A stretch of DNA of 64,000 bases. Origin: Hyphomicrobiales bacterium. GTDB taxonomy: Bacteria; Pseudomonadota; Alphaproteobacteria; Rhizobiales; NORP267. Below are positions 1 through 64,000 of this stretch, in pieces. A model generated the notes under the pieces. It was not told the DNA's origin, ran no database searches, and saw nothing but the letters and a program-made list of their open reading frames with translations. The translations under genes were made by a program, and so were the position numbers. Within the stretch, counting starts at the first letter, position 1. Every line of letters starts with the position of its first letter. Location of the stretch: positions 62,001 through 126,000 of the forward strand of contig JAJFHA010000017.1 of assembly GCA_021775875.1 (NCBI GenBank). The letters run 5' to 3'.

Positions 1-6
1 AAATCT

Positions 7-360
7 TCAGAATCCCTCTCCCTCGGGGATTTTGGGTAATTCACAACCATTTTGTTCCGCGAGATCAGATAACACCAAATTTCGTCGAACAATGGCGTCT
101 TGTTCGCTTTCTATTGAATTTGACGCATCGATCATCAAAGGCGACATCAATAGAAAGCCAATATTATTGGCAAGCCGCGTCTGCTTTTCACTGTCAAGAT
201 CAGCGATTCGCCTCAGATTAAACTCGTATTCTGCGGAAATGTGATTGCAGGATAAATTCATATCGCTAGACCGGGTTTCAGTTACTTCATTCGCCACCCG
301 ACCGCCGCAACCGGTTACACATACAACAATTAGCAACGTGAAAATGAATCTAACGTGCAA
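7..360 (-). CDS. small lipoprotein, unknown function
   Basis: A 117-residue reading frame that starts with a hydrophobic signal segment and a lipobox (CVTGCGG), so it is probably a type II signal peptide lipoprotein. The mature part has a conserved-looking Leu-Ser-Cys-Asn-His-Ile segment followed by charged helices and a second Cys near the C-terminus. I place the start at a TTG at position 360, which has a GGGGA ribosome site about eight bases upstream; the frame stays open further upstream but there it runs antisense to the neighbouring lipoprotein gene. It is transcribed divergently from that gene across a gap of about 90 bases. Function not recognised. Confidence 0.6.
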   Translation of the reverse strand: MHVRFIFTLLIVVCVTGCGGRVANEVTETRSSDMNLSCNHISAEYEFNLRRIADLDSEKQTRLANNIGFLLMSPLMIDASNSIESEQDAIVRRNLVLSDLAEQNGCELPKIPEGEGF

Positions 361-448
361 ATTTGTAATCCCCGATGTATGATTTACTTTGATTTTTCTG
401 TAAGCGAGTCTATTCGTTATTTCGGTTTTGTGTGGAGATATATTTAAA

Positions 449-988
449 ATGAATTTTCGTCTTGTGTTTCTGGTATGTACGGCCTTCCTTCTTGCAGGCT
501 GTGCATCCGGCGCACGTCCTGGCGCCATGACTACAGGAATAACAAATAATATTGTAATTACTGAAAATTCAAAATTACACAAATCTATTTCATTGATCGA
601 AACTACCGGTGGTCGGGAGACCAATCCACTCTGGACATCGCAAGTTTCTTCGTCTGATTTTGAAGCGGCTCTTAAGCAATCACTTGCTCTCAACGCCATG
701 CTTGCAGATGCCGACCCAAAATTTGAACTGAAAGCCGAGTTGTTGGGTCTCGATCAACCGGTAATCGGATTTGATTTTACGGTCACGGCAAGAGTGCATT
801 ATGTCCTTATCGAGAAAGAAAATGGAAATGTGGTTTTTGAACAGGATATTGTTTCACCTTATACCGCAGATTTCTCTGACTCACTTGTTGCAGTTGAGCG
901 TCTTCGGTTGGCGAATGAAGGTGCGGTAAAGGCGAATATCGAAATGTTCATTCAATCATTGCAACAAACGCCAGCATTGCGAAATTAA
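449..988 (+). CDS. lipoprotein, unknown function
   Basis: A 179-residue protein with a textbook lipoprotein signal (MNFRLVFLVC, then LLAGCAS), so the mature protein should begin at Cys18. The rest is a single soluble domain predicted to be periplasmic or outer-membrane anchored. The C-terminal third (FDFTVTARVHY, then ERLRLANEGAVKANI) resembles small alphaproteobacterial lipoproteins of unassigned role. The ATG at 449 is preferred over the upstream TTG at 428 because it gives a normal signal peptide and has a GGAG upstream. It converges with the gpmA gene, whose stop lies seven bases away. No function is inferred. Confidence 0.7.
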   Translation: MNFRLVFLVCTAFLLAGCASGARPGAMTTGITNNIVITENSKLHKSISLIETTGGRETNPLWTSQVSSSDFEAALKQSLALNAMLADADPKFELKAELLGLDQPVIGFDFTVTARVHYVLIEKENGNVVFEQDIVSPYTADFSDSLVAVERLRLANEGAVKANIEMFIQSLQQTPALRN

Positions 989-994
989 CCTGTT

Positions 995-1615
995 TCAGGC
1001 TTCGAGAATACGCTTCTCCAGAACCCTGGTATCGTCTCCGAGACGATAAACCAGCGGTACGCCGGTGCCGAGATTGACGCCTGTAATTTCATCCCGGCCC
1101 AGTCCTTCAAGCACCATGACAAGGGCACGCAGGGAATTTCCATGGGCGGCGACAATGACTCTTTTCCCGGCCATCACATCGGGCAGGATTTTGGTCAGGT
1201 AATAGGGCAGCACCCGCGCTGCGGTATCCTTGAGGCTTTCACCACCGGGTGGCGGAATATCATAAGACCGGCGCCAGATATGGACCTGTTCGTCGCCCCA
1301 TTTTTTCCGCGCATCATCCTTGTTGAGGCCAACGAGGTCACCGTAATCGCGCTCATTCAGTGCTTCATCCTCGATGGTTTCAAGATCAGGCTGGCCGATC
1401 TCATCAAGGATCAACTCAAGTGTCTTTTGCGCCCGCTCCAGTTTGCTCGTATAGGCTAGGTCAAACTGCATCTCTTCGCCTGCCATCCGAACCCCGGCGG
1501 CTTTGGCCTCAATGATGCCTTTTTCCGTGAGGCTGACATCCTTCCAGCCGGTGAACAGGTTTTTGAGGTTCCATTCGCTCTGGCCGTGGCGCACAAGCAC
1601 TAAAAGTCGTTCCAT
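995..1615 (-). CDS. gpmA: 2,3-bisphosphoglycerate-dependent phosphoglycerate mutase
   Basis: Interconverts 3- and 2-phosphoglycerate in glycolysis and gluconeogenesis in the cytosol. The phosphohistidine motif [10 protein letters not shown] lies at residues 7-16 (catalytic His10), the acidic LNERDYG around 86-92 and the second active-site histidine in AAHGNS near residue 158. At 206 residues it matches the short alphaproteobacterial form rather than the roughly 250-residue enterobacterial one. The start at MERLLVLV is chosen to fit the family; an in-frame ATG four codons upstream is possible. It follows dapB on the same strand, an order common in rhizobia. Confidence 0.95.
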
Positions 1616-1664
1616 AAATATCTCCATCAGGCAAATCAGGGATCGAGCCGAAAAGGTTCAGGGG

Positions 1665-2471
1665 TTACAGCCCCAACACGTCCGTCATGGTGTAAATTCC
1701 GGGCTTTTGGTCTTTGCCCCAAAGCAACGCGGCTACCGCACCACGGGCAAATACCGAGCGGTCTTCGGCCCGGTGGGTCAGTTCGATCCGCTCATGAGGC
1801 CCTGCCAAAAACACGCTATGGTCGCCAACAACCGAACCACCACGCAGCGTCGCAAACCCGATATCTCCCGGGTTTCGCGGGCCCGTATGGCCATCGCGGG
1901 CGCGAACAGACTTTGCTTCCAGATTGATATCGCGCCCTGCCGCCGCCGCCTTGCCGAGCAAATAGGCGGTTCCTGAAGGTGCATCCACCTTGTGACGATG
2001 GTGCATTTCAAGAATTTCAATATCGAAATCGTCCCCCAAAGCACCCGCTGCCAATTCTACCAGCCGCGCCAGCAAATTGACCCCGAGGCTCATATTGCCG
2101 GATTTGATTATCACCGCATGACGTGACGCCGCCTCAATTGCGGTTTCCTGCTCGCTGGAAAAACCGGTGGTGCCGATCACATGGACAATGCGCCCCTGCG
2201 CCGCAAGGGCAGCTAGATCGGTCGAAGCTTCAGGGATCGTGAAATCAAGTACCCCGTCGGCGGCGGCCATCAGCGCCAGCTTGTCGGCGGATATTTCAAC
2301 GCCCAATGCGCTCGTGCCTGCCAGCGTCCCGGCATCCTGTCCGATCAGGTCGGAGCCATCATGCTCAAGTGCGCCGGACAATGCCAGCCCATCGGTCTCA
2401 CCAACAGCCTGGACCAAGGCCCGGCCCATACGGCCTCCGGCTCCTGCCACAACAATGTTCATGTCACCCAT
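1665..2471 (-). CDS. dapB: 4-hydroxy-tetrahydrodipicolinate reductase
   Basis: Reduces 4-hydroxy-tetrahydrodipicolinate with NAD(P)H in the diaminopimelate/lysine pathway, feeding cell-wall synthesis. The N-terminal dinucleotide-binding motif is VAGAGGRMG. The DapB signature [15 protein letters not shown] carries the catalytic His pair and Lys, and the C-terminal [19 protein letters not shown] region is present. The length of 268 residues is normal. The start at MGDMNIVV is supported by a GCAGGAG site six bases upstream; an in-frame start six codons earlier lacks this. It lies between the DUF1330 gene and gpmA on the minus strand. Confidence 0.96.
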
Positions 2472-2524
2472 TGGAAACTCCTGCGCCACGACAGCAAGTC
2501 AACCGCCCTGGCTTTTTATGACGC

Positions 2525-2812
2525 TTATTCTGCACCATCAATGATCATCAGATCGTTGATGCCTGCACCAACACGGTGGGCGCGGGCGGCTTGATATTCA
2601 TCTGAATGATAGCAGGCAAGGGCCTGTTCGCGGGATTCAAATTCGATAACCACATTGCGCTCGTGACCATCGCCCTCAAGTTGTTCCACCTTGCCGCCAC
2701 GGGCGAGAAAATTTGCGCCATATTTTGAAAATGCTGCGGCTGAAGCTTCAACATATTTTTTGTACCGTTCCGGGTCCGTAACCGTCACCCGTGCCACCCA
2801 ATATGCTTTCAT
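2525..2812 (-). CDS. DUF1330 family protein
   Basis: A 95-residue single-domain protein that looks like a DUF1330 member: it begins MKAYWVARVTVTDPERY, has the central VVIEFESREQAL strand-helix and ends in a charged tail. Members adopt a small ferredoxin-like dimeric fold; no biochemical role is established. A clear GGGGAG ribosome site lies seven bases before the ATG. Its start lies directly after the pyrF stop (one base between), so the two are probably cotranscribed. A DUF1330 gene at this place in the dnaJ-pyrF-dapB-gpmA block is common in Hyphomicrobiales. Confidence 0.85.
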   Translation of the reverse strand: MKAYWVARVTVTDPERYKKYVEASAAAFSKYGANFLARGGKVEQLEGDGHERNVVIEFESREQALACYHSDEYQAARAHRVGAGINDLMIIDGAE

Positions 2813-2813
2813 T

Positions 2814-3542
2814 TCAATCTCCCCTTTTTGTTAGCGCGTCTTCGATTTCGTCGACAATGGCGTTGGCCGCTGCTGCCGGATCAGAGGCCGCGATCACCGG
2901 TCGTCCGACGACCAGATAATCAGCCCCAGCTAAAATGGCGTCACCCGGTGTTGTGGTGCGTTTCTGATCGCCCCTATCAGCTCCCGCCGGGCGAATACCG
3001 GGGGTCACGATTGCTAGATTAGGTCCGGCAATTTCGCGGATGCGCCGGGCTTCAAGCGGGGACGCGACAACACCGTCGATACCGCAATCAAGCGCGGCCC
3101 GGACCCTGAATTCAACAAGATCTTCAGGGGTGCGGGCATAACCTGCTTCAATCAAGTCTTTTTCGTCCAAAGATGTCAGAGCGGTGACACCGAGGATTTT
3201 CAACCCGCTGTCGCCTCGCACCTCCACAGCCGCCCGCATGGTTTGCGGGTAAGCGTGGACGGTCGCAAAAGTTGCCCCCAGCTGGGCGAGGCTTTCAAGG
3301 CCATGTTTAACCGTATTGGCGATATCCAGCAATTTGAGATCAATAAAGACTTGTCTACCGTCGTCTGCGAGCCCACGGGCAAAATCCAGACCGCCGCCAT
3401 AGGCAAGTTGCATTCCGACCTTATAAAAATTGACCGTATCGCCAAGTGCTTCGACCAGCGTCTGCGCCGCTTCAACGTCCGGCACGTCGAGCGCAACAAT
3501 AAGCCGGTCGCGGGGATTTTCAGGTCCTGTGGATATGGTCAT
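2814..3542 (-). CDS. pyrF: orotidine-5'-phosphate decarboxylase
   Basis: Last step of UMP synthesis: decarboxylates OMP in the cytosol. The N-terminal LIVALDVPD strand and the catalytic Asp-x-Lys-x-x-Asp tetrad region ([16 protein letters not shown]) are visible, as are [17 protein letters not shown] and the C-terminal [12 protein letters not shown] phosphate-binding loop. The 242 residues match the bacterial group I family. It sits between the methyltransferase and DUF1330 genes on the minus strand with short gaps, consistent with one transcript. Confidence 0.96.
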
Positions 3543-3573
3543 GGTCAGCCCGTGGGAGCAATAATTTCAAGCC

Positions 3574-4197
3574 CTATTCACTAACCGGAAGTGGGCGATA
3601 AATCCATACTTTGGCCGGAAAAAGGTTCCACCATACCCGCCGTGTGGCAGATAATCTGAAAGCCTGGTCGTCGCGCGGCACCGGCGGTATGACATGATAG
3701 GTGAACTGGATAAGGCTGCCATCAGGGTGCAACAGGTTCAACCCGTCAAGAATCAATTGCTGCCGTCGGGCTTCTTCATGATTGAAAAGTGGCAACCCCG
3801 ATACAATCGCCGCCAGCGGCGCATCCAGATGGTCGCTGGCAAATTTTTTCAAATCAAACGCATCGCCCTGAACAATTTCTGTTCCCGGATACCGTTCCCC
3901 CAGCATGGTGCAAAATTCGGCACCCATTTCAAGTAGGATCAGGCGTTCTTCTGGAATTCCGGCTTCCAGCAGCCCGGCGGTGAGAGACCCGGTGCCGGGG
4001 CCAAGTTCAAGAATTTTCCCGTTGACCGACTGATCAACTTGAGCCGCCATCATCCGGGCCAGTCCGCGACTGCTCGGCGTCAGCGCCCCAACCCTCTTGG
4101 GGTCTTCGCGCATGGAACGGACAAACTGGATATCATCGCGCCTTCCACGCACTGGCGCTGATGAATCGTTATCCTCAATATTGAATTCTTTTGTCAC
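3574..4197 (-). CDS. SAM-dependent methyltransferase, phospholipid N-methyltransferase-like (PmtA type)
   Basis: A 207-residue class I methyltransferase with SAM motif I ILELGPGTGSLTAGLL at about residues 64-79 and the acidic LILLEMGAEF. Genes of this type directly downstream of dnaJ in rhizobia encode a phosphatidylethanolamine N-methyltransferase that makes phosphatidylcholine; KsgA-like rRNA dimethylases share the fold. I infer the phospholipid role from the short length, the RSMREDPKRVGALTPSSRGLARMM lead-in region and gene order, not from a catalytic proof. It starts with GTG, 26 bases after the dnaJ stop. Confidence 0.75.
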   Translation of the reverse strand: MTKEFNIEDNDSSAPVRGRRDDIQFVRSMREDPKRVGALTPSSRGLARMMAAQVDQSVNGKILELGPGTGSLTAGLLEAGIPEERLILLEMGAEFCTMLGERYPGTEIVQGDAFDLKKFASDHLDAPLAAIVSGLPLFNHEEARRQQLILDGLNLLHPDGSLIQFTYHVIPPVPRDDQAFRLSATRRVWWNLFPAKVWIYRPLPVSE

Positions 4198-4223
4198 GCC
4201 TGCCCCGTATGAACGCGTCTGGA

Positions 4224-5372
4224 TTAATCGCCGATACCGTCCCAGAATTCTTTAACGCGGGAGAAAAATCCCGATGATTCAGGGTGCGTGCTCTCGTTCG
4301 AACTGTCTTCAAACTGCTTTAGCAATTCGGTCTGCTTGCGGTTCAAGTTGCGCGGTGTTTCAACAATTGCCTGGATATACATATCACCAGCCTGGTTGCC
4401 GCGTAACACTGGCATGCCCTTGGAGCGAAGCCTGAATTGCTTGCCCGATTGGGTGCCTTCCGGAATTTTAACCCGTGTCCGGCCACCGGAAATGGTTGGT
4501 ACCTCGATCTGTCCGCCAAGCGCCGCCGTGACCATGGAAATAGGCACCCGGCAAAAAAGATCGGCACCATCACGCTGAAAAAATTCGTGGGGTTTGATAG
4601 AGAGAAAAATATAGAGATCGCCAGCCGGTCCACCACGCAATCCGGCTTCTCCTTCACCCGCCAATCTGATCCGGGTGCCGTCTTCAACACCAACCGGGAT
4701 ATTCACGGACAATGTCCGTTGCTTGGAAACGCGTCCAGTACCGGAACAATCGGCGCACGGGTCTTCGATGGTATTTCCGCGACCCTGACAGGCGTGACAA
4801 GCTCGCTCGATCGTGAAAAATCCTTGTGTAGCCCGAACCTTGCCATGCCCGGCACAAGTGCTGCAGGTAACCGGACCCGAGCCCGCTTTTGCGCCCGATC
4901 CGGAACAGGTGTCGCAACTGATACTGGTTGGAACCTTTATCTGTGCAACTTTGCCAGCAAAAGCGTCGTCCAGGGATACATCCATATTGTAGCGTAAATC
5001 GCCACCACGCTCGCGCCCGTCGGAACGTTGTCGCCGTCCGCGCCCGCCGCCGACAAAATCGCCGAACAGATCTTCGAAAATATCCGACATGGAGGATCCG
5101 AAATCACCGGAAAATCCGCCTGCGCCCGGATGGCCGCCCTGGCTCATATCCACACCGGCATGGCCAAACTGGTTGTAGGCCGCACGTTTTTGTGGGTCTT
5201 TCAGAACCTCATAAGCTTCGCCAATTTCCTTGAATTTTTGCTCAGCCTCGGCGTTATCCGGATTTTTATCCGGATGCAGTTTCATAGCCAATTTGCGAAA
5301 AGCCGATTTCAGTTCTTTCTCGTCCACATCTTTCTGGACACCAAGAACTTCGTAATAATCACGTTTAGCCAT
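4224..5372 (-). CDS. dnaJ: chaperone DnaJ (Hsp40)
   Basis: Co-chaperone that delivers substrates to DnaK and stimulates its ATPase. Domains in order: J domain at residues 1-70 with the HPD tripeptide ([11 protein letters not shown]), a Gly/Phe-rich linker, a zinc domain with four CxxCxGxG repeats ([32 protein letters not shown]) around residues 150-220, and two C-terminal beta-sandwich substrate-binding domains. The 382 residues are standard for a type I DnaJ. It lies 111 bases downstream of dnaK on the same strand. Confidence 0.98.
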
Positions 5373-5483
5373 ATATTCGCAACTCCACGGATTCCATATT
5401 CAAAAGAATACGTGACCATACGTCTCGTATCCCGGCCATCCGCTGAACGAGCTGGCGTCCAACAATACGGGGCTTAATCATGG

Positions 5484-7412
5484 TTAGGCCGATTTCTGGC
5501 TATCGTCGTCCTGAATTTCCTCGAAATCGGCATCGACTACATCATCATCGCCGCCGGCGTTGGAAGAATTCATTTCTTCATCCACTTCGCTGGCATCACC
5601 AGCTGCTTCCTGGGCCTGATACATGGCTTCACCGAGTTTCATCGAAGCCTGCGCTAATGCTTCTGATTTGGCGTTGATATCTTCGATATCATCACCTTCA
5701 GTAGCTTCCTTGAGCTGGGCAATGGCCAACTCGATGGCAGATTTGTCGGCTTCAGATACCTTGTCACTATGTTCGGACAGGGTTTTTTCCGCCGAATGAA
5801 CAAGGGTCTCGGCCTGATTTCTGGCTTCAACCAGCACGCGCCGTTCCTTGTCCTCGTCGGCATGGGATTCGGCGTCCTTGACCATCTGTTCGATATCTTC
5901 GTCAGACAGTCCGCCGGATGCCTGAATCCGGATCTGCTGTTCTTTCGACGTGGCCTTGTCGGTTGCGGTCACATTCACAATGCCGTTGGCATCAATATCG
6001 AACGCGACTTCGATCTGGGGAACGCCGCGCGGTGCCGCTGGTATGCCAACCAGATCAAATTGACCAAGCATCTTGTTGTCAGCGGCCATTTCACGTTCGC
6101 CCTGGAAAACCCGGATCGTCACGGCCTGCTGGCTATCTTCAGCGGTCGAGAAAGTCTGGGCCTTCTTGGTCGGGATCGTGGTGTTGCGATCGATCAGCCG
6201 GGTAAAGACCCCGCCAAGGGTTTCGATGCCGAGCGACAATGGCGTCACATCCAGCAGCAACACATCTTTGACGTCGCCTTGCAGAACACCGGCCTGGATA
6301 GCCGCGCCCATGGCAACAACTTCGTCCGGGTTGACACCCTTGTGAGGCTCTTTGCCAAAGAAGTTTTTCACCATTTCCTGGATTTTCGGCATCCGGGTCA
6401 TGCCACCAACGAGGATAACCTCATCGATTTCATTCGCCGACAGACCTGCATCCTTGAGTGCGGATTTGCATGGATCGATGGTGCGCTCGGAAAGGTCTTC
6501 CACCAAAGCTTCAAATTTGGCCCGGGTGAGCTTCATCGTGAGATGCTTCGGCCCGGCTTTGTCAGCTGTGATGAAGGGCAGGTTGATCTCAGTCTGGGTC
6601 GCGGAGGAAAGCTCGATCTTGGCTTTTTCGGAGGCTTCTTTCAGCCGCTGCAACGCCAGCTTGTCGGTGCGCAGGTTAATGCCGTTTTCTTTTTCAAACT
6701 CGCTGGCCAGATAATCAACCAGCCGCATGTCGAAATCTTCACCGCCAAGGAATGTGTCACCATTGGTGGATTTTACTTCAAATACGCCGTCGCCAATCTC
6801 CAGGATCGACACATCAAAGGTCCCGCCGCCAAGGTCATATACAGCAATTGTCTTGGCGTCGCTCTTATCGAGACCATAGGACAACGCGGCGGCTGTCGGC
6901 TCGTTGATGATCCGCAGCACTTCCAGCCCGGCAATTTTACCGGCGTCTTTTGTGGCCTGGCGCTGGGCATCGTTGAAATAGGCAGGAACCGTAATCACAG
7001 CCTGATCGACAGTCTGTCCGAGAAAGGCTTCTGCCGTTTCTTTCATTTTTTGGAGAATGAAACCGGAAATCTGTGACGGGGAATAATTTTCACCGCGCGC
7101 CGTGACCCAGGCATCGCCGTTTTCAGCTTTGACAATATCATAAGGGACCAGTTTCTGGTCTTTTTTGACGGCAGGATCATCAAAACGCCGACCCATCAGC
7201 CGTTTGACGGCGAACAGGGTGTTTTCAGGATTGGTAACAGCCTGGCGTTTTGCCGGCTGGCCAACCAGGCGCTCGTCTTCATCCGTAAAAGCTACCATCG
7301 AAGGCGTTGTGCGCATGCCTTCGGCATTTTCGATAACCTTGGGATCTCTGCCATCCATGATGGCCACACACGAATTGGTGGTGCCAAGGTCAATTCCAAT
7401 TACTTTACCCAT
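5484..7412 (-). CDS. dnaK: chaperone DnaK (Hsp70)
   Basis: ATP-driven chaperone for nascent and heat-damaged proteins. The 642-residue protein has the N-terminal [10 protein letters not shown] phosphate loop, the [15 protein letters not shown] motif, [17 protein letters not shown], the hinge [14 protein letters not shown] and the C-terminal acidic EEIQDDD tail. It is followed by dnaJ and preceded by a 5' region of about 200 bases that carries a heat-shock sigma factor promoter (separate entry), so induction by RpoH is likely. No CIRCE operator (TTAGCACTC inverted repeat) is visible here. Confidence 0.99.
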
Positions 7413-7560
7413 TGATTTTCCAGTCTCTTTACTGTGGCGAACCGTTTAATTGGCAAGTCGTTCAGGCCTTGTACAAGCACCCGATGCATTTCCATAACTG
7501 AAATGACGACCGCCCCGGTTCCCTGGATGATATTCGCAATAAAGCGATGCTCGTCAGGAT

Positions 7561-7589
7561 ATATAGGTAAGCCTGCTTTCTCCCGCAAG
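7561..7589 (-). promoter_or_regulatory. putative RpoH (sigma-32) promoter of dnaK-dnaJ
   Basis: Read on the minus strand: CTTG (complement of 7586-7589), an 18-base spacer, then CCTATAT (complement of 7561-7567). This matches the alphaproteobacterial RpoH consensus (CTTG, 17-18 bases, CyTATnT). It lies about 150 bases upstream of the dnaK ATG, giving a long leader that could itself be regulatory. Confidence 0.7.
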
Positions 7590-7618
7590 ACACAATTTCA
7601 ACAAAGCGAATAAGCTGG

Positions 7619-8026
7619 TTAAATGCCGTAAATCATCCTGGCTCCCGACAAACCGATACAGACAAAAGCCGAGATCAAAATAACGACGGCCGTCAGATAC
7701 ATGCCCCAGCGCCGAAAATTGAAATTGTCCGGCTCCTGGCCAAGACCATAGGCATGCATCAAACGCCCAAGAAGGAAGACCAGCGCCAGGGCGTGAATTC
7801 CCCAAGTCGGCGTTCCCAGCATTTCAGCAAACGCAATCAGCAACAGGATTATGGGTGTATATTCAGAAAAATTGCCGTGGACCCGCATGGCCCGTTCAAG
7901 CAAGCGATTTTTTCCAGCCCCGATCGATACCTGATTCGCGTGTCGCTGACCGACAACCTGCATTGTCAGATAAACATAGAATAAAGCCAGTAATCCGGCA
8001 TAAAATGGTGTGATGATGAGTGACAT
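7619..8026 (-). CDS. MAPEG family membrane protein
   Basis: A 135-residue integral membrane protein with four hydrophobic segments (roughly residues 5-25, 55-75, 78-95, 110-130). The pattern RVHGNFSEYTPIILLL and the RLMHAYGL helix are typical of MAPEG proteins (membrane-associated proteins in eicosanoid and glutathione metabolism). Bacterial members are related to microsomal glutathione transferases, but most, including this one, have no proven substrate. It stands alone between the dnaK leader and the divergently transcribed alkB-like gene. Confidence 0.85.
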   Translation of the reverse strand: MSLIITPFYAGLLALFYVYLTMQVVGQRHANQVSIGAGKNRLLERAMRVHGNFSEYTPIILLLIAFAEMLGTPTWGIHALALVFLLGRLMHAYGLGQEPDNFNFRRWGMYLTAVVILISAFVCIGLSGARMIYGI

Positions 8027-8128
8027 TAGAAATGGCGTCCCTGCTCAATTTTGTTCTCGCATTCCCAATAGACTAAAAACGGAGGTCAAACCACCAATGG
8101 GACGGACATATCTTGTGAGGAGCGCAAC

Positions 8129-8752
8129 TTGATTGTTTCAGGCGCTCGTTATTTGCCGGGATATCTGAACCCCGCTGATCAAAAAATGTTGGTGGAGATG
8201 GTTCGTGAAATTACAATCGAAGCGCCACCCTTCACACCGGTTATGCCGCGAACCGGCAAACCGTTTTCGGTGACGATGACCAATTGTGGCGCTCTTGGCT
8301 GGGTATCGGACAGGACTGGATATAGATATCAAACTCACCACCCGGACAATGGTGCGCCGTGGCCATCGATGCCGCCGATATTGCTAAACCTGTGGCAAAC
8401 ATTGACTGGGTATGACCAACCGCCGGAGGCCTGTTTGGTGAATTTCTATGCGGCAATGGCCCGTATGGGGCTTCATGTTGACGGTGATGAAGCCGACCGC
8501 GCCGCACCAGTTTTATCAATCTCTCTGGGGGATGCCGCCCTGTTCCGGATCGGCGGAACAAAGCGGGGCGATCCAACATCGTCTTTCCGGGTCCAGACGG
8601 GCGACATTGTGATTCTCGAAAACGAATCCCGTTTGGCCTATCACGGTGTCGACCGGATCATTTCCGCAAGCTCCACCCTGCTGGCCAGGTCATTTCCGGA
8701 TATTAGCCGGATAAACCTGACCCTGCGCCGGGTAACAAGGCCGGGCGGTTAG
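8129..8752 (+). CDS. alkB: AlkB-type 2-oxoglutarate/Fe(II) dioxygenase
   Basis: Oxidative demethylase family that removes alkyl lesions such as 1-methyladenine and 3-methylcytosine from DNA or RNA. The iron ligands appear as LHVDGDE (His and Asp) and AYHGVDR (second His), and the 2-oxoglutarate-binding RINLTLRR (RxNxTxR) lies near the C-terminus. The length of 207 residues is close to the E. coli enzyme. Translation starts at a TTG with a GAGGAG site seven bases upstream. It converges with grpE, with only four bases between the stops. The substrate is inferred from family membership. Confidence 0.92.
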   Translation: MIVSGARYLPGYLNPADQKMLVEMVREITIEAPPFTPVMPRTGKPFSVTMTNCGALGWVSDRTGYRYQTHHPDNGAPWPSMPPILLNLWQTLTGYDQPPEACLVNFYAAMARMGLHVDGDEADRAAPVLSISLGDAALFRIGGTKRGDPTSSFRVQTGDIVILENESRLAYHGVDRIISASSTLLARSFPDISRINLTLRRVTRPGG

Positions 8753-8756
8753 CGCA

Positions 8757-9536
8757 TCAGGCGCTTTTATCGATCCGGCTGCCAGGTGCTGGTTCCTTGG
8801 CCTTGGCGGCTTCGGCCTGGGCGTCTTCGGCGCGCACCGTGGCTTCGTTGAGACCCATATCGTCGCCGGGATCCGATTGCGGAGGTTCAGAACCATGCCC
8901 GTCTTCGTCGCTGGCAGGGGCCACAAATTTAGGGCCGCCCTTGGCAATACCCACCATGGCGGGCCGCAGCACCCGGGCACCGATCACATAGCCTGTCTGC
9001 GCCACCTGCACCACGGTGCCGGATGGGATATCAGGATTTTCAATTTCAAACATAGCCTGGTGGAAATTAGGATCGAATTTCTCGCCTTCCGGATTGATCG
9101 ATTGGACGCCGTGCTTCTCAAGCGTCTTTTGCAATTCGCGCTGGGTCAGTTCCACCCCGTCAAGCAGAGAGGCCAGTGCCCCGCCTTCAGCGCGGGCTTC
9201 CGGTGGTACGGCTTCAAGCGTGCGTTGCAGATTGTCGCCGATGGTCAGGGTGTCGCGGGCAAAATTGGAGACCGCATAAATATTGGCTTCCTTCACCTGG
9301 CGTTCGGTCCGCCGGCGCATATTTTCCATCTCGGCCATTGCCCGCAACAATTGATCTTTCAGATCGGCATTGTCTTCGACGAGCTGCATGATCGGATCGA
9401 TTTCAGCTTCACCGTCTTCGGAAGACAATTCACCTTCATTTTCCATAGCGGTTTCCGCCCAACCCGACATTGCGGTTTCAGATTTTTCCGGTATCTCGTT
9501 TTCCGGGCCATCCAAAGGTTTGTCTTTATCGCTCAT
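8757..9536 (-). CDS. grpE: nucleotide exchange factor GrpE, with extended C-terminal tail
   Basis: Drives ADP release from DnaK. An acidic N-terminus is followed by a long coiled coil (about residues 50-110, ENMRRRTERQVKEANIYAVSNFARDTL) and the beta-wing domain carrying the signature FDPNFHQAMFEIENPDIPSGTVVQVAQTGY region and VLRPAMVGIAKGG. At 259 residues it is about 50-60 longer than most GrpE proteins. The excess is a low-complexity Asp/Glu/Ala/Pro-rich tail after residue 205. It lies downstream of hrcA with a 69-base gap that contains a possible RpoH promoter. Confidence 0.96.
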   Translation of the reverse strand: MSDKDKPLDGPENEIPEKSETAMSGWAETAMENEGELSSEDGEAEIDPIMQLVEDNADLKDQLLRAMAEMENMRRRTERQVKEANIYAVSNFARDTLTIGDNLQRTLEAVPPEARAEGGALASLLDGVELTQRELQKTLEKHGVQSINPEGEKFDPNFHQAMFEIENPDIPSGTVVQVAQTGYVIGARVLRPAMVGIAKGGPKFVAPASDEDGHGSEPPQSDPGDDMGLNEATVRAEDAQAEAAKAKEPAPGSRIDKSA

Positions 9537-9581
9537 TCCAAGCTCCGGTCGTTAGAATCTAGTGGATGTTTCGCCATCCCA

Positions 9582-9610
9582 GATATTGGTCAGCCTGAGC
9601 TAATATCAAG
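9582..9610 (-). promoter_or_regulatory. possible RpoH promoter of grpE
   Basis: On the minus strand CTTG (complement of 9607-9610) is followed after 18 bases by CAATATC (complement of 9582-9588), a partial match to the alphaproteobacterial heat-shock consensus. The CTTG overlaps the hrcA stop codon. The -10 match is imperfect, so this is tentative. Confidence 0.4.
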
Positions 9611-10769
9611 TCAAAATCCGGCTAACAAGCTTTGCTGTATAATCAACCACAGGAATGACCCGTGCATAATTAAGCCTGGTCGGGCCGATTACCCCGAGAA
9701 CACCAACAATATTGCCGCCTTCATCGTGATAAGGCGATAAGACGAGCGACGAATCCGACAGGGAAAATAATTTGTTTTCCGACCCGATGAAAATACGTAC
9801 ACCCTCCGCATCTTCAGCCAGATCAAGCAATTGGACAATTTCAGCTTTCTTTTCCAGATCATCGAACAGGACCTGAATTTTTTCGATATCGGCAATTGCA
9901 CTAACATCGTCAAGTAAATTAGCCTGGCCGCGCACGATCAGCGTTTTCGGCCGTCCTTCCGCATCCTTGGCCCAACTGGCGAGCCCGGCCTCAACAATTT
10001 TTTGCGTCAACTGGTCCAGATCGGTTTTCTGGCGTTGCTTCATATCTTCAAGCATCGCCATCACATCGGCAATGGTTTTACCCCGGATATGGGCATTCAG
10101 ATAGTTTGACGCTTCTTCGAGGGCCGATGTGGGCAAACCCGCTGGCAGGGCGATGATCCGGTTTTCAACCGAACTGTCTTCACCAACCAGAATGACCAAA
10201 GCCCGGGACGCTTCAAGACGGACAAATTCGATATGGCGCAAATACCGGTTGGCTTTTGACGCCAGCACAACGCCTGCACCGTGGCTCAGGCCCGACAACA
10301 GGCTTGAAGCTTCGGCAAGGATATCCTCATTGCTGGGCATCTCGCCATTGGCCAGCCCGGCGCGTTTGATCTGGCCGGCAATATCATCTTGTTCTTCGCT
10401 GGACAGCCCGCCAATTTCAAGCATCGCGTCTACAAAAAACCGCAATCCTTTTTCGGTCGGCAATCGACCGGCGCTGGTATGGGGCGCATGGATCAGGCCG
10501 AGCATTTCCAGATCAGACATGACGTTGCGCACCGACGCTGGCGACAACGCAATCGGCAATTGTCGGGAGACGTTACGCGACCCGATCGGCTCGCCGGTCT
10601 CCAGATAAATCTCCACAATGCGACGAAAAATCTCGTGCGAGCGGGTGTTCAGTTCGGCGAAAGCTGAGTTTGGTATATTCGCGATTCCGATTTCCAGCGC
10701 AAAAACGCCGCTCCCTGATCGGTAACATGGCAATATCGGCAATGTAGATAATGGGTTTGAGGCCGTCAA
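9606..10769 (-). CDS. hrcA: heat-inducible transcription repressor HrcA
   Basis: Represses heat-shock operons by binding CIRCE operators. An N-terminal winged helix ([30 protein letters not shown], continuing to [28 protein letters not shown]) is followed by a GAF-like and dimerisation region with GAGVVL and FIGSE. The N-terminus is uncertain. The longest frame begins at a TTG at 10769 and would give 387 residues, but family members usually begin just before the LNTRSHEIF segment; an AGGGAG site near 10710 points to a start around there, perhaps a rare codon. Divergent from rph and upstream of grpE. I saw no CIRCE element in the window. Confidence 0.92.
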
Positions 10770-10856
10770 TCAGACGGCTTGGGAAAGCTCCGACAGGGTT
10801 TACGGTTCCCGGTCCCCGCGCTAGACAGCCCCACCAAACAGTTACAGGAGAGATCA

Positions 10857-11582
10857 TTGACAGATCCGGTATCAAGACCTTCGAAACGCGCCACGGATGA
10901 ATTGCGCCAGATTATCATGGAGCGTAATTATACCCGCCACGCCGAAGGGTCTTGCATGATCCGATGCGGCGACACCCATGTGCTGTGCACGGCTAGTCTT
11001 GATGAACGCGTGCCGCCCTGGCTGCGCGGTGGCGGCAAGGGCTGGGTGACAGCGGAATATGGTATGTTGCCACGCGCCACCGGCGACCGGATGCGCCGCG
11101 AGGCAAAAAACGGCCAGTCCGGCCGGACCCAGGAAATCCAGCGCCTGATCGGGCGCAGTCTGCGCGCGGTTGTTGATATGAAAGCCTTGGGCGAGCGACA
11201 AATCTTGCTTGATTGCGATGTGATCCAGGCCGATGGCGGCACCCGTACAGCCGCGATCACCGGTGCCTGGGTGGCGCTGCGCGATTGCGTCAACTGGATG
11301 ATGGCCCGTGACATGCTGGAGAAAGACCCGATCATCGATCATGTGGCGGCAATTTCATGCGGAATATATAAAGGCGTGCCGGTTCTTGATCTGGATTATC
11401 CGGAAGATTCCGACGCTGACACGGACGCCAATTTTGTCATGACCGGGTCCGGCGGCATTGTGGAAATTCAGGCAACTGCCGAAGGCGTCGCATTTTCCGA
11501 CGAATCCTTCGGCGAAATGATGAGCCTCGCCCGGCTTGGTATTGACCGCTTGGTGGATTTGCAAAAGCTGGCCGTGGCTTGA
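10857..11582 (+). CDS. rph: ribonuclease PH
   Basis: Phosphate-dependent 3'-5' exoribonuclease that trims tRNA 3' ends. Signature segments are [13 protein letters not shown] at the N-terminus, [20 protein letters not shown] and [17 protein letters not shown], and the 241-residue length is standard. The start is taken as the TTG at 10857 with an AGGAGAG site five bases upstream; the frame is open 26 codons further but that extension is not part of the family. The stop codon overlaps the rdgB start (TGATG), indicating translational coupling. Confidence 0.97.
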
Positions 11583-12196
11583 TGGCGACAAGAAGGGTTT
11601 CATCCGGCACCGAATTGGTGGTGGCGACGCATAATCCCGGCAAGCTCCGCGAAATCCGGGCGCTGCTGGAACCGTTCGGGGTCATTGCCCGGTCTGCGGG
11701 TGAGCTTGGTCTGGAAGAGCCCGAAGAAACCGGTGTGACATTTATTGAGAATGCCAGGATCAAGGCGCTCGCTACTATGACCGCCTCGGGCCTGCCGGCT
11801 TTGGCGGATGATTCTGGACTTGCCGTTGCCGCGCTCAATGGTGACCCCGGTATTCATTCTGCCCGCTGGGCCGGACCGGACAAAGATTTCGCCTTCGCCA
11901 TGGGACAAGTCGAATCCAGATTGAATGAGACCAGCGAAAAGAATCGCAACGCCGCCTTCATTTGTGCCCTGACGCTCTGTTGGCCCGACGGCGAGATGAC
12001 AGATTTTGAGGGACGGGTCGAAGGCAATCTCGTCTGGCCGCCCCGGGGTGACAAAGGCTTTGGCTATGATCCGGTTTTTATCCCCGAAGGGTTTAGCGAG
12101 ACCTTTGGTGAAATGGATCAGGAACAAAAACACGCCATGTCGCACCGCGCTGACGCTTTCAGGAAACTGGTCGATGCCTGTTTCAGCAAAAGCTAA
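11582..12196 (+). CDS. rdgB: XTP/dITP diphosphatase (non-canonical purine NTP pyrophosphatase)
   Basis: Hydrolyses ITP, dITP and XTP to keep deaminated purines out of nucleic acids. HAM1-family motifs: the nucleotide-binding [53 protein letters not shown] with the catalytic Asp pair, GFGYDPVF, and MSHRADAF. About 204 residues, normal for the family. The ATG overlaps the rph stop by one base and the 3' end overlaps hemW by 23 bases, so rph-rdgB-hemW is a tight operon. Confidence 0.97.
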
Positions 12197-13358
12197 ATCT
12201 GTACAGTCAAAGATCCCGGACGCTTTCGGAATCTATGTGCATTGGCCGTTTTGCGCCGCCAAATGCCCCTATTGCGATTTCAATTCCCACGTGCGCCACG
12301 TGCCCGTAGATCAAAAAGAATTTGCACAAGCTTTTTGCCGAGAAATTGAAACCGTAGCTGCGCGGACGCCGGGCCGGGAAGTGGAGAGCATTTTCTTTGG
12401 TGGCGGCACCCCGTCCCTGATGGAAGTGACAACCATCAAATCAATCCTCGATTGTATCGCCGTGAATTGGGACATATCTGATGACGTTGAAATTACGCTG
12501 GAAGCCAACCCAACCAGCGCCGAAGCTGACCGGTTTCAGGGGTATGCCAAAGCCGGGGTCAATCGCCTGTCGCTTGGAGTTCAGGCGCTGAATGACAAAG
12601 ACCTGCAATCACTGGGTCGCTTGCACAGCGTAAAAGAAGCGCTCGGGGCCTTGGCGATGGCCCGCGATATTTTTCCGCGAAATTCGCTCGATCTGATCTA
12701 TGCCCACCCCGGCCAGACGCTTGACCAATGGCAGGATGAATTGGGTCAGGCGCTGGCGCTCGGGATCAGCCATATTTCGCCCTATCAATTGACGATTGAA
12801 GCGGGCACACCGTTTGCAGCGCTTCATGCGAAAGGTAAATTACATTGCCCACCCTCAGCCCTGGCGCTTGATATGTTCGAGACGACCCGGACCATGTGCG
12901 ATGCCGCAGGCCTGGTCACCTATGAAGTGTCCAATCACGCCCGGCCTGGAGATGAAAGTCGTCACAATCTGGTTTACTGGCGCTATTGCGAATATGCCGG
13001 TATCGGTCCCAGTGCCCATGGGCGGCTGAAAAACGCAGCTGGACGCTGGGCCACCGAAACCGAGCGTCACCCTGAAACCTGGCGGCAAATGGTGGAAGAA
13101 AATGGTTCAGGAATAATTGCAGATAATCTCCTGACCCCGGATGAGGCGGCGGATGAATATCTGCTGATGGCGTTGCGCCTTGCTGAAGGCCTCGATCTGG
13201 CGCGGCACGAAAAAATCAGAGGCAAAGCTCTGCCCGAGACGCGCTATCAGCCATTGATCGAAAACGGCTTTCTCGAACTTGATAACACAGGATATTTATC
13301 GGCCACCAACAAGGGCCGCCCACTCCTGAACACACTGATCGCGAAGCTCGCTGACTAA
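12174..13358 (+). CDS. hemW: radical SAM heme chaperone HemW (formerly called oxygen-independent coproporphyrinogen oxidase-like)
   Basis: Radical SAM protein of the HemN/HemW family; position beside rdgB and the short N-terminus point to HemW, which binds and delivers heme rather than oxidising coproporphyrinogen. The 4Fe-4S motif is [10 protein letters not shown] at residues 27-36 (CxxxCxxC), followed by [27 protein letters not shown] and [10 protein letters not shown]. The start at MPVSAKAK lies inside the end of rdgB. The last 100 or so codons are repeated, in broken form, downstream of the chemoreceptor gene at 15704-16008. A terminator follows at 13384-13405. Confidence 0.95.
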
Positions 13359-13383
13359 CCAGTGTCTCCTAATTTTTCATTTT

Positions 13384-13405
13384 GGTATCGCTTCGATACC
13401 TTTTT
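13384..13405 (+). terminator. Rho-independent terminator of rph-rdgB-hemW
   Basis: Perfect 7-bp stem (GGTATCG / CGATACC, 13384-13400) with a three-base loop, followed directly by five T residues. It lies 25 bases after the hemW stop. Confidence 0.8.
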
Positions 13406-13455
13406 GTTAACCTTGTCTGCAATACAGTGAATTGGGGAAATTAAATTGTTCATTG

Positions 13456-13474
13456 TTCAAGGCGCTGCCTTGAA
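13456..13474. repeat. 8-bp perfect inverted repeat upstream of the chemoreceptor gene
   Basis: TTCAAGGC, a three-base spacer, then GCCTTGAA, about 57 bases before the chemoreceptor ATG. It has no T tract and so is not a terminator; it could be an operator or a leader hairpin. Nothing else was recognised in the interval between hemW and the chemoreceptor. Confidence 0.5.
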
Positions 13475-13530
13475 TCCTGCGGGCTAATTAGAAGGAAAGA
13501 GATTTCCTTGAATCCAACGGATCAGAAAGT

Positions 13531-15591
13531 ATGACAATGAAAATCTTTACCAACATCAAAATCAGCCAGATGATTATGTTCATCGTCGCTATGCCTATCC
13601 TTGTAATGATGTTTTTTTCTACCCAGACGGTCATGAGGGAAATGGAAAAAAACACCTCTATGGCTGATTTGGGGCGACTGACTACGCTAGCCGTCACCAT
13701 GAGCAATCTGGTTCACGAACAGCAAAAAGAGCGCGGCGCAACCGCCGTTTATGTTGGTAGCAGAGGGCAAAGATTTGGCTCTGAACTGGCCTCCCAGCGT
13801 CAGGAGACTGATCATAAACGAGAAACTCTGGAGAATTTTCTGAAAGACTTTGATGCGGAAGCATACGGCGAAACTTTCAGTCACGATTTTCAGGCAATCC
13901 TGGCAAAGCTTGAGGAGATGACAAATATCCGCAATGGCGTTGATAGCCTCTCAATCTCTGCCTCGCAGGCTATTGGCTATTATACCGGTCTGAACGCCCA
14001 GAATTTGCAACTTATCGGACATATGGGCGAGCTGAGCCAGGATGCTACAATTGTTGCGCGGTTTGTCAGCTATTCCAACTTCCTCCAGAGCAAGGAACGT
14101 GCGGGGATTGAGCGCGCCGTAGGCGCAAATGCGTTTGCCAAAGGTCTGTTTACTTCGGGAGATCTGGACAGGTTCATACGTCTGATAGCAACACAGGACA
14201 CCTATAATCAGGTTTTCCTGACCATGGCGACGCAAGAACAAAGGGCTTTGTTTGAAGAAGTAATGTCGTCAGACGTCGTGAATGAAGTGCAACGAGTGCG
14301 GGAAGTGGCATTTTCCGGCGGCCTGAATGGTGAACTGCAAGGCGTTACCGGTGGATACTGGTTCGACAATATCACACAGAAAATCAATGGACTGAAAACG
14401 ATCGAAGACCGGCTTTCTGAAGATCTTTTGGGTGCCCTTGCAAGCCTCGAAGCAGAAGCAGAAAGCAGCCAGTGGACCGCCATTGCCGCGGCGCTGATTT
14501 CGCTGCTGCTCGTGATAGGCCTCTCGTTTGTGATTATCCGCAACGTCACGGGGTCCCTTGCCAACATTACTGAGGCTATGAAGCAACTGGCCGAAGGAAA
14601 TTTGGATGTAGAACTTCCACCGGAAACCGCCAACGAAATAGGCGTCATGGCCGGAGCCGTGCAAATATTCAAGGATAACGCCATCCGCAACAAGGAACTG
14701 GAAGCCGAGCAGGAAGCGGCAAAGGGACGTGCCGAAGAAGATGCCCGCAAAGTGCGACTTAAAATGGCTGATGATTTCGAAGGGGCTGTTGGCAGCATTG
14801 TCACGGGTGTCTCGTCTGCCGCAACTGAGATGCAGTCATCTGCTCAAACCCTGTCAGCCACATCGGAGGAAACCTCACAGCAATCTGCAACTGTGGCGAC
14901 GGCAGCCGAGCAAACTTCAAGCAATGTACAAACCGTATCAAGTGCGGCTGAAGAATTATCCAGCTCGATCGCTGAAATTAGTCGTCAGGTTCATGAATCG
15001 ACCAAGGCCGCCGATGCGGCAGTAGAAAGTGTAACAACGACAAATCAACGTATCCAGAACCTTGAAAAAGGCGCCGAAAAAATCGGCGAAGTTGTATCTC
15101 TGATTACGGATATTGCCGATCAAACCAACCTGCTTGCCCTGAATGCCACGATTGAAGCAGCTCGGGCGGGTGAATCCGGCAAGGGGTTTGCCGTTGTAGC
15201 AAGTGAAGTGAAGGAACTTGCCAGACAGACTGCTAAAGCTACCGAAGAGATCGATATCCAGATCAGGGAAATACAGGGTGCGACCCAGGATACGGTTGGT
15301 GCCATCCAGACCATCGGTGATACGATCCAGAACATCCAGGGAATATCTTCATCAATTGCTGCAGCGGTCGAAGAGCAGGGCGCTGCAACGCAGGAAATTG
15401 CCCGTAATATCGAGCAGGTTGCTGCAGGAACCGTCGAAGTAACAACTAATATTACCGGCGTGAATCAGGCTGCAGCTGAAACCGGTCAGTCAAGCAACCA
15501 GTTGCTGGAAGCGGCCAGCGAATTGTCGCAACAGTCAGAAACCCTGAGCACGGAAGTCGAAAAATTCCTGACCCAGGTACGCACTGGATGA
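13531..15591 (+). CDS. methyl-accepting chemotaxis protein with NIT sensor domain
   Basis: A 686-residue chemoreceptor. Transmembrane segment 1 is at about residues 12-32. A periplasmic NIT (nitrate/nitrite sensing type) domain follows, with the family-typical [20 protein letters not shown] segment near residues 65-84. Transmembrane segment 2 is near 315-335, a HAMP domain lies near 335-390, and a long methyl-accepting coiled coil follows with the signalling tip [19 protein letters not shown] and [16 protein letters not shown]. The ligand is inferred from the domain and could be nitrate, nitrite or something else. It is flanked by an intact hemW and a broken hemW tail, suggesting arrival by recombination. 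No other chemotaxis genes are in the window. Confidence 0.93.
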
Positions 15592-15609
15592 TCCAGACTG
15601 GGGTTTATA

Positions 15610-15637
15610 TTTTAGCCCCCCAACTGGGGGGCTAAAA
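15610..15637 (+). terminator. strong stem-loop after the chemoreceptor gene, likely terminator
   Basis: Perfect 12-bp stem TTTTAGCCCCCC / GGGGGGCTAAAA with a four-base loop, starting 19 bases after the stop codon. The T and A runs lie at the base of the stem rather than after it, so it could end transcription from either side, or act as an RNA-stabilising hairpin. Confidence 0.6.
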
Positions 15638-15703
15638 GTCGCTTCGTACCGTCTTATTGATGGAATTTTGAATATTGCGAGCGCTACCATCACAAATTCA
15701 GAG

Positions 15704-16008
15704 GGTCGTTGGGCCATCGAAACCGAGCGCCACCCAGAAACCTGGCGGCAAATGGCTCAGGAATAATTACAGATAATCTCCTGACCCCGGATGGGGCGGC
15801 AGATGAATATCTGCTGATGGCATTGCGCCTTGCAGAAGGCCTCGATCTGGCGCGGTACGAAAAAATCAGAGGCAAAGCTCTGCCCGAGACGCGCTATCAG
15901 CCACTGATCGAAAACGGATTTCTCACGCTTGATGACGCGGAATATTTGTCAGCCACCAACAAGGGCCGCCCGCTCCTGAACACACTGATCGCAAAGCTCG
16001 CTGATTAG
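15704..16008 (+). pseudogene. broken duplicate of the hemW 3' end
   Basis: About 300 bases matching 13041-13358 (the last 100 or so codons of hemW through the stop) at roughly 90% identity. The copy has no start, and 13 bases are missing where the intact gene has two AAATGG repeats, which shifts the frame. Downstream of the deletion most differences are silent third-position changes in the hemW frame. The copy therefore looks like the tail of a once functional hemW allele rather than a recent local duplicate. Similarity stops at the stop codon; the hemW terminator is not repeated. Confidence 0.85.
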
Positions 16009-16046
16009 TCGGGACCGAATATATTTTTGAATTGTGCGTAATTCCT

Positions 16047-16085
16047 TTATGGCGACAGGGCCTCTTTCAACGGACCCTGTGAGGT
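16047..16085. repeat. imperfect hairpin between the hemW remnant and the orphan gene
   Basis: GACAGGGCC near 16053-16061 can pair with GGACCCTGT near 16073-16081, with one bulged base and a loop of about ten bases. It lies between the hemW remnant and the convergent orphan gene, where a terminator would be expected, but has no good T tract. Confidence 0.35.
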
Positions 16086-16111
16086 ATCAGATTAAATTTC
16101 CGGTTTTGACC

Positions 16112-16804
16112 CTAAGCGGTCATGTTCAAAAGGCCTTTCCTTCCGACATCAGCGATGCTTCCACCCAACGTTATTGTTCCCTCATGCGAACAATAAATGA
16201 TCCATTCATTTGACTGCGGAATCCAATACCCTTCTGCGTCACTGCAGAAGAAATCGTCCACTCCCGCGTCCAACAGATAGTTTTCCGGACCATGCTCACG
16301 TAGTTCAAAAATACGTGTCTCTCCGAAATCGACCATGAATTTTCGAAGCGACGATTGGAGTTTCGCTTCGTCGATTAAGTCCAGCTCAAGAGCGAGGAGT
16401 GACGGGTGCGTCCGATCACCCAGTGGATACCAATAGTCTCCGGCAGCGCCCCACTTCTCGGAGATTTTTTTCCAAAGCTCTGCAACCTCAATTGCGCTCA
16501 ACACCCGGCGATAAAACAAGGGTTCTTGGATAGGAAAATCCTCGGCTGCAGCCTTTCGAATAACCTCGGCAAACCTGTCACGTTCATTTTGCTCAGATGC
16601 CACCGCAATCGAGTTGTCGTGATGTCCTGTCAGATCGCTGTTAGCGCCTTGTCCAAATTTAGTCAGCAGCTTTATCAGTTCTCGCAAATCAGGCAACTTG
16701 TCAGGGTCAAGTGTCTCGACATTAACCAAAATGGCGTCGAGGACGGTGTACCTAGGGAAAATATCGTAGGCTTCGTCGCTATACGTCTGATCTTGCGAAC
16801 CCAT
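16112..16804 (-). CDS. hypothetical protein, orphan
   Basis: A 230-residue soluble protein without signal peptide or membrane segments. It is acidic, with a helical N-terminal half (residues 20-110) and a C-terminal half rich in aromatic residues (GDYWYPLG, EGYWIPQSNEWIIYCSHEGT, then ITLGGSIADV). The C-terminal Trp/Tyr/Cys/His pattern is reminiscent of small immunity-type proteins paired with toxins, but I do not recognise a family and no toxin gene is nearby. Base composition looks more AT-rich than the neighbours. The start codon lies five bases from a perfect 24-bp hairpin and has no visible ribosome site other than sequence inside that hairpin. Probably acquired. Confidence 0.65.
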   Translation of the reverse strand: MGSQDQTYSDEAYDIFPRYTVLDAILVNVETLDPDKLPDLRELIKLLTKFGQGANSDLTGHHDNSIAVASEQNERDRFAEVIRKAAAEDFPIQEPLFYRRVLSAIEVAELWKKISEKWGAAGDYWYPLGDRTHPSLLALELDLIDEAKLQSSLRKFMVDFGETRIFELREHGPENYLLDAGVDDFFCSDAEGYWIPQSNEWIIYCSHEGTITLGGSIADVGRKGLLNMTA

Positions 16805-16808
16805 TTGG

Positions 16809-16863
16809 TCGAGCGTAGCTCTTATTGGAATGTATCGTTCATTCCAATAAGAGCTACGCTCGA
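16809..16863 (-). repeat. perfect 24-bp inverted repeat (7-base loop) abutting the orphan gene start
   Basis: Arms 16809-16832 and 16840-16863 are exact reverse complements; the loop is TATCGTT on the plus strand. On the minus strand the stem ends five bases before the ATG of the orphan gene. There is no T tract. It may be a translational or transcriptional control hairpin, or the scar of a recombination or mobile element. Confidence 0.85.
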
Positions 16864-17011
16864 TGCAATAACGGCGGGCGAAATTATGAAGGTTTTTTTA
16901 CCTTGTTCATGCGTTTTCTGAACATATTTTCAGCGATTGGGCAACAAAGTAGAATGGTGATGGCACGGCGATTTCTGGCTTTCCTTGACGAATATCACCG
17001 GTGCAAAAACC

Positions 17012-18202
17012 CTAAAAAGTGCGCGGCCCAAATGCCCGGGGTGCTGGTTGCAGGATCTGGTTGCCGCCACCTTCGGTTACTTCCATGATCGCTAATCCGC
17101 GCTCGTTCAGTCCAGTTGTCAGGAAACGGAAAATACCGTCAACCCCGGCAAAGCCGTTCGGGTTGGTGAGCGACGCATCCGAAAAGCGCTGCCCCTGAGG
17201 CTGACTTGCAAGAGTGGAAGCCAGATTGACGGCATCATAGGCGAGGCTTGCAAGACGCGGTGGTTCAGACCCGTAGGTGGCCTGGAACCGATTGGAAAAA
17301 TCCTGAAATCCGGCAGGGTCGGCAGACGGATACCAGCCACCCCTGAGGGAGGGTTCCCGCCGCGCCCGTTCATCATTCCATTGTCCTGATCCGAGAAATT
17401 GAACCTGATCGATTTTGACACCGTGGATGGTCAGCAATGGTGTCAGGGACGGGATCACATTCGGCCCGTCGGGAATAAGGATCGCGTCGGCGGTCGGGTC
17501 ATCGCCGCTGGCCACTTCGGAAATTCTCTGCGCCGGTTCCATCATGCCCTGACGATCAAGCGGATAGGTTTCAATTGCCACCACCCGTCCGCCCTGTCGG
17601 GCTACAGCCTGCTGGAAGGCGCGCTCTACAATTGTGCCATAGGCATTTTGCGGCAGGATCGCGGCAAACGCACGTTTGCCTTGCGCGATCGCGTATCCAA
17701 TAATCTGGTTGATGTCGTTTTCCGGCAAAAAACTCAACAGATAGACGCCGCGCCCGGCAACGTTCGAATCCGTTGAAAACGCGATCATCGGGATATTTGC
17801 CTGCCGGGTAATGGCGCTGGCCGCGACAACGGATTCCGCAAATAGCGGCCCGATAATCAATTCCGCCCCCTCATTGACCAGTTCGGTGGCCGCAGATTGC
17901 GCGCCAATCGCTGTCCCACCGGTATCTTTCGGGATCAGAATGATGTCTGGATTATTGAAGGTAAAAAGCGCCAGCTCGGCGGCTTCCTTGAGCGACGTCG
18001 CGGTCCGCCCCGCATTGCCGTTGGCGGACAACGGCAACAACAAACCGATTTTGACCGTACCCGATCCGATGGCCTCGAATTGTTCGCCCTGATTGCCGCT
18101 AAAATCGGTAATCCCGCCCCGGTTTATATTGCCAGCGCTACAGGCAACAAGCAAAAAAGCGAGGGCCGTCAAGACCAGTCCGACCGGAAAAATTCTATTC
18201 AT
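17012..18202 (-). CDS. penicillin-binding protein activator-like lipoprotein (LpoA / periplasmic-binding fold)
   Basis: A 396-residue protein with an N-terminal lipoprotein signal (LLVACSAG lipobox near residue 21) and a domain of the type I periplasmic-binding fold resembling LivK: VKIGLLLPLSANG, ELIIGPLFAESVVAAS, IPMIAFSTD, and LGSGQWNDE. In alphaproteobacteria such proteins sit divergently to rsmI and are usually named penicillin-binding protein activators by similarity to the C-terminal domain of LpoA. Here only that domain is present, so a role in peptidoglycan synthase activation is family inference. Ligand unknown. Confidence 0.85.
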   Translation of the reverse strand: MNRIFPVGLVLTALAFLLVACSAGNINRGGITDFSGNQGEQFEAIGSGTVKIGLLLPLSANGNAGRTATSLKEAAELALFTFNNPDIILIPKDTGGTAIGAQSAATELVNEGAELIIGPLFAESVVAASAITRQANIPMIAFSTDSNVAGRGVYLLSFLPENDINQIIGYAIAQGKRAFAAILPQNAYGTIVERAFQQAVARQGGRVVAIETYPLDRQGMMEPAQRISEVASGDDPTADAILIPDGPNVIPSLTPLLTIHGVKIDQVQFLGSGQWNDERARREPSLRGGWYPSADPAGFQDFSNRFQATYGSEPPRLASLAYDAVNLASTLASQPQGQRFSDASLTNPNGFAGVDGIFRFLTTGLNERGLAIMEVTEGGGNQILQPAPRAFGPRTF

Positions 18203-18351
18203 GTCTGCTGAGTTTCCTCACCCTGCCGCAAAGTGCTGGGAAATGACCATATCAAGCGCCCAGCGTCCAGCCGAAATATGGCAGGAATCAGGACAAGTCC
18301 GTTTGAATGGTCTAGTTTGCCATGGATTTAGTTTGTTTTCCGGAAATTATA

Positions 18352-19281
18352 ATGCCCCAGAACCAAGATGACCCGGACAACCCGGCCAAAAATTTCAGTG
18401 CTTTTGGCCACACAATAGATGTGTCCCGGCCCGCGCCCGGCCTGTATATTGTCGCGACCCCGATTGGCAATCTGGGTGATGTGACCATCAGGGCGCTGGA
18501 AATTCTGGCAGGCGTTGATCGGATAGCCTGCGAAGATACCCGCGTCACCCGGCGCCTGCTGGAGCGCTATGGCATTTTGACGCCGTTGCTATCGTATCAT
18601 GACCGCAACGGTGCAACCCAGCGCCCGCGCCTGCTGGAAAAACTCGCTGGCGGCGCAGCAATTGCACTTGTCAGTGATGCCGGAACCCCGCTTGTCTCCG
18701 ATCCGGGATACAAATTGGTGCGCGAAGCAAAGGAAGCAGGAATCGAGGTTTTTGCGATTCCCGGTGCGTCGTCCGTCATGGCCGGGCTGGTGGTAGCCGG
18801 TCTGCCGACAGACAGATTTTATTTTGAAGGATTTCTTCCTAGCCGCCAACAGGCACGACTTGCCCGGATCAGGGAACTGGCCGGGATCGATGCTACATTG
18901 GTGTTTTTCGAATCTGCAAAGCGGGTGATCAAAACCCTTACTGATCTTCACGCTGAATTTGGTGACCGGGACGCCGTTGTCGCCCGTGAGATCACAAAAA
19001 AATTTGAAGAGACCATCCCCGGCACCCTTGGCGAACTGGCATCCGGGCTTGGTGATACTACTATATTAAAAGGTGAAATTGTGCTGCTGGTCGGCCCCCC
19101 GCCTGACAATGCCGGTGATGGGCCTTCCCTCGACGAAGCATTGAGCGATGCTCTCAAGACCTTGTCGGTGCGCGAGGCCGCAACCGAGATAGCGGATCTG
19201 CTCAATATGCCCCGCCGCAAGGTATATAACCGCGCACTGGAGCTGGCCGGAAAAAGCCCGGACAAAGATGGCAAGGGCTAG
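18352..19281 (+). CDS. rsmI: 16S rRNA (cytidine-1402-2'-O)-methyltransferase
   Basis: Methylates the ribose of C1402 in the 30S decoding centre using SAM. Tetrapyrrole-methylase fold with LYIVATPIGNLGDVTIRAL, ACEDTRVTRRLL, SDAGTPLVSDPG, AIPGASSVMAGL and FFESAKRV. The C-terminal PRRKVYNRALEL is the helical tail domain. Start chosen at MPQNQDDP (GGAAA upstream), giving 309 residues; an in-frame ATG ten codons earlier lacks a ribosome site. Divergent from the LpoA-like gene. Four bases after the stop begins the long RNA element that precedes yraN. Confidence 0.96.
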   Translation: MPQNQDDPDNPAKNFSAFGHTIDVSRPAPGLYIVATPIGNLGDVTIRALEILAGVDRIACEDTRVTRRLLERYGILTPLLSYHDRNGATQRPRLLEKLAGGAAIALVSDAGTPLVSDPGYKLVREAKEAGIEVFAIPGASSVMAGLVVAGLPTDRFYFEGFLPSRQQARLARIRELAGIDATLVFFESAKRVIKTLTDLHAEFGDRDAVVAREITKKFEETIPGTLGELASGLGDTTILKGEIVLLVGPPPDNAGDGPSLDEALSDALKTLSVREAATEIADLLNMPRRKVYNRALELAGKSPDKDGKG

Positions 19282-19284
19282 GGG

Positions 19285-19541
19285 CCAGGCCCATTAATTC
19301 CATTCAATTCTGTTTGTACAGGAGGGTTCGAATGCTGATAAACAAGCGCAAGATCAGGCTGGCCGCCTTATCAAGCATTGTTTGGCTGCAGGCGGATCCT
19401 CCTGTACAAACCCTTCGGGCGGAGCGGATTTGGCCCCTGAGGGCGTTGGAAAAGCTTGAAAACCGCGAGGTTTCCGGCGCTTTCCCACCTTCTCAGATGC
19501 CAAATCCACTTCCGCAGAATGGATGGAATTAATGGGTCTGG
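19285..19541 (+). ncRNA. candidate structured RNA / cis-regulatory leader upstream of yraN-gshB
   Basis: The interval folds into a three-branched RNA by direct pairing. P1: 19285-19312 with 19515-19541, about 27 bp with one bulge and two G-U pairs. P2: 19313-19325 with 19398-19410, 13 bp perfect, enclosing P3 (19340-19345/19378-19383) and P4 (19352-19359/19365-19372). Then a small CCC-TTC-GGG hairpin at 19411-19419. Then a long arm: 19426-19434/19499-19507, 19437-19441/19492-19496, 19448-19455/19479-19485, and an AAACC/GGTTT stem capped by a GCGA (GNRA) loop at 19465-19468. P1 contains both candidate yraN start codons. No known family recognised; RNase P, tmRNA, SRP RNA and SAM riboswitch signatures are absent. 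A short reading frame (19314-19532) runs through it but looks incidental. Confidence 0.6.
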
Positions 19542-19927
19542 ACCCTAATTCTGCACAACGAAAGCGCCGCCGGGCCGAGCGTCAGGGCCGCCGCGCCGAA
19601 TGGCTGGCCGCATGGCGGTTGCGCCTGAAAGGCTACAGAATTCTTGAACAGCGCTTCAAATTACCGATCGGTGAAATCGACCTGATCGCACGGCGGGGTC
19701 AACGCATCGCCTTTGTCGAAGTAAAAGCGCGAAAAGATATTGAAACCGCGCTCACATCTATATCCGAATATCAACGCCGCCGCATCGTCCGTGCCGCCGA
19801 CGCCTGGCTTGCCCGCCAATCCGAACGCGGTCGATTGCCTGACAGTTACGATATTTCTTTCGACATGGTGCTTGTGGTGCCGGGGCACATTCCCTATCAC
19901 TATTCAGGCCAGTTTGATGCCAATTAA
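19523..19927 (+). CDS. yraN: YraN family (UPF0102) nuclease-fold protein
   Basis: A 134-residue UPF0102 protein with a restriction-endonuclease-like core: GYRILEQRF, then GEIDLIARRGQRIAFVEVKARK, containing the E-x-D and E-V-K (PD-(D/E)xK-type) residues. The cellular role is not established; it is often beside rsmI. Two ATGs are possible: 19523, and 19532, which has GGATGGA five bases upstream. Both lie inside the closing helix of the preceding RNA element, so translation should depend on that helix opening. Followed by gshB after 62 bases. Confidence 0.92.
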   Translation: MELMGLDPNSAQRKRRRAERQGRRAEWLAAWRLRLKGYRILEQRFKLPIGEIDLIARRGQRIAFVEVKARKDIETALTSISEYQRRRIVRAADAWLARQSERGRLPDSYDISFDMVLVVPGHIPYHYSGQFDAN

Positions 19928-19929
19928 GC

Positions 19930-19960
19930 GGCCATACAGGTATGCGGCCATACAAGTATT
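19930..19960. repeat. short tandem direct repeat between yraN and gshB
   Basis: Two copies of GCGGCCATACA(A/G)GT separated by two bases. It lies just after the yraN stop and before gshB. Possibly slippage; no function apparent. Confidence 0.6.
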
Positions 19961-19989
19961 AAGACAGATCAAAATCAGGTGAATTTCAT

Positions 19990-20931
19990 ATGCCAATCCG
20001 TGTAGCTGTTCAGATGGACCCGGTCGAGAATATCGATATTGCTGGCGATTCAACTTTCGCTATGTTGCTGGAAGCCCAGGCCCGGGATGCGGAAATTTTC
20101 TATTATCTGCCGCAAGCTCTTTCGATGCATGGCGGTGCGGTTATGGCCAGAGGCCAGACCCTGCGCGTCAAGGACGAGGTGGGGCGTCATTTTGAAGTTG
20201 GCGAGATGCGGCTGGAAAATCTGGCCGATTGGGATGTGGTTCTGCTCCGCCAGGACCCGCCCTTCAACATGGCCTATATCACCACCACTCATCTGCTGGA
20301 GCGCATCCATCCCAAAACCCTGGTGGTCAATAACCCGCTAGAGGTGCGCAACGCTCCAGAGAAAATTTTTGTCACCGACTTTGCCGACCTGATGCCGCCA
20401 ACCCTGATCACTCTGGATCGGGTTCTGATTGATGAATTTCGTGTCACCTACGGCGATATCATCATCAAACCGCTTTACGGCAATGGCGGTGCCGGGGTGT
20501 TCCGGTTGCGAAAGGATGACAGCAATTTGGCCTCGCTTCTGGAAGTGTTTGCCGATCTCTACCCGGAACCCTTTATCGTCCAGCAATATCTGCCCGACGT
20601 GCGTAAAGGCGACAAACGCATCATTCTGGTGGACGGCGAACCCGTTGGCGCGCTCAACCGGGTGCCGGCCAAAGGCGAAACCCGTTCCAACATGCATGTG
20701 GGCGGCAGGCCGGAAGCCTCCGGGATGACCGACCGGGAACGGGAAATTTGCGCCCGCATTGGCCCGGAATTAAAGGCCCGTGGCATGATCTTTGTCGGCA
20801 TCGATGTCATCGGCGATGTCATGACCGAGATCAACGTCACCTCACCGACCGGCATCCGCGAAATTGCCGGGTTTGGCGGTAACGATATTTCCGCCCTGAT
20901 CTGGGATGCGATTGAATCAAAGCTCAATTAA
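19990..20931 (+). CDS. gshB: glutathione synthetase
   Basis: ATP-grasp ligase joining gamma-glutamylcysteine and glycine. The N-terminal [23 protein letters not shown] is the family signature, followed by [26 protein letters not shown] (ATP loop), [21 protein letters not shown] and the metal-binding [20 protein letters not shown]. The 313 residues are standard. Located after rsmI and yraN, a conserved alphaproteobacterial order. If cotranscribed with yraN, its message would carry the upstream RNA element. Confidence 0.98.
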
Positions 20932-21052
20932 AGCTGGAAAAAATCTGTTTTACCGCATGTAGGTTAAATGTTCACATTATGTTCTTGTATTATTCCGCGC
21001 CACAGTCTAGGATCATTCCAGAAATTTGAGGGCAATTTCGGGCGTAAAGCAC

Positions 21053-22585
21053 ATGGTCGCACGGGTCACAACGGTCGCATTCGAGGGTATCAATGCCCGC
21101 ATTGTTGATGTCCAGGTCCATGTGGCCCCGGGCCTGCCGGCTTTCACCATTGTCGGCTTGCCGGATAAAGCCGTCGGCGAAAGCCGCGAGCGGGTCCGGG
21201 CGGCGTTGAGCGCCATCGGGCTTGGTCTGCCGCCGAAACGGATCACCGTCAATCTGGCCCCCGCTGATCTGCCGAAGGGCGGCAGTCATTATGATCTCCC
21301 CATCGCGCTTGGATTGATGGCCGCCATCGGCGCCATCCCCGGCGATATGCTCGATGATTATGTGGTGATCGGCGAATTGGCGCTGGACGGGTCGATTTCG
21401 GCAGTTGCCGGGGCTTTGCCTGCGGCCATCGGTGCCAATGCCATCGATAAGGGTCTGATTTGCCCAATCGCTTGCGGGCCGGAAGCTGCCTGGGCAGACC
21501 GCGATATGTCCATTCTGGCCCCTGCCAATCTGGTCAGCCTCGCCAATCATTTCAAAGGCCAGCAAATCCTGCCGCGCCCGGAACCTGATACTTTGGACCA
21601 GGCTGGAACGATCCCCGATCTCGCCGATATCAAGGGCCAGGAAGTGGCCCGCCGCGCGCTTGAGATCGCTGCCGCTGGCGGACATAATTTGCTCATGGTT
21701 GGTCCGCCGGGTGCCGGAAAATCCATGCTCGCAAGCCGGTTGCCATCGATCCTGCCGCCACTTTCAACGCCCGAAATGCTCGAAGTCAGCATGCTGCAAT
21801 CAATCGCCGGCCTGCTTGATGGCGGACGCATTTCAAGAGCCCGCCCATTCCGAAACCCGCATCATTCTGCCACCATGGCGGCGATGGTTGGTGGCGGGTT
21901 GCGAGCGCATCCGGGCGAAGTGTCGCTCGCCCATCTGGGGGTATTATTCCTCGATGAATTTCCGGAATTCACACCCCAGGTACTGGATTCCCTGCGCCAG
22001 CCTCTTGAGAGCGGTGAAATCATTATCGCGCGCGCCAATTACCGGGTCATGTATCCGTCCAGATTCCAATTAATCGCGGCCATGAACCCGTGCCGATGCG
22101 GGATGGCGGGCGAACCGGGCCGCACCTGCGCCCGTGGCCCCCGCTGCGCCGGTGATTATCAGGCCCGGATTTCAGGCCCACTTCTCGACCGGATTGATAT
22201 CCAGATTGAAGTGCCTGCCGTCACCGCTGGCGACCTTGTTCTACCCCGTCCAACCGAGGATAGTGCTACTGTTGCTGCTCGGGTTGCCGCTGCGCGGTCG
22301 GTACAGGAAGCTCGTTTCCAGGCGCTTGAATTATCCGGCATCCGCACCAATACAGATTGCAGCGCCGCCACAATCGAAAACATTGCCGCCCCGGATATAT
22401 CGGGCCGCAAACTTCTTCAGGAAGCCATTGGGGCCATGCGTCTGTCGGCACGCGGCTATCACCGGGTCTTAAGGGTTGCCCGCACCCTTGCTGATCTTTC
22501 GGGCGCTGAAACAGTCGGACGCAATGAAATTGCCGAAGCGCTTGGATATAAGGGCACCATCGGCGCGTTTCACGAAGCGGCCTGA
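21053..22585 (+). CDS. YifB family magnesium-chelatase-like AAA+ ATPase (ComM-type)
   Basis: About 510 residues. An N-terminal ChlI/LonC-like domain (VDVQVHVAPGLPAFTIVGLPDKAVGESRERVRAAL, spread over the first 60 residues) precedes an AAA+ domain with Walker A GPPGAGKSML, Walker B VLFLDEFPEF, a zinc-like cysteine cluster (CRCGMAGEPGRTCARGPRC) and a C-terminal Mg-chelatase domain (RGYHRVLRVARTLADL). ComM in Vibrio is a hexameric helicase that promotes branch migration in natural transformation; whether this organism is competent is unknown. Start taken at MVARVTTVAF; the frame is open nine codons further. Confidence 0.92.
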   Translation: MVARVTTVAFEGINARIVDVQVHVAPGLPAFTIVGLPDKAVGESRERVRAALSAIGLGLPPKRITVNLAPADLPKGGSHYDLPIALGLMAAIGAIPGDMLDDYVVIGELALDGSISAVAGALPAAIGANAIDKGLICPIACGPEAAWADRDMSILAPANLVSLANHFKGQQILPRPEPDTLDQAGTIPDLADIKGQEVARRALEIAAAGGHNLLMVGPPGAGKSMLASRLPSILPPLSTPEMLEVSMLQSIAGLLDGGRISRARPFRNPHHSATMAAMVGGGLRAHPGEVSLAHLGVLFLDEFPEFTPQVLDSLRQPLESGEIIIARANYRVMYPSRFQLIAAMNPCRCGMAGEPGRTCARGPRCAGDYQARISGPLLDRIDIQIEVPAVTAGDLVLPRPTEDSATVAARVAAARSVQEARFQALELSGIRTNTDCSAATIENIAAPDISGRKLLQEAIGAMRLSARGYHRVLRVARTLADLSGAETVGRNEIAEALGYKGTIGAFHEAA

Positions 22586-22767
22586 GGGCCTTACATAATA
22601 CAAAATGTCTTTAGTTTTTTTGGCGCGTCATGTGAGGCACCAATTTATTTTGTATCCCCAACGCCACAGTTTAGCCCTTCTCGGCGTCAAGGTTTTGTCA
22701 AGGTTGATGTGGTCTTAATACATTTGTTGCGTTGGGTATCAGTCAGTTTGCGTTGGGTTGTAGCGTT

Positions 22768-25200
22768 ATGTCTTCTATTTCTGTGTCCCCGCTCGCGCGG
22801 GAAGAGTCAGTTTCACCAAATTCCGTTACAGCGGAATCGGTAACTTCAAAATTAATAAACCAAGAGGATAGCCAGACCGCTGTTGCTTCAGCGACCCACG
22901 AGGCCTCTCCTGACGAAGATCAAAAGTCTCCGATCCGCATCCGCCCACAATTTTTAGGCATTGCCATCGGTGGCCTGCTATTTGCCGGAATTAGTTGGCA
23001 GGTATCGCTACTTGCTGGCATCGCGGCGATCGCTATTTTTGCATTTCTTTATTCCGCTGCCATTGCCTGGCAGGCCCGACGCGATTGGGAAATTTCGGTG
23101 GGAGAAAATACTGCACTTCGCCGTACGGTCGAAAAACTCAACGACGCCAATTGGGAATTACGTGAAAGCGAAGAACGTTATCGCGGCCTGATCGACGTGC
23201 AAGATGATCTGATGTTGCGCCGCTCATTGGATGGTAATATCAGCTTTGTAAACGGTGCTGCGGTCCGGGCATTTGGCAAAAGCTCCGATGATCTTGTAGG
23301 GACCAGATTTCAGCCGGAAATTTTGGCCCACGAAGAAGACGTGCAAAAATCTCCTGACATTGATTCACCATCTCTCCAGGAACAGAGTTACGATCAAAAA
23401 ATCGACACCGAAACAGGTCCGCGCTGGATCTCATGGCAGGATTTTGCGGTACGTGATGAAGATGGAGCCCTGGTGGAAATCCAGAGCGTCGGCAGAGACG
23501 TAACCACTCGTAAAGCCAATGAAGACGTGCTTGCCACTGCGCGTGATCAGGCCGAATATGCCAACCGCGCCAAATCGCGGTTTCTGGCCACCATGAGCCA
23601 CGAAATCCGCACCCCAATGAACGGTATTCTCGGCATGACAGGCTTGTTGCTTGATACAGAAATTGCTCCGGAACAACGCTCTTACGCGCAAGCTGTCAAA
23701 ACCTCCGCCAACAATCTTTTGACCCTGATCGATGAAATCCTCGACTTTTCAAAAATCGAAGCTGGCCGGCTACAGCTTGACCCGGCCCCGGTCCGGCTCG
23801 GCGACTTGTTGCAGGGTGTTGTTGAACTATTATCGCCGCGGGCCCAGGAAAAAGGCGTCGAAATTGCTACCAAGCTCGACCCTCTCATCCCTGACAGGGT
23901 GATTGTAGATGAAATGCGCCTGCGTCAGATTTTGCTGAACCTTGCTGGCAATGGCATTAAATTCACCGAACAAGGCGGCGTCGCCATCGACGTCACTCAT
24001 GTTGGCGACGGCGATATCGAAGATGAAAATTCGGAGCATAAAAAAACCGTGCGGCTCAAATTTTCTGTTCTAGATACCGGCGTCGGTATGTCGGCGAGCG
24101 CTCAGAAAACCATTTTCACAGAATTTGAACAGGGTGATGCCACAACAACCCGTCGCCATGGCGGCACGGGTCTTGGTCTGGCTATTTCCCGGCGCCTGGT
24201 TGAATTGATGAAGGGCGAATTGGTGGTTAAGTCGAAATTTCGCGCAGGCAGTACGTTTTCATTCGAGGTTGATTTTCCGATAAGCGAAAGCGTTGCGGAA
24301 AGCAGCCACCGGGCGTCCTTGAAAGGTCACAATATTGCCCTCGTATGGGAGTCTCGTATCGAAGCCCCCCGGGTGCGCCACGCCCTTGAAAATTTGGGCG
24401 CTACTGTCCGTTGTTTCAATAATCCGTCGGACGCCATGCTATGGCAGGGAACCCGTTCTGGGATCAAGGTCATAATGTGCGACATGCAGGCTGCCGAGGA
24501 AATGTCATCCATGCTCGCCAGCGGCAATGACCAGCAAGACGTGAGGGTACTTGCATTATTGACAGCCGCCGAGCGCCATGACCTGGGTCAGCTGGGTAAA
24601 CTTGGTTTCGACGGCTATCTGATAAAACCGATCCGACCGCAATCCCTGTTCACCCAAATTGTCGGTCAGGAAATTGAGCAAAAATGTGTCGGGTCGGTTG
24701 ATCCGGAAACCAATGGTAAATTGCAAAGCCTCGGCAATGGTCGCGTCTTGCTGGTTGAAGATAATGAAATCAATGCTCGGGTGGCAAAGGCCGTAATACA
24801 GCGGGTCGGGTATGAAGTAGACCATGTTATCAACGGACGCGAAGCAGTTGCGGCAATCGAAACCATTTCAACGGGCACCAAAGACACCTCGGGTGATGGC
24901 ATGAAAAATGGCTATGACATGGTATTTATGGATATCCACATGCCGGAAATGGATGGCCTGGAAGCAACCCGCCGCATCCGAGCACTCAGCCATGGCGATA
25001 CCGGAAACGGGCCTGGTGCGATTCCAATAATAGCATTGACCGCGAGTGCTTTCTCGGAAGACCGTGAAGCCTGCCTGATGGCCGGGATGGATGATTATCT
25101 GTCCAAACCGTTTGATGCGGAAGACCTTCAGAAGGTAGCGGATGCCTGGTCTGGACGCTCAACCATCGCGACAGGCTCCACCCTTCAACAGGTTTTTTGA
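22768..25200 (+). CDS. hybrid sensor histidine kinase
   Basis: About 810 residues. A variable N-terminus is followed by two adjacent transmembrane segments with almost no periplasmic loop, a PAS domain ([20 protein letters not shown]), HisKA with phospho-accepting His in [19 protein letters not shown], HATPase with [13 protein letters not shown] (N box), DTGVGMS and [15 protein letters not shown], then a receiver-like domain that has lost its key acids ([13 protein letters not shown]), and a normal receiver ([35 protein letters not shown]). It probably senses an internal or membrane signal and relays to an unlinked phosphotransferase. The start is uncertain (ATG 22768, or TTG 22732); no clear ribosome site at either. 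Confidence 0.93.
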
Positions 25201-25458
25201 ACGAATTTCCCTTTCCCGGAATTTCAACGGATGTGTCATAATCCCATCATCAAATTCTGTTTCAAGGGTGGTGATGGATAAATTGGTTCAAAATTCGAAC
25301 CGGATACAATTGTGAATTGTGGTAACGATGGTTCTGCAACGGCCAAGGTCGGCTATTGCTGTATTGACTGGAAATCTGGAGGTGGCGGGTTGTTGAGAGC
25401 CGCGTTTTTAGATGCCCGTGGGCACGACGCCCGAACCTGTATTCAGAAAGGCGCTTGA

Positions 25459-26349
25459 ATGTTACCGGTTCGACGCCATTACCCGTCGATGAACAAACGC
25501 ACCGGTGAGGTCGCGGCTGGTACAGCTTTTGCCAGTCACGGATCAATGGAGGTTCGTCTGGCGCGCAACCTTCTCGATATCCGCCGTGCCGAACATTTGC
25601 GCTACAAGATTTTCTTTGAAGAAATGTCAGCCATTCCGAGCCGAATGGCACGCCTGACACAGCGTGATGAAGATGAATTTGACAAAATTTGCGACCATTT
25701 AATGGTGCTTGAGCATGCCACACCGGGTGGTCAATTCAGTCGTTTGCCGTGGGGCAGGAAGTCGCGAGTCGTTGGAACTTACCGGCTCTTGCGCCAGGAC
25801 ATGGCGGAAGAATTTTCCGGATTTTATTCTCAGAATGAGTTTGATTTGGCCCCCCTGATCGAGCGTCATGGCCCAAAGACAAAATTTCTTGAGGTGGGGC
25901 GTTCCTGTGTGATGAAGGAATTCCGCACCAAATCGATCATCGAATTGCTCTGGCAGGGCATTTGGTCATACGTCAATCTCCATAAACTGGATGTCATGAT
26001 TGGCTGCGCCAGCTTGACGGGAACCGATCCGGACAAGCTTTCAGAACAATTGAGTTTTTTGCACCATTTCGGAAAACCGCCGCCACAATGGCAGACAAGC
26101 GCCCATGCGCATCTCCGGGTCGATATGAACATGATCCCGAAGGAGAAAATCAATCCGAGGCAGGTGCTGCGAACTTTGCCGCCACAAATCAAGGGCTATC
26201 TTCGGGCCGGTGCTTATATCGGTGACGGCGCTGTGGTGGATCATCAATTCGGTACCACGGATGTTTTGATCATCCTGCCGGTCGCAGACATCAAGGCGCG
26301 CTACGCCAACCATTATCGCCACAAGGACAAACTGGCCAAAGCCAATTGA
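25459..26349 (+). CDS. olsB: L-ornithine N-alpha-acyltransferase (OlsB-like, GNAT fold)
   Basis: Transfers a 3-hydroxyacyl group from ACP to ornithine, giving lyso-ornithine lipid, a phosphorus-free membrane lipid. A 296-residue protein with the OlsB features MEVRLARNLLDIRRAEHLRY, FFEEMSAIPS, DEFDKICDHLMVLE, VGTYRLL, FLEVGRSCVMKEFR and IGCASLTGTDP. The start has AAAGG eight bases upstream. The second enzyme, OlsA, usually lies next to it but here does not; the PlsC-family gene at 40352-41191 is a candidate partner. Converges with maeB. Confidence 0.88.
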   Translation: MLPVRRHYPSMNKRTGEVAAGTAFASHGSMEVRLARNLLDIRRAEHLRYKIFFEEMSAIPSRMARLTQRDEDEFDKICDHLMVLEHATPGGQFSRLPWGRKSRVVGTYRLLRQDMAEEFSGFYSQNEFDLAPLIERHGPKTKFLEVGRSCVMKEFRTKSIIELLWQGIWSYVNLHKLDVMIGCASLTGTDPDKLSEQLSFLHHFGKPPPQWQTSAHAHLRVDMNMIPKEKINPRQVLRTLPPQIKGYLRAGAYIGDGAVVDHQFGTTDVLIILPVADIKARYANHYRHKDKLAKAN

Positions 26350-26365
26350 TGCAGGCTTGGCTTTG
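26337..26365 (+). terminator. possible weak terminator between olsB and maeB
   Basis: CAAAGCCAA and TTGGCTTTG form a 9-bp stem with an 11-base loop spanning the olsB stop codon; no strong T tract follows. The two genes converge here, which fits a shared terminator. Confidence 0.35.
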
Positions 26366-26387
26366 ATCTTGAAAACCAGATGTCAAC

Positions 26388-28670
26388 TCAGCCGCTGACA
26401 TTATAGGCCGCCAACGCCGCCATATTCACCAGATCTGTATCTTGCGCACCAAGCGGTACAATTTGAACGGATTTATCCAACCCGACCAATAGCGGCCCTA
26501 TAATTGTGGAACCGCCCAGCTCCTGGAGCATGTTGGTTGAAATGCTGGCGGAATGAAACGCTGGCATGATCAAAACATTTGCCGGGCCGGTCAGGCGACA
26601 AAACGGATAAGCCGCCATTGTATCCACATTGAGCGCCACGTTGGCGGCCATTTCGCCATCATATTCAAAATCGACATTCCGGTTGTCCAGAATTTTGACA
26701 GCCTTGCGCACATGATCCGAGCGTTCCCCCGCGGGATAACCGAAAGTGGAATAGGCCAGCAACGCGACACGGGGTTCGTACCCAAGTCGCCGGGCGACAC
26801 CTGCCGACTCTATGGCAATATCTGCCAGTTCCTCTGCGGTTGGCATGTCGTGAACGGTGGTATCCGCAACCAGAACCGTATGGCCTTTCGATAAAATGAT
26901 CGACAGCCCGATCACCCGGTGTCCGGGTTTGGGATCAATGACCTTGCGGATATCCTTGAGTACAACAGCGTAGGGCCGGGTAATGCCAGACACCAAGGCG
27001 TCCGCATCCCCGGTAGCAATCATACTGGCGGCAAAATAATTACGGTCGGTATTAATCAACCGAACACAGTCGCGACGCAAATACCCGCGTCGTTGAAGCC
27101 GGGCATAGAGGTAATCTGAATATTCCTCGGTGCGATCCGAAAGCGCTGCGTTCTGAATCTGTATATCGTCTCTGGGTTCCAGATTGAGATCGGCCATCAT
27201 CTCCCTGATCTGCTCTTCCCGGCCAATTAAAATTGGTTTTCCCAACCCGGAACTGGCGAAAATATAAGCCGCGCGAATAACCTGTTCTTCTTCGCCTTCG
27301 GCAAAAACCACCCGTTTCGGTTGGCGGCGCACTTTGGCAAAGACGCTCTGCAGGGTACCGGCGATCGGATCGAGCCGGGCACTCAAATGCTCGACATAGG
27401 CTTCCATATCAACAATCGGCTTGCCTGCAACACCGGTTTCCATGGCGGCCTGGGCCACCGCTGGCGATACCCGGCTGATCAATCTCGGGTCAAACGGCAT
27501 CGGGATAATATAGTTAGATCCATAGCGCGGACGACTACCCTGATATGCCATCGCTACTTCGTCCGGCACATCTTCACGCGCCAATTCCGCAAGGGCATTT
27601 GCGGCTGCTATTTTCATTTCGTCATTGATCGCATAGGCCCGCACATCCAGCGCGCCGCGAAAAATGTACGGAAAGCCAAGCACATTGTTGATCTGGTTGG
27701 GATAATCAGAGCGCCCGGTCGCCATAATGGCGTCGTCGCGCACGGCGGCGACTTCTTCCGGTGTGATTTCCGGATCCGGGTTGGCCATCGCAAAGATGAT
27801 CGGCTTGTCGGCCATCGACATAACCATTTCTGCTGTCAGCGCACCTTTGGCCGAGAGACCGAAAAACACGTCTGATTCAGCGACCGCTTCTGCCAGGGTG
27901 CGGGCTTTGGTATCGGACGCAAAAATCGACTTCCATTGGTTCATGCCCTCAGAACGACCCCGGTAGATCGGGCCCTTGGTATCGCACAGAATAATATTCT
28001 CGACCGGAAATCCCATCGACCGGATCAGCTCAAGACAGGCGATACCGGCGGCCCCGGCCCCATTACAGACAAGCTTGGTCTTTTTTATATCGCGCCCTGT
28101 CAGGTCAAGAGCGTTGATCAAACCGGCTGCGACAATGATCGCTGTGCCGTGCTGGTCGTCATGAAAAACCGGTATATCGGCAAGCTCGCGTAGCCGTTCT
28201 TCAATGATGAAACATTCGGGCGCTTTGATATCTTCGAGATTGATGCCGCCAAACGCTGGTGTGAGATAGCGAACGCAATTGATAAACTCATCCACATTTT
28301 CGGTATCAACTTCGAGGTCGATGGAATCGATATCAGCAAATCGCTTGAACAACGCGGCCTTGCCTTCCATAACAGGTTTGGCAGCCAACGGCCCAAGATT
28401 GCCCATACCAAGAATGGCCGTGCCGTTGGTAATGACCGCCACCATGTTGCCCTTAATGGTATAATCAAACGCCCGCGCAGGATCATCGGCGATGGCTTGT
28501 ACAGGAACCGCGACGCCTGGAGAATAGGCCAGCGACAGATCGCGCTGGGTCGCCATTGGCTTGGTTGGTGTAATTTCCAGCTTGCCCGGTTTGGTGTGAT
28601 GATGAAAATGAAGAGCGTCCTGATCGGTGAATGTGGGCCGGGATCCCGGTGAATCGAATTCGGTAGCCAT
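26388..28670 (-). CDS. maeB: NADP-dependent malic enzyme with C-terminal phosphotransacetylase-like domain
   Basis: Oxidative decarboxylation of malate to pyruvate, supplying NADPH. About 760 residues: an N-terminal malic enzyme domain ([46 protein letters not shown]) and NAD-binding domain ([29 protein letters not shown]), then from about residue 430 a phosphotransacetylase-like domain ([15 protein letters not shown]) that in MaeB proteins is regulatory rather than catalytic. Start chosen at MATEFDSPG; an upstream in-frame start twenty codons earlier is possible. Divergent from mutS. Confidence 0.96.
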
Positions 28671-28844
28671 GAAATTTCTGTCGCAATTCTGTTGGTTACA
28701 CCAGCTTGCGCCTTGGAAGCGCTCCGGCAAACCGCTAGATTAGGACGTGGCGTCGCTGCCGACAAGGTATCCGTGCGTAGGGTCTGAAACTGGGGCTCTG
28801 TTCGGAAGAGCTAACAATAATTGTGGAAGGGGCTGGGTTTATAG

Positions 28845-31694
28845 ATGCAAATTGCCAAACCGGCTCCGGTCCCGATCGACGAAAAAACACCAGATTCCAG
28901 TTCGTCTGCGCAGACGACAGGTGTTGGCTCGGCCAAAGCAGAAAAAATGCCATCATCCAAGGTGACGCCGATGATGGCTCAGTTTTTTGAAATCAAGGCT
29001 AACAACCCTGACAGTTTGCTATTCTATCGGATGGGCGATTTTTACGAGATGTTTTTCCAAGATGCCGAAGTGGCGTCCCGGGCGCTCGGTATCGCGCTCA
29101 CCAAACGCGGCCAGTATCAGGGCCACGATATCCCCATGTGCGGTGTGCCGGTACATGCCGCCGATAATTATCTGCAAAAACTGATCCGGCTCGGTCACCG
29201 GGTTGCGGTCTGCGAGCAACTTGAAGACCCGGCCGAGGCCAAGAAGCGCGGCGCAAAAGCAGTTGTCCGCCGCGATGTCGTGCGGTTGGTGACTCAGGGA
29301 ACCCTGACCGAAGATTCTTTACTGGACGCCAGGCGCAATAATTTCCTGGCAGCCGTCGCTCATATCCGCGCGGGTAATGACGCCAATGCCACAGCGATTG
29401 CCTGGCTTGATCTTTCCACCGGGTCGTTCCGGGTTATGGCCACCGACAAAAACCGTATCGCGTCCGATTTGTCCAGATTGGACGCCAGCGAAGTATTGAT
29501 CGCCGAGCCTTTGTTTGAAGATCCCGAATGGCGCGATTTGTGGACCGGCGACGAAATTCCGGTTGTGCCTCTGACCCCGGATTATTTTAATTCGTCCTCC
29601 GCCCCTCGCAAGCTTGGTGATTATTTCAATATCGCAACGCTGGATTCGTTTGGCGCCTATACCCGCGCTGAACTTGCTGCTTGTGGTGCATTGATCGCCT
29701 ATATTGATACCACCCAGGCAGGCCAGCGTGCCAGCATTTCACCGCCGCGCCGGGAGCAAGCTGCTCACGTAATGGAAATTGACCCGGCCACCAGGATTAA
29801 TCTGGAGCTGTTCCGCTCCACCGCCGGAGACCCGCGCGGGAGCCTGTTTGCGGTTATCGATCGCACCGTGACGCCAGCCGGGGCCAGAACTTTGTCAGGT
29901 TGGCTGGCAAGTCCGTCGACGGAAGCTGAATACATAAATCACCGCCTTGACGGGGTTTCGTATTTTGCGGCCCAGGATAATTTGCGAGATTTTGTGCGCC
30001 AGGACCTGGCAGCATCGGCGGATCTTGCTCGGGCGCTATCCCGGCTGGCTTTGCAGCGAGGCGGTCCTCGCGATTTGGGCGCGCTGCGTGATGGTATTCG
30101 AGCGGCGGCAAATCTGTGCCAGCGCTTCAGCAATGCCCCCGGGCTGACACCTCCACCCAAACATATCGCCGAAATTCTTGATGGTCTTGTTGGAACTGAT
30201 CCAGATATTTTGACCAGGTTTGAAGCGGCGCTGGACGCCGCCCTTGGCGAAGAATTACCAGCTTTTGTGCGAGATGGCGGGTTCATCCGTCCCGGCCACG
30301 ACGCGACACTTGATGAAGCCCGCGCGCTTCGCGACGAAAGCCGCAAGGTCATCGCCGCACTCCAGACAACCTACCGGGACGCCACTGGAATCAAGGCTTT
30401 CAAGATCAAGCATAATAATGTGCTTGGATATTTTGTCGAAGTGCCGACACAGCACGGTGACCGGTTGTTGGCGCCACCGCTGAACGAAACCTATATCCAT
30501 CGCCAGACACTGGCGAGCGCAACGCGGTTTACCACAACCGAATTGGGAGAGCTGGAATCCCGGATCGCGGCGGCAGCTGAACGCGCCCAGGCAATCGAGA
30601 ATGGCATTTTTGAAGCGTTGCAGAGCCAGGCTTTGGCCATCGCCGACACTATAAAGATTGTCGGGGATGCTATGGCGGCGCTGGATTGTCAGGTGGCGCT
30701 TGCTGAACTGGCTAGAATAGAAAACTGGTGCCGCCCCGAGGTTGATCAATCCACAAGGTTCGAGATTTCTAGCGGCCGCCATCCGGTGGTTGAGGCAGCG
30801 CTCAAAAAATCCGGCGACGTCTTCATCCCCAATGATAGCGACCTGGGGGTGAGCGCCGGGGGCAGCGGTGATACCGATACGGCTGGTGCAATCTGGCTAC
30901 TGACCGGTCCCAACATGGCCGGCAAATCAACTTTCCTGCGCCAAAACGCCGTGATCGCCATTCTTGCTCAGATGGGGTCATTTGTTCCAGCCAAGACAGC
31001 CCGGATCGGTATTGTTGACCGGGTATTCAGCCGGGTTGGGGCGTCGGATGATCTGGCTCGGGGACGCTCCACTTTCATGGTCGAAATGGTGGAGACGGCG
31101 GCGATCCTGAACCAGGCCGGGCCCAAATCGCTTGTTATCCTCGATGAAATCGGGCGCGGCACGGCAACATTTGACGGCCTCTCGATTGCTTGGGCTACGG
31201 TCGAGCATCTCCATGAAGTGAATCGTTCCCGCGCACTGTTTGCTACCCATTATCATGAATTGACCAGCCTCACCGCGACCCTTTCCCGGTTGCAGAATGC
31301 CACCATGAAGGTCAAGGAATGGCAGGGTGAAGTTGTGTTTCTCCACGAAGTTGTGTCAGGGGCGTCTGATCGATCCTACGGCATTCAGGTAGGGCGGTTG
31401 GCTGGTCTTCCGGCTTCTGTCGTCGTCCGGGCGGGAGACATTTTGGCGGAACTGGAATCCGGTGATCAGGCCGGAGCTGGGGCCAGGCTAACGGAAGATT
31501 TACCACTCTTTGCCGCCAACGTGGCAGCACCCGCACCCACATCCTCCACCAACCCGGCGTTGCGCGAAATCGCGGCTCAGCTTGATGCCTTGATCCCTGA
31601 TAATCTGACCCCGCGCGAAGCGCTTGAAGCATTGTATGATTTGAAAAAAATTCACAGCGCCAGCGATGATGATAAATCCGGGGGTGGAAAATGA
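28845..31694 (+). CDS. mutS: DNA mismatch repair protein MutS
   Basis: Recognises base mismatches and small loops and recruits MutL. A 949-residue protein with a non-conserved N-terminal extension of about 40 residues, then the mismatch-binding FYRMGDFYEMF (Phe-x-Glu motif), connector, core and clamp regions, and the ABC-type ATPase with Walker A GPNMAGKSTFLRQ near residue 688 and Walker B LVILDEIGRGTATFDG. The C-terminus ends with a helix-turn-helix dimerisation tail. The stop overlaps the glnD start (ATGA), so the two are translationally coupled. Confidence 0.98.
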   Translation: MQIAKPAPVPIDEKTPDSSSSAQTTGVGSAKAEKMPSSKVTPMMAQFFEIKANNPDSLLFYRMGDFYEMFFQDAEVASRALGIALTKRGQYQGHDIPMCGVPVHAADNYLQKLIRLGHRVAVCEQLEDPAEAKKRGAKAVVRRDVVRLVTQGTLTEDSLLDARRNNFLAAVAHIRAGNDANATAIAWLDLSTGSFRVMATDKNRIASDLSRLDASEVLIAEPLFEDPEWRDLWTGDEIPVVPLTPDYFNSSSAPRKLGDYFNIATLDSFGAYTRAELAACGALIAYIDTTQAGQRASISPPRREQAAHVMEIDPATRINLELFRSTAGDPRGSLFAVIDRTVTPAGARTLSGWLASPSTEAEYINHRLDGVSYFAAQDNLRDFVRQDLAASADLARALSRLALQRGGPRDLGALRDGIRAAANLCQRFSNAPGLTPPPKHIAEILDGLVGTDPDILTRFEAALDAALGEELPAFVRDGGFIRPGHDATLDEARALRDESRKVIAALQTTYRDATGIKAFKIKHNNVLGYFVEVPTQHGDRLLAPPLNETYIHRQTLASATRFTTTELGELESRIAAAAERAQAIENGIFEALQSQALAIADTIKIVGDAMAALDCQVALAELARIENWCRPEVDQSTRFEISSGRHPVVEAALKKSGDVFIPNDSDLGVSAGGSGDTDTAGAIWLLTGPNMAGKSTFLRQNAVIAILAQMGSFVPAKTARIGIVDRVFSRVGASDDLARGRSTFMVEMVETAAILNQAGPKSLVILDEIGRGTATFDGLSIAWATVEHLHEVNRSRALFATHYHELTSLTATLSRLQNATMKVKEWQGEVVFLHEVVSGASDRSYGIQVGRLAGLPASVVVRAGDILAELESGDQAGAGARLTEDLPLFAANVAAPAPTSSTNPALREIAAQLDALIPDNLTPREALEALYDLKKIHSASDDDKSGGGK

Positions 31695-34495
31695 AAAAGT
31701 CCGGTCGGAATTTTGGCGACATCCTGGATGCAACTCGTTTGCGGGAAACCCTGACCGCATTGGCCGCCAATACGCGAGGAGATGATAGCGCCGTCCGTCA
31801 GGCTGTATTGCAATGTCTAAAAAGCACCCTTGAAGATGGCCGCCAGATAGCCCGCCGCTGGCTCGAAGAAGATGGTGATGGATCTGCCTGCGCCAAATTC
31901 ATTTCCCGGCTTGAAGATGAATTGATCAGTGTCATTTATGATTTCGCCCAAACCCACATTTATCAGATCCGTAACCCGACAGCAGGTGAGCGGATCGCCA
32001 TCGTTGCTGTTGGCGGTTATGGCCGGGGCACCCTGGCACCGGGGTCTGATATTGATTTGTTGTTTTTGCTGCCCTTCAAGCAAACCGCTTGGGGGGAAAG
32101 CATCACTGAATATATTCTCTATATGCTCTGGGACATGGGCCAGAAGGTTGGCCACGCAACCCGGACGATTGAAGATTGTATCCGCCTGGCTCGTACCGAC
32201 ATAACCATCAAAACTTCAATCCTCGAAGCGCGTTTCATCTGGGGTGACAAGGAATTGTACAATGACCTCAAGGATCGTTTCGACAAGCAGGTGGTGAAAG
32301 GTACTGGCGCAGAATTTATCGCGGACAAGCTGGCCGAACGCGACGTGCGCCATCTCAAATCAGGCGAATCCCGGTATCTGGTTGAGCCAAATATCAAGGA
32401 TGGCAAGGGCGGCCAGCGTGACCTGCATACACTTTTATGGATCGGCAAATATTATTACCGGGTCGGGAAAATCTCAGAACTGGTCAAGGCAGGTGTCTTT
32501 ACAATCGCCGAGCGTCGCCGGTTTGAAAAATGCGATAAATTTCTCTGGACTGTGCGCTGCCACCTGCATTTCCTTGTGGGTCGCGCCGAAGAACGTCTGA
32601 CCTTTGATGTTCAGCAGGAAATGGCCATCCGCCTTGGTTATACCGAGCATCCGGGCGTGCGTGATGTGGAACGTTTCATGCGACATTATTTCCTGATCGC
32701 CAAGGAAATCGGAGATCTGACCCGTACCCTTTGCGCAGGGTTGGAAATGCAGCATGTCAAAATGACCGGCCGGTTGAGCCGTCTGGTCGGCCCGTTTCGC
32801 CGCCTGCGTGACCGGCCGTTCAAGAAAGCCCCGGGATTTGTCCGCCAGCTCAACCGACTGGCGGTCGAGCATGACAAGGTTTTCCGCGATAACCCGGTCA
32901 ACCTGATCCGGATGTTTCACCTTGCCGATCAGCGCGATCTGTTGTTCCACCCCGATGTCATTCGTCTTGCTCGCCGGTCGTTAAAACTGGTTGATAAAAA
33001 TCTGCGCAAAGACCCTGAGGCAAATCGGCTGTTTCTGGAAATTCTGTCTCCCGGTCGCCAACCTGAAGCGATTTTGCGGCGCATGAATGAGGTCGGTATT
33101 CTCGGTCGGTTCATCCCGGATTTCGGGCGCATCGTCTCCATGATGCAATTTAACATGTATCATCATTTTACGGTCGATGAGCATCTGCTCCGGGCAATCG
33201 GGATACTGTCCGATATCGAAAAAGGCAATTTGCAGGATGAGCATCCACTGTCCCACGAAATTATCCAGCAACTGGAAAATATCCGGGTTCTGTATATGGC
33301 GGTTCTACTTCACGATATCGCCAAGGGCAGGCCCGAAAACCATTCCATCGCGGGTGCAAAGATTGCCCGCAAGCTTGGCCCAAGACTGGGCTTGAGCGCG
33401 GCTGAAACCGAAACGGTCGCCTGGCTTGTTGAAAAACATCTTGTGATGAGCGAATTCGCCCAGTCGCGGGATCTGAACGACCCGAAAACCATTCAGGATT
33501 TTGCCGATATCGTGCAAAGTCCGGAACATCTGAAATTACTTCTGATTCTAAGCGTGGTAGACATCAAGGCCGTTGGCCCGGGCGTCTGGAACGGTTGGAA
33601 GGGCCAGTTGCTGCGCACCCTCTATTATCAGGTTTTACCGGTACTTGATGGTGGCCAATCCCTGACCAGTCATCAAGACAGGGTGGGCGCGGCGCAGGCG
33701 GAAATGAATGATGCGTTGGTTAAAGATGGCTGGAGTGAAGATGAAATCTCTCCCTATCTGGAGCGCCATTACCCGACTTATTGGCTGAATGTATCTTTGG
33801 TTCGCAAACGGGTCCATGCTGAGCTGGTGCGAACCGCGATGCGGGAAAACCTGCCGCTTGCCAGCATTGCCAATACGGATGCCTTTCAGGATATTACCGA
33901 ATTATCGATTTACGCGCCGGATCACCCGCGCCTGCTATCGATCATTGCTGGTGCCTGTGCTTCTGCGGGGGCGAATATTGCCGGCGCGACTATTTTTACA
34001 ACCCGTGATGGCATGGCCCTCGATTCAATTTTCGTCAATCGGGAATTTTCCGAAACCAGTGACGAAATGCGCCGGGGCAACCGGATCGCGGCAACCATTG
34101 AAACCACATTGGTGGGCAAGGTACGCTTGCCGGATATTGTTGCCAGCCGGGATGGCGTCAGAGACAGGCTGAAAGCGTTCCGCGTTGAGCCAAGGGTCAT
34201 GATCACCAATAACTGGTCGGACAAAGCGACCGTTATTGAAGTCAACGGCATTGACCGGTCGGGTCTGCTTTATGATCTGACAACGGCCCTGTCCAACCTT
34301 AATCTGAACATTATTTCCGCCCACGTGGCGACCTATGGTGAACGTGCTGTGGATGTTTTTTATGTTACCGATCTTACCGGACAGAAGGTTTTCGCAAAAA
34401 CCCGACAGGGCAGGATTAAAAAAACCCTTCTCGCTTTACTTGGCAAAGCAAAGCCGAAAGCTCGCAAATCTCCGGTACATTCCAATGCAAAATAG
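31691..34495 (+). CDS. glnD: bifunctional [protein-PII] uridylyltransferase / uridylyl-removing enzyme
   Basis: Central nitrogen sensor: uridylylates PII proteins when glutamine is low and deuridylylates them when it is high. The 934 residues comprise a nucleotidyltransferase domain (GGYGRGTLAPGSDIDLLFL near residue 107), the PII-UTase linker, an HD domain (LLHDIAKGRPENHS near 539) and two C-terminal ACT domains (LSIYAPDHPRLLSIIAGACA and IEVNGIDRSGLLYDLTTAL) that bind glutamine. Overlaps mutS by four bases; murJ follows 66 bases later. Confidence 0.98.
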   Translation: MKKSGRNFGDILDATRLRETLTALAANTRGDDSAVRQAVLQCLKSTLEDGRQIARRWLEEDGDGSACAKFISRLEDELISVIYDFAQTHIYQIRNPTAGERIAIVAVGGYGRGTLAPGSDIDLLFLLPFKQTAWGESITEYILYMLWDMGQKVGHATRTIEDCIRLARTDITIKTSILEARFIWGDKELYNDLKDRFDKQVVKGTGAEFIADKLAERDVRHLKSGESRYLVEPNIKDGKGGQRDLHTLLWIGKYYYRVGKISELVKAGVFTIAERRRFEKCDKFLWTVRCHLHFLVGRAEERLTFDVQQEMAIRLGYTEHPGVRDVERFMRHYFLIAKEIGDLTRTLCAGLEMQHVKMTGRLSRLVGPFRRLRDRPFKKAPGFVRQLNRLAVEHDKVFRDNPVNLIRMFHLADQRDLLFHPDVIRLARRSLKLVDKNLRKDPEANRLFLEILSPGRQPEAILRRMNEVGILGRFIPDFGRIVSMMQFNMYHHFTVDEHLLRAIGILSDIEKGNLQDEHPLSHEIIQQLENIRVLYMAVLLHDIAKGRPENHSIAGAKIARKLGPRLGLSAAETETVAWLVEKHLVMSEFAQSRDLNDPKTIQDFADIVQSPEHLKLLLILSVVDIKAVGPGVWNGWKGQLLRTLYYQVLPVLDGGQSLTSHQDRVGAAQAEMNDALVKDGWSEDEISPYLERHYPTYWLNVSLVRKRVHAELVRTAMRENLPLASIANTDAFQDITELSIYAPDHPRLLSIIAGACASAGANIAGATIFTTRDGMALDSIFVNREFSETSDEMRRGNRIAATIETTLVGKVRLPDIVASRDGVRDRLKAFRVEPRVMITNNWSDKATVIEVNGIDRSGLLYDLTTALSNLNLNIISAHVATYGERAVDVFYVTDLTGQKVFAKTRQGRIKKTLLALLGKAKPKARKSPVHSNAK

Positions 34496-34561
34496 GCCCG
34501 GCAACTGGATTTACCCCGACGCAGATTGTAAACTTTCCGCCGCCCGGTCAGGTGTTGCCAT

Positions 34562-36121
34562 ATGAGCATGCTTCGTTCTTTCGCAACCGTTGGCGGGTTT
34601 ACGATGGCAAGCCGGGTCCTTGGATTTTGCCGGGATATCCTGATTGCCAATATTCTCGGTACTGGCGCTGTGGCCGACGCCTATTTTGTCGCCTTCCGCT
34701 TCCCGAATCTGTTTCGCCGGTTGTTTGCCGAAGGCGCGTTCAACGCCGCTTTCGTGCCGCTTTTTGCCAAAAGGTATGAAGGCGAAGGCGACCATGTTGC
34801 CCGTAAATTTGCCGGGGAAGCCTTGAATGTCTTGCTGGCGGCATTGCTGGTTGTGACCGCGCTTGCAGAAATTTTCATGCCCTGGTTGATGGTGGTTATA
34901 GCGCCCGGTTTTGTCGCAGACCCGGAAAAATTCGATCTGGCTGTGTTATTAACCCGGATCGCGTTTCCTTATCTGTTTGCCATATCCCTGGTGGCGCTTT
35001 TAAGCGGGATGTTAAATTCCATGGGGAAATTCGCCGCTGCCGCCGCCGCGCCGGTATTGCTGAATATCGTGTTGATCACGGTTTTGGGTTTTCTGCTTTA
35101 TATGAAGGCACATCAAACTCCGGGTGCAGGCGGAGCCCTGAGCTGGGGCGTTAGCGCCGCCGGGCTGTTACAGCTCGCCATGCTGTGGCGCGCGGTTCGC
35201 AAAAGTGGCATGGCGCCTGCCATTGGCTGGCCCCGCATGACGCCCGGAGTCCGGGGTCTGATCCGGCTCGGGGTGCCCGGAATTATTGCCGGTGGCATTA
35301 CCCAGATCAATTTGTTGATCGGCACCATGATTGCGACATTACAGGCGGGCGCCGTTTCATATCTCTATTATGCCGACCGCATCTACCAGCTGCCGCTGGG
35401 AGTTGTTGGTGTTGCCATCGGGATCGTTTTGTTACCGGACCTCTCGCGCAAGTTGCGGTCAGGTAGCGATCAGGAAGCCAGCCAGGTTCAAAACCGGGCG
35501 CTTGAACTATCGATGCTGCTAACCGTTCCAGCGGCGATTGCGCTGATGGTTATCCCCGGCCCGATTGTCTCCGTCCTTTTCGAGCACGGCGCGTTTACGG
35601 CGGCAGATACCGCGCCAACCGTCTGGCCGTTAATGGCGTTTGCGGCAGGCTTGCCGGCATTTGTTTTAATCAAGGTATTTTCGCCGGGCTTTTTTGCCCG
35701 CGAAGATACCCGCACGCCAATGATTTTTGCCGCCGTTTCGGTCGCCGTAAATATTGTGGGCAGCCTCGCTTTGTATTTCTATATCGGCCATACCGGCATC
35801 GCCATCGCGACCAGCGTGGCCGGGTGGATCAATGCCGGTCTGTTGGGGTTTGTTTTATACCGGCGGGGCCATTTTCACGCCGATTACGGGCTCCAGACAA
35901 GGTTGCCGCGAATTCTTGTGTCCAGCCTGATCATGGGTGTGGGCCTTTGGTTAGTCATCCAGGTGATTGCCCCCTGGCTCGCTGAGGATCAAAATCTGAT
36001 TGTCCGCATTCTGGCCCTCGCCGCCCTGATCGCGTCCGGTGTTGCGGTTCTTGGTGTTGCACTTGTTGTAACCCGCGGTGTTGACCCGGCGCAGATCAAA
36101 CGGCAATTATTCCGCCGCTAA
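34562..36121 (+). CDS. murJ: lipid II flippase MurJ
   Basis: Moves the peptidoglycan precursor lipid II across the inner membrane. A 519-residue polytopic protein with about 14 hydrophobic segments; the N-terminal MLRSFATVGGFTMASRVLGF, RDILIANILGTGAVADAYFVAFR and FRRLFAEGAFNAAFVPLF are the MviN/MurJ signature, with the conserved arginines visible. The glnD-murJ-trpS order is typical of rhizobial genomes. Start ATG at 34562. Confidence 0.97.
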   Translation: MSMLRSFATVGGFTMASRVLGFCRDILIANILGTGAVADAYFVAFRFPNLFRRLFAEGAFNAAFVPLFAKRYEGEGDHVARKFAGEALNVLLAALLVVTALAEIFMPWLMVVIAPGFVADPEKFDLAVLLTRIAFPYLFAISLVALLSGMLNSMGKFAAAAAAPVLLNIVLITVLGFLLYMKAHQTPGAGGALSWGVSAAGLLQLAMLWRAVRKSGMAPAIGWPRMTPGVRGLIRLGVPGIIAGGITQINLLIGTMIATLQAGAVSYLYYADRIYQLPLGVVGVAIGIVLLPDLSRKLRSGSDQEASQVQNRALELSMLLTVPAAIALMVIPGPIVSVLFEHGAFTAADTAPTVWPLMAFAAGLPAFVLIKVFSPGFFAREDTRTPMIFAAVSVAVNIVGSLALYFYIGHTGIAIATSVAGWINAGLLGFVLYRRGHFHADYGLQTRLPRILVSSLIMGVGLWLVIQVIAPWLAEDQNLIVRILALAALIASGVAVLGVALVVTRGVDPAQIKRQLFRR

Positions 36122-36244
36122 AGCTCTGTCGGGATCTTGAGGCCGTTTGATGCCGTCTTGCGCTCAGGTCCTGGATTGGTCATAACCCGCGTGCCGGAAT
36201 AGCAAGGCGCTAATGTCCGGGAATTTTATATCAAGGGTTAGATC

Positions 36245-37282
36245 ATGACGTATCCGCAAAACCGCGTTTTTTCCGGCGTCCAGCCGACCGGTAACCTGCA
36301 TCTCGGCAATTATCTGGGAGCCATCACCCGGTTTGTCGATTTGCAGCAGGATTTTGAATGCATTTATTGCGTGGTTGATCTTCACGCCATTACAACCTGG
36401 CAGGATCCTGAAGTCCTCGCCGCCAATACCCGCGAAGTTACAGCGGCGTTTATTGCCAGCGGCATCGATCCGGAAAAGCACATAATTTTCAACCAGAGCC
36501 GGGTCACGGCGCATGCTGAACTGGCCTGGATTTTCAATTGTGTCGCGCGCATGGGCTGGCTCAATCGTATGACACAGTTTAAGGAAAAAGCTGGCAAACA
36601 CCGCGAGAACGCGTCCGTTGGGCTCTTCTCGTATCCGAACCTGATGGCAGCTGATATTCTTGTTTACCGGGCAACCCATGTACCGGTTGGTGAAGACCAG
36701 AAACAACATCTTGAACTGACCCGCGATATTGCCCAGAAATTCAATTCTGATTATGCGGGTTCAATTCAGAAAAACGGTTTTGAAGAAGGTTATTTTCCTT
36801 TGCCCGAGCCGTTGATTCAAGGTGCGGCAACGCGGATCATGTCGTTGCGTGACGGGTCTGCCAAAATGTCTAAATCTGACCCGTCCGACTATTCACGCAT
36901 CAATCTGACCGATGACGCTGATACAATTGCTTTGAAAGTTCGCAAAGCCCGCACCGACCCGGAACCATTGCCATCGGAAATGGACGGCCTGGAAGGACGG
37001 GGGGAAGCTGAAAACCTGGTGCGGATTTTTGCAGCCCTCGCCGATCGGCAACTGGACGATGTGCTGGCGGAATATGGTGGCGGTCAGTTTTCCGGCTTCA
37101 AACAGGCTCTTGCTGATCTGGCAGTGACAAAGCTTGGCCCGATCAACGATGAGATGAAGCGCCTTTGTGCTGATCCCGGCCATATCGATAAAATTCTCAG
37201 TAATGGTGCCGCGCGGGCGACAGAAATTGCAGCACCGATCATGACGGATGTAAAAAGTATCATGGGATTACTGCACGACTGA
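36245..37282 (+). CDS. trpS: tryptophanyl-tRNA synthetase
   Basis: Class I aminoacyl-tRNA synthetase charging tRNA-Trp. The HIGH-like motif appears as [12 protein letters not shown] (residues 16-27), and KMSKS is exact in [11 protein letters not shown] near residue 209. The 345 residues are standard. AAGGG lies seven bases before the ATG. Follows murJ with a 123-base gap and precedes usp and nfuA. Confidence 0.98.
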
Positions 37283-37363
37283 ACCAGCAGGGATATATCC
37301 GAAATTCAGTCGGGCCTTCAATCTTGACTTGCCGCTTTTGCCGGGGAATGGCAGCATACATCC

Positions 37364-37858
37364 ATGAGCAGAATCCGCGAAAGCACCAAACCCGGCCATA
37401 GCCGGAAATTTCTTGTCGTTCTGGACAATTCACCAGAATGCGGCAGCGCCATGAATTTTGCCGCCCATCGGGCAGAAAGCACAGGCGGCAAACTAATCAT
37501 GCTGGTTGTTATCGAACCGGGCGATTTTCAGCATTGGCTTGGGGTTGAAGAAATTCGCCGCGGTGAGGCCATGAACGAAGCCCAGGTGATCCTGCGGCTC
37601 CATACCCGAAAAATGAAAGCTTACAGCGATATCGAGCCGGAACATGTAATTCGTGAAGGCAAAGTCGGTGAGGAAATCCTCGGACTGATTGAAGAAGATC
37701 CGGATATAGCAATTCTGGTACTTGGCGCTTCCGCTGAAAATGAGGGCCCGGGTCCGCTGGTGTCCATGCTGGCCAGTCAAGGCGCTGGCGGGTATCCAAT
37801 TCCGGTTACCATTGTACCGGGAAATCTGACTGATGAGGAAATCAACGCCTTGATCTGA
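37364..37858 (+). CDS. universal stress protein (UspA family)
   Basis: A 164-residue single Usp domain: RKFLVVLDNSPECGSAMNFA, KLIMLVVIEP, then VIREGKVGEEILGLIEEDPDIAILVLGAS and a C-terminal IPVTIVPGNL. The usual ATP-binding G-2x-G-9x-G(S/T) motif is not intact, so nucleotide binding is doubtful. Role in stress survival is family inference only. Sits between trpS and nfuA as in many rhizobia. Confidence 0.88.
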   Translation: MSRIRESTKPGHSRKFLVVLDNSPECGSAMNFAAHRAESTGGKLIMLVVIEPGDFQHWLGVEEIRRGEAMNEAQVILRLHTRKMKAYSDIEPEHVIREGKVGEEILGLIEEDPDIAILVLGASAENEGPGPLVSMLASQGAGGYPIPVTIVPGNLTDEEINALI

Positions 37859-37916
37859 AGATTGTATTTTCAATCGGTCTTGAGAGCTGAACTTGACCTA
37901 CAATGTCTTTGAACAA

Positions 37917-37953
37917 TTGACCCGACGTCCCCATATTCTATAGAATGATTCTA
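37917..37953 (+). promoter_or_regulatory. nfuA promoter with overlapping Irr-box-like (ICE) palindrome
   Basis: TTGACC (37917-37922), a 16-base spacer, then TATAGA (37939-37944). A perfect 13-base palindrome TAGAATGATTCTA (37941-37953) overlaps the -10 element. It resembles the Irr box / iron control element of Hyphomicrobiales. Binding there would block the promoter, so repression of nfuA by Irr under low iron is the inference. Confidence 0.6.
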
Positions 37954-38012
37954 ATTTACACTTCGCTTTGACAGCGAACCAATCGAGACAACAATTTCAA
38001 GGCGGGCAAGCC

Positions 38013-38570
38013 ATGTTTATCCAGACCGAAGCTACTCCCAATCCGGCGACATTAAAATTTTTGCCGGGACAAGTCGTGATGCCGACCGGCACCTGCGATT
38101 TCCGCAGCTCTGATGACGCAGCAGACTCCCAATTGGCTACCAGCCTGTTCGCCCTTGATGGCGTTGAAGGGGTGTTTTTCGGCGCGGACTTTGTCACCAT
38201 TACAAAGCCAGACAGCCATGAATGGCAGCATCTTCAACCGGCTATTCTTGGAGCATTGATGGAGCATTTCATGTCCGGAGCGCCGGTCATGAACGAAAAC
38301 CATCAAATGAGCGAAGGTGTTGGAAATTTCGACGAGGCTGACGCTGAAATCGTTGAAACCATCAAAGAGCTTCTGGATACCCGGGTTCGCCCGGCCGTTG
38401 CTCAGGATGGCGGCGATATCACCTTTAACGGGTTCAAGGACGGCATTGTGTTTTTGCACATGAAAGGCGCCTGTGCCGGGTGCCCGTCTTCAACTGCAAC
38501 CCTCAAGCATGGAATAGAAAACTTGCTCCGGCATTTCGTTCCCGAGGTTCAGGAAGTTCGCCCGATCTGA
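38013..38570 (+). CDS. nfuA: Fe-S cluster carrier / scaffold NfuA-type protein
   Basis: Binds and transfers 4Fe-4S clusters to apoproteins. The N-terminal MFIQTEATPNPATLKFLPG is the Nfu N-domain signature; the C-terminal NifU domain (TRVRPAVAQDGGDITFNGF) carries the cluster-binding CAGCPSS (CxxC) near residue 152. 185 residues from the ATG at 38013; the frame is open 15 codons upstream but lacks family support. A putative Irr-controlled promoter and a 6-bp hairpin (TTCGCT / AGCGAA) lie upstream. Confidence 0.96.
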   Translation: MFIQTEATPNPATLKFLPGQVVMPTGTCDFRSSDDAADSQLATSLFALDGVEGVFFGADFVTITKPDSHEWQHLQPAILGALMEHFMSGAPVMNENHQMSEGVGNFDEADAEIVETIKELLDTRVRPAVAQDGGDITFNGFKDGIVFLHMKGACAGCPSSTATLKHGIENLLRHFVPEVQEVRPI

Positions 38571-38603
38571 TTTTGCTTAAATACCCGTTTGCCGGGAGAA
38601 ATA

Positions 38604-39308
38604 ATGAAAATTCTGGCTCTTGATACATCAATGACCGCCTGTTCAGTGGCGTGTGTTTTGGTTGATGATATTTCAGGCGAGATCGGCATGCTTGCGGAAA
38701 TACGTAAAGACATGGCGCGTGGGCATGCCGAAGCATTGGTTCCAATGATTGCTCGGGTGATGGATGAAGCAGGAACCGGGTTCGATTCCCTGGACCGGGT
38801 TGCCGTCACCATTGGTCCGGGCAGTTTTACCGGACTCAGAGTTGGTATAGCTACGGCCCGCGGACTGGGATTGGCGCTGGACATTCCTGTTGCCGGCATC
38901 GGGACGCTGGATGCTTTGGCTACGGATTTTGTCGCTTCCCGGGATGGCCTCAAAACTCCTTTTGCCATTTTGCTTGATGCCCGCCGGGAGCAAATCTATG
39001 TCCGCAATTATGACGCAGACGGATTGCCACGAGACGAAGCGGTGGTTTGCGATCTGGAAGATATGAGTTGGCTGGGCAACCCGTCAACGTTGTTGGCTGG
39101 GCCGGGTGCGGCTGTTCTGGCTGAACGGGGTTTATTAAATGTTGCCCATGGTGACATTATGCAATTGCCACATCAAAACGGTCCAACAGCACGCAGTATC
39201 GCGGCTCTTGGGGCGAAGGCAGATGACCTGGATAGTCGTCCGGCACCGCTTTATCTAAGACCGGCGGATGCCAAGGCGCAGGATCACAAATCCCTTGCCC
39301 GGCAATAA
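38604..39308 (+). CDS. tsaB: tRNA threonylcarbamoyladenosine biosynthesis protein TsaB
   Basis: Partner of TsaD and TsaE in making the t6A37 modification of ANN-decoding tRNAs. 234 residues with MKILALDTSMTACSVA, GHAEALVPMI and the diagnostic GPGSFTGLRVGIATARGL. Start at 38604 with GGGAG upstream. The 3' end overlaps rimI by 41 bases. Confidence 0.96.
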   Translation: MKILALDTSMTACSVACVLVDDISGEIGMLAEIRKDMARGHAEALVPMIARVMDEAGTGFDSLDRVAVTIGPGSFTGLRVGIATARGLGLALDIPVAGIGTLDALATDFVASRDGLKTPFAILLDARREQIYVRNYDADGLPRDEAVVCDLEDMSWLGNPSTLLAGPGAAVLAERGLLNVAHGDIMQLPHQNGPTARSIAALGAKADDLDSRPAPLYLRPADAKAQDHKSLARQ

Positions 39309-39762
39309 CCGGGTACGGGTCGCGAAGAAGAGCCAGTTTGAAGCTCTGGCCAAACTACACGGGAGTGAATTTGCGGTCGGCTGGTCGGCAGATGAAATTA
39401 AAAGCCTCGACGCAAGTGATCGCGTTGTAACCCTGATATCAACTGACGAGGTGGCAGAACAAATTAACGGTTTCGCAATGGCACGAGCTGTGGTTGATGA
39501 AGGTGAGATACTCACCATAATGGTTGCGCCACGCTACCGGCGTCAGGGTTTGGGGCGGCGGCTTTTGGAGGAAATCCGCTATAATTTGGAAGTAAAAGGT
39601 GTGCGGACTATTTTCCTGGAAGTGGCTGCACAAAATAACGCCGGAATCGCGCTATACCGGCAACAGGGATTTTGTGAGGCGGGCCTTCGCAAAAATTATG
39701 TGCGCTTGAAAAATGGTGGGACCGAGGACGCATTGCTAATGCGGCTTGACCTCGCCCGGTAA
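39268..39762 (+). CDS. rimI: ribosomal-protein-S18-alanine N-acetyltransferase (GNAT)
   Basis: GNAT acetyltransferase; the acetyl-CoA loop is VAPRYRRQGLGRRLLEEI, followed by FLEVAAQNNAGIALYRQQGF, typical of RimI. Target assumed to be ribosomal protein S18 from family and from linkage to tsaB. 164 residues with a start inside the end of tsaB (41-base overlap); no better downstream start is seen. Followed by a possible terminator and the fur gene. Confidence 0.92.
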   Translation: MPRRRITNPLPGNNRVRVAKKSQFEALAKLHGSEFAVGWSADEIKSLDASDRVVTLISTDEVAEQINGFAMARAVVDEGEILTIMVAPRYRRQGLGRRLLEEIRYNLEVKGVRTIFLEVAAQNNAGIALYRQQGFCEAGLRKNYVRLKNGGTEDALLMRLDLAR

Positions 39763-39770
39763 GTTTGGAG

Positions 39771-39797
39771 TTCGGGTTATGACCCGGGATATTTTTT
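39771..39797 (+). terminator. putative Rho-independent terminator after rimI
   Basis: TTCGGGT pairs with ACCCGGG (two G-U pairs) around a four-base loop, followed by ATATTTTTT. Lies between rimI and fur, suggesting fur has its own promoter. Confidence 0.55.
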
Positions 39798-39826
39798 GAT
39801 ATGTTGACATTCTGAAGGGGAAGCGG

Positions 39827-40297
39827 ATGTCTGAATTGAAAATTGCAACGGAAGTTGAAACAGTGCCGGATGATGAAAGCCGCGGCTCAATTGAAGCCGC
39901 CTGCGTCAATCAGGGAATGCGCATGACCGAGCAGCGCCGTGTGGTAGCGCGCGTCCTCTCGGAATCAAGCGATCATCCCGATGTGGAAGAAGTCTATCGA
40001 CGGGCCTCTGAAGTGGATTCCAATATTTCAATCTCGACAGTGTATCGCACGGTCAAACTCTTTGAGGATGCTGGAATTCTTGACCGTCATGATTTTCGCG
40101 ACGGGCGCGCCAGATACGAGCCTGTCACCGATATCCATCATGACCATCTGATCAACCTCCGGACCGGTGAAGTGACCGAATTTCGCAGTCAGGAAATCGA
40201 GGATTTGCAGAAAATTATAGCTGAAAAACTCGGGTTCAAGCTGGTTGATCATCGCCTTGAATTGTATGGGGTCCCATTGGATGACAAGGATAGTTAA
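39827..40297 (+). CDS. fur: Fur family transcriptional regulator (Fur/Mur)
   Basis: Metal-responsive repressor. Winged helix at residues 20-95 (RMTEQRRVVARVL, ISISTVYRTVKLFEDAGIL) then the dimerisation domain with metal ligands in DIHHDHLINLRTGEV. 156 residues. It lacks the C-terminal CxxC zinc site of classical Fur, as is usual in alphaproteobacteria where the orthologue often responds to manganese (Mur). Which metal is sensed here cannot be read from sequence. A second family member, irr, lies at 63016-63432. Confidence 0.94.
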   Translation: MSELKIATEVETVPDDESRGSIEAACVNQGMRMTEQRRVVARVLSESSDHPDVEEVYRRASEVDSNISISTVYRTVKLFEDAGILDRHDFRDGRARYEPVTDIHHDHLINLRTGEVTEFRSQEIEDLQKIIAEKLGFKLVDHRLELYGVPLDDKDS

Positions 40298-40351
40298 AGC
40301 CAATTCATTCACCAGCGATGGGGCTCACTGGCCTGATCGGATACCGGTCGC

Positions 40352-41191
40352 ATGAAGGCTGCGCGCGCAGCCATTGTCGCCCTTTTGATTTCCCTGATGG
40401 CTCTGCCGATCATCGTGATCCAATGGTTGTTGGTACATATCTGGCCCAAAGGTGCCAAATGGTTTCCGGTTCTCGTCAACCGCATGTTGCTATTCCTGCT
40501 GAATATTCAGGTGACTCTCGATGGTGAGTTGGCCGCCAACGGACCGGTTCTGATCGCGTCTTCACATTCATCCTGGATCGATATTCTGGCGATCAATTCT
40601 CTTGGCCCGACCTGTTTTGTTGCCAAACAGGAAGTCGCCGGTTGGCCGATATTCGGGACGCTCGCCAAATTGAAAGGCACGTTTTTCCTCGACCGCACCA
40701 GCCGCCGGGCAACCGGGACCGCAACAACAGAATTAGCCGTGCGTCTGGTGAATGGTGATCGCATGGTATTGTTTCCGGAAGGCACAAGCAGCGACGGCAA
40801 CCGGGTGTTACCTTTTAAAAGCGCAATTGTTGGCGCTGTTGAAAAGGCGTTTCTGAATTCGGATTTCGACGACATTCTGATCCAGCCCATGGCGGTTACT
40901 TATGTCAGCCGGTACGGCATACCGCTTTCGCGCACCGACCGGCATTTTTTTACCTGGTTTGGCGATATGGAGCTTTTGCCCCATATCTGGGGGGTATTGA
41001 TGCGGACACCGGTCGAAATTATTATTTCGGTGAGTGAGCCGTTTCGCCATTCCAGCTATCCGGACCGCAAAATTATGACCAGGCTTCTGGAGACGGAAGT
41101 GCGGCGGATGCTATTATCCTCGATTCTGGGTCGTGAGCTTGCCGACATCGATATTCTGCCCACAACGACGGGAATACCTGGTCGGGATTGA
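40352..41191 (+). CDS. 1-acyl-sn-glycerol-3-phosphate acyltransferase family protein (PlsC/OlsA-like)
   Basis: A 279-residue membrane-associated acyltransferase. N-terminal hydrophobic segment (LLISLMALPIIVIQWLLV), HX4D catalytic motif SSHSSWID, LFPEGTSSDGN block and LIQPMAVTYVSRYG. Catalyses lysophosphatidate to phosphatidate in the PlsC branch, or lyso-ornithine lipid acylation in the OlsA branch. Because an olsB gene is present elsewhere in the window without an adjacent olsA, the latter is possible. Position between fur and miaB is conserved in the group. Confidence 0.88.
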   Translation: MKAARAAIVALLISLMALPIIVIQWLLVHIWPKGAKWFPVLVNRMLLFLLNIQVTLDGELAANGPVLIASSHSSWIDILAINSLGPTCFVAKQEVAGWPIFGTLAKLKGTFFLDRTSRRATGTATTELAVRLVNGDRMVLFPEGTSSDGNRVLPFKSAIVGAVEKAFLNSDFDDILIQPMAVTYVSRYGIPLSRTDRHFFTWFGDMELLPHIWGVLMRTPVEIIISVSEPFRHSSYPDRKIMTRLLETEVRRMLLSSILGRELADIDILPTTTGIPGRD

Positions 41192-41298
41192 TGGGCGCAT
41201 TCCATTGGATTATGGAAGCTATTCTCAAACCCGGTGATTCAGGCTATGAAATCGCTTAATGGCGCTTTTGCGCTTAACCTCGTTACAATGGACTGAAA

Positions 41299-42717
41299 AT
41301 GAAACACGCCGAAACCGCCCGGAAAAAAGCTTTCATCCGCACCTATGGCTGCCAGATGAATGTCTATGATTCCGAGCGTATGTCAGACCTTCTCATTGCT
41401 GAAGGGTACCAGCTTGTCGAGGATGGCAATGATGCTGATCTTGTGATCCTGAACACCTGTCATATCCGCGAAAAAGCGGCCGAAAAAGTTTATTCGGAAC
41501 TCGGCAGATTACGCATCAACAAGGCCCACAGCAAAGCCGAGGGCCGCGATACAATCATCGCAGTTGCGGGTTGTGTGGCGCAGGCCGAGGGCGAAGAAAT
41601 GTTGCGCCGCGCCCCCGCCGTTGATCTGGTATTTGGTCCACAGGTCTATCATCGGCTTCCTCAATTATTATCCCGCGCCAGCGCTGGGGAGCGGGTGGTA
41701 GAAACGGAATTTCCGGTCGAAGAAAAATTCGATACCTTGCCAAAAGAGCGCCACAGCCTTGCCGCGCAACGGGCCAGTGCGGCATTTTTAACGATCCAGG
41801 AAGGGTGTGATAAATTCTGCACATTCTGCGTGGTACCCTATACACGAGGTGCTGAATTTTCCCGTCCCGTCAACGTCATTCTCGATGAAGCTAAGCAGTT
41901 GGTGAATACGGGCGTTTGCGAAATCACCCTGCTTGGTCAGAATGTAAACGCCTATCATGGTGCCAACGATACCGGGCGGGACTACCAATTGGCGGATCTC
42001 CTCGCCGCGCTTGCTGAAGTTGATGGTGTCGAGCGGCTTCGCTACACAACCAGCCATCCCCGCGATATGACCCCGGACCTGATCGCGGCTCATCGGGACA
42101 ATTCAAAACTGATGCCGTATCTGCATCTGCCGATCCAGTCCGGGTCCGATAAAATTCTCGATGCCATGAACCGGAAACATACAGCGGCTGAATATGTGGC
42201 GATCATCGAAGACCTGCGCGCGGCACGGCCTGATATCGCGCTGTCCTCAGATTTTATCGTCGGGTTTCCGGGGGAAACCGAAGATGATTTCGCTGATACC
42301 TTGCGCCTTGTAAGCAAGGTCGGCTTTGCTCAGGCTTATTCCTTCAAATACAGTCCGCGCCCCGGCACCCCCGCTGCCGATAGCGAATTGCAAATTGACG
42401 AAGCCATCAAAGCCGAGCGCCTGGCACGGTTGCAAGCGTTGATTGGAGAACAGCAGGCCGCATTTAACCGCAATTCCGAAAATACGGTATTCCCTGTTTT
42501 ACTGGATCGCGAAGGCCGCAATCCGGGCCAATTAGCCGGACGCACCCCTTATTTGCAGGCGATTCAGGTTGAAGCACCGGCGGAATTGCGGGGCACCATC
42601 CAGCAGGTTCGGGTGGATCGTGCAGGACCGCATTCTTTGTTCGGCTCGCTTGACGAAATGCCCGCAATGCCATCCGCGGGAGACAGAGGCATCCAAATGG
42701 CAGGTGCGTCCAATTGA
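41299..42717 (+). CDS. miaB: tRNA-2-methylthio-N6-isopentenyladenosine synthase MiaB
   Basis: Radical SAM methylthiotransferase that modifies A37 of tRNAs. N-terminal domain cysteines in [24 protein letters not shown] and [10 protein letters not shown] bind the auxiliary cluster; the radical SAM motif is [18 protein letters not shown]-terminal TRAM domain follows (about residues 400-455). 472 residues, standard. The stop overlaps the phoH start (ATTGAG). Confidence 0.98.
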
Positions 42718-43799
42718 GCAGAAAATCTGGTCAAGGGCGCAACGGCTCCACAATGGTAAAACGGACTGGGGTGAAACCAGCCAAGCCTGTCGCAGATGTG
42801 GAACGCGTTGTCAGCTTTGAAGACAATAGCCACCTCTCTTCGGTGTTTGGAAATTTTGACCAGAATCTTGCCTTGATGGAACACCGGTTGGGGGTCGAGA
42901 TTTCGGCGCGTGGCAACCACGTTTTTATCCGTGGCGGCGAAGGAGCTTGCGAAATAGCGGAAGCGGCTTTGGTAGAAATTTATAACCGGATCGCTGCTGG
43001 AGAGAACATGTCGGCTGGTGATATTGAAGGGGTTATCCGCATGAAAGATGGGCAACCACCTGGTTCAACCAAAAAGCACACAGCAAAAAAAAGTGAGGCG
43101 AAATCTGGTAAAGAACCAACCGACGGTGTCCGGATCGTGACCCGGCGTCGCACCATATCGCCGCGCTCGCAGAACCAGCAGGATTACATCGAATGCCTTG
43201 GTCGCGCTGATCTGGTATTTGCGCTCGGACCGGCCGGGACCGGCAAAACCTATCTGGCCGTTGTGCACGCAGTTTCCTTGCTGGAGCAAGGCGAGGTTGA
43301 TCGCATCATCCTGTCCAGACCAGCGGTTGAAGCGGGTGAGAGTTTGGGGTTTTTACCAGGCGACATGCGCGAAAAAGTAGATCCCTATGTGCGCCCTCTC
43401 TACGACGCTCTTTATGATGTGATGCCATTGGATCGGGTCGAACGCGATATCGAATCAGGAATTATTGAAATCGCCCCACTCGCCTTCATGCGTGGCCGGA
43501 CGCTTTCAAACGCGGCGGTCATTCTTGATGAGGCGCAAAATTGTACGTCGATGCAGATGCGTATGTTCCTCACACGGCTTGGCGAAAATAGTCGCATGGT
43601 GATTACCGGTGATCCAAGCCAGACCGATTTGCCGCCATCTGCTTCTAAAGGCCTTACCGAAGCAGCAAACCTGCTTGCCGGGGTGGAGGGCGTCGAGCAG
43701 GTTGCATTTACACAAGCCGATGTGGTGCGCCATGATCTGGTTGCACGTATCGTCAATGCTTATGGTGAGCTTGACCGTAAAAACCAGAAGCAAAAATAA
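42714..43799 (+). CDS. PhoH family ATPase (YbeZ-like)
   Basis: Predicted RNA-associated ATPase that works with the endoribonuclease YbeY. 361 residues with a KH-like N-terminal segment ([20 protein letters not shown]), Walker [16 protein letters not shown] near residue 172 and Walker [16 protein letters not shown]. Start taken as the TTG at 42714, coupled to the miaB stop; ATG 42753 is the alternative but has no ribosome site. ybeY follows with no intervening base. Confidence 0.95.
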
Positions 43800-44324
43800 A
43801 TGCAAATCGACATCATCGAAATTGCAGGTAATTGGCCGGATCAGCACGTGCTTCTGGCGCGGCTTCGCGATGCTCTTGCTCGCACAATTGCAAAGCTCGA
43901 ATTGCAATTTGCTGAAGACGCTGAAATAAGCATCGCGCTTTCCGATAACCAGCATGTCCAGTTGCTCAACAAGCAATTTCGCGAAATTGATCGACCAACA
44001 AACGTACTTTCATTTCCCGTCGATGAAAGCATGGATATTGGGCATGACAAAATTCTTGTCGGCGGCCTTCTTGGTGACATTATTCTGGCTTCAGAAATTA
44101 TCGCGGAAGAAGCAGAGCGAGACGGCAAACCGTTTGCCGATCATGTGGTTCATTTGACTATTCATGGTTTGTTGCACTTGCTGGGATATGTTCATGATAC
44201 GGATGACGACGCACAATTAATGGAATCGCTGGAAATCGCCGTTTTGGCTGAAATGAATATTGCGAATCCTTATGACGGGGAACCCGATTTGAACAAGCAT
44301 CTAGAACAACCCGGCCCCGCATGA
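43800..44324 (+). CDS. ybeY: endoribonuclease / rRNA maturation factor YbeY
   Basis: Zinc-dependent RNase for 16S rRNA 3' maturation and 70S quality control. 174 residues; the metal site HGLLHLLGYVHD (three His) is intact near residues 122-133, preceded by REIDRPTNVLSFP. Starts immediately after the phoH stop and overlaps the next gene by four bases (ATGA). Confidence 0.97.
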   Translation: MQIDIIEIAGNWPDQHVLLARLRDALARTIAKLELQFAEDAEISIALSDNQHVQLLNKQFREIDRPTNVLSFPVDESMDIGHDKILVGGLLGDIILASEIIAEEAERDGKPFADHVVHLTIHGLLHLLGYVHDTDDDAQLMESLEIAVLAEMNIANPYDGEPDLNKHLEQPGPA

Positions 44325-45304
44325 CCGTAACCCGAGACACAATGGAACCTTCCCCTGACAATCAGAACTGGAGGGCGCGTTTGAGAGCGCTGTTTGGTCG
44401 GGCTGACCAACCAACCCTGCGTGACAACATCGCCGCCGCCCTGGAAGAGGAAGAAGGCTCAGCGAGCGGGTTTTCCGATCAGGAAAGGCTTATGCTCAAC
44501 AATATTCTGCGCTTTCGCGGGGTGCGGATTGACGATGTGATGGTGCCGCGCGCTGACATTATCGCCGTGGAAGAAACTTCCCCAATCGGAGATGTTATTG
44601 CTGTATTTCGTCAGGCTGGGCATTCCCGCCTACCGGTATATCGCGAGACTCTGGATGAACCTGTGGGCATGGTTCATATCAAGGACCTGATGGGCTGGAT
44701 GACCCGTAAAGCCAGGGGACGAAGCCGGGCAAATGGAAATAGCGGCGACGGAAATGGTGCCGGAATCGATCTGTCCCGTGTTGATCTAGGCAGATCACTG
44801 AAATCCGCCAAAATATTGCGCAAGGCGCTGTTTGTGCCGCCAAGCATGCGGGCGGTGGAACTATTGCTGAAAATGCAGGCGACCCGGTTGCATATGGCGC
44901 TTGTGGTTGACGAATATGGTGGCACCGAGGGCCTGGCTTCAATCGAGGATCTGATCGAAGAGATTGTTGGTGAAATTGAAGACGAACATGATATGGCCCA
45001 GGCACCGAAAATATCAAAAGCGGAAGATGGAAGTTTTGTCTCTGATGCACGGGTTCTGATTGAAGATTTTCGAACCCTTCTCGGTGACCGAACGACACTT
45101 GAAGTTGCCGAAGAAGATGTAGAAACCCTGGGCGGTTTGGTTTTCTCCATAGCGGGCCGGGTTCCGGTTCGCGGAGAACTGATCGCTTGTCCACAAAATA
45201 TCGAATTTGAAGTTTTGGAAGCTGATCAGCGCCGGATAAAAAAAATGCGAATCAGGGTAAAAACCGTGCGGGTTGCGCGGGAAAAGGTGACCAAAGCTAC
45301 CTGA
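44321..45304 (+). CDS. CBS-domain hemolysin/CorC-like transporter-associated protein (YbeX)
   Basis: 327 residues: two CBS domains (VDDVMVPRADIIAVE-like segment near residue 70, FVPPSMRAVELLLKMQ near 170) followed by a C-terminal CorC_HlyC domain (FSIAGRVPVRGELI). Lacks transmembrane segments. In E. coli YbeX acts in magnesium/cobalt homeostasis and ribosome metabolism; function here is by orthology. Part of the phoH-ybeY-ybeX-lnt operon. Confidence 0.93.
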   Translation: MTVTRDTMEPSPDNQNWRARLRALFGRADQPTLRDNIAAALEEEEGSASGFSDQERLMLNNILRFRGVRIDDVMVPRADIIAVEETSPIGDVIAVFRQAGHSRLPVYRETLDEPVGMVHIKDLMGWMTRKARGRSRANGNSGDGNGAGIDLSRVDLGRSLKSAKILRKALFVPPSMRAVELLLKMQATRLHMALVVDEYGGTEGLASIEDLIEEIVGEIEDEHDMAQAPKISKAEDGSFVSDARVLIEDFRTLLGDRTTLEVAEEDVETLGGLVFSIAGRVPVRGELIACPQNIEFEVLEADQRRIKKMRIRVKTVRVAREKVTKAT

Positions 45305-45359
45305 TACACAGCGACGGATGTGGGTATAGCGGATGTCAGCGGAATTGGGGGGAGGCATG

Positions 45360-47003
45360 ATGCAGGAATTGGCCAGCAGGCTTCTTCTGCTCTGGGGATG
45401 GCGTCGCGCTTTGACCGCGCTGATCGCCGGGGCTGTATCGGTGCTGGCATTTGCGCCATTTGATTTCTTCCCGGTTTTATTCCTGACTTTCCCAATTCTC
45501 ATCTGGCTGATCGATGGGGTCGGACTGCCCGAACGCGAGGAGCGATTCGGTAATAGCGGATATGTATCAGGCTTTGCTGCGGCCTTTATCATTGGTTGGA
45601 GCTTTGGGTTCGGATTTTTTGTAGCGGGTCTTTATTGGATCGGCACCGCATTTCTGGTGGAAGCCGAACGCTTCGCCCTGTTGCTGCCGCTTGCTGTGAT
45701 AGCTTTACCGGCGGGTTTGGCCATTTTCCACGGCCTCGCGGTCATGGTCGCTTGGTTCTTCTGGTCCCAAGGGGTGATGCGGTTATTTGCTTTCGCGGCC
45801 GCCCTGGCCGGGGCCGAATGGGTCCGCGGACATATTCTTACCGGGTTTCCCTGGAACCTGATTGGATACAGTCTTACCGGATATTTACCGACAATGCAGG
45901 GTGCCGCCTATATCGGCATTTACGGCATGACATTATTGGCGCTGGTCATTTTTGTAAGTCCGGCAACCCTCGGAGCTCCGGATTTGTTGCCGGGCCGGAG
46001 AGCATCCAACCGGGACCGTTTCGGCATGCCCCTGCTTGGCCTGTTTCTGCTTGCCGCCCTGACCCTGAACGGGCTGCAACGTATCGCCGGAAATACCCAG
46101 GTGGGTATGTTGCCTGATATTGTGCTGCGCATCGTACAGCCAAATATCTCCCAGGCCGAGAAATGGAGAATCGAAAACCGCAGTCGGATTTTTGCTGATC
46201 TGGTAAATCTAAGCGATCGCGCCACATCTCCCGGTATTTCAGGCATTAGTGATGTGACTCATGTTATTTGGCCCGAAACCGCGCCGCCGTTTTTGCTGGA
46301 GGAAACCCCCGAAGCCCTGGCGGCGATTGCCGCGATGCTACCAGACGGCACTCATTTGGTGACAGGTAGCGTCCGCAGGGATTTGGAACAGGGCGGTGCC
46401 GGGCAATTATTCAACAGTCTTTTTGTTCTTGGTTCTGGCGCTGAGATCACCACACGATACGATAAATTGCGCCTCGTGCCATTTGGCGAATTTTTGCCAT
46501 TCCAGGACTTTCTTGAACGACTTGGCATTGAGCAACTAACCCGGATCAGAGGTGGGTTTACACCGGGCGCTGATACCGCCTTGTTGGCTATTCCTGGGCT
46601 TCCGACAACGCTTGCTATGATTTGTTACGAAGCTATTTTTGGTGGAGAAATTATCGACCCTGAAAACCGTCCCGGTTTTCTCCTCAACGTCACCAATGAC
46701 GCCTGGTTTGGAAATACCATCGGTCCCTATCAGCATTTTCGCCAAAGCCAATTGCGCGCCGTAGAAGAGGGTTTGCCGCTGGTCCGTGCAGCCAATACCG
46801 GCATTTCCGCTATCGTTGATCCTTACGGCAGGGTGTTGGACACGCTCCCACTAGGTTCGGTTGGCGTTATTGATACCGGCTTGCCGGGGCCTTTGCCACC
46901 AACGATCTATGGGCTTTATGGAGACTGGATATTTTTCGGCCTGCTCCTGCTGGCAGGATTGTCGGGTTTTGTTGGCCGCCTGTTGGATAGCAAGCGGCGA
47001 TGA
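45360..47003 (+). CDS. lnt: apolipoprotein N-acyltransferase
   Basis: Adds the third acyl chain to the N-terminal Cys of lipoproteins in the inner membrane. About 547 residues: six to eight hydrophobic segments at the N-terminus, then a nitrilase-fold periplasmic domain with Glu in VIWPETAPPFLL, Lys in RYDKLRLVPFGEFLPF and the nucleophile Cys in MICYEAIFGGE. A GGGGGGAGG ribosome site supports ATG 45360 (or 45357); the upstream ATG at 45333 is not needed. It would mature the lipoproteins seen elsewhere in the window. Confidence 0.97.
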   Translation: MQELASRLLLLWGWRRALTALIAGAVSVLAFAPFDFFPVLFLTFPILIWLIDGVGLPEREERFGNSGYVSGFAAAFIIGWSFGFGFFVAGLYWIGTAFLVEAERFALLLPLAVIALPAGLAIFHGLAVMVAWFFWSQGVMRLFAFAAALAGAEWVRGHILTGFPWNLIGYSLTGYLPTMQGAAYIGIYGMTLLALVIFVSPATLGAPDLLPGRRASNRDRFGMPLLGLFLLAALTLNGLQRIAGNTQVGMLPDIVLRIVQPNISQAEKWRIENRSRIFADLVNLSDRATSPGISGISDVTHVIWPETAPPFLLEETPEALAAIAAMLPDGTHLVTGSVRRDLEQGGAGQLFNSLFVLGSGAEITTRYDKLRLVPFGEFLPFQDFLERLGIEQLTRIRGGFTPGADTALLAIPGLPTTLAMICYEAIFGGEIIDPENRPGFLLNVTNDAWFGNTIGPYQHFRQSQLRAVEEGLPLVRAANTGISAIVDPYGRVLDTLPLGSVGVIDTGLPGPLPPTIYGLYGDWIFFGLLLLAGLSGFVGRLLDSKRR

Positions 47004-47171
47004 ATAGGGAGCAACTTGACGAGTAGAGGTTGCTCAAATACAACCTATTGCAGAAATAGATTGTGACCCTTAATTATTCATCTTCTTGTCTTGCTCTTGA
47101 TGAAATAATTTGGTTTTTCTGAATATGACCGGTTTTGCTACAGTAAAATTTTGTTACGGGTGATCTCCTAA

Positions 47172-47585
47172 ATGGACCAGAAAAAGCAACCTCATCCCGT
47201 CGACATTCATGTTGGCAGCAGAGTCCGGATGCGGCGTATTTTACTTGGCATGAGTCAGGAAAAGCTTGGAAGCAGGCTCGGGCTTACATTCCAGCAAGTC
47301 CAGAAATATGAAAAAGGTGCCAACAGGATTGGCGCCAGCAAGCTTTGGGAATTGTCCAATATTCTTGAAGTGCCGATCGCGTTTTTTTATGAAAACCTGG
47401 CTGGAACACAAAATTATGAGGACGGTTTTGAAGAAAGCGGTCAGCAGGATTTCGTGACCGAATTTGTTCAGTCCGGCAAGGGACTGAATATCATCAAATA
47501 TTTTGTCCAGATTAAAAATCCGGACGTGCGTCGCAATATCCTAAACATGGTCCGCGCTATCGCCAAAGCTGACGAGCCTTCCTGA
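47172..47585 (+). CDS. XRE-family helix-turn-helix regulator
   Basis: A 137-residue DNA-binding protein. HTH at residues 13-68 (VGSRVRMRRILLGMSQEKLG, then LTFQQVQKYEKGANRIGASKLWELSNIL). The C-terminal tail is conserved in alphaproteobacterial homologues next to lnt (the phrR-type regulator of rhizobia). In rhizobia metK usually follows; here trmB does. Targets unknown. Confidence 0.9.
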   Translation: MDQKKQPHPVDIHVGSRVRMRRILLGMSQEKLGSRLGLTFQQVQKYEKGANRIGASKLWELSNILEVPIAFFYENLAGTQNYEDGFEESGQQDFVTEFVQSGKGLNIIKYFVQIKNPDVRRNILNMVRAIAKADEPS

Positions 47586-47604
47586 ACGCGAAGGAACCGG
47601 TTCC

Positions 47605-48297
47605 TTGAATAATCCAGTTACGCAAAGGCTGCGGCGCTTTTATGGTCGCCGCGCAGGCCACAAATTACACGTGAATCAAGCAGCGTTGGTTGAGACCCTG
47701 TTACCTGAATTGCGTATTGATCCGACCCGTCCGGTTGATGATCTGGCAAACTTGTTTTCCGAATCCATAAATGAATTTTGGTTGGAAATCGGTTTTGGCG
47801 CGGGCGAACATTTGATCTGGCAGGCGCGGGAAAATCCCAAAACAGGATTTTTGGCGTCAGAACCCTATATCAATGGCGTGGCCAAAGTGCTCAGCGCCAT
47901 CGACCGGGAAGGGTTGGCTAATATCCGCCCTTACGACGAAGATGTGCATGATTTGCTTGATTGGCTCCCAGACAATTCTCTCAATCGGGTCTTCATTTTA
48001 TTCCCTGACCCCTGGCCGAAAAAGCGTCACAACAAGCGACGCATTATCTCGGATTTGCTGGTCTCTCATTTGGCCCGGATCATGAAGCCCGGCGCGGAAT
48101 TACGATTTGCCAGTGATATTCTGGATTATGTGGATTGGGGGATGCGTAAAATTCTGGCAAACCCGGAATTTTTTTGGACCGCAAATCATCCCGATGATTG
48201 GCGTCAACGTCCTGCTGACTGGCCTGAAACACGGTATGAGAGAAAAGCCATTGAAGCGGGACGTACTGCCTCTTACCTCTCCTTTTTGCGAAAGTGA
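47605..48297 (+). CDS. trmB: tRNA (guanine-N7-)-methyltransferase
   Basis: Makes m7G46 in tRNA using SAM. 230 residues with WLEIGFGAGEHL (SAM motif I), YINGVAKVLSAI, and the diagnostic LFPDPWPKKRHNKRRI. TTG start with AAGGA nine bases upstream. Lies directly after the HTH gene, without the metK found between them in many relatives. Confidence 0.96.
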   Translation: MNNPVTQRLRRFYGRRAGHKLHVNQAALVETLLPELRIDPTRPVDDLANLFSESINEFWLEIGFGAGEHLIWQARENPKTGFLASEPYINGVAKVLSAIDREGLANIRPYDEDVHDLLDWLPDNSLNRVFILFPDPWPKKRHNKRRIISDLLVSHLARIMKPGAELRFASDILDYVDWGMRKILANPEFFWTANHPDDWRQRPADWPETRYERKAIEAGRTASYLSFLRK

Positions 48298-48373
48298 CGG
48301 CTGCGCCGGGTTGCATATTATACAAATCAGGCCTATTATCTCTCTATTCACTCACAGCGTCGTCAATCGTTGA

Positions 48374-48402
48374 GAGTGGGCCACACCCGGCCCGCTCCTT
48401 TT
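48374..48402 (+). promoter_or_regulatory. GC-rich leader hairpin upstream of rimP-nusA
   Basis: GAGTGGGCC (48374-48382) pairs with GGCCCGCTC (48389-48397, one G-U pair) around a six-base loop and is followed by CTTTT. It lies about 65 bases before the rimP start. It could be an attenuator of the rimP-nusA-infB operon or the trmB terminator. Confidence 0.5.
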
Positions 48403-48466
48403 GGCTTGGCCGATCCCTGTGAGCCTGTGTTTACAATTGAGAGAATTTGGCGCTTTGTCTGAGGCG

Positions 48467-49054
48467 ATGAAAACTGAAACCGGGACTGATACACCTGAAT
48501 CCGGACCTGACCTGACCGAACCAAGATTCGTGCAGGAAATGGGGTTGGAGGCCAGGGTCGTCAATATCGTCGAACCGATCCTGCTGGAGCTTGGTTTCCG
48601 GCTGGTGCGCGTCCAATTGTCCCAGCGCGAAGGTGCCACGTTGCAGATCATGGCAGAGCGCTTGGACGGGTCTATGTCGGTCAGTGATTGCGCCCTTGCC
48701 AGCCGCGCTATTTCAGCAGCCCTGGACGTAGATGATCCGGTGGACACAGCCTATAATCTGGAAATGTCATCGCCGGGCATCGACCGTCCGCTGGTGCGCT
48801 TGAGCGATTTTGAGCGCTGGCGCGGATATGAATGCCGGGTCGAACTTGAACAGATGATGGATGGACGCAAACGCTATCGTGGCTTTATCGAAAGTATCGA
48901 AGACGAAATATTGAATTTGGCAATTACGGGCGCGGAGAAAAACCGTGTCGCGGTACCGGTTTCGGCAATTGCTGAAGCCAAATTAATGTTGACTGACGAT
49001 TTGATTGAGGAATCGCTTCGCCGGTCAAAACAATCGGGGATCGCTGATCAGTGA
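48467..49054 (+). CDS. rimP: ribosome maturation factor RimP
   Basis: Assists 30S subunit assembly. 195 residues: N-terminal domain EARVVNIVEPILLELGFRLVRVQLSQREGATL (in parts), the MSVSDCALASRAISAALDVDD segment and the signature LEMSSPGIDRPLVRLSDF. C-terminal SH3-like domain. The start MKTETGTD is chosen by family length; longer in-frame starts exist upstream but read through the leader hairpin region. Precedes nusA. Confidence 0.95.
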   Translation: MKTETGTDTPESGPDLTEPRFVQEMGLEARVVNIVEPILLELGFRLVRVQLSQREGATLQIMAERLDGSMSVSDCALASRAISAALDVDDPVDTAYNLEMSSPGIDRPLVRLSDFERWRGYECRVELEQMMDGRKRYRGFIESIEDEILNLAITGAEKNRVAVPVSAIAEAKLMLTDDLIEESLRRSKQSGIADQ

Positions 49055-49109
49055 TGGTTTTGCGACGAATAAATGGAGATGGAAACATGATCAATTTCGG
49101 AGTGGTGAA

Positions 49110-50726
49110 ATGGCGCCTGCAGCAGTAAGCGCAAACCGGCTGGAGCTTCTCCAGATTGCGGACGCGGTTGCCCGGGAAAAGGCAATAGACAAGGAAATTG
49201 TATTGTCCGCGATGGAGGAAGCCATCCAGCGTGCGGCTCGTTCGCGCTACGGGGCGGAGAACGAAATTGCTGCGCAGATCGATCCCAAATCCGGCGAGAT
49301 CACACTCAATCGTCTTCTCGAAGTGGTTGAAAATGTGGATGAAGAGGCGCGCCAGATTAGTTTGAGTGAGGCTCTGGTCCGCAACCCTGCCGCTCAGGTT
49401 GGTGATTTTATCGCCGAACCGCTTCCTCCGCTTGATTTTGGCCGGATCGCCGCCCAGAACGCCAAGCAGGTCATTGTGCAAAAAGTGCGCGACGCCGAAC
49501 GCGATCGTCAGTTTGAAGAATATAAAGACCGGGTTTCAGAAATCGTCAATGGTGTTGTCAAGCGGGTCGAATATGGCAATGTTGTTGTTGACCTTGGCCG
49601 CGCTGAGGGCATTGTCCGCCGTGATGAATTGCTGCCACGTGAAAGTTTCCGCTATGGCGACCGTATCCGGGCGTTCATTTATGATGTGCGCCGGGAGCAA
49701 CGCGGTCCGCAGATTTTCCTGTCGCGGACCCACCCTCAATTTATGGCGCAATTATTTGCCCAGGAAGTGCCGGAAATTTATGATGGCATTATCGAGTTGA
49801 AATCGGTTGCCCGTGATCCAGGCAGTCGCGCCAAAATCGCCGTCATTTCCAGCGACCCGTCGATCGACCCGGTCGGTGCCTGTGTCGGCATGCGCGGCAG
49901 CCGGGTACAGGCTGTGGTCAACGAATTGCAGGGCGAAAAGATCGATATTATTTCATGGTCACCGGATGCAGCGACATTTATCGTCAACGCTCTGGCACCG
50001 GCCGAAGTTGCCAAGGTGGTGCTGGATGAAGACGCCCAGCGGATCGAGGTTGTGGTGCCGGACGAGCAATTGTCTCTGGCTATTGGCCGACGCGGTCAAA
50101 ACGTCCGGCTCGCATCGCAATTGTCGGGCTGGGATATTGATATTCTGACCGAAGCTGAAGAATCCGAGCGCCGCCAGAAGGAATTCGCGGAACGTAGCGC
50201 AACCTTCATGGAAGAGCTCAATGTGGATGAAATGATCGGCCAGCTTTTGGCGTCCGAGGGTTTCGTCAATGCCGAAGAAGTTGCCTATGTGGTACCGGAA
50301 GAAATTGCCAGTATAGCGGGTTTGGACGAAGACACAGCTGGCGAAATTCAACGCCGGGCAGTGGAATTCCTCGAGCGCCGTGAAACTGAACTTCAAGCGG
50401 AGCGTACCAAGCTTGGTGTCGAAGACGCGGTTGGTGAATTACCGGGCGTCACAACAGCCATCATGGCGGCTTTTGGCCAGGACAAGGCTAAAACGGTTGA
50501 AGATGTTGCAGGTTACGCAACAGATGAGCTTGTTGGCTGGTCTGAGCGCACCGAAGGCGAAACGGTCTGGCATACAGGTATCCTGAGTAACCTTGATATA
50601 TCCCGTCAGGAGGCTGAAAACCTTGTAATGGCTGCGCGCCTTGCTGCTGGGTGGATCGAAGAAGAACCAGCTGAGCTTCCCGAAGGGGAAGACGGCGAAG
50701 CTGTTGAGGAGACGAGTGAGGCCTGA
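49110..50726 (+). CDS. nusA: transcription termination/antitermination factor NusA
   Basis: RNA polymerase-binding elongation factor. About 538 residues: N-terminal polymerase-binding domain (LELLQIADAVAREKAIDKE), S1 domain (VNGVVKRVEYGNVVVDLG), two KH domains (SDPSIDPVGACVGMRGSR and LAIGRRGQNVRLASQLSGW), then acidic repeat domains. Start at MAPAAVSANRL with GGAG upstream; the frame is open 35 codons earlier, overlapping rimP. Stop overlaps the next ATG (TGATG). Confidence 0.97.
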   Translation: MAPAAVSANRLELLQIADAVAREKAIDKEIVLSAMEEAIQRAARSRYGAENEIAAQIDPKSGEITLNRLLEVVENVDEEARQISLSEALVRNPAAQVGDFIAEPLPPLDFGRIAAQNAKQVIVQKVRDAERDRQFEEYKDRVSEIVNGVVKRVEYGNVVVDLGRAEGIVRRDELLPRESFRYGDRIRAFIYDVRREQRGPQIFLSRTHPQFMAQLFAQEVPEIYDGIIELKSVARDPGSRAKIAVISSDPSIDPVGACVGMRGSRVQAVVNELQGEKIDIISWSPDAATFIVNALAPAEVAKVVLDEDAQRIEVVVPDEQLSLAIGRRGQNVRLASQLSGWDIDILTEAEESERRQKEFAERSATFMEELNVDEMIGQLLASEGFVNAEEVAYVVPEEIASIAGLDEDTAGEIQRRAVEFLERRETELQAERTKLGVEDAVGELPGVTTAIMAAFGQDKAKTVEDVAGYATDELVGWSERTEGETVWHTGILSNLDISRQEAENLVMAARLAAGWIEEEPAELPEGEDGEAVEETSEA

Positions 50727-51451
50727 TGCAACAGCCGATTGAGACAGTAACAGAAAGGGTCAAGCCGGAAGGGCTGCAGGGTAAAACCGCGCGGCCCCGT
50801 CGGCGCGCCGCGCGTCGTGGCGCTTCAATTGCCACGACGGCCAGCATGACTCGTAAATGTATTGTCACTGGCGAGAGCAAGGATTGCGATGAATTGATCC
50901 GCTTTGCGCTGGGGCCGGATGGGGAAATTGCCCCTGACCTTTTCCGCAAACTGGGAGGCCGGGGTGTCTGGGTAACAGCGACGCGGGAAAATGTAGAGCG
51001 GGCTTGCGCCAAAAAAGCATTTAACCGCGCTTTTTCCACCAACGTGGTCTTACCCGAAGACCTATCCGGTCTGATTGACCAATTATTGCAGAAATCAGCA
51101 CTCGATTCTCTCGGAATGGCCCGAAAAGCAGGTCAGATCATTACCGGACAGGGCCGCTTGGATGGGGCGATCAGGTCTGGCGGCATCGCTCTTGTGTTTC
51201 ACGCCTCCGACGGGGCTGAAGACGGAATGCGCAAAACCGGCGCCGCGCTGCACGCCACGGGCCTGCGCGATAAAGTGACGGTAATAAACTTGTTTACCTC
51301 TGGGCAGATGAGTTTGGCGCTGGGTTTATCAAATGTGGTACATGCAGGCATGCCATTGGGTGGTTTGTCGCGTGCCATACTTGAAAAATACTGCAGATTG
51401 CTACGATATCGGGCCTCCAGCCCGGAAATGAATAATTCAACAGGTAATTGA
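50726..51451 (+). CDS. YlxR family RNA-binding protein fused to L7Ae-like domain (DUF448)
   Basis: 241 residues. After a basic N-terminus comes the YlxR/DUF448 domain ([38 protein letters not shown]), then an L7Ae/YlxQ-like region ([19 protein letters not shown]). The fusion of both domains in one protein is normal in alphaproteobacteria. Conserved between nusA and infB; role in translation or rRNA binding is inferred. Confidence 0.93.
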
Positions 51452-51482
51452 CGGCACAGGCTTTCAAGGATACGCGAACAGT

Positions 51483-54047
51483 ATGAGTGATACCAACAAT
51501 ACAGACGACGAAAAGACCTTGCGCGTTGGGGCGGCAAAACCCCTGAGCGTTGGTCGTACCGTTGATTCAGGCCAAGTACGTCAGAAATTCAGCCATGGCC
51601 GCACCAGATCAGTGGTTGTTGAAAAGAAACGGCGTCGCATTGTCACCCCTGACGAAGCGGCAAAACAGGAAGCGGCCCCTGCAGCTCCATCTCCGGCTGT
51701 GCCTACAGCGCCAATAGCCAAACAGGCGGCCCCTGTCAGCCCCGCGCCGGTGGCACCGCCTGCAGATCCCAAAGGGTCTGGCATGGTGTTACGTAGCCTG
51801 ACAAACGAAGAAAAAGATGCTCGCGTTCAGGCCCTCAATCTTGCCAAAGAACGAGAAGCCGAAGATCGCCGCCGTGCGGAAGAGGAACGTGCCCGGCTTG
51901 ACGATGATGATCGCCGCCGCGCGGAGGACCGCAAGGCTGCGGAAGATCGTAAAAAAGAGGAAGAAGGGCGTCTCCAGTTAGAAGAAGAACAACGTGTTGC
52001 TGCTGAACAGGCTGCAGTGGAAGAAGCGGCCCGTGCTGCCGCTGATGCGCCTGATCCAGATGCGCCAGCCCCCGCTCGGGGCAGAGAGGCAAAAGCCGCC
52101 GTTCCCCAGAAACGTCCCGAACAGCGCCCGGCAACGCGCCGTGATGGCGATCGGCGCAAGGGCCGCCTGACCCTCGCCAATGCGTTGAACCAGGAAGATG
52201 GCCGCGAGCGCAGCATGGCTGCGATGCGCCGCCACCGCGAACGTATCAAGAAGCAAACCGCACCTCAGGGTCCGCAAGCCAAAAGAGTACGCGAAGTGGT
52301 TCTGCCTGAGACCATCACGATCAAGGAACTTGCCGACCGGATGGCAGAGCGTGCGGTTGATATCGTCAGATATCTGATGAAACAGGGCCAGATGCTCAAG
52401 CCAAGCGACGTGATCGACGCCGATCTGGCGGAAATTCTGGTTGATGAATTTGGTCACACCGTCAAGCGTGTCACAGATGCCGATGTTGAAGTTGGCTTGT
52501 TTGCGGAAGCAGATGATGAAGCTGATCTGGTGTCCCGCCCGCCTGTTGTCACCATTATGGGTCATGTGGATCACGGCAAGACGTCGCTACTTGACGCATT
52601 GCGGGAAACCGATGTTGTTACCGGTGAAGCTGGCGGCATTACCCAGCATATCGGCGCCTATCAGGTATCCGATCCGTCGGGCAAAAAAATCACTTTTATC
52701 GACACCCCCGGTCATGCCGCTTTTTCCGAGATGCGGGCGCGTGGTGCCAATGTCACCGATATTGTTATTCTCGTGGTGGCCGCCGACGATGGTGTGATGC
52801 CGCAAACGATTGAAGCCATCAACCATGCCCGCGTAGCAGAAGTGCCGATCATTGTGGCGATTAATAAAATGGACAAGGAAGGCGTTGACCCGACCCGGGT
52901 TCGCACGGATCTTCTGCAACATGAAATTGTTGTGGAATCCATGTCCGGTGATGTTCTTGAGGTCGAAGTTTCAGCGCTCAAAAAAACCAATCTTGATAAG
53001 CTCCTTGATGCCATTTCTCTCCAGTCAGAAGTATTGGAACTGAAGGCCAACCCGGACCACTCCGCCGAAGGCGTGGTGGTTGAAGCCCGTCTCGACAAGG
53101 GCCGTGGCCCGGTTTCCACAATTCTGGTTCAACGCGGAACCTTGAAAATAGGTGATATTGTTGTGGCCGGCACGGAATGGGGACGTGCCAGGGCGATGCT
53201 CGACGATCATGATAACCAGATCAAAACAGCGGGACCTTCGGTGCCTGTTGAAGTACTGGGCCTGAGCGGAGCACCTCTGGCGGGTGATTCGTTTGCAGTT
53301 GTTGAAAATGAAGCCCGCGCCCGCGAAATCACCGAATATCGTGATCGCGCCCGGCGTGAAAAACAAACCGCTACCATGGTCACCGCGCGTGGTGGTCTTG
53401 AAGACATGATGAACCAGAGCAAGGCTGTTCAAATCAGTAACGTGCCGGTGGTTATCAAGGGTGATGTTCAGGGTTCGGTTGAAGCAATTTCCGGAGCGCT
53501 TAATAAACTTGGAACCGATGAAGTAAACGCCCAGGTGCTTCATGCCGCGACCGGCGGCATCACAGAATCCGATGTGACCCTGGCGATTGCATCAGGTGCA
53601 GCGATTATTGGGTTTAACGTGCGCGCCAACAAGCAGGCACGAGAAGCAGCGGCCCAGGCCGGCATCGAAATTCGCTATTATTCGGTGATCTATGATCTGG
53701 TTGACGATATTAAAGCCATCATGTCCGGCCTGTTGTCGCCGGAGATCAGGGAAGAATTTCTTGGCAACGCCAAAATTCTCGAAGTCTTCGATATCTCCAA
53801 ACTTGGCAAGATTGCCGGTTGTACAATCACCGAAGGCAAGGTCCAGCGGGGCGCTAATGTACGCTTGATCCGCGACGATGTGGTCATCCATGAAGGTGAG
53901 CTTTCAACCCTGAAACGTTTCAAGGACGAAGTTCGCGAAGTGGTATCGGGTCAGGAATGCGGCATGGGGTTTGAAAAATATCACGATCTCCGCGAAGGCG
54001 ATGTGATCGAGTGTTTCAACGTCGAGAAAATCGCGCGCTCTCTTTAA
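51483..54047 (+). CDS. infB: translation initiation factor IF-2
   Basis: GTPase that brings fMet-tRNA to the 30S subunit. 854 residues: a long Ala/Pro/Arg/Glu-rich N-terminal part with a charged coiled coil (residues 115-185), IF2N domain ([20 protein letters not shown]), then the G domain with [16 protein letters not shown] near residue 358, [16 protein letters not shown] and NKMDKEG, followed by domains II-IV. Variable N-terminus is typical. Confidence 0.98.
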
Positions 54048-54095
54048 CCCAGACCCTTACCTGAACAATAGCGTTCAACAATACGGATACAAGTT

Positions 54096-54527
54096 ATGTC
54101 CAGCAAATCTCGTCGCGACGACGGCGATGGCCGTAGCGGTAGAGCGCCGAGCCAGCGCCAGTTGCGCGTTGGCGAAGTTGTGCGCCACGAATTGTCTCAA
54201 ATTCTGACCCATGGCGGATTTCATGACCCCGAATTGCAGGGTCGGATTATTACGGTGCCGGAAGTGCGTATGACGCCCGATCTGAAAACCGCCAATGTAT
54301 TTGTCATGCCCCTTGGTGGTAGCGGCGAAAAAGAGGTTATCAGTGCGCTTAACCGGAATAAAAAGCGCATCCGAGGCCTGTTGTCACAAAAACTGACTCT
54401 CAAATATATGCCGGGGCTGAGTTTTGAGCTTGATCGCTCGTTTCAGGCGTCGCGAAAAATCGATGATCTGCTGCGTTCGCCGGACGTATCCCGGGATCTT
54501 GGAAAAGACCCTGAAGGGCAGCAGTGA
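54096..54527 (+). CDS. rbfA: ribosome-binding factor A
   Basis: Binds 30S subunits for 16S 5'-end maturation and cold adaptation. 143 residues: RQLRVGEVVRHELSQILTHG, ITVPEVRMTPDLKTANVFV and LKYMPGLSFELDRSFQASRKIDDLL (in parts) are family-typical. The stop directly precedes the truB ATG with no spacing. Confidence 0.96.
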   Translation: MSSKSRRDDGDGRSGRAPSQRQLRVGEVVRHELSQILTHGGFHDPELQGRIITVPEVRMTPDLKTANVFVMPLGGSGEKEVISALNRNKKRIRGLLSQKLTLKYMPGLSFELDRSFQASRKIDDLLRSPDVSRDLGKDPEGQQ

Positions 54528-55475
54528 ATGGGCCGCAAACGCAAGGGCGATCAGGTCGATGGCTGGGTATTGTTCGACAAACCGCTTGGTATGACATCAA
54601 CCCGCGCCGTTGCTGTGGTGCGGCGTCTGTTCAACGCCCAGAAAGCCGGCCATGCCGGAACCCTTGATCCGTTGGCAACCGGCATGTTGCCGATCGCGCT
54701 GGGCGAAGCCACGAAAACCGTTCCCTTTATCGTGGATGCCACCAAGGATTATGAATTCACGGTTTGCTGGGGCGAAGAGCGCGACACCGATGATCGTGAA
54801 GGCCAGGCGGTGGAGACATCAACCAGTCGCCCGAAAAAGCAGGATATTATTGATTGTCTGCAATCCTGTCTGGGTGAAATCACCCAAATCCCGCCCGCAT
54901 ATTCTGCAATCAAAATCGATGGCGAACGGGCCTATGATCTGGCAAGGAGGGGCGAAAAAGTCACCCCAAAACCCCGTCAGGTCCAGATTCATAGCCTGGA
55001 ACTGGTCGATCAACCGGACTTAGACCATGCCCGCTTCAGCGTGACCTGCGGCAAAGGAACCTATATCCGCGCTCTGGCCCGTGATATGGGCCGCGAATTG
55101 GGCTGTTTTGGCCATATTGCTGAATTGCGCCGGACCCGGGTTGGACCAATGGATAATGCTCGAATGATTTTGCTGGATAAACTTGAGACTTTCAGTCATA
55201 AAGGCGGCGGCCAGCAGATGCTGGCCAATTTAATTTGCCCTGTAGAGACCGCGCTGGACGACATCCCGGCGCTGGCCATAAGCGGAGCGGATACGGTCTG
55301 TCTCAGACAAGGACAGTCCATTCTGGTGCGTGGAGGGGATGCCCCTGTTGTTACCGGCCTGGCCTATGCGGTTTGCAAGGGAGATCTTGTGGCGCTTGGC
55401 GAAGTTCGGCGCGGCGAATTGCATCCAACACGCGTTTTTAATATTGCCGGGCCAAGCCCGCAAAATGGAACATAA
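54528..55475 (+). CDS. truB: tRNA pseudouridine-55 synthase
   Basis: Makes the universal pseudouridine at position 55 of tRNAs. 315 residues: [17 protein letters not shown], the catalytic Asp in [23 protein letters not shown] (split here for length) near residue 47, [21 protein letters not shown] and [17 protein letters not shown]-terminal PUA-like tail. Abuts rbfA; rpsO follows 11 bases after the stop. Confidence 0.97.
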
Positions 55476-55486
55476 GGAGTAATCCG

Positions 55487-55756
55487 ATGTCGATTACGCA
55501 AGAACGCAAAGCTGCGTTGATCAAGGAATTTTCGCAAGGCGAAGGGGATACCGGTTCGCCTGATATCCAGGTTGCAATCCTGACTGAGCGGATCAGCAAT
55601 CTCACCGAACATTTCAAGACACACAAGAAAGACAATCATTCCCGGCGTGGACTGCTGAAAATGGTCAGCCAGCGCCGCAGGCACCTGGATTATATCAAGC
55701 GCAAAGAAGAAAAGCGCTACCAGGACCTGATTGCCCGGCTCGGTATCCGCCGGTAA
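55487..55756 (+). CDS. rpsO: 30S ribosomal protein S15
   Basis: 89 residues with the S15 signature [36 protein letters not shown] and [20 protein letters not shown] ribosome site precedes the ATG. Linked to pnp as in most bacteria. Confidence 0.99.
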
Positions 55757-55835
55757 GTAACGCTGACCGGTGTGGCGCCACGTCTGCCACCCGATTGGTA
55801 CATTTGAATGTATGGGGGGTCATGACAGGATCGCC

Positions 55836-55865
55836 GGAAACTTTTCCATGTGGATAAGAGTTTCC
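55836..55865 (+). promoter_or_regulatory. leader hairpin between rpsO and pnp
   Basis: GGAAACT with AGTTTCC, extended by U-G and U-A pairs to about 10 bp with a ten-base loop, 66 bases before the pnp ATG. In E. coli the pnp leader has an RNase III-cut stem used in autoregulation; this may be the counterpart, by position only. Confidence 0.45.
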
Positions 55866-55930
55866 AGCCGTCTTGTTCATGGCTCTGCATGCGCAGATAT
55901 GACGAGATAGATGAACGATAGGAAAATATA

Positions 55931-58039
55931 ATGTTTGAAGTCCATAGAGAAGAAATCGAGTGGGGTGGACGTCCGCTCATTCTGGAAACGGGCAAGGTTG
56001 CCCGTCAGGCCGACGGAACGATCATGCTCCAGTACGGCGAAACCACCGTTATGGCAGCTGTTGTTGCCAGCAGGACTCCCAAAGAGGGAATCGATTTTCT
56101 GCCCCTGACAGTCCATTATCAGGAAAAATACTATGCTGCCGGTAAAGTTCCGGGCGGCTTTTTCAAGCGCGAAGCGCGCCCCTCGGAAAAAGAAACCCTG
56201 ACAGCCCGTCTGATTGACCGGCCGATCCGGCCGCTCTTTGCCAAGGGCTATCAGAACGAAACCCTGGTCATGATCACGGTTCTGTCCCATGATCTCGAAA
56301 ATGACCCGGATATTCTGGGTATGATCGCCACATCTGCTGCGCTGACCATTTCGGGAATTCCATTTATGGGTCCGATCGCTGGTGCCCGCGTTGGCTATAA
56401 GGATGGCGAATATATCCTCAATCCATTGATCGATGATGTTAGCGAAAGCGAACTTGATCTGGTGGTTGCCGGCACAACTGACGCCGTGCTGATGGTTGAA
56501 TCCGAAGCCAAGGAATTGTCCGAAGATGTCATGCTTGGCGCCGTCATGTTTGGTCATAAAGAATGCCAGCCGGTAATCGACGCGATTATCCGTCTGGCTG
56601 AAAAAGCAGCCAAGGATGCCTGGGACCTGCCAGCGGAAGAAGATACCACGGTCAAGGATGCGGTTGCCAAGCATGTATCGAAAGATATTGCTGAAGCCTA
56701 TGGCATCAAGACCAAGTCTGAGCGCCAGATCCGTCTCGCGGAAGTCCGCGCTGCGGCTCATGAAGCGCTTGGTGGTGACGGCGACGACGCCATCCCCGCA
56801 GGCAAAATCGATGGTGCGTTCAAGTCAGCTGAGAAAACGACCGTTCGTGGCCAGATTTTGAATGACAGCATCCGCATTGATGGACGCGGTCTCTCAGACG
56901 TGCGCCCGATCGAATGTGAAGTCGGCATCTTGCCTCGTACCCATGGCTCAGCGCTCTTCACCCGGGGTGAAACCCAGGCGCTGGTTGTCACCACGCTTGG
57001 CACAGGTGACGACGAGCAGTTTGTTGACGCGCTCGAAGGCACCTACAAAGAACCTTTCCTGCTGCATTATAATTTCCCGCCCTATTCGGTTGGTGAAGCA
57101 CGCCGCGTTGGCCCTCCCGGCAGGCGTGAAATCGGTCACGGCAAGCTTGCATGGCGGGCCGTGCATCCGTTGCTGCCGACGCGCGAAGATTTCCCCTACA
57201 CGATCCGGGTTGTCTCCGAGATTACCGAATCCAATGGGTCCTCATCAATGGCGACCGTATGCGGTACTTCGCTTGCCGTCATGGATGCCGGTGTGCCGCT
57301 GGTGAAACCAGTAGCCGGTATTGCCATGGGACTGATCAAGGAAGGCGACAAGTTCGCGGTTCTCTCAGATATTCTCGGCGATGAAGACCATCTCGGCGAT
57401 ATGGATTTCAAGGTGGCCGGATCAGCAGATGGCATCACGTCATTGCAGATGGACATCAAGATTGCCGGTATCACCGAAGATATTATGGAAGCAGCTCTTG
57501 AACAGGCCAAGGGTGGCCGGATTCATATTCTTGGCGAAATGGCAAAGGCGCTTGGAACCGCCCGTGATGAAGTCGGTGAATATGCCCCACGCATCGAGAC
57601 CATGAATATCCCGGTCGACAAAATCCGCGACGTGATCGGTGCCGGTGGCAAGATCATCCGCGAAATTGTCGAAGAGACCGGTGCCAAGATCGACATCTCG
57701 GACGATGGCACCATCAAGGTAGCGTCAAGCGATCTCGCCAGCATCAAGGCCGCCATGGACTGGATCCACGGCCTCACAGCTGAACCCGAAGTCGGCATGA
57801 TCTACAAAGGCAAGGTTGTTAAAACCCTCGACTTTGGTGCTTTTGTGAACTTCTTTGGACCAAAAGATGGCCTGGTACATATCTCCCAGCTGTCCCAGGA
57901 ACGCGCCGAAAAAGTCACCGACTTTGTCAATGAGGGCGACGAGATTTACGTCAAATTGCTCGGCATCGATGACCGCGGCAAGGTTCGCCTCTCCATGAAA
58001 GTCGTGGATCAGGAAACCGGCGAAGAAATCGCTGAATAA
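55931..58039 (+). CDS. pnp: polyribonucleotide nucleotidyltransferase (PNPase)
   Basis: Phosphorolytic 3'-5' exoribonuclease in mRNA decay. 702 residues: first RNase PH domain ([20 protein letters not shown]), helical domain, second RNase PH domain ([34 protein letters not shown]), KH domain ([20 protein letters not shown]) and S1 domain ([18 protein letters not shown]). All standard. Ends the long translation/RNA block. Confidence 0.99.
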
Positions 58040-58063
58040 GACGGTTTCAAAAATCGAGTATAG

Positions 58064-58096
58064 AAAGAGCGGCTCCCCGGAGCCGCTCTTTTTTTT
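58064..58096 (+). terminator. strong Rho-independent terminator after pnp
   Basis: AAAGAGCGGCTCC / GGAGCCGCTCTTT: 13-bp perfect stem with a two-base spacer, followed by a run of T. 25 bases after the pnp stop. Confidence 0.95.
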
Positions 58097-58219
58097 GCGC
58101 ATTTGGAAAAAGCGAACCCCAATTCGTCTTTCCAGATTCCGTTATAACCCGAAGCGGAAATTCGTTTTGTGCCTATCTGACGGCAGCTATGCGGACTTAT
58201 CAGACATCGGAAGTGAATA

Positions 58220-59323
58220 CTAAATCCAGAATTTTTCTTGAACAGTGGCTTGGCGCGAACCATCAGGAGTTTCCAAAATCAATTTGTTGCCTTCGTCCCA
58301 ATGCGTCATACGCACCATCCCTATGGAAACATTGGTGTTGAAATCGGGAGACCAAGCCGTCGAGGACACACGGCCCACGACCTTGCCATTGGCTAAAAGC
58401 GGCCAATGCCTGTCACAGATTGGTACCGGATCACCATCAATAGAAATGGCGCAAATCTGTTTCACCGGCCCTTCTGCAGCAACCCGAAGAAGCGCATCGC
58501 GCCCAATACAGCCGATAGCGGTTTGCGTGTTACAGAATCGTCCCAGTCCGCATTCGTGTGGCGTATTGTCGTCTGTCATATCATTACCGTAAGACAGGAG
58601 CCCGCCTTCGATGCGTTCGATTAGATTGGGGCAACCTGCATGAACGTCCATGCTCTCTCCGGCCTCCATTATCGCATTCCATAGCGGCATTCCCATATCC
58701 TCGCCTTCGACGTAGATCTCGAAACCGCATTGTTTGGAATAGCCCGACCGTGCAACCACCAGATCACGACCCTGAAAATTTAAATGCTTGAAACGGAAGA
58801 AGCGAATCTGGCGCACTTGGTTACCGAAGACCGCAGCCATAAGGTCTTCGGCGCGCGGTCCCTGAACTGCCAACGGCGACACATCGGGTTCATCAACCAG
58901 CACATCCAGCCTGTAGCCATAAGTCAATCCCTTGATCCAGTATAGCAGGTCGCTGTCAGCGATCGAAATCCACCACCGATCTTCAGCCAGTTTGACGAGA
59001 ACAGGATCGTTCAGCATGCCGCCGGTTTCGTCGACGATAGGTATATAGTAGCACTGCCCTGGCTGCATCGGTCGCAGATCACGCGGGGTGAGAAGCTGTA
59101 TAAGGCGCCCGGCATCGGGGCCACGTATTTCAATCTGACGTTCGCAGGCTACGTCCCAGACCTGCACCGCCTCTTTGAGGTGGCGGTAATCCTCTTCCAA
59201 CGAGCGGAAAACGGTGGGCAAAAGCATGTGATTGTAGACAGTATAGGCCTTAACGCCCGCCGCTTCGACACCGTCCGAAAATGGCGTGCGCCGTAGTCTG
59301 CGGGATGGGGATAATAGTGCCAT
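58220..59323 (-). CDS. dmdA: DmdA-like dimethylsulfoniopropionate demethylase / GcvT family
   Basis: A 367-residue GcvT-fold tetrahydrofolate-dependent demethylase. The N-terminal SRRLRRTPFSDGVEAAGVKA, YTVYNHMLLPT, WDVACERQIEIRGPDA, QLLTPRDL, GQCYYIPIVDETGGMLNDPV and ISIADSDLLYWIKGL closely resemble DmdA, which demethylates the algal osmolyte DMSP to methylmercaptopropionate; length also fits. Related clades act on other methylated compounds, so substrate is not certain. ATG with GGAG nine bases upstream. No dmdBCD genes are visible. It faces the pnp terminator and lies next to fabI, an unusual place. Confidence 0.78.
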   Translation of the reverse strand: MALLSPSRRLRRTPFSDGVEAAGVKAYTVYNHMLLPTVFRSLEEDYRHLKEAVQVWDVACERQIEIRGPDAGRLIQLLTPRDLRPMQPGQCYYIPIVDETGGMLNDPVLVKLAEDRWWISIADSDLLYWIKGLTYGYRLDVLVDEPDVSPLAVQGPRAEDLMAAVFGNQVRQIRFFRFKHLNFQGRDLVVARSGYSKQCGFEIYVEGEDMGMPLWNAIMEAGESMDVHAGCPNLIERIEGGLLSYGNDMTDDNTPHECGLGRFCNTQTAIGCIGRDALLRVAAEGPVKQICAISIDGDPVPICDRHWPLLANGKVVGRVSSTAWSPDFNTNVSIGMVRMTHWDEGNKLILETPDGSRQATVQEKFWI

Positions 59324-59417
59324 TCGCGTTCACTCCAATTCAATAATCCATTTTCGTTAGTGACATTCCTGTTCCTTTCTGGTCAAGTTTTTCTGCGACA
59401 TGAAACTCACCATTTAG

Positions 59418-59801
59418 TCAGGACAGAGAAATTCAGGAAACCCTAGAAAATTCTGTTGGGTGCTGAAAAATCTCTACTCCATTGGATATGCCATTCAGAC
59501 GGAAGCAAAAAATTTACCTGACTGTGCGTACGCTGAAAGGATTACCGCTGAAATGGCGCGGCAGTACAGTCAGGTGCGACCCGGTATCAGGCAGCTTGGT
59601 GTTTGAGTTGGACTAGTAGGGGCGGCCTTTGTTGCGCAGACTGTTGGCGAATGGCAGGTATGGGCCCTGAGCAGTCGTTCGCAGCAAACTAAACTGTTGG
59701 CGGCTCACGGCACTTGGCGGAAGTGTGACGGAGGCTCGGAAAGTGGCAGACAGACCCTCGATTTGGGGATTCCCGGGCAAATATCACGAGTGCATAAATC
59801 T
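59418..59801 (+). pseudogene. possible decayed coding region between dmdA and fabI
   Basis: Within a 524-base gap with no intact gene, one plus-strand frame is open for 62 codons (59418-59603), has a single TGA at 59604-59606, then is open for another 65 codons to a TGA at 59802. The first part reads GYAIQTEAKNLPDCAYAERI then TAEMARQYSQVRPGIRQLGV; the second has VAQTVGEWQVWALSSRSQQT. No start codon with a ribosome site and no family recognised. Could be chance. Confidence 0.25.
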
Positions 59802-59847
59802 TGAAATTTGCGGCGTCTACCAAGGAAACCGTTCAGGCCGAAAAACC

Positions 59848-60693
59848 TTATTCAGCGGCTTCCTTTGTCTGCTCCCCCAGGCGGATATCTCCGTTTTGAG
59901 ATTCCAGGTCGGCAGGGCGGGGCATGCACATGATGTTGTATCCGGCATCCACATAATGGATTTCGCCGGTAACTCCACCTGACAGATCCGAGAGCAGATA
60001 AAGCCCGGCACCGCCCACATCATCTATGGTGACGTTGCGCTTTAGCGGCGAATGATCGCGCTGGTAGGAAAACATGGTGCGGGCATCGGCGATCCCGGCA
60101 CCAGCCAGGGTGCGGATTGGTCCAGCCGAAATGGCATTGACGCGAACCCCGTCGGCACCGAAATCTGATGCCAGATATCTGACACTGGCTTCAAGGCCCG
60201 CTTTGGCGACGCCCATTACGTTGTAATTGGGCATGACCCGTTCAGCGCCGGCAAATGTCAGCGTAATGATGCTGCCACCATCAGTCATCAGGCTGGCTGC
60301 ACGTTTTGCAATTTCAGCGAACGAGAAGCAGGAAATTACCATGGTGCGAACAAAATTATCGCGGCTGGTATCTGCGTACCGGCCTTTTAATTCGTTGCGA
60401 TCGGAATAGGCGATGGCATGAACCAGAAAATCAATCGAGCCCCAGGAATCGCGCAAAACATCAAAGGTCGCATCCACACTGGCGATATCTTCCACATCGC
60501 AATCAAGGACATGTTCAGCGCCAACAGAGTCTGCAAGCGGTGCTACCCGGCGGCCAAACGCATCGCCCTGATAGGTAAATGCAAGCTCCGCGCCCTGCTT
60601 GTGGAGCGCTTGAGCAATGCCCCAAGCAATTGAATGATCGTTGGCGACGCCCATAATCAGGCCCCGCTTACCTTTCATCAGTCCTTCAACCAT
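59848..60693 (-). CDS. fabI: enoyl-[acyl-carrier-protein] reductase (NADH) FabI
   Basis: Last reductive step of fatty acid elongation. 281 residues, short-chain dehydrogenase fold: GLIMGVANDHSIAWGIAQAL (NAD site), FLVHAIAYSDRNELKGRYADTSRDNF (in parts), and the active-site YNVMGVAKAGLEASVRYLA. Target class of triclosan-type inhibitors. Start at MVEGLMKGKRG; a start four codons earlier is possible. Follows fabB on the same strand after 174 bases. Confidence 0.97.
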   Translation of the reverse strand: MVEGLMKGKRGLIMGVANDHSIAWGIAQALHKQGAELAFTYQGDAFGRRVAPLADSVGAEHVLDCDVEDIASVDATFDVLRDSWGSIDFLVHAIAYSDRNELKGRYADTSRDNFVRTMVISCFSFAEIAKRAASLMTDGGSIITLTFAGAERVMPNYNVMGVAKAGLEASVRYLASDFGADGVRVNAISAGPIRTLAGAGIADARTMFSYQRDHSPLKRNVTIDDVGGAGLYLLSDLSGGVTGEIHYVDAGYNIMCMPRPADLESQNGDIRLGEQTKEAAE

Positions 60694-60867
60694 ATTGAAT
60701 TCCACTCAAACCGGACAAACCCAAAACCGGAATAGACCTGTTGTTGGCCCGAGCATCTGCCCCCAGAAAGCTCATTAAATTCCGCCCATATTTGCACAGA
60801 GCAATGGTAAACCGGGATAAACAATTGTGTCCGATTGTGTATCTCGAGACGGGCAAATGCCGCGTCG

Positions 60868-62091
60868 CTATCCGCCAACTCTTGTAAAGGCAAGTGTCGC
60901 ATTGGTGCCGCCAAAACCGAAACTGTTCGAAACAACACAGTTAATTCCGGCATTGTCGATTCTGGACCGGACAATCGGCAAATCCGCGAATTCGGGATCT
61001 ATCTCGGTGATATGAGCAGATTCACAAATGAAATCATGCTCCATCATCAGGAGCGAATAAATCGCTTCCTGCGCACCCGCCGCGCCAAGCGAATGGCCGG
61101 TCAGGGATTTGGTGGCGCTGAAACGCGGCATCTTGTCGCCAAACACTTCGCGCATAGCTTCAATCTCGCGCAAATCCCCAATCGGTGTCGAAGTGGCATG
61201 CGGGTTGATATAGTCCACCGGCTGATCAAGCGTCGCCAGGGCCTGGCGGATACATCTGACCGCACCTTCGCCGGACGGTTGCACCATATCGTAGCCATCG
61301 GACGTGGCACCATAACCGGCAAGTTCTGCGTATATCTTCGCGCCGCGCGCTTTGGCGGCTTCCATTTCTTCCAGAACCAGAACCCCCGCGCCGCCGGCAA
61401 TGACAAAGCCGTCGCGGGTTGCGTCATAGGCCCGGCTCGCTGAGGCAGGCGTATCATTATGTTTGCTCGACATCGCCCCCATCGCGTCAAATAAATCTGA
61501 CATGGTCCAGTGCAGATCTTCACTACCACCGGCGATCATGATGTCCTGCTTGCCCCACTGGATCATTTCTGCCGCATTGCCGATGCAATGGGCCGATGTG
61601 GCACAGGCCGAAGATATTGAATAATTGATGCCCTTGATTTTAAGCGGCGTCGCGAGGGTCGCGGAGGCTGTGCTCGACATGGCTTTTGGCACAGCAAACG
61701 GCCCGATCCGTTTCGGGCTGCCCCGTTCTTCGGTTGTGCGTGCTGCTTCAACAATTGTTGATGTAGAGGGCCCACCGGACCCCATGATCAACCCGGTCCG
61801 CTCGTTTGAAATCTGCTCTTCTTCAAGGCCCGAATCCTGAATAGCTTGTTGGGCGGCGATCCAGTTCCATGCGGCACCTTCGCCCATAAATCGGGTCGTG
61901 CGCCGGTCCAGAATTTCTGAAACATCCAGCTTGGGCGCACCGTGAACCTGGCAGCGAAAGCCCCGTTCCACATAATCTTCAGCCCGGATAATGCCGGATT
62001 TCGCTTCACGCAGAGAAGCAACAACTTCCTGAGTGTTGTTGCCAATCGACGACACAATACCCATTCCGGTAACAACCACACGCCGCATCAT
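60868..62091 (-). CDS. fabB: 3-oxoacyl-[acyl-carrier-protein] synthase I FabB
   Basis: Condensing enzyme required for elongating unsaturated acyl chains made by FabA. 407 residues; catalytic Cys in [16 protein letters not shown], the two His in [11 protein letters not shown] and [18 protein letters not shown]. Starts [19 protein letters not shown]. Lies 100 bases downstream of fabA, the usual fabA-fabB pairing. Confidence 0.97.
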
Positions 62092-62191
62092 ATTGATCCT
62101 TTCAAAACCCCAAATTCATATGGGTTTGACGACCCCGGGGGTCGGTAATTCTTGTCCAAACAGGATTATTATATTCCGAATTGTGGCACGA

Positions 62192-62704
62192 TCACGAATT
62201 GTCTGTGAACAAACCCACCCGGAGGTCCTTGGCAGTAAAGATAGTCTCGCCATCGGCTTTTAACCACCCGTCCGCAATACCAAGGACAAGTTTTCTTCGG
62301 ATAACCCGCTTTAAATCAAGTCCGAATTCAAGTTTTTTGATGTCCGGGGTTACCATGCCAATAAATTTAACTTCGCCGGTGGCCAATGCCCGACCCCGCC
62401 CAAGCGAGCCGCCCCAGCCGAGAAAAAAACCAAGCAATTGCCACATACCGTCAAGACCAAGGCATCCAGGCATGACCGGATCGCCAATGAAATGGCAGGA
62501 GAAAAACCAGAGATCTGGCCGAATATCAAATTCGGCGCGTACTAGCCCCTTTTCGAATTCACCACCTTCTTCAGAAATTTCTGTGATCCGGTCAATCATA
62601 AGCATGGGAGGCACAGGCAATTGTGCATTGCCTTGACCGAACATTTCGCCACGCCCACAAGCCAGCAATTCTTCGTAATTAAAGCTACTTTGTCGTTCAG
62701 CCAT
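62192..62704 (-). CDS. fabA: 3-hydroxyacyl-[acyl-carrier-protein] dehydratase / isomerase FabA
   Basis: Dehydrates 3-hydroxydecanoyl-ACP and isomerises trans-2 to cis-3 decenoyl-ACP, starting unsaturated fatty acids. 170 residues with the active-site His in [20 protein letters not shown] and the FabA-specific [11 protein letters not shown]. Divergent from irr across a 311-base gap. Confidence 0.97.
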
Positions 62705-63015
62705 GCCGTATTTCCCAACAACAATTATAATTCATAACCCTGTTAATCTCTATTCATCTACCATACTCATCTTTCTCGCAATAGCTGCTCTTTGACCAAG
62801 GGGATGTTTTGCCAGCAAAAATGGAGATTTCCGAAAAGGTTGACGGACGCAACCTCCTTAGTTGCAAATGCGAATGATTTTCAATAAAGTTTGTGACAGA
62901 TCAAGAATGGTTGTGCGATTACGGTGTTAAAACATCGGTATAATATGGGCGTTTCAAATAATTTTTTGATTACGGGCGTGAACTGAATATTTGACAGGTA
63001 GCCAGGTAAAACGAA
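62705..63015. promoter_or_regulatory. fabA-irr divergent intergenic region with Fur-superfamily-like box
   Basis: This 311-base gap must hold both promoters. At 62862-62884 an interrupted palindrome runs TTGCAAAT, seven bases, ATTTTCAA (one mismatch between arms); on the minus strand the core reads GAAAATCATTCGCATTT, close to Fur-type boxes. It suggests metal control of irr, perhaps autoregulation. No gene seen in the rest. Confidence 0.45.
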
Positions 63016-63432
63016 ATGAACAACAGTCAGACCATCAGGGAAATTCTTAGCAAAGCGGGTCTCCGCCCGACGCGACAGCGGCTGGATTTGGGAGACTTGT
63101 TGTTTACGGGTGTCGATCGTCATCTAACCGCTGAAATGCTGCGCGATGAGGCCATCGGCAAAAATATGCAGATATCATTGGCAACAATCTACAACACCCT
63201 CCACCAATTTACAGAAGCAGGGTTGTTGCGGGAAGTCGCCGTGAGCGGGGTGAAAACATATTTCGATACCAATATCGGAAATCACCACCATTTCTATGTG
63301 TCAGGCAGCAACACAATTCTCGATATTCCTGATGAACAATTGGAAGTGCATGGCATACCGGTTCCGCCCGAAGGCATGGAAGTCAGCCAGATAGATGTTG
63401 TGGTTCACTTGCGCCCCAGCAGAGACGCCTGA
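63016..63432 (+). CDS. irr: iron response regulator Irr (Fur family)
   Basis: 138-residue Fur-family regulator: LRPTRQRLDLGDLLF, MQISLATIYNTLHQFTEAGLL (winged helix), and the Irr-type HHH cluster in NIGNHHHFYVSG. Irr acts under iron limitation and is degraded or inactivated through heme. This protein has no cysteine at all, so it lacks the N-terminal Cys-Pro heme regulatory motif of Bradyrhizobium Irr. Opposite fabA, as in rhizobia. Confidence 0.93.
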   Translation: MNNSQTIREILSKAGLRPTRQRLDLGDLLFTGVDRHLTAEMLRDEAIGKNMQISLATIYNTLHQFTEAGLLREVAVSGVKTYFDTNIGNHHHFYVSGSNTILDIPDEQLEVHGIPVPPEGMEVSQIDVVVHLRPSRDA

Positions 63433-63473
63433 TCCGCTATTGGCGTTCGGGGTCTGCACTGAAAAATCCGGGT

Positions 63474-64000
63474 TTAATTGATAGCTTCGTCCGGATAGGT
63501 GCCGAACAAGAGTTCCTGCTTGATCCATCCTTCAAACTGCCTGATCGATATTTGGCACCATCCGTCTACGCAGCGGTCAAGATCGCAAAGAATGCCGGGG
63601 CTGAGTTTGACAATTGGCGCCCCACCCTCGTCAGGACGATCCCTCAGTGTCAGAAATTCGTCTTCAGACCAGGGTGCCACCAAAATAGTGCGCCGGGCGC
63701 TAAGCAGCGAATGGAAAACCCACCCTTCTTCGCCGTCGCTGTCGCGCACCTGACGCCAGTTTTCAAACTCCGCGACAATCTCCACCGGCAACCCTTGTTG
63801 CAGGAAAACCCAGGAAATTGAATGGTCCTGGCCGGGGCCGCCCCTCACATTGACCCGGTTGGATTTGAGACTGACAAATCGGGGGACTGGCAAACCGCTC
63901 TGACCGACCGACCCGGTTATACCGGTGGTTTGAGCTTGGGAGCTGAATGCAAAAAACGGTGCGGTTATAGCAAAGCTGGTCAAGAAACCAAAAACAAGGA
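63474..64000 (-). CDS. SH3-domain (SH3b) secreted protein, 5' end beyond the window
   Basis: At least 169 residues. The frame remains open to the window edge and the visible N-terminus (GFLTSFAITAPFFAFSSQAQ) is the end of a signal peptide, so the true start lies beyond 64000. Contains two bacterial SH3-like units: LKSNRVNVRGGPGQDHSISW with WRQVRDSDGEEGWVFHSLLS, and a second ending WCQISIRQFEGWIKQELLFG. Likely periplasmic, perhaps peptidoglycan-associated. Converges with irr. Confidence 0.85.
   Translation of the reverse strand, partial: LVFGFLTSFAITAPFFAFSSQAQTTGITGSVGQSGLPVPRFVSLKSNRVNVRGGPGQDHSISWVFLQQGLPVEIVAEFENWRQVRDSDGEEGWVFHSLLSARRTILVAPWSEDEFLTLRDRPDEGGAPIVKLSPGILCDLDRCVDGWCQISIRQFEGWIKQELLFGTYPDEAIN

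Follow-up and report, generated by a model that had tools for sequence, protein, structure and literature searches.

The stretch of 64,000 nucleotides analyzed here (contig JAJFHA010000017.1 of a Hyphomicrobiales bacterium; hereafter the window) carries rsmI, a palindromic element and yraN in immediate succession (Table 1). A sequence-only reading had described a large structured RNA of 257 bases at 19285-19541. This span was drawn too short; the terminal repeats extend six bases further on each side, giving an element of 19279-19547. Its termini read TAGGGGCCAGGCCCATTAAT...ATTAATGGGTCTGGACCCTA, and the end consensus of the family to which it belongs is TAGGGTCAGGACYCATTAAT. The single open reading frame of at least 60 codons inside the element (72 amino acids, 19314-19532) has no NCBIfam match, and we have rejected the possibility that the element encodes a protein.

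Table 1 Features of the rsmI/yraN locus in window coordinates
Feature	Position	Strand	Remarks
rsmI, 16S rRNA (cytidine(1402)-2'-O)-methyltransferase	18322..19281	+	stop codon now TAG, created at insertion
probable former yraN start ATG, inside the 3' end of rsmI	19268..19270	+	joined flanks read MARANSAQRKRRR...; a relative of the same genus likewise starts yraN within rsmI
whole non-autonomous transposable element (highly probable class)	19279..19547	.	269 bp, TA to TA; boundaries are the terminal repeats common to other copies; further copies in own genome
left terminal inverted repeat, 5' strand of outer stem	19279..19311	+	first three bases TAG form the rsmI stop codon
arm A hairpin	19312..19411	+	perfect 13-bp pairing inside basal 19-bp helix
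mini-hairpin at junction	19412..19418	+	3 pairs in family consensus, with a CG/TA exchange; 2 pairs in the MFE fold of this copy
arm B hairpin	19419..19515	+	its (C)TTGAAA ... TTTCC is the best-conserved motif of the interior
right terminal inverted repeat, 3' strand of outer stem	19516..19547	+	
yraN (UPF0102)	19523..19927	+	
element-supplied candidate yraN start codon	19523..19525	+	second in-frame ATG at 19532

The stretch 19285-19541 folds with exceptional stability, at -143.1 kcal/mol against a mean of -82.2 kcal/mol for 200 dinucleotide shuffles, none of which was as stable (z -13.7); the full element, folded with DNA parameters, gives a z of -10.0. The outer helix and the long arm recognized earlier are both present in the fold. 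So is the perfect 13-bp pairing (TTTGTACAGGAGG/CCTCCTGTACAAA), as part of a longer MFE helix of 19 bp. The loop of the long arm is GCGA in this copy, and its letters differ among aligned copies. The three-branched architecture originally proposed gives way to a four-way one, consisting of outer stem, arm A, the mini-hairpin at 19412-19418 and arm B. Assembly can generate inverted repeats; nevertheless, given the z value and the recurrence of the element across many genomes, named isolates included, we regard a chance palindrome or an assembly artefact as refuted for all practical purposes.

When the flanks are rejoined at a single TA, rsmI ends in ...KDGKG-TAA and an overlapping yraN begins at the ATG at 19268 (MARANSAQRKRRR...). 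In a relative of the same genus (G001), in which no element is present at this position, yraN (MTRSPEHPARRR...) also begins inside the apparent end of rsmI. The element has thus interrupted an rsmI/yraN overlap. The stop of rsmI stays at the same codon, now TAG instead of TAA, and yraN has been cut off from its old ATG. yraN is now probably read from an ATG in the right end of the element, at either 19523 or 19532. Both of these ATGs fall within the 3' half of the outer stem, as had been pointed out before, and it is plausible that their placement in a predicted stem lowers yraN translation.

This arrangement invites the idea of an RNA that regulates the yraN-gshB unit in cis, a riboswitch (the redox or metabolite switch of the sequence-only reading) or a thermosensor, in which the closing helix hides the yraN start. 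The very stable fold and the position of both in-frame ATGs within the stem are in keeping with such a device; the distribution of the element is not. At yraN, the element was absent from all 29 other loci examined, those of the same genus included (29 of the 36 other genomes with an yraN match, with flanks of at most 1.5 kb, some ended by contig ends). The genes beside ten other copies belong to eight different Pfam families, with two lacking a match, and therefore have no common function. Furthermore, the orientation of the element with respect to the gene ending upstream is unbiased at 88:87, counted over the 175 of 308 element ends that have a frame of at least 100 codons ending within 100 bp. 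In agreement with the earlier failure to recognize a known RNA class, no Rfam family reached its gathering score in the window. A search of 19200-19650 at E up to 10 returned four unrelated families (E 1.4 to 5.2), none of them credible, and six loci with other copies gave matches to a neighboring tRNA only. The window contains no tRNA or tmRNA, and a simple scan of 19150-19700 detected no terminator-like or sigma-70 promoter-like site. We consider a regulator of yraN-gshB very improbable.

The second of the two original suggestions was a palindrome that is mobile and bounded by long terminal inverted repeats. It is well supported by dispersed copies, a TA target, ends like those of insertion sequences (ISs) and the element-free junction in the relative. 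The genome itself holds further copies: one is full-length at 82% identity and two are partial, in addition to one arm that matches itself reversed. Shortened or single-ended relics in this genome lie at L003 1493-1653, near L004 1501-1606, and in L117 and L118. Overall, our scans recovered at least 166 records, comprising 162 distinct sequences at 163 distinct sites. Their lengths of 263-282 bp were partly set by the search, the first 44 having been accepted at 260-276 bp and the later 122 at 240-300 bp from a 258-284 bp scan.

Nearly all records belong to Alphaproteobacteria. Paired consensus ends delimit at least 120 stretches in named genomes, including Sphingopyxis, Labrenzia, Sulfitobacter and other Rhodobacteraceae, Thalassospira, Chelatococcus, Phyllobacterium, Nitratireductor and Brucella gallinifaecis, along with Rhodospirillales and Hyphomicrobiales MAGs and one Nitrospinaceae MAG. 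The last of these, OFTM44, is labelled as lying outside Alphaproteobacteria and holds copies of 271-276 bp (L173, L181, L230 and L254), for which either transfer or mis-binning could account. Matches to the element by blastn occurred in 9 of 41 genomes (its own included), and the 20-base end, with at most one mismatch, in 31 of 150 genomes of the order; a reversed-pattern control was absent among the matches listed. When 398 genomes drawn from the phylum were scanned with a strict paired-end pattern, two were hit, both from the class of the window; a sample of 289 from that class gave one hit, in a genome already among those two. These counts are lower bounds, because the window's own copies fail the strict pattern.

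Some genomes are densely populated. In G135, a search with one copy aligned 24 over at least 250 bases at 90-100% identity, counting the query copy, and three more at 72-73%; without the query, the 23 other full-length copies are 90-97% identical to it. Near-identity on this scale indicates that the element has spread recently in G135. A single 3.9-Mb contig of G048 contains 23 copies of at least 250 bases. No plasmid copies were matched by blastn. Four viral contigs from IMG/VR (L082-L085) carry the terminal repeat, with a full-length copy at L084 8315-8584.

The sites that the element occupies share a short sequence context. Once 21 of the 166 records had been dropped for lack of TA at both ends, proximity to a contig end or a duplicate flank, 145 distinct flanks remained, and in 136 of these the TA has a pyrimidine before it and a purine after it (YTAR). 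Being fixed at both ends, the TA could belong to the element instead of representing a duplicated target. An exact single-TA empty site was not obtained for a G135 copy, whose flanks matched different places in sister genomes. The element is also often found at stop codons. Of 308 element ends, 91 supply with their first bases the stop of a frame that has run for at least 100 codons, and frames of this length at element ends fall in the stop-forming phase 92 times, compared with 33 and 25 times in the other two phases. Among the named loci, 104 of the 122 later copies could be classified, and the 20 that lie within open frames were left out. At the remaining 84 sites outside genes (genes being here plain open frames of at least 100 codons, not annotated ones), stop codons were found at 37, compared with 18.6 expected from a tetramer-matched background; none of 20,000 simulations reached 37. 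Because both ends of the element begin with TAG, tolerance of harmless insertions is the simplest reason for this preference. The family illustrates a way for an element to enter stop codons while doing little damage.

ISs with matching ends occur in several genomes. Stretches of 838-869 bp that resemble ISs, in genomes G044, G083, G062 and G134, have ends agreeing with the element consensus at 16-19 of 20 bases (C or T being allowed at position 13), and a 419-bp IS relic in G065 scores 18 and 18 of 20; across all six stretches scored at both ends, the range is 16-19 of 20. Their frames match DUF4096 and DDE domains, five transposase pieces passing the Pfam cut-offs. The second frame of L089 passes the NCBIfam IS5 model (130.7 bits, cut-off 110), and four first-frame pieces give partial matches of 96.9-104.5 bits, below the NCBIfam cut-off of 110. 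In G019, a genome that also has elements, a matching right end adjoins IS5 frames. One stretch of this genome (L086 2-1657) holds IS5-type transposase frames and a further open reading frame of 192 amino acids between matching ends 1656 bp apart, and is possibly an insertion sequence with a passenger gene.

These similarities of end sequence and coding content support an IS5-family partner. Within that family, the IS427 group is the probable partner, an assignment we infer from length and repeats as described for Paracoccus, where ISs of this group measure 832-865 bp, carry 2-bp repeats in all but one case and in some instances have two overlapping frames (PMC3281130). The ends, the TA target and the length of the stretches found here are similar. 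Unlike the IS427-group ISs, the element has no transposase, and no internal similarity was detected.

We consider it highly probable that 19279-19547 is a copy of a non-autonomous, MITE-like family of transposable elements, widespread in Alphaproteobacteria, that hitch-hikes on an IS5-family transposase. It has the features of a MITE: small size, terminal inverted repeats, no transposase, dispersed multiple copies and ends in common with an autonomous element. An IS5-family transposase of the IS427 type would act on these ends in trans. Insertions into TAA or TAG stop codons would leave the protein no longer than before, since both ends begin with TAG, and would consequently survive. In the present case the element would have landed in the rsmI stop codon within the overlap, with rsmI still stopping at the same codon and yraN probably read from the right-end ATG, perhaps less efficiently since this ATG lies in the stem. 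Several observations sit uneasily with the proposal. An IS with matching ends was not found in the genome of the window, where the transposase query gave two weak matches (E 1e-4). In G048, a genome with 23 full-length elements, the same query uncovered an IS with different ends, which we discarded as a partner: an IS5-type insertion sequence present in five copies (L310, L317, L320, L322 and L324) as an identical 859-bp block with ends TAGGTTCAATCGACATTCA / TAGGCTGAATCGACATTCA. The same genome also has an element subfamily with ends like TAGGGTCAAGACTCATTGCT. A variant end from G028, searched for in seven genomes, occurred at the element itself only. Finally, element bodies have no similarity beyond the ends to four of the ISs with matching ends (best E at least 0.03 among the matches listed), so an origin as a shortened IS, by internal deletion, is not supported.

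MITEs are usually regarded as decayed leftovers of insertion sequences. The element is MITE-like and in this respect of a known kind; the unusual part is its conserved, elaborate fold. An RNAalifold consensus of 58 copies less than 85% identical to one another (L229 was left out, its orientation being unclear at a score of -6) contains 62 pairs, 56 of which have changed on both sides in a compensatory manner. Paired cells amount to 91.0%, compared with 34.0-47.7% when partners are slid, and the covariation score is 0.610 against 0.174 for shuffled alignments, with none of 500 shuffles reaching the observed value. The inner part of arm A is outside the 62-pair consensus; single copies fold alike there, and a second consensus includes it with weaker support. 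The motif (C)TTGAAA...TTTCC in arm B is the most conserved internal feature; its (C)TTGAAA half is present at the expected place in all 58 rows with at most two mismatches and doubles as an orientation check. Compensatory changes are abundant, though between dispersed copies and not at conserved rsmI-yraN sites.

The nature of the mismatches argues against a strand-specific RNA. At pairs that are at least 70% Watson-Crick, G-U and A-C cells number 105:116 in the element; RNase P, taken from 30 genomes of the order and handled in the same way, gives 124:22. If every consensus pair is counted, the corresponding figures are 227:180 and 322:37. With paired neighbors demanded they are 69:47 and 135:11, and on this stricter count the element may have a mild G-U excess, which tempers a case that rests on mismatch symmetry. 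The 44 copies used at first, a more redundant set, had given 270:230; arm A leaned towards G-U there and upper arm B towards A-C. The similar frequency of G-U and A-C, taken with the unbiased orientation, favors a fold that is kept as DNA, in both orientations or by hairpin-templated correction. The internal fold probably serves propagation of the element, not host regulation. Across many Alphaproteobacteria, much of the sequence of this family changes while its length varies little and its complex fold persists, without the wobble-pair signature of RNA. The family provides a warning that very strong covariation alone is no proof of a functional RNA.

Complementarity could in principle be kept with no selection at all, if template switching or mismatch repair on a folded strand rewrote one arm from the other. 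The near equality of G-U and A-C (105:116) and the both-sided changes in 56 of the 62 pairs are what such rewriting would leave behind. Conversely, (C)TTGAAA is nearly invariant and unpaired positions recur at the same consensus columns, neither of which would follow from blind correction alone, and we judge this explanation to be unlikely.

It is tempting to speculate that selection acts on the folded DNA strand itself. Single-stranded or cruciform DNA, such as may arise at replication forks, would adopt the four-way hairpin, and this may be needed for transposition or for its timing. GANTC is the methylation site of CcrM, and in the 58 copies the element bodies contain three such sites where 47.1 were expected. 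The motif is depleted in the flanks also (231 seen, 713.7 expected), where it is again the most depleted of 16 motifs compared; no probability is attached to these counts, as related rows are not independent. Position 13 of the terminal repeat, its most variable base, decides whether positions 11-15 read GACTC and so form a GANTC site. Such a site is present at 18 left and 12 right ends, and 23 of the 58 copies have one, the window's copy having none in its terminal repeats. Exclusion of CcrM sites from the body, with tolerance of them at a single switchable position in the terminal repeat, could couple movement to the cell cycle. This suggestion is tentative, and we consider it rather improbable as it stands. 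The element family is well suited for asking, in a natural setting, whether selection acts on the folding of DNA strands during transposition. A match to the IHF consensus was found in just 8 of the 58 copies.

The preferred reading, that of a MITE-like element, places this family beside other alphaproteobacterial repeats. Rickettsia palindromic elements are likewise mobile palindromes of an alphaproteobacterium; they measure approximately 150 bp and many lie in-frame within genes; of the present element, 20 of 104 classified sites are inside open frames. MITEPye1 of Paracoccus yeei is a further alphaproteobacterial MITE with a predicted long stem-loop, and differs in its 4-bp repeats and IS1182-type ends (PMC11578231). 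Br-REP1 and Br-REP2 of Bradyrhizobium are palindromic repeats in 3' UTRs, one of them between convergent genes, whose printed consensus sequences look different from the element by eye (PMC5082802). CcrM-associated intergenic repeats (CIR; Chen and Shapiro 2003) are, according to that title and a mention in a review, alphaproteobacterial repeats connected with sites of DNA methylation. They are a possible relative of the element, 23 of whose 58 copies have GANTC in a terminal repeat. Within the open-licence literature on MITEs with IS5/IS427, alphaproteobacterial palindromes and CcrM repeats, surveyed by title, we found no description of the element family.

Outside this class, the Correia elements of Neisseria share the TA target, and form a simple stem where the present element has a four-way fold. 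Both are short, non-autonomous and equipped with terminal repeats, and they differ in host group and sequence. In Correia elements (CREE/NEMIS), the RNA hairpin is described as being cut by RNase III (PMC10969869). By analogy with these or with REP sequences, the element may work at the RNA level whichever way round it lies, either by forming a hairpin where an mRNA ends or by offering RNase III a target, and its fold may be kept for that reason. Stop-codon enrichment would fit such a role, as would the 62 of 144 loci at which, on each side, a frame of at least 100 codons ends no more than 150 bp away; the equal avoidance seen for G-U and A-C is, moreover, what folding of both strands needs. 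Against this, each insertion would be selected separately, so that host benefit hardly explains one fold across dispersed copies, and the simple scan of 19150-19700 detected neither terminator-like nor promoter-like sites. On balance, action on transcripts is possible but on the unlikely side.

A sign of transcription, which would also fit such a role, comes from a supposed microRNA of Thalassospira alkalitolerans, reported as an 18-nt species with 336 reads and two loci (PMC6413936). Its sequence, AATTAATGGGTCCTGACC, is a piece of the element terminal repeat and lies in T. alkalitolerans loci L189, L214 and L267. As far as these published reads go, the element is transcribed at least sometimes, and the 18-nt molecules may be breakdown products. 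The letters of the terminal repeat also match a primer in an Acidiphilium paper.
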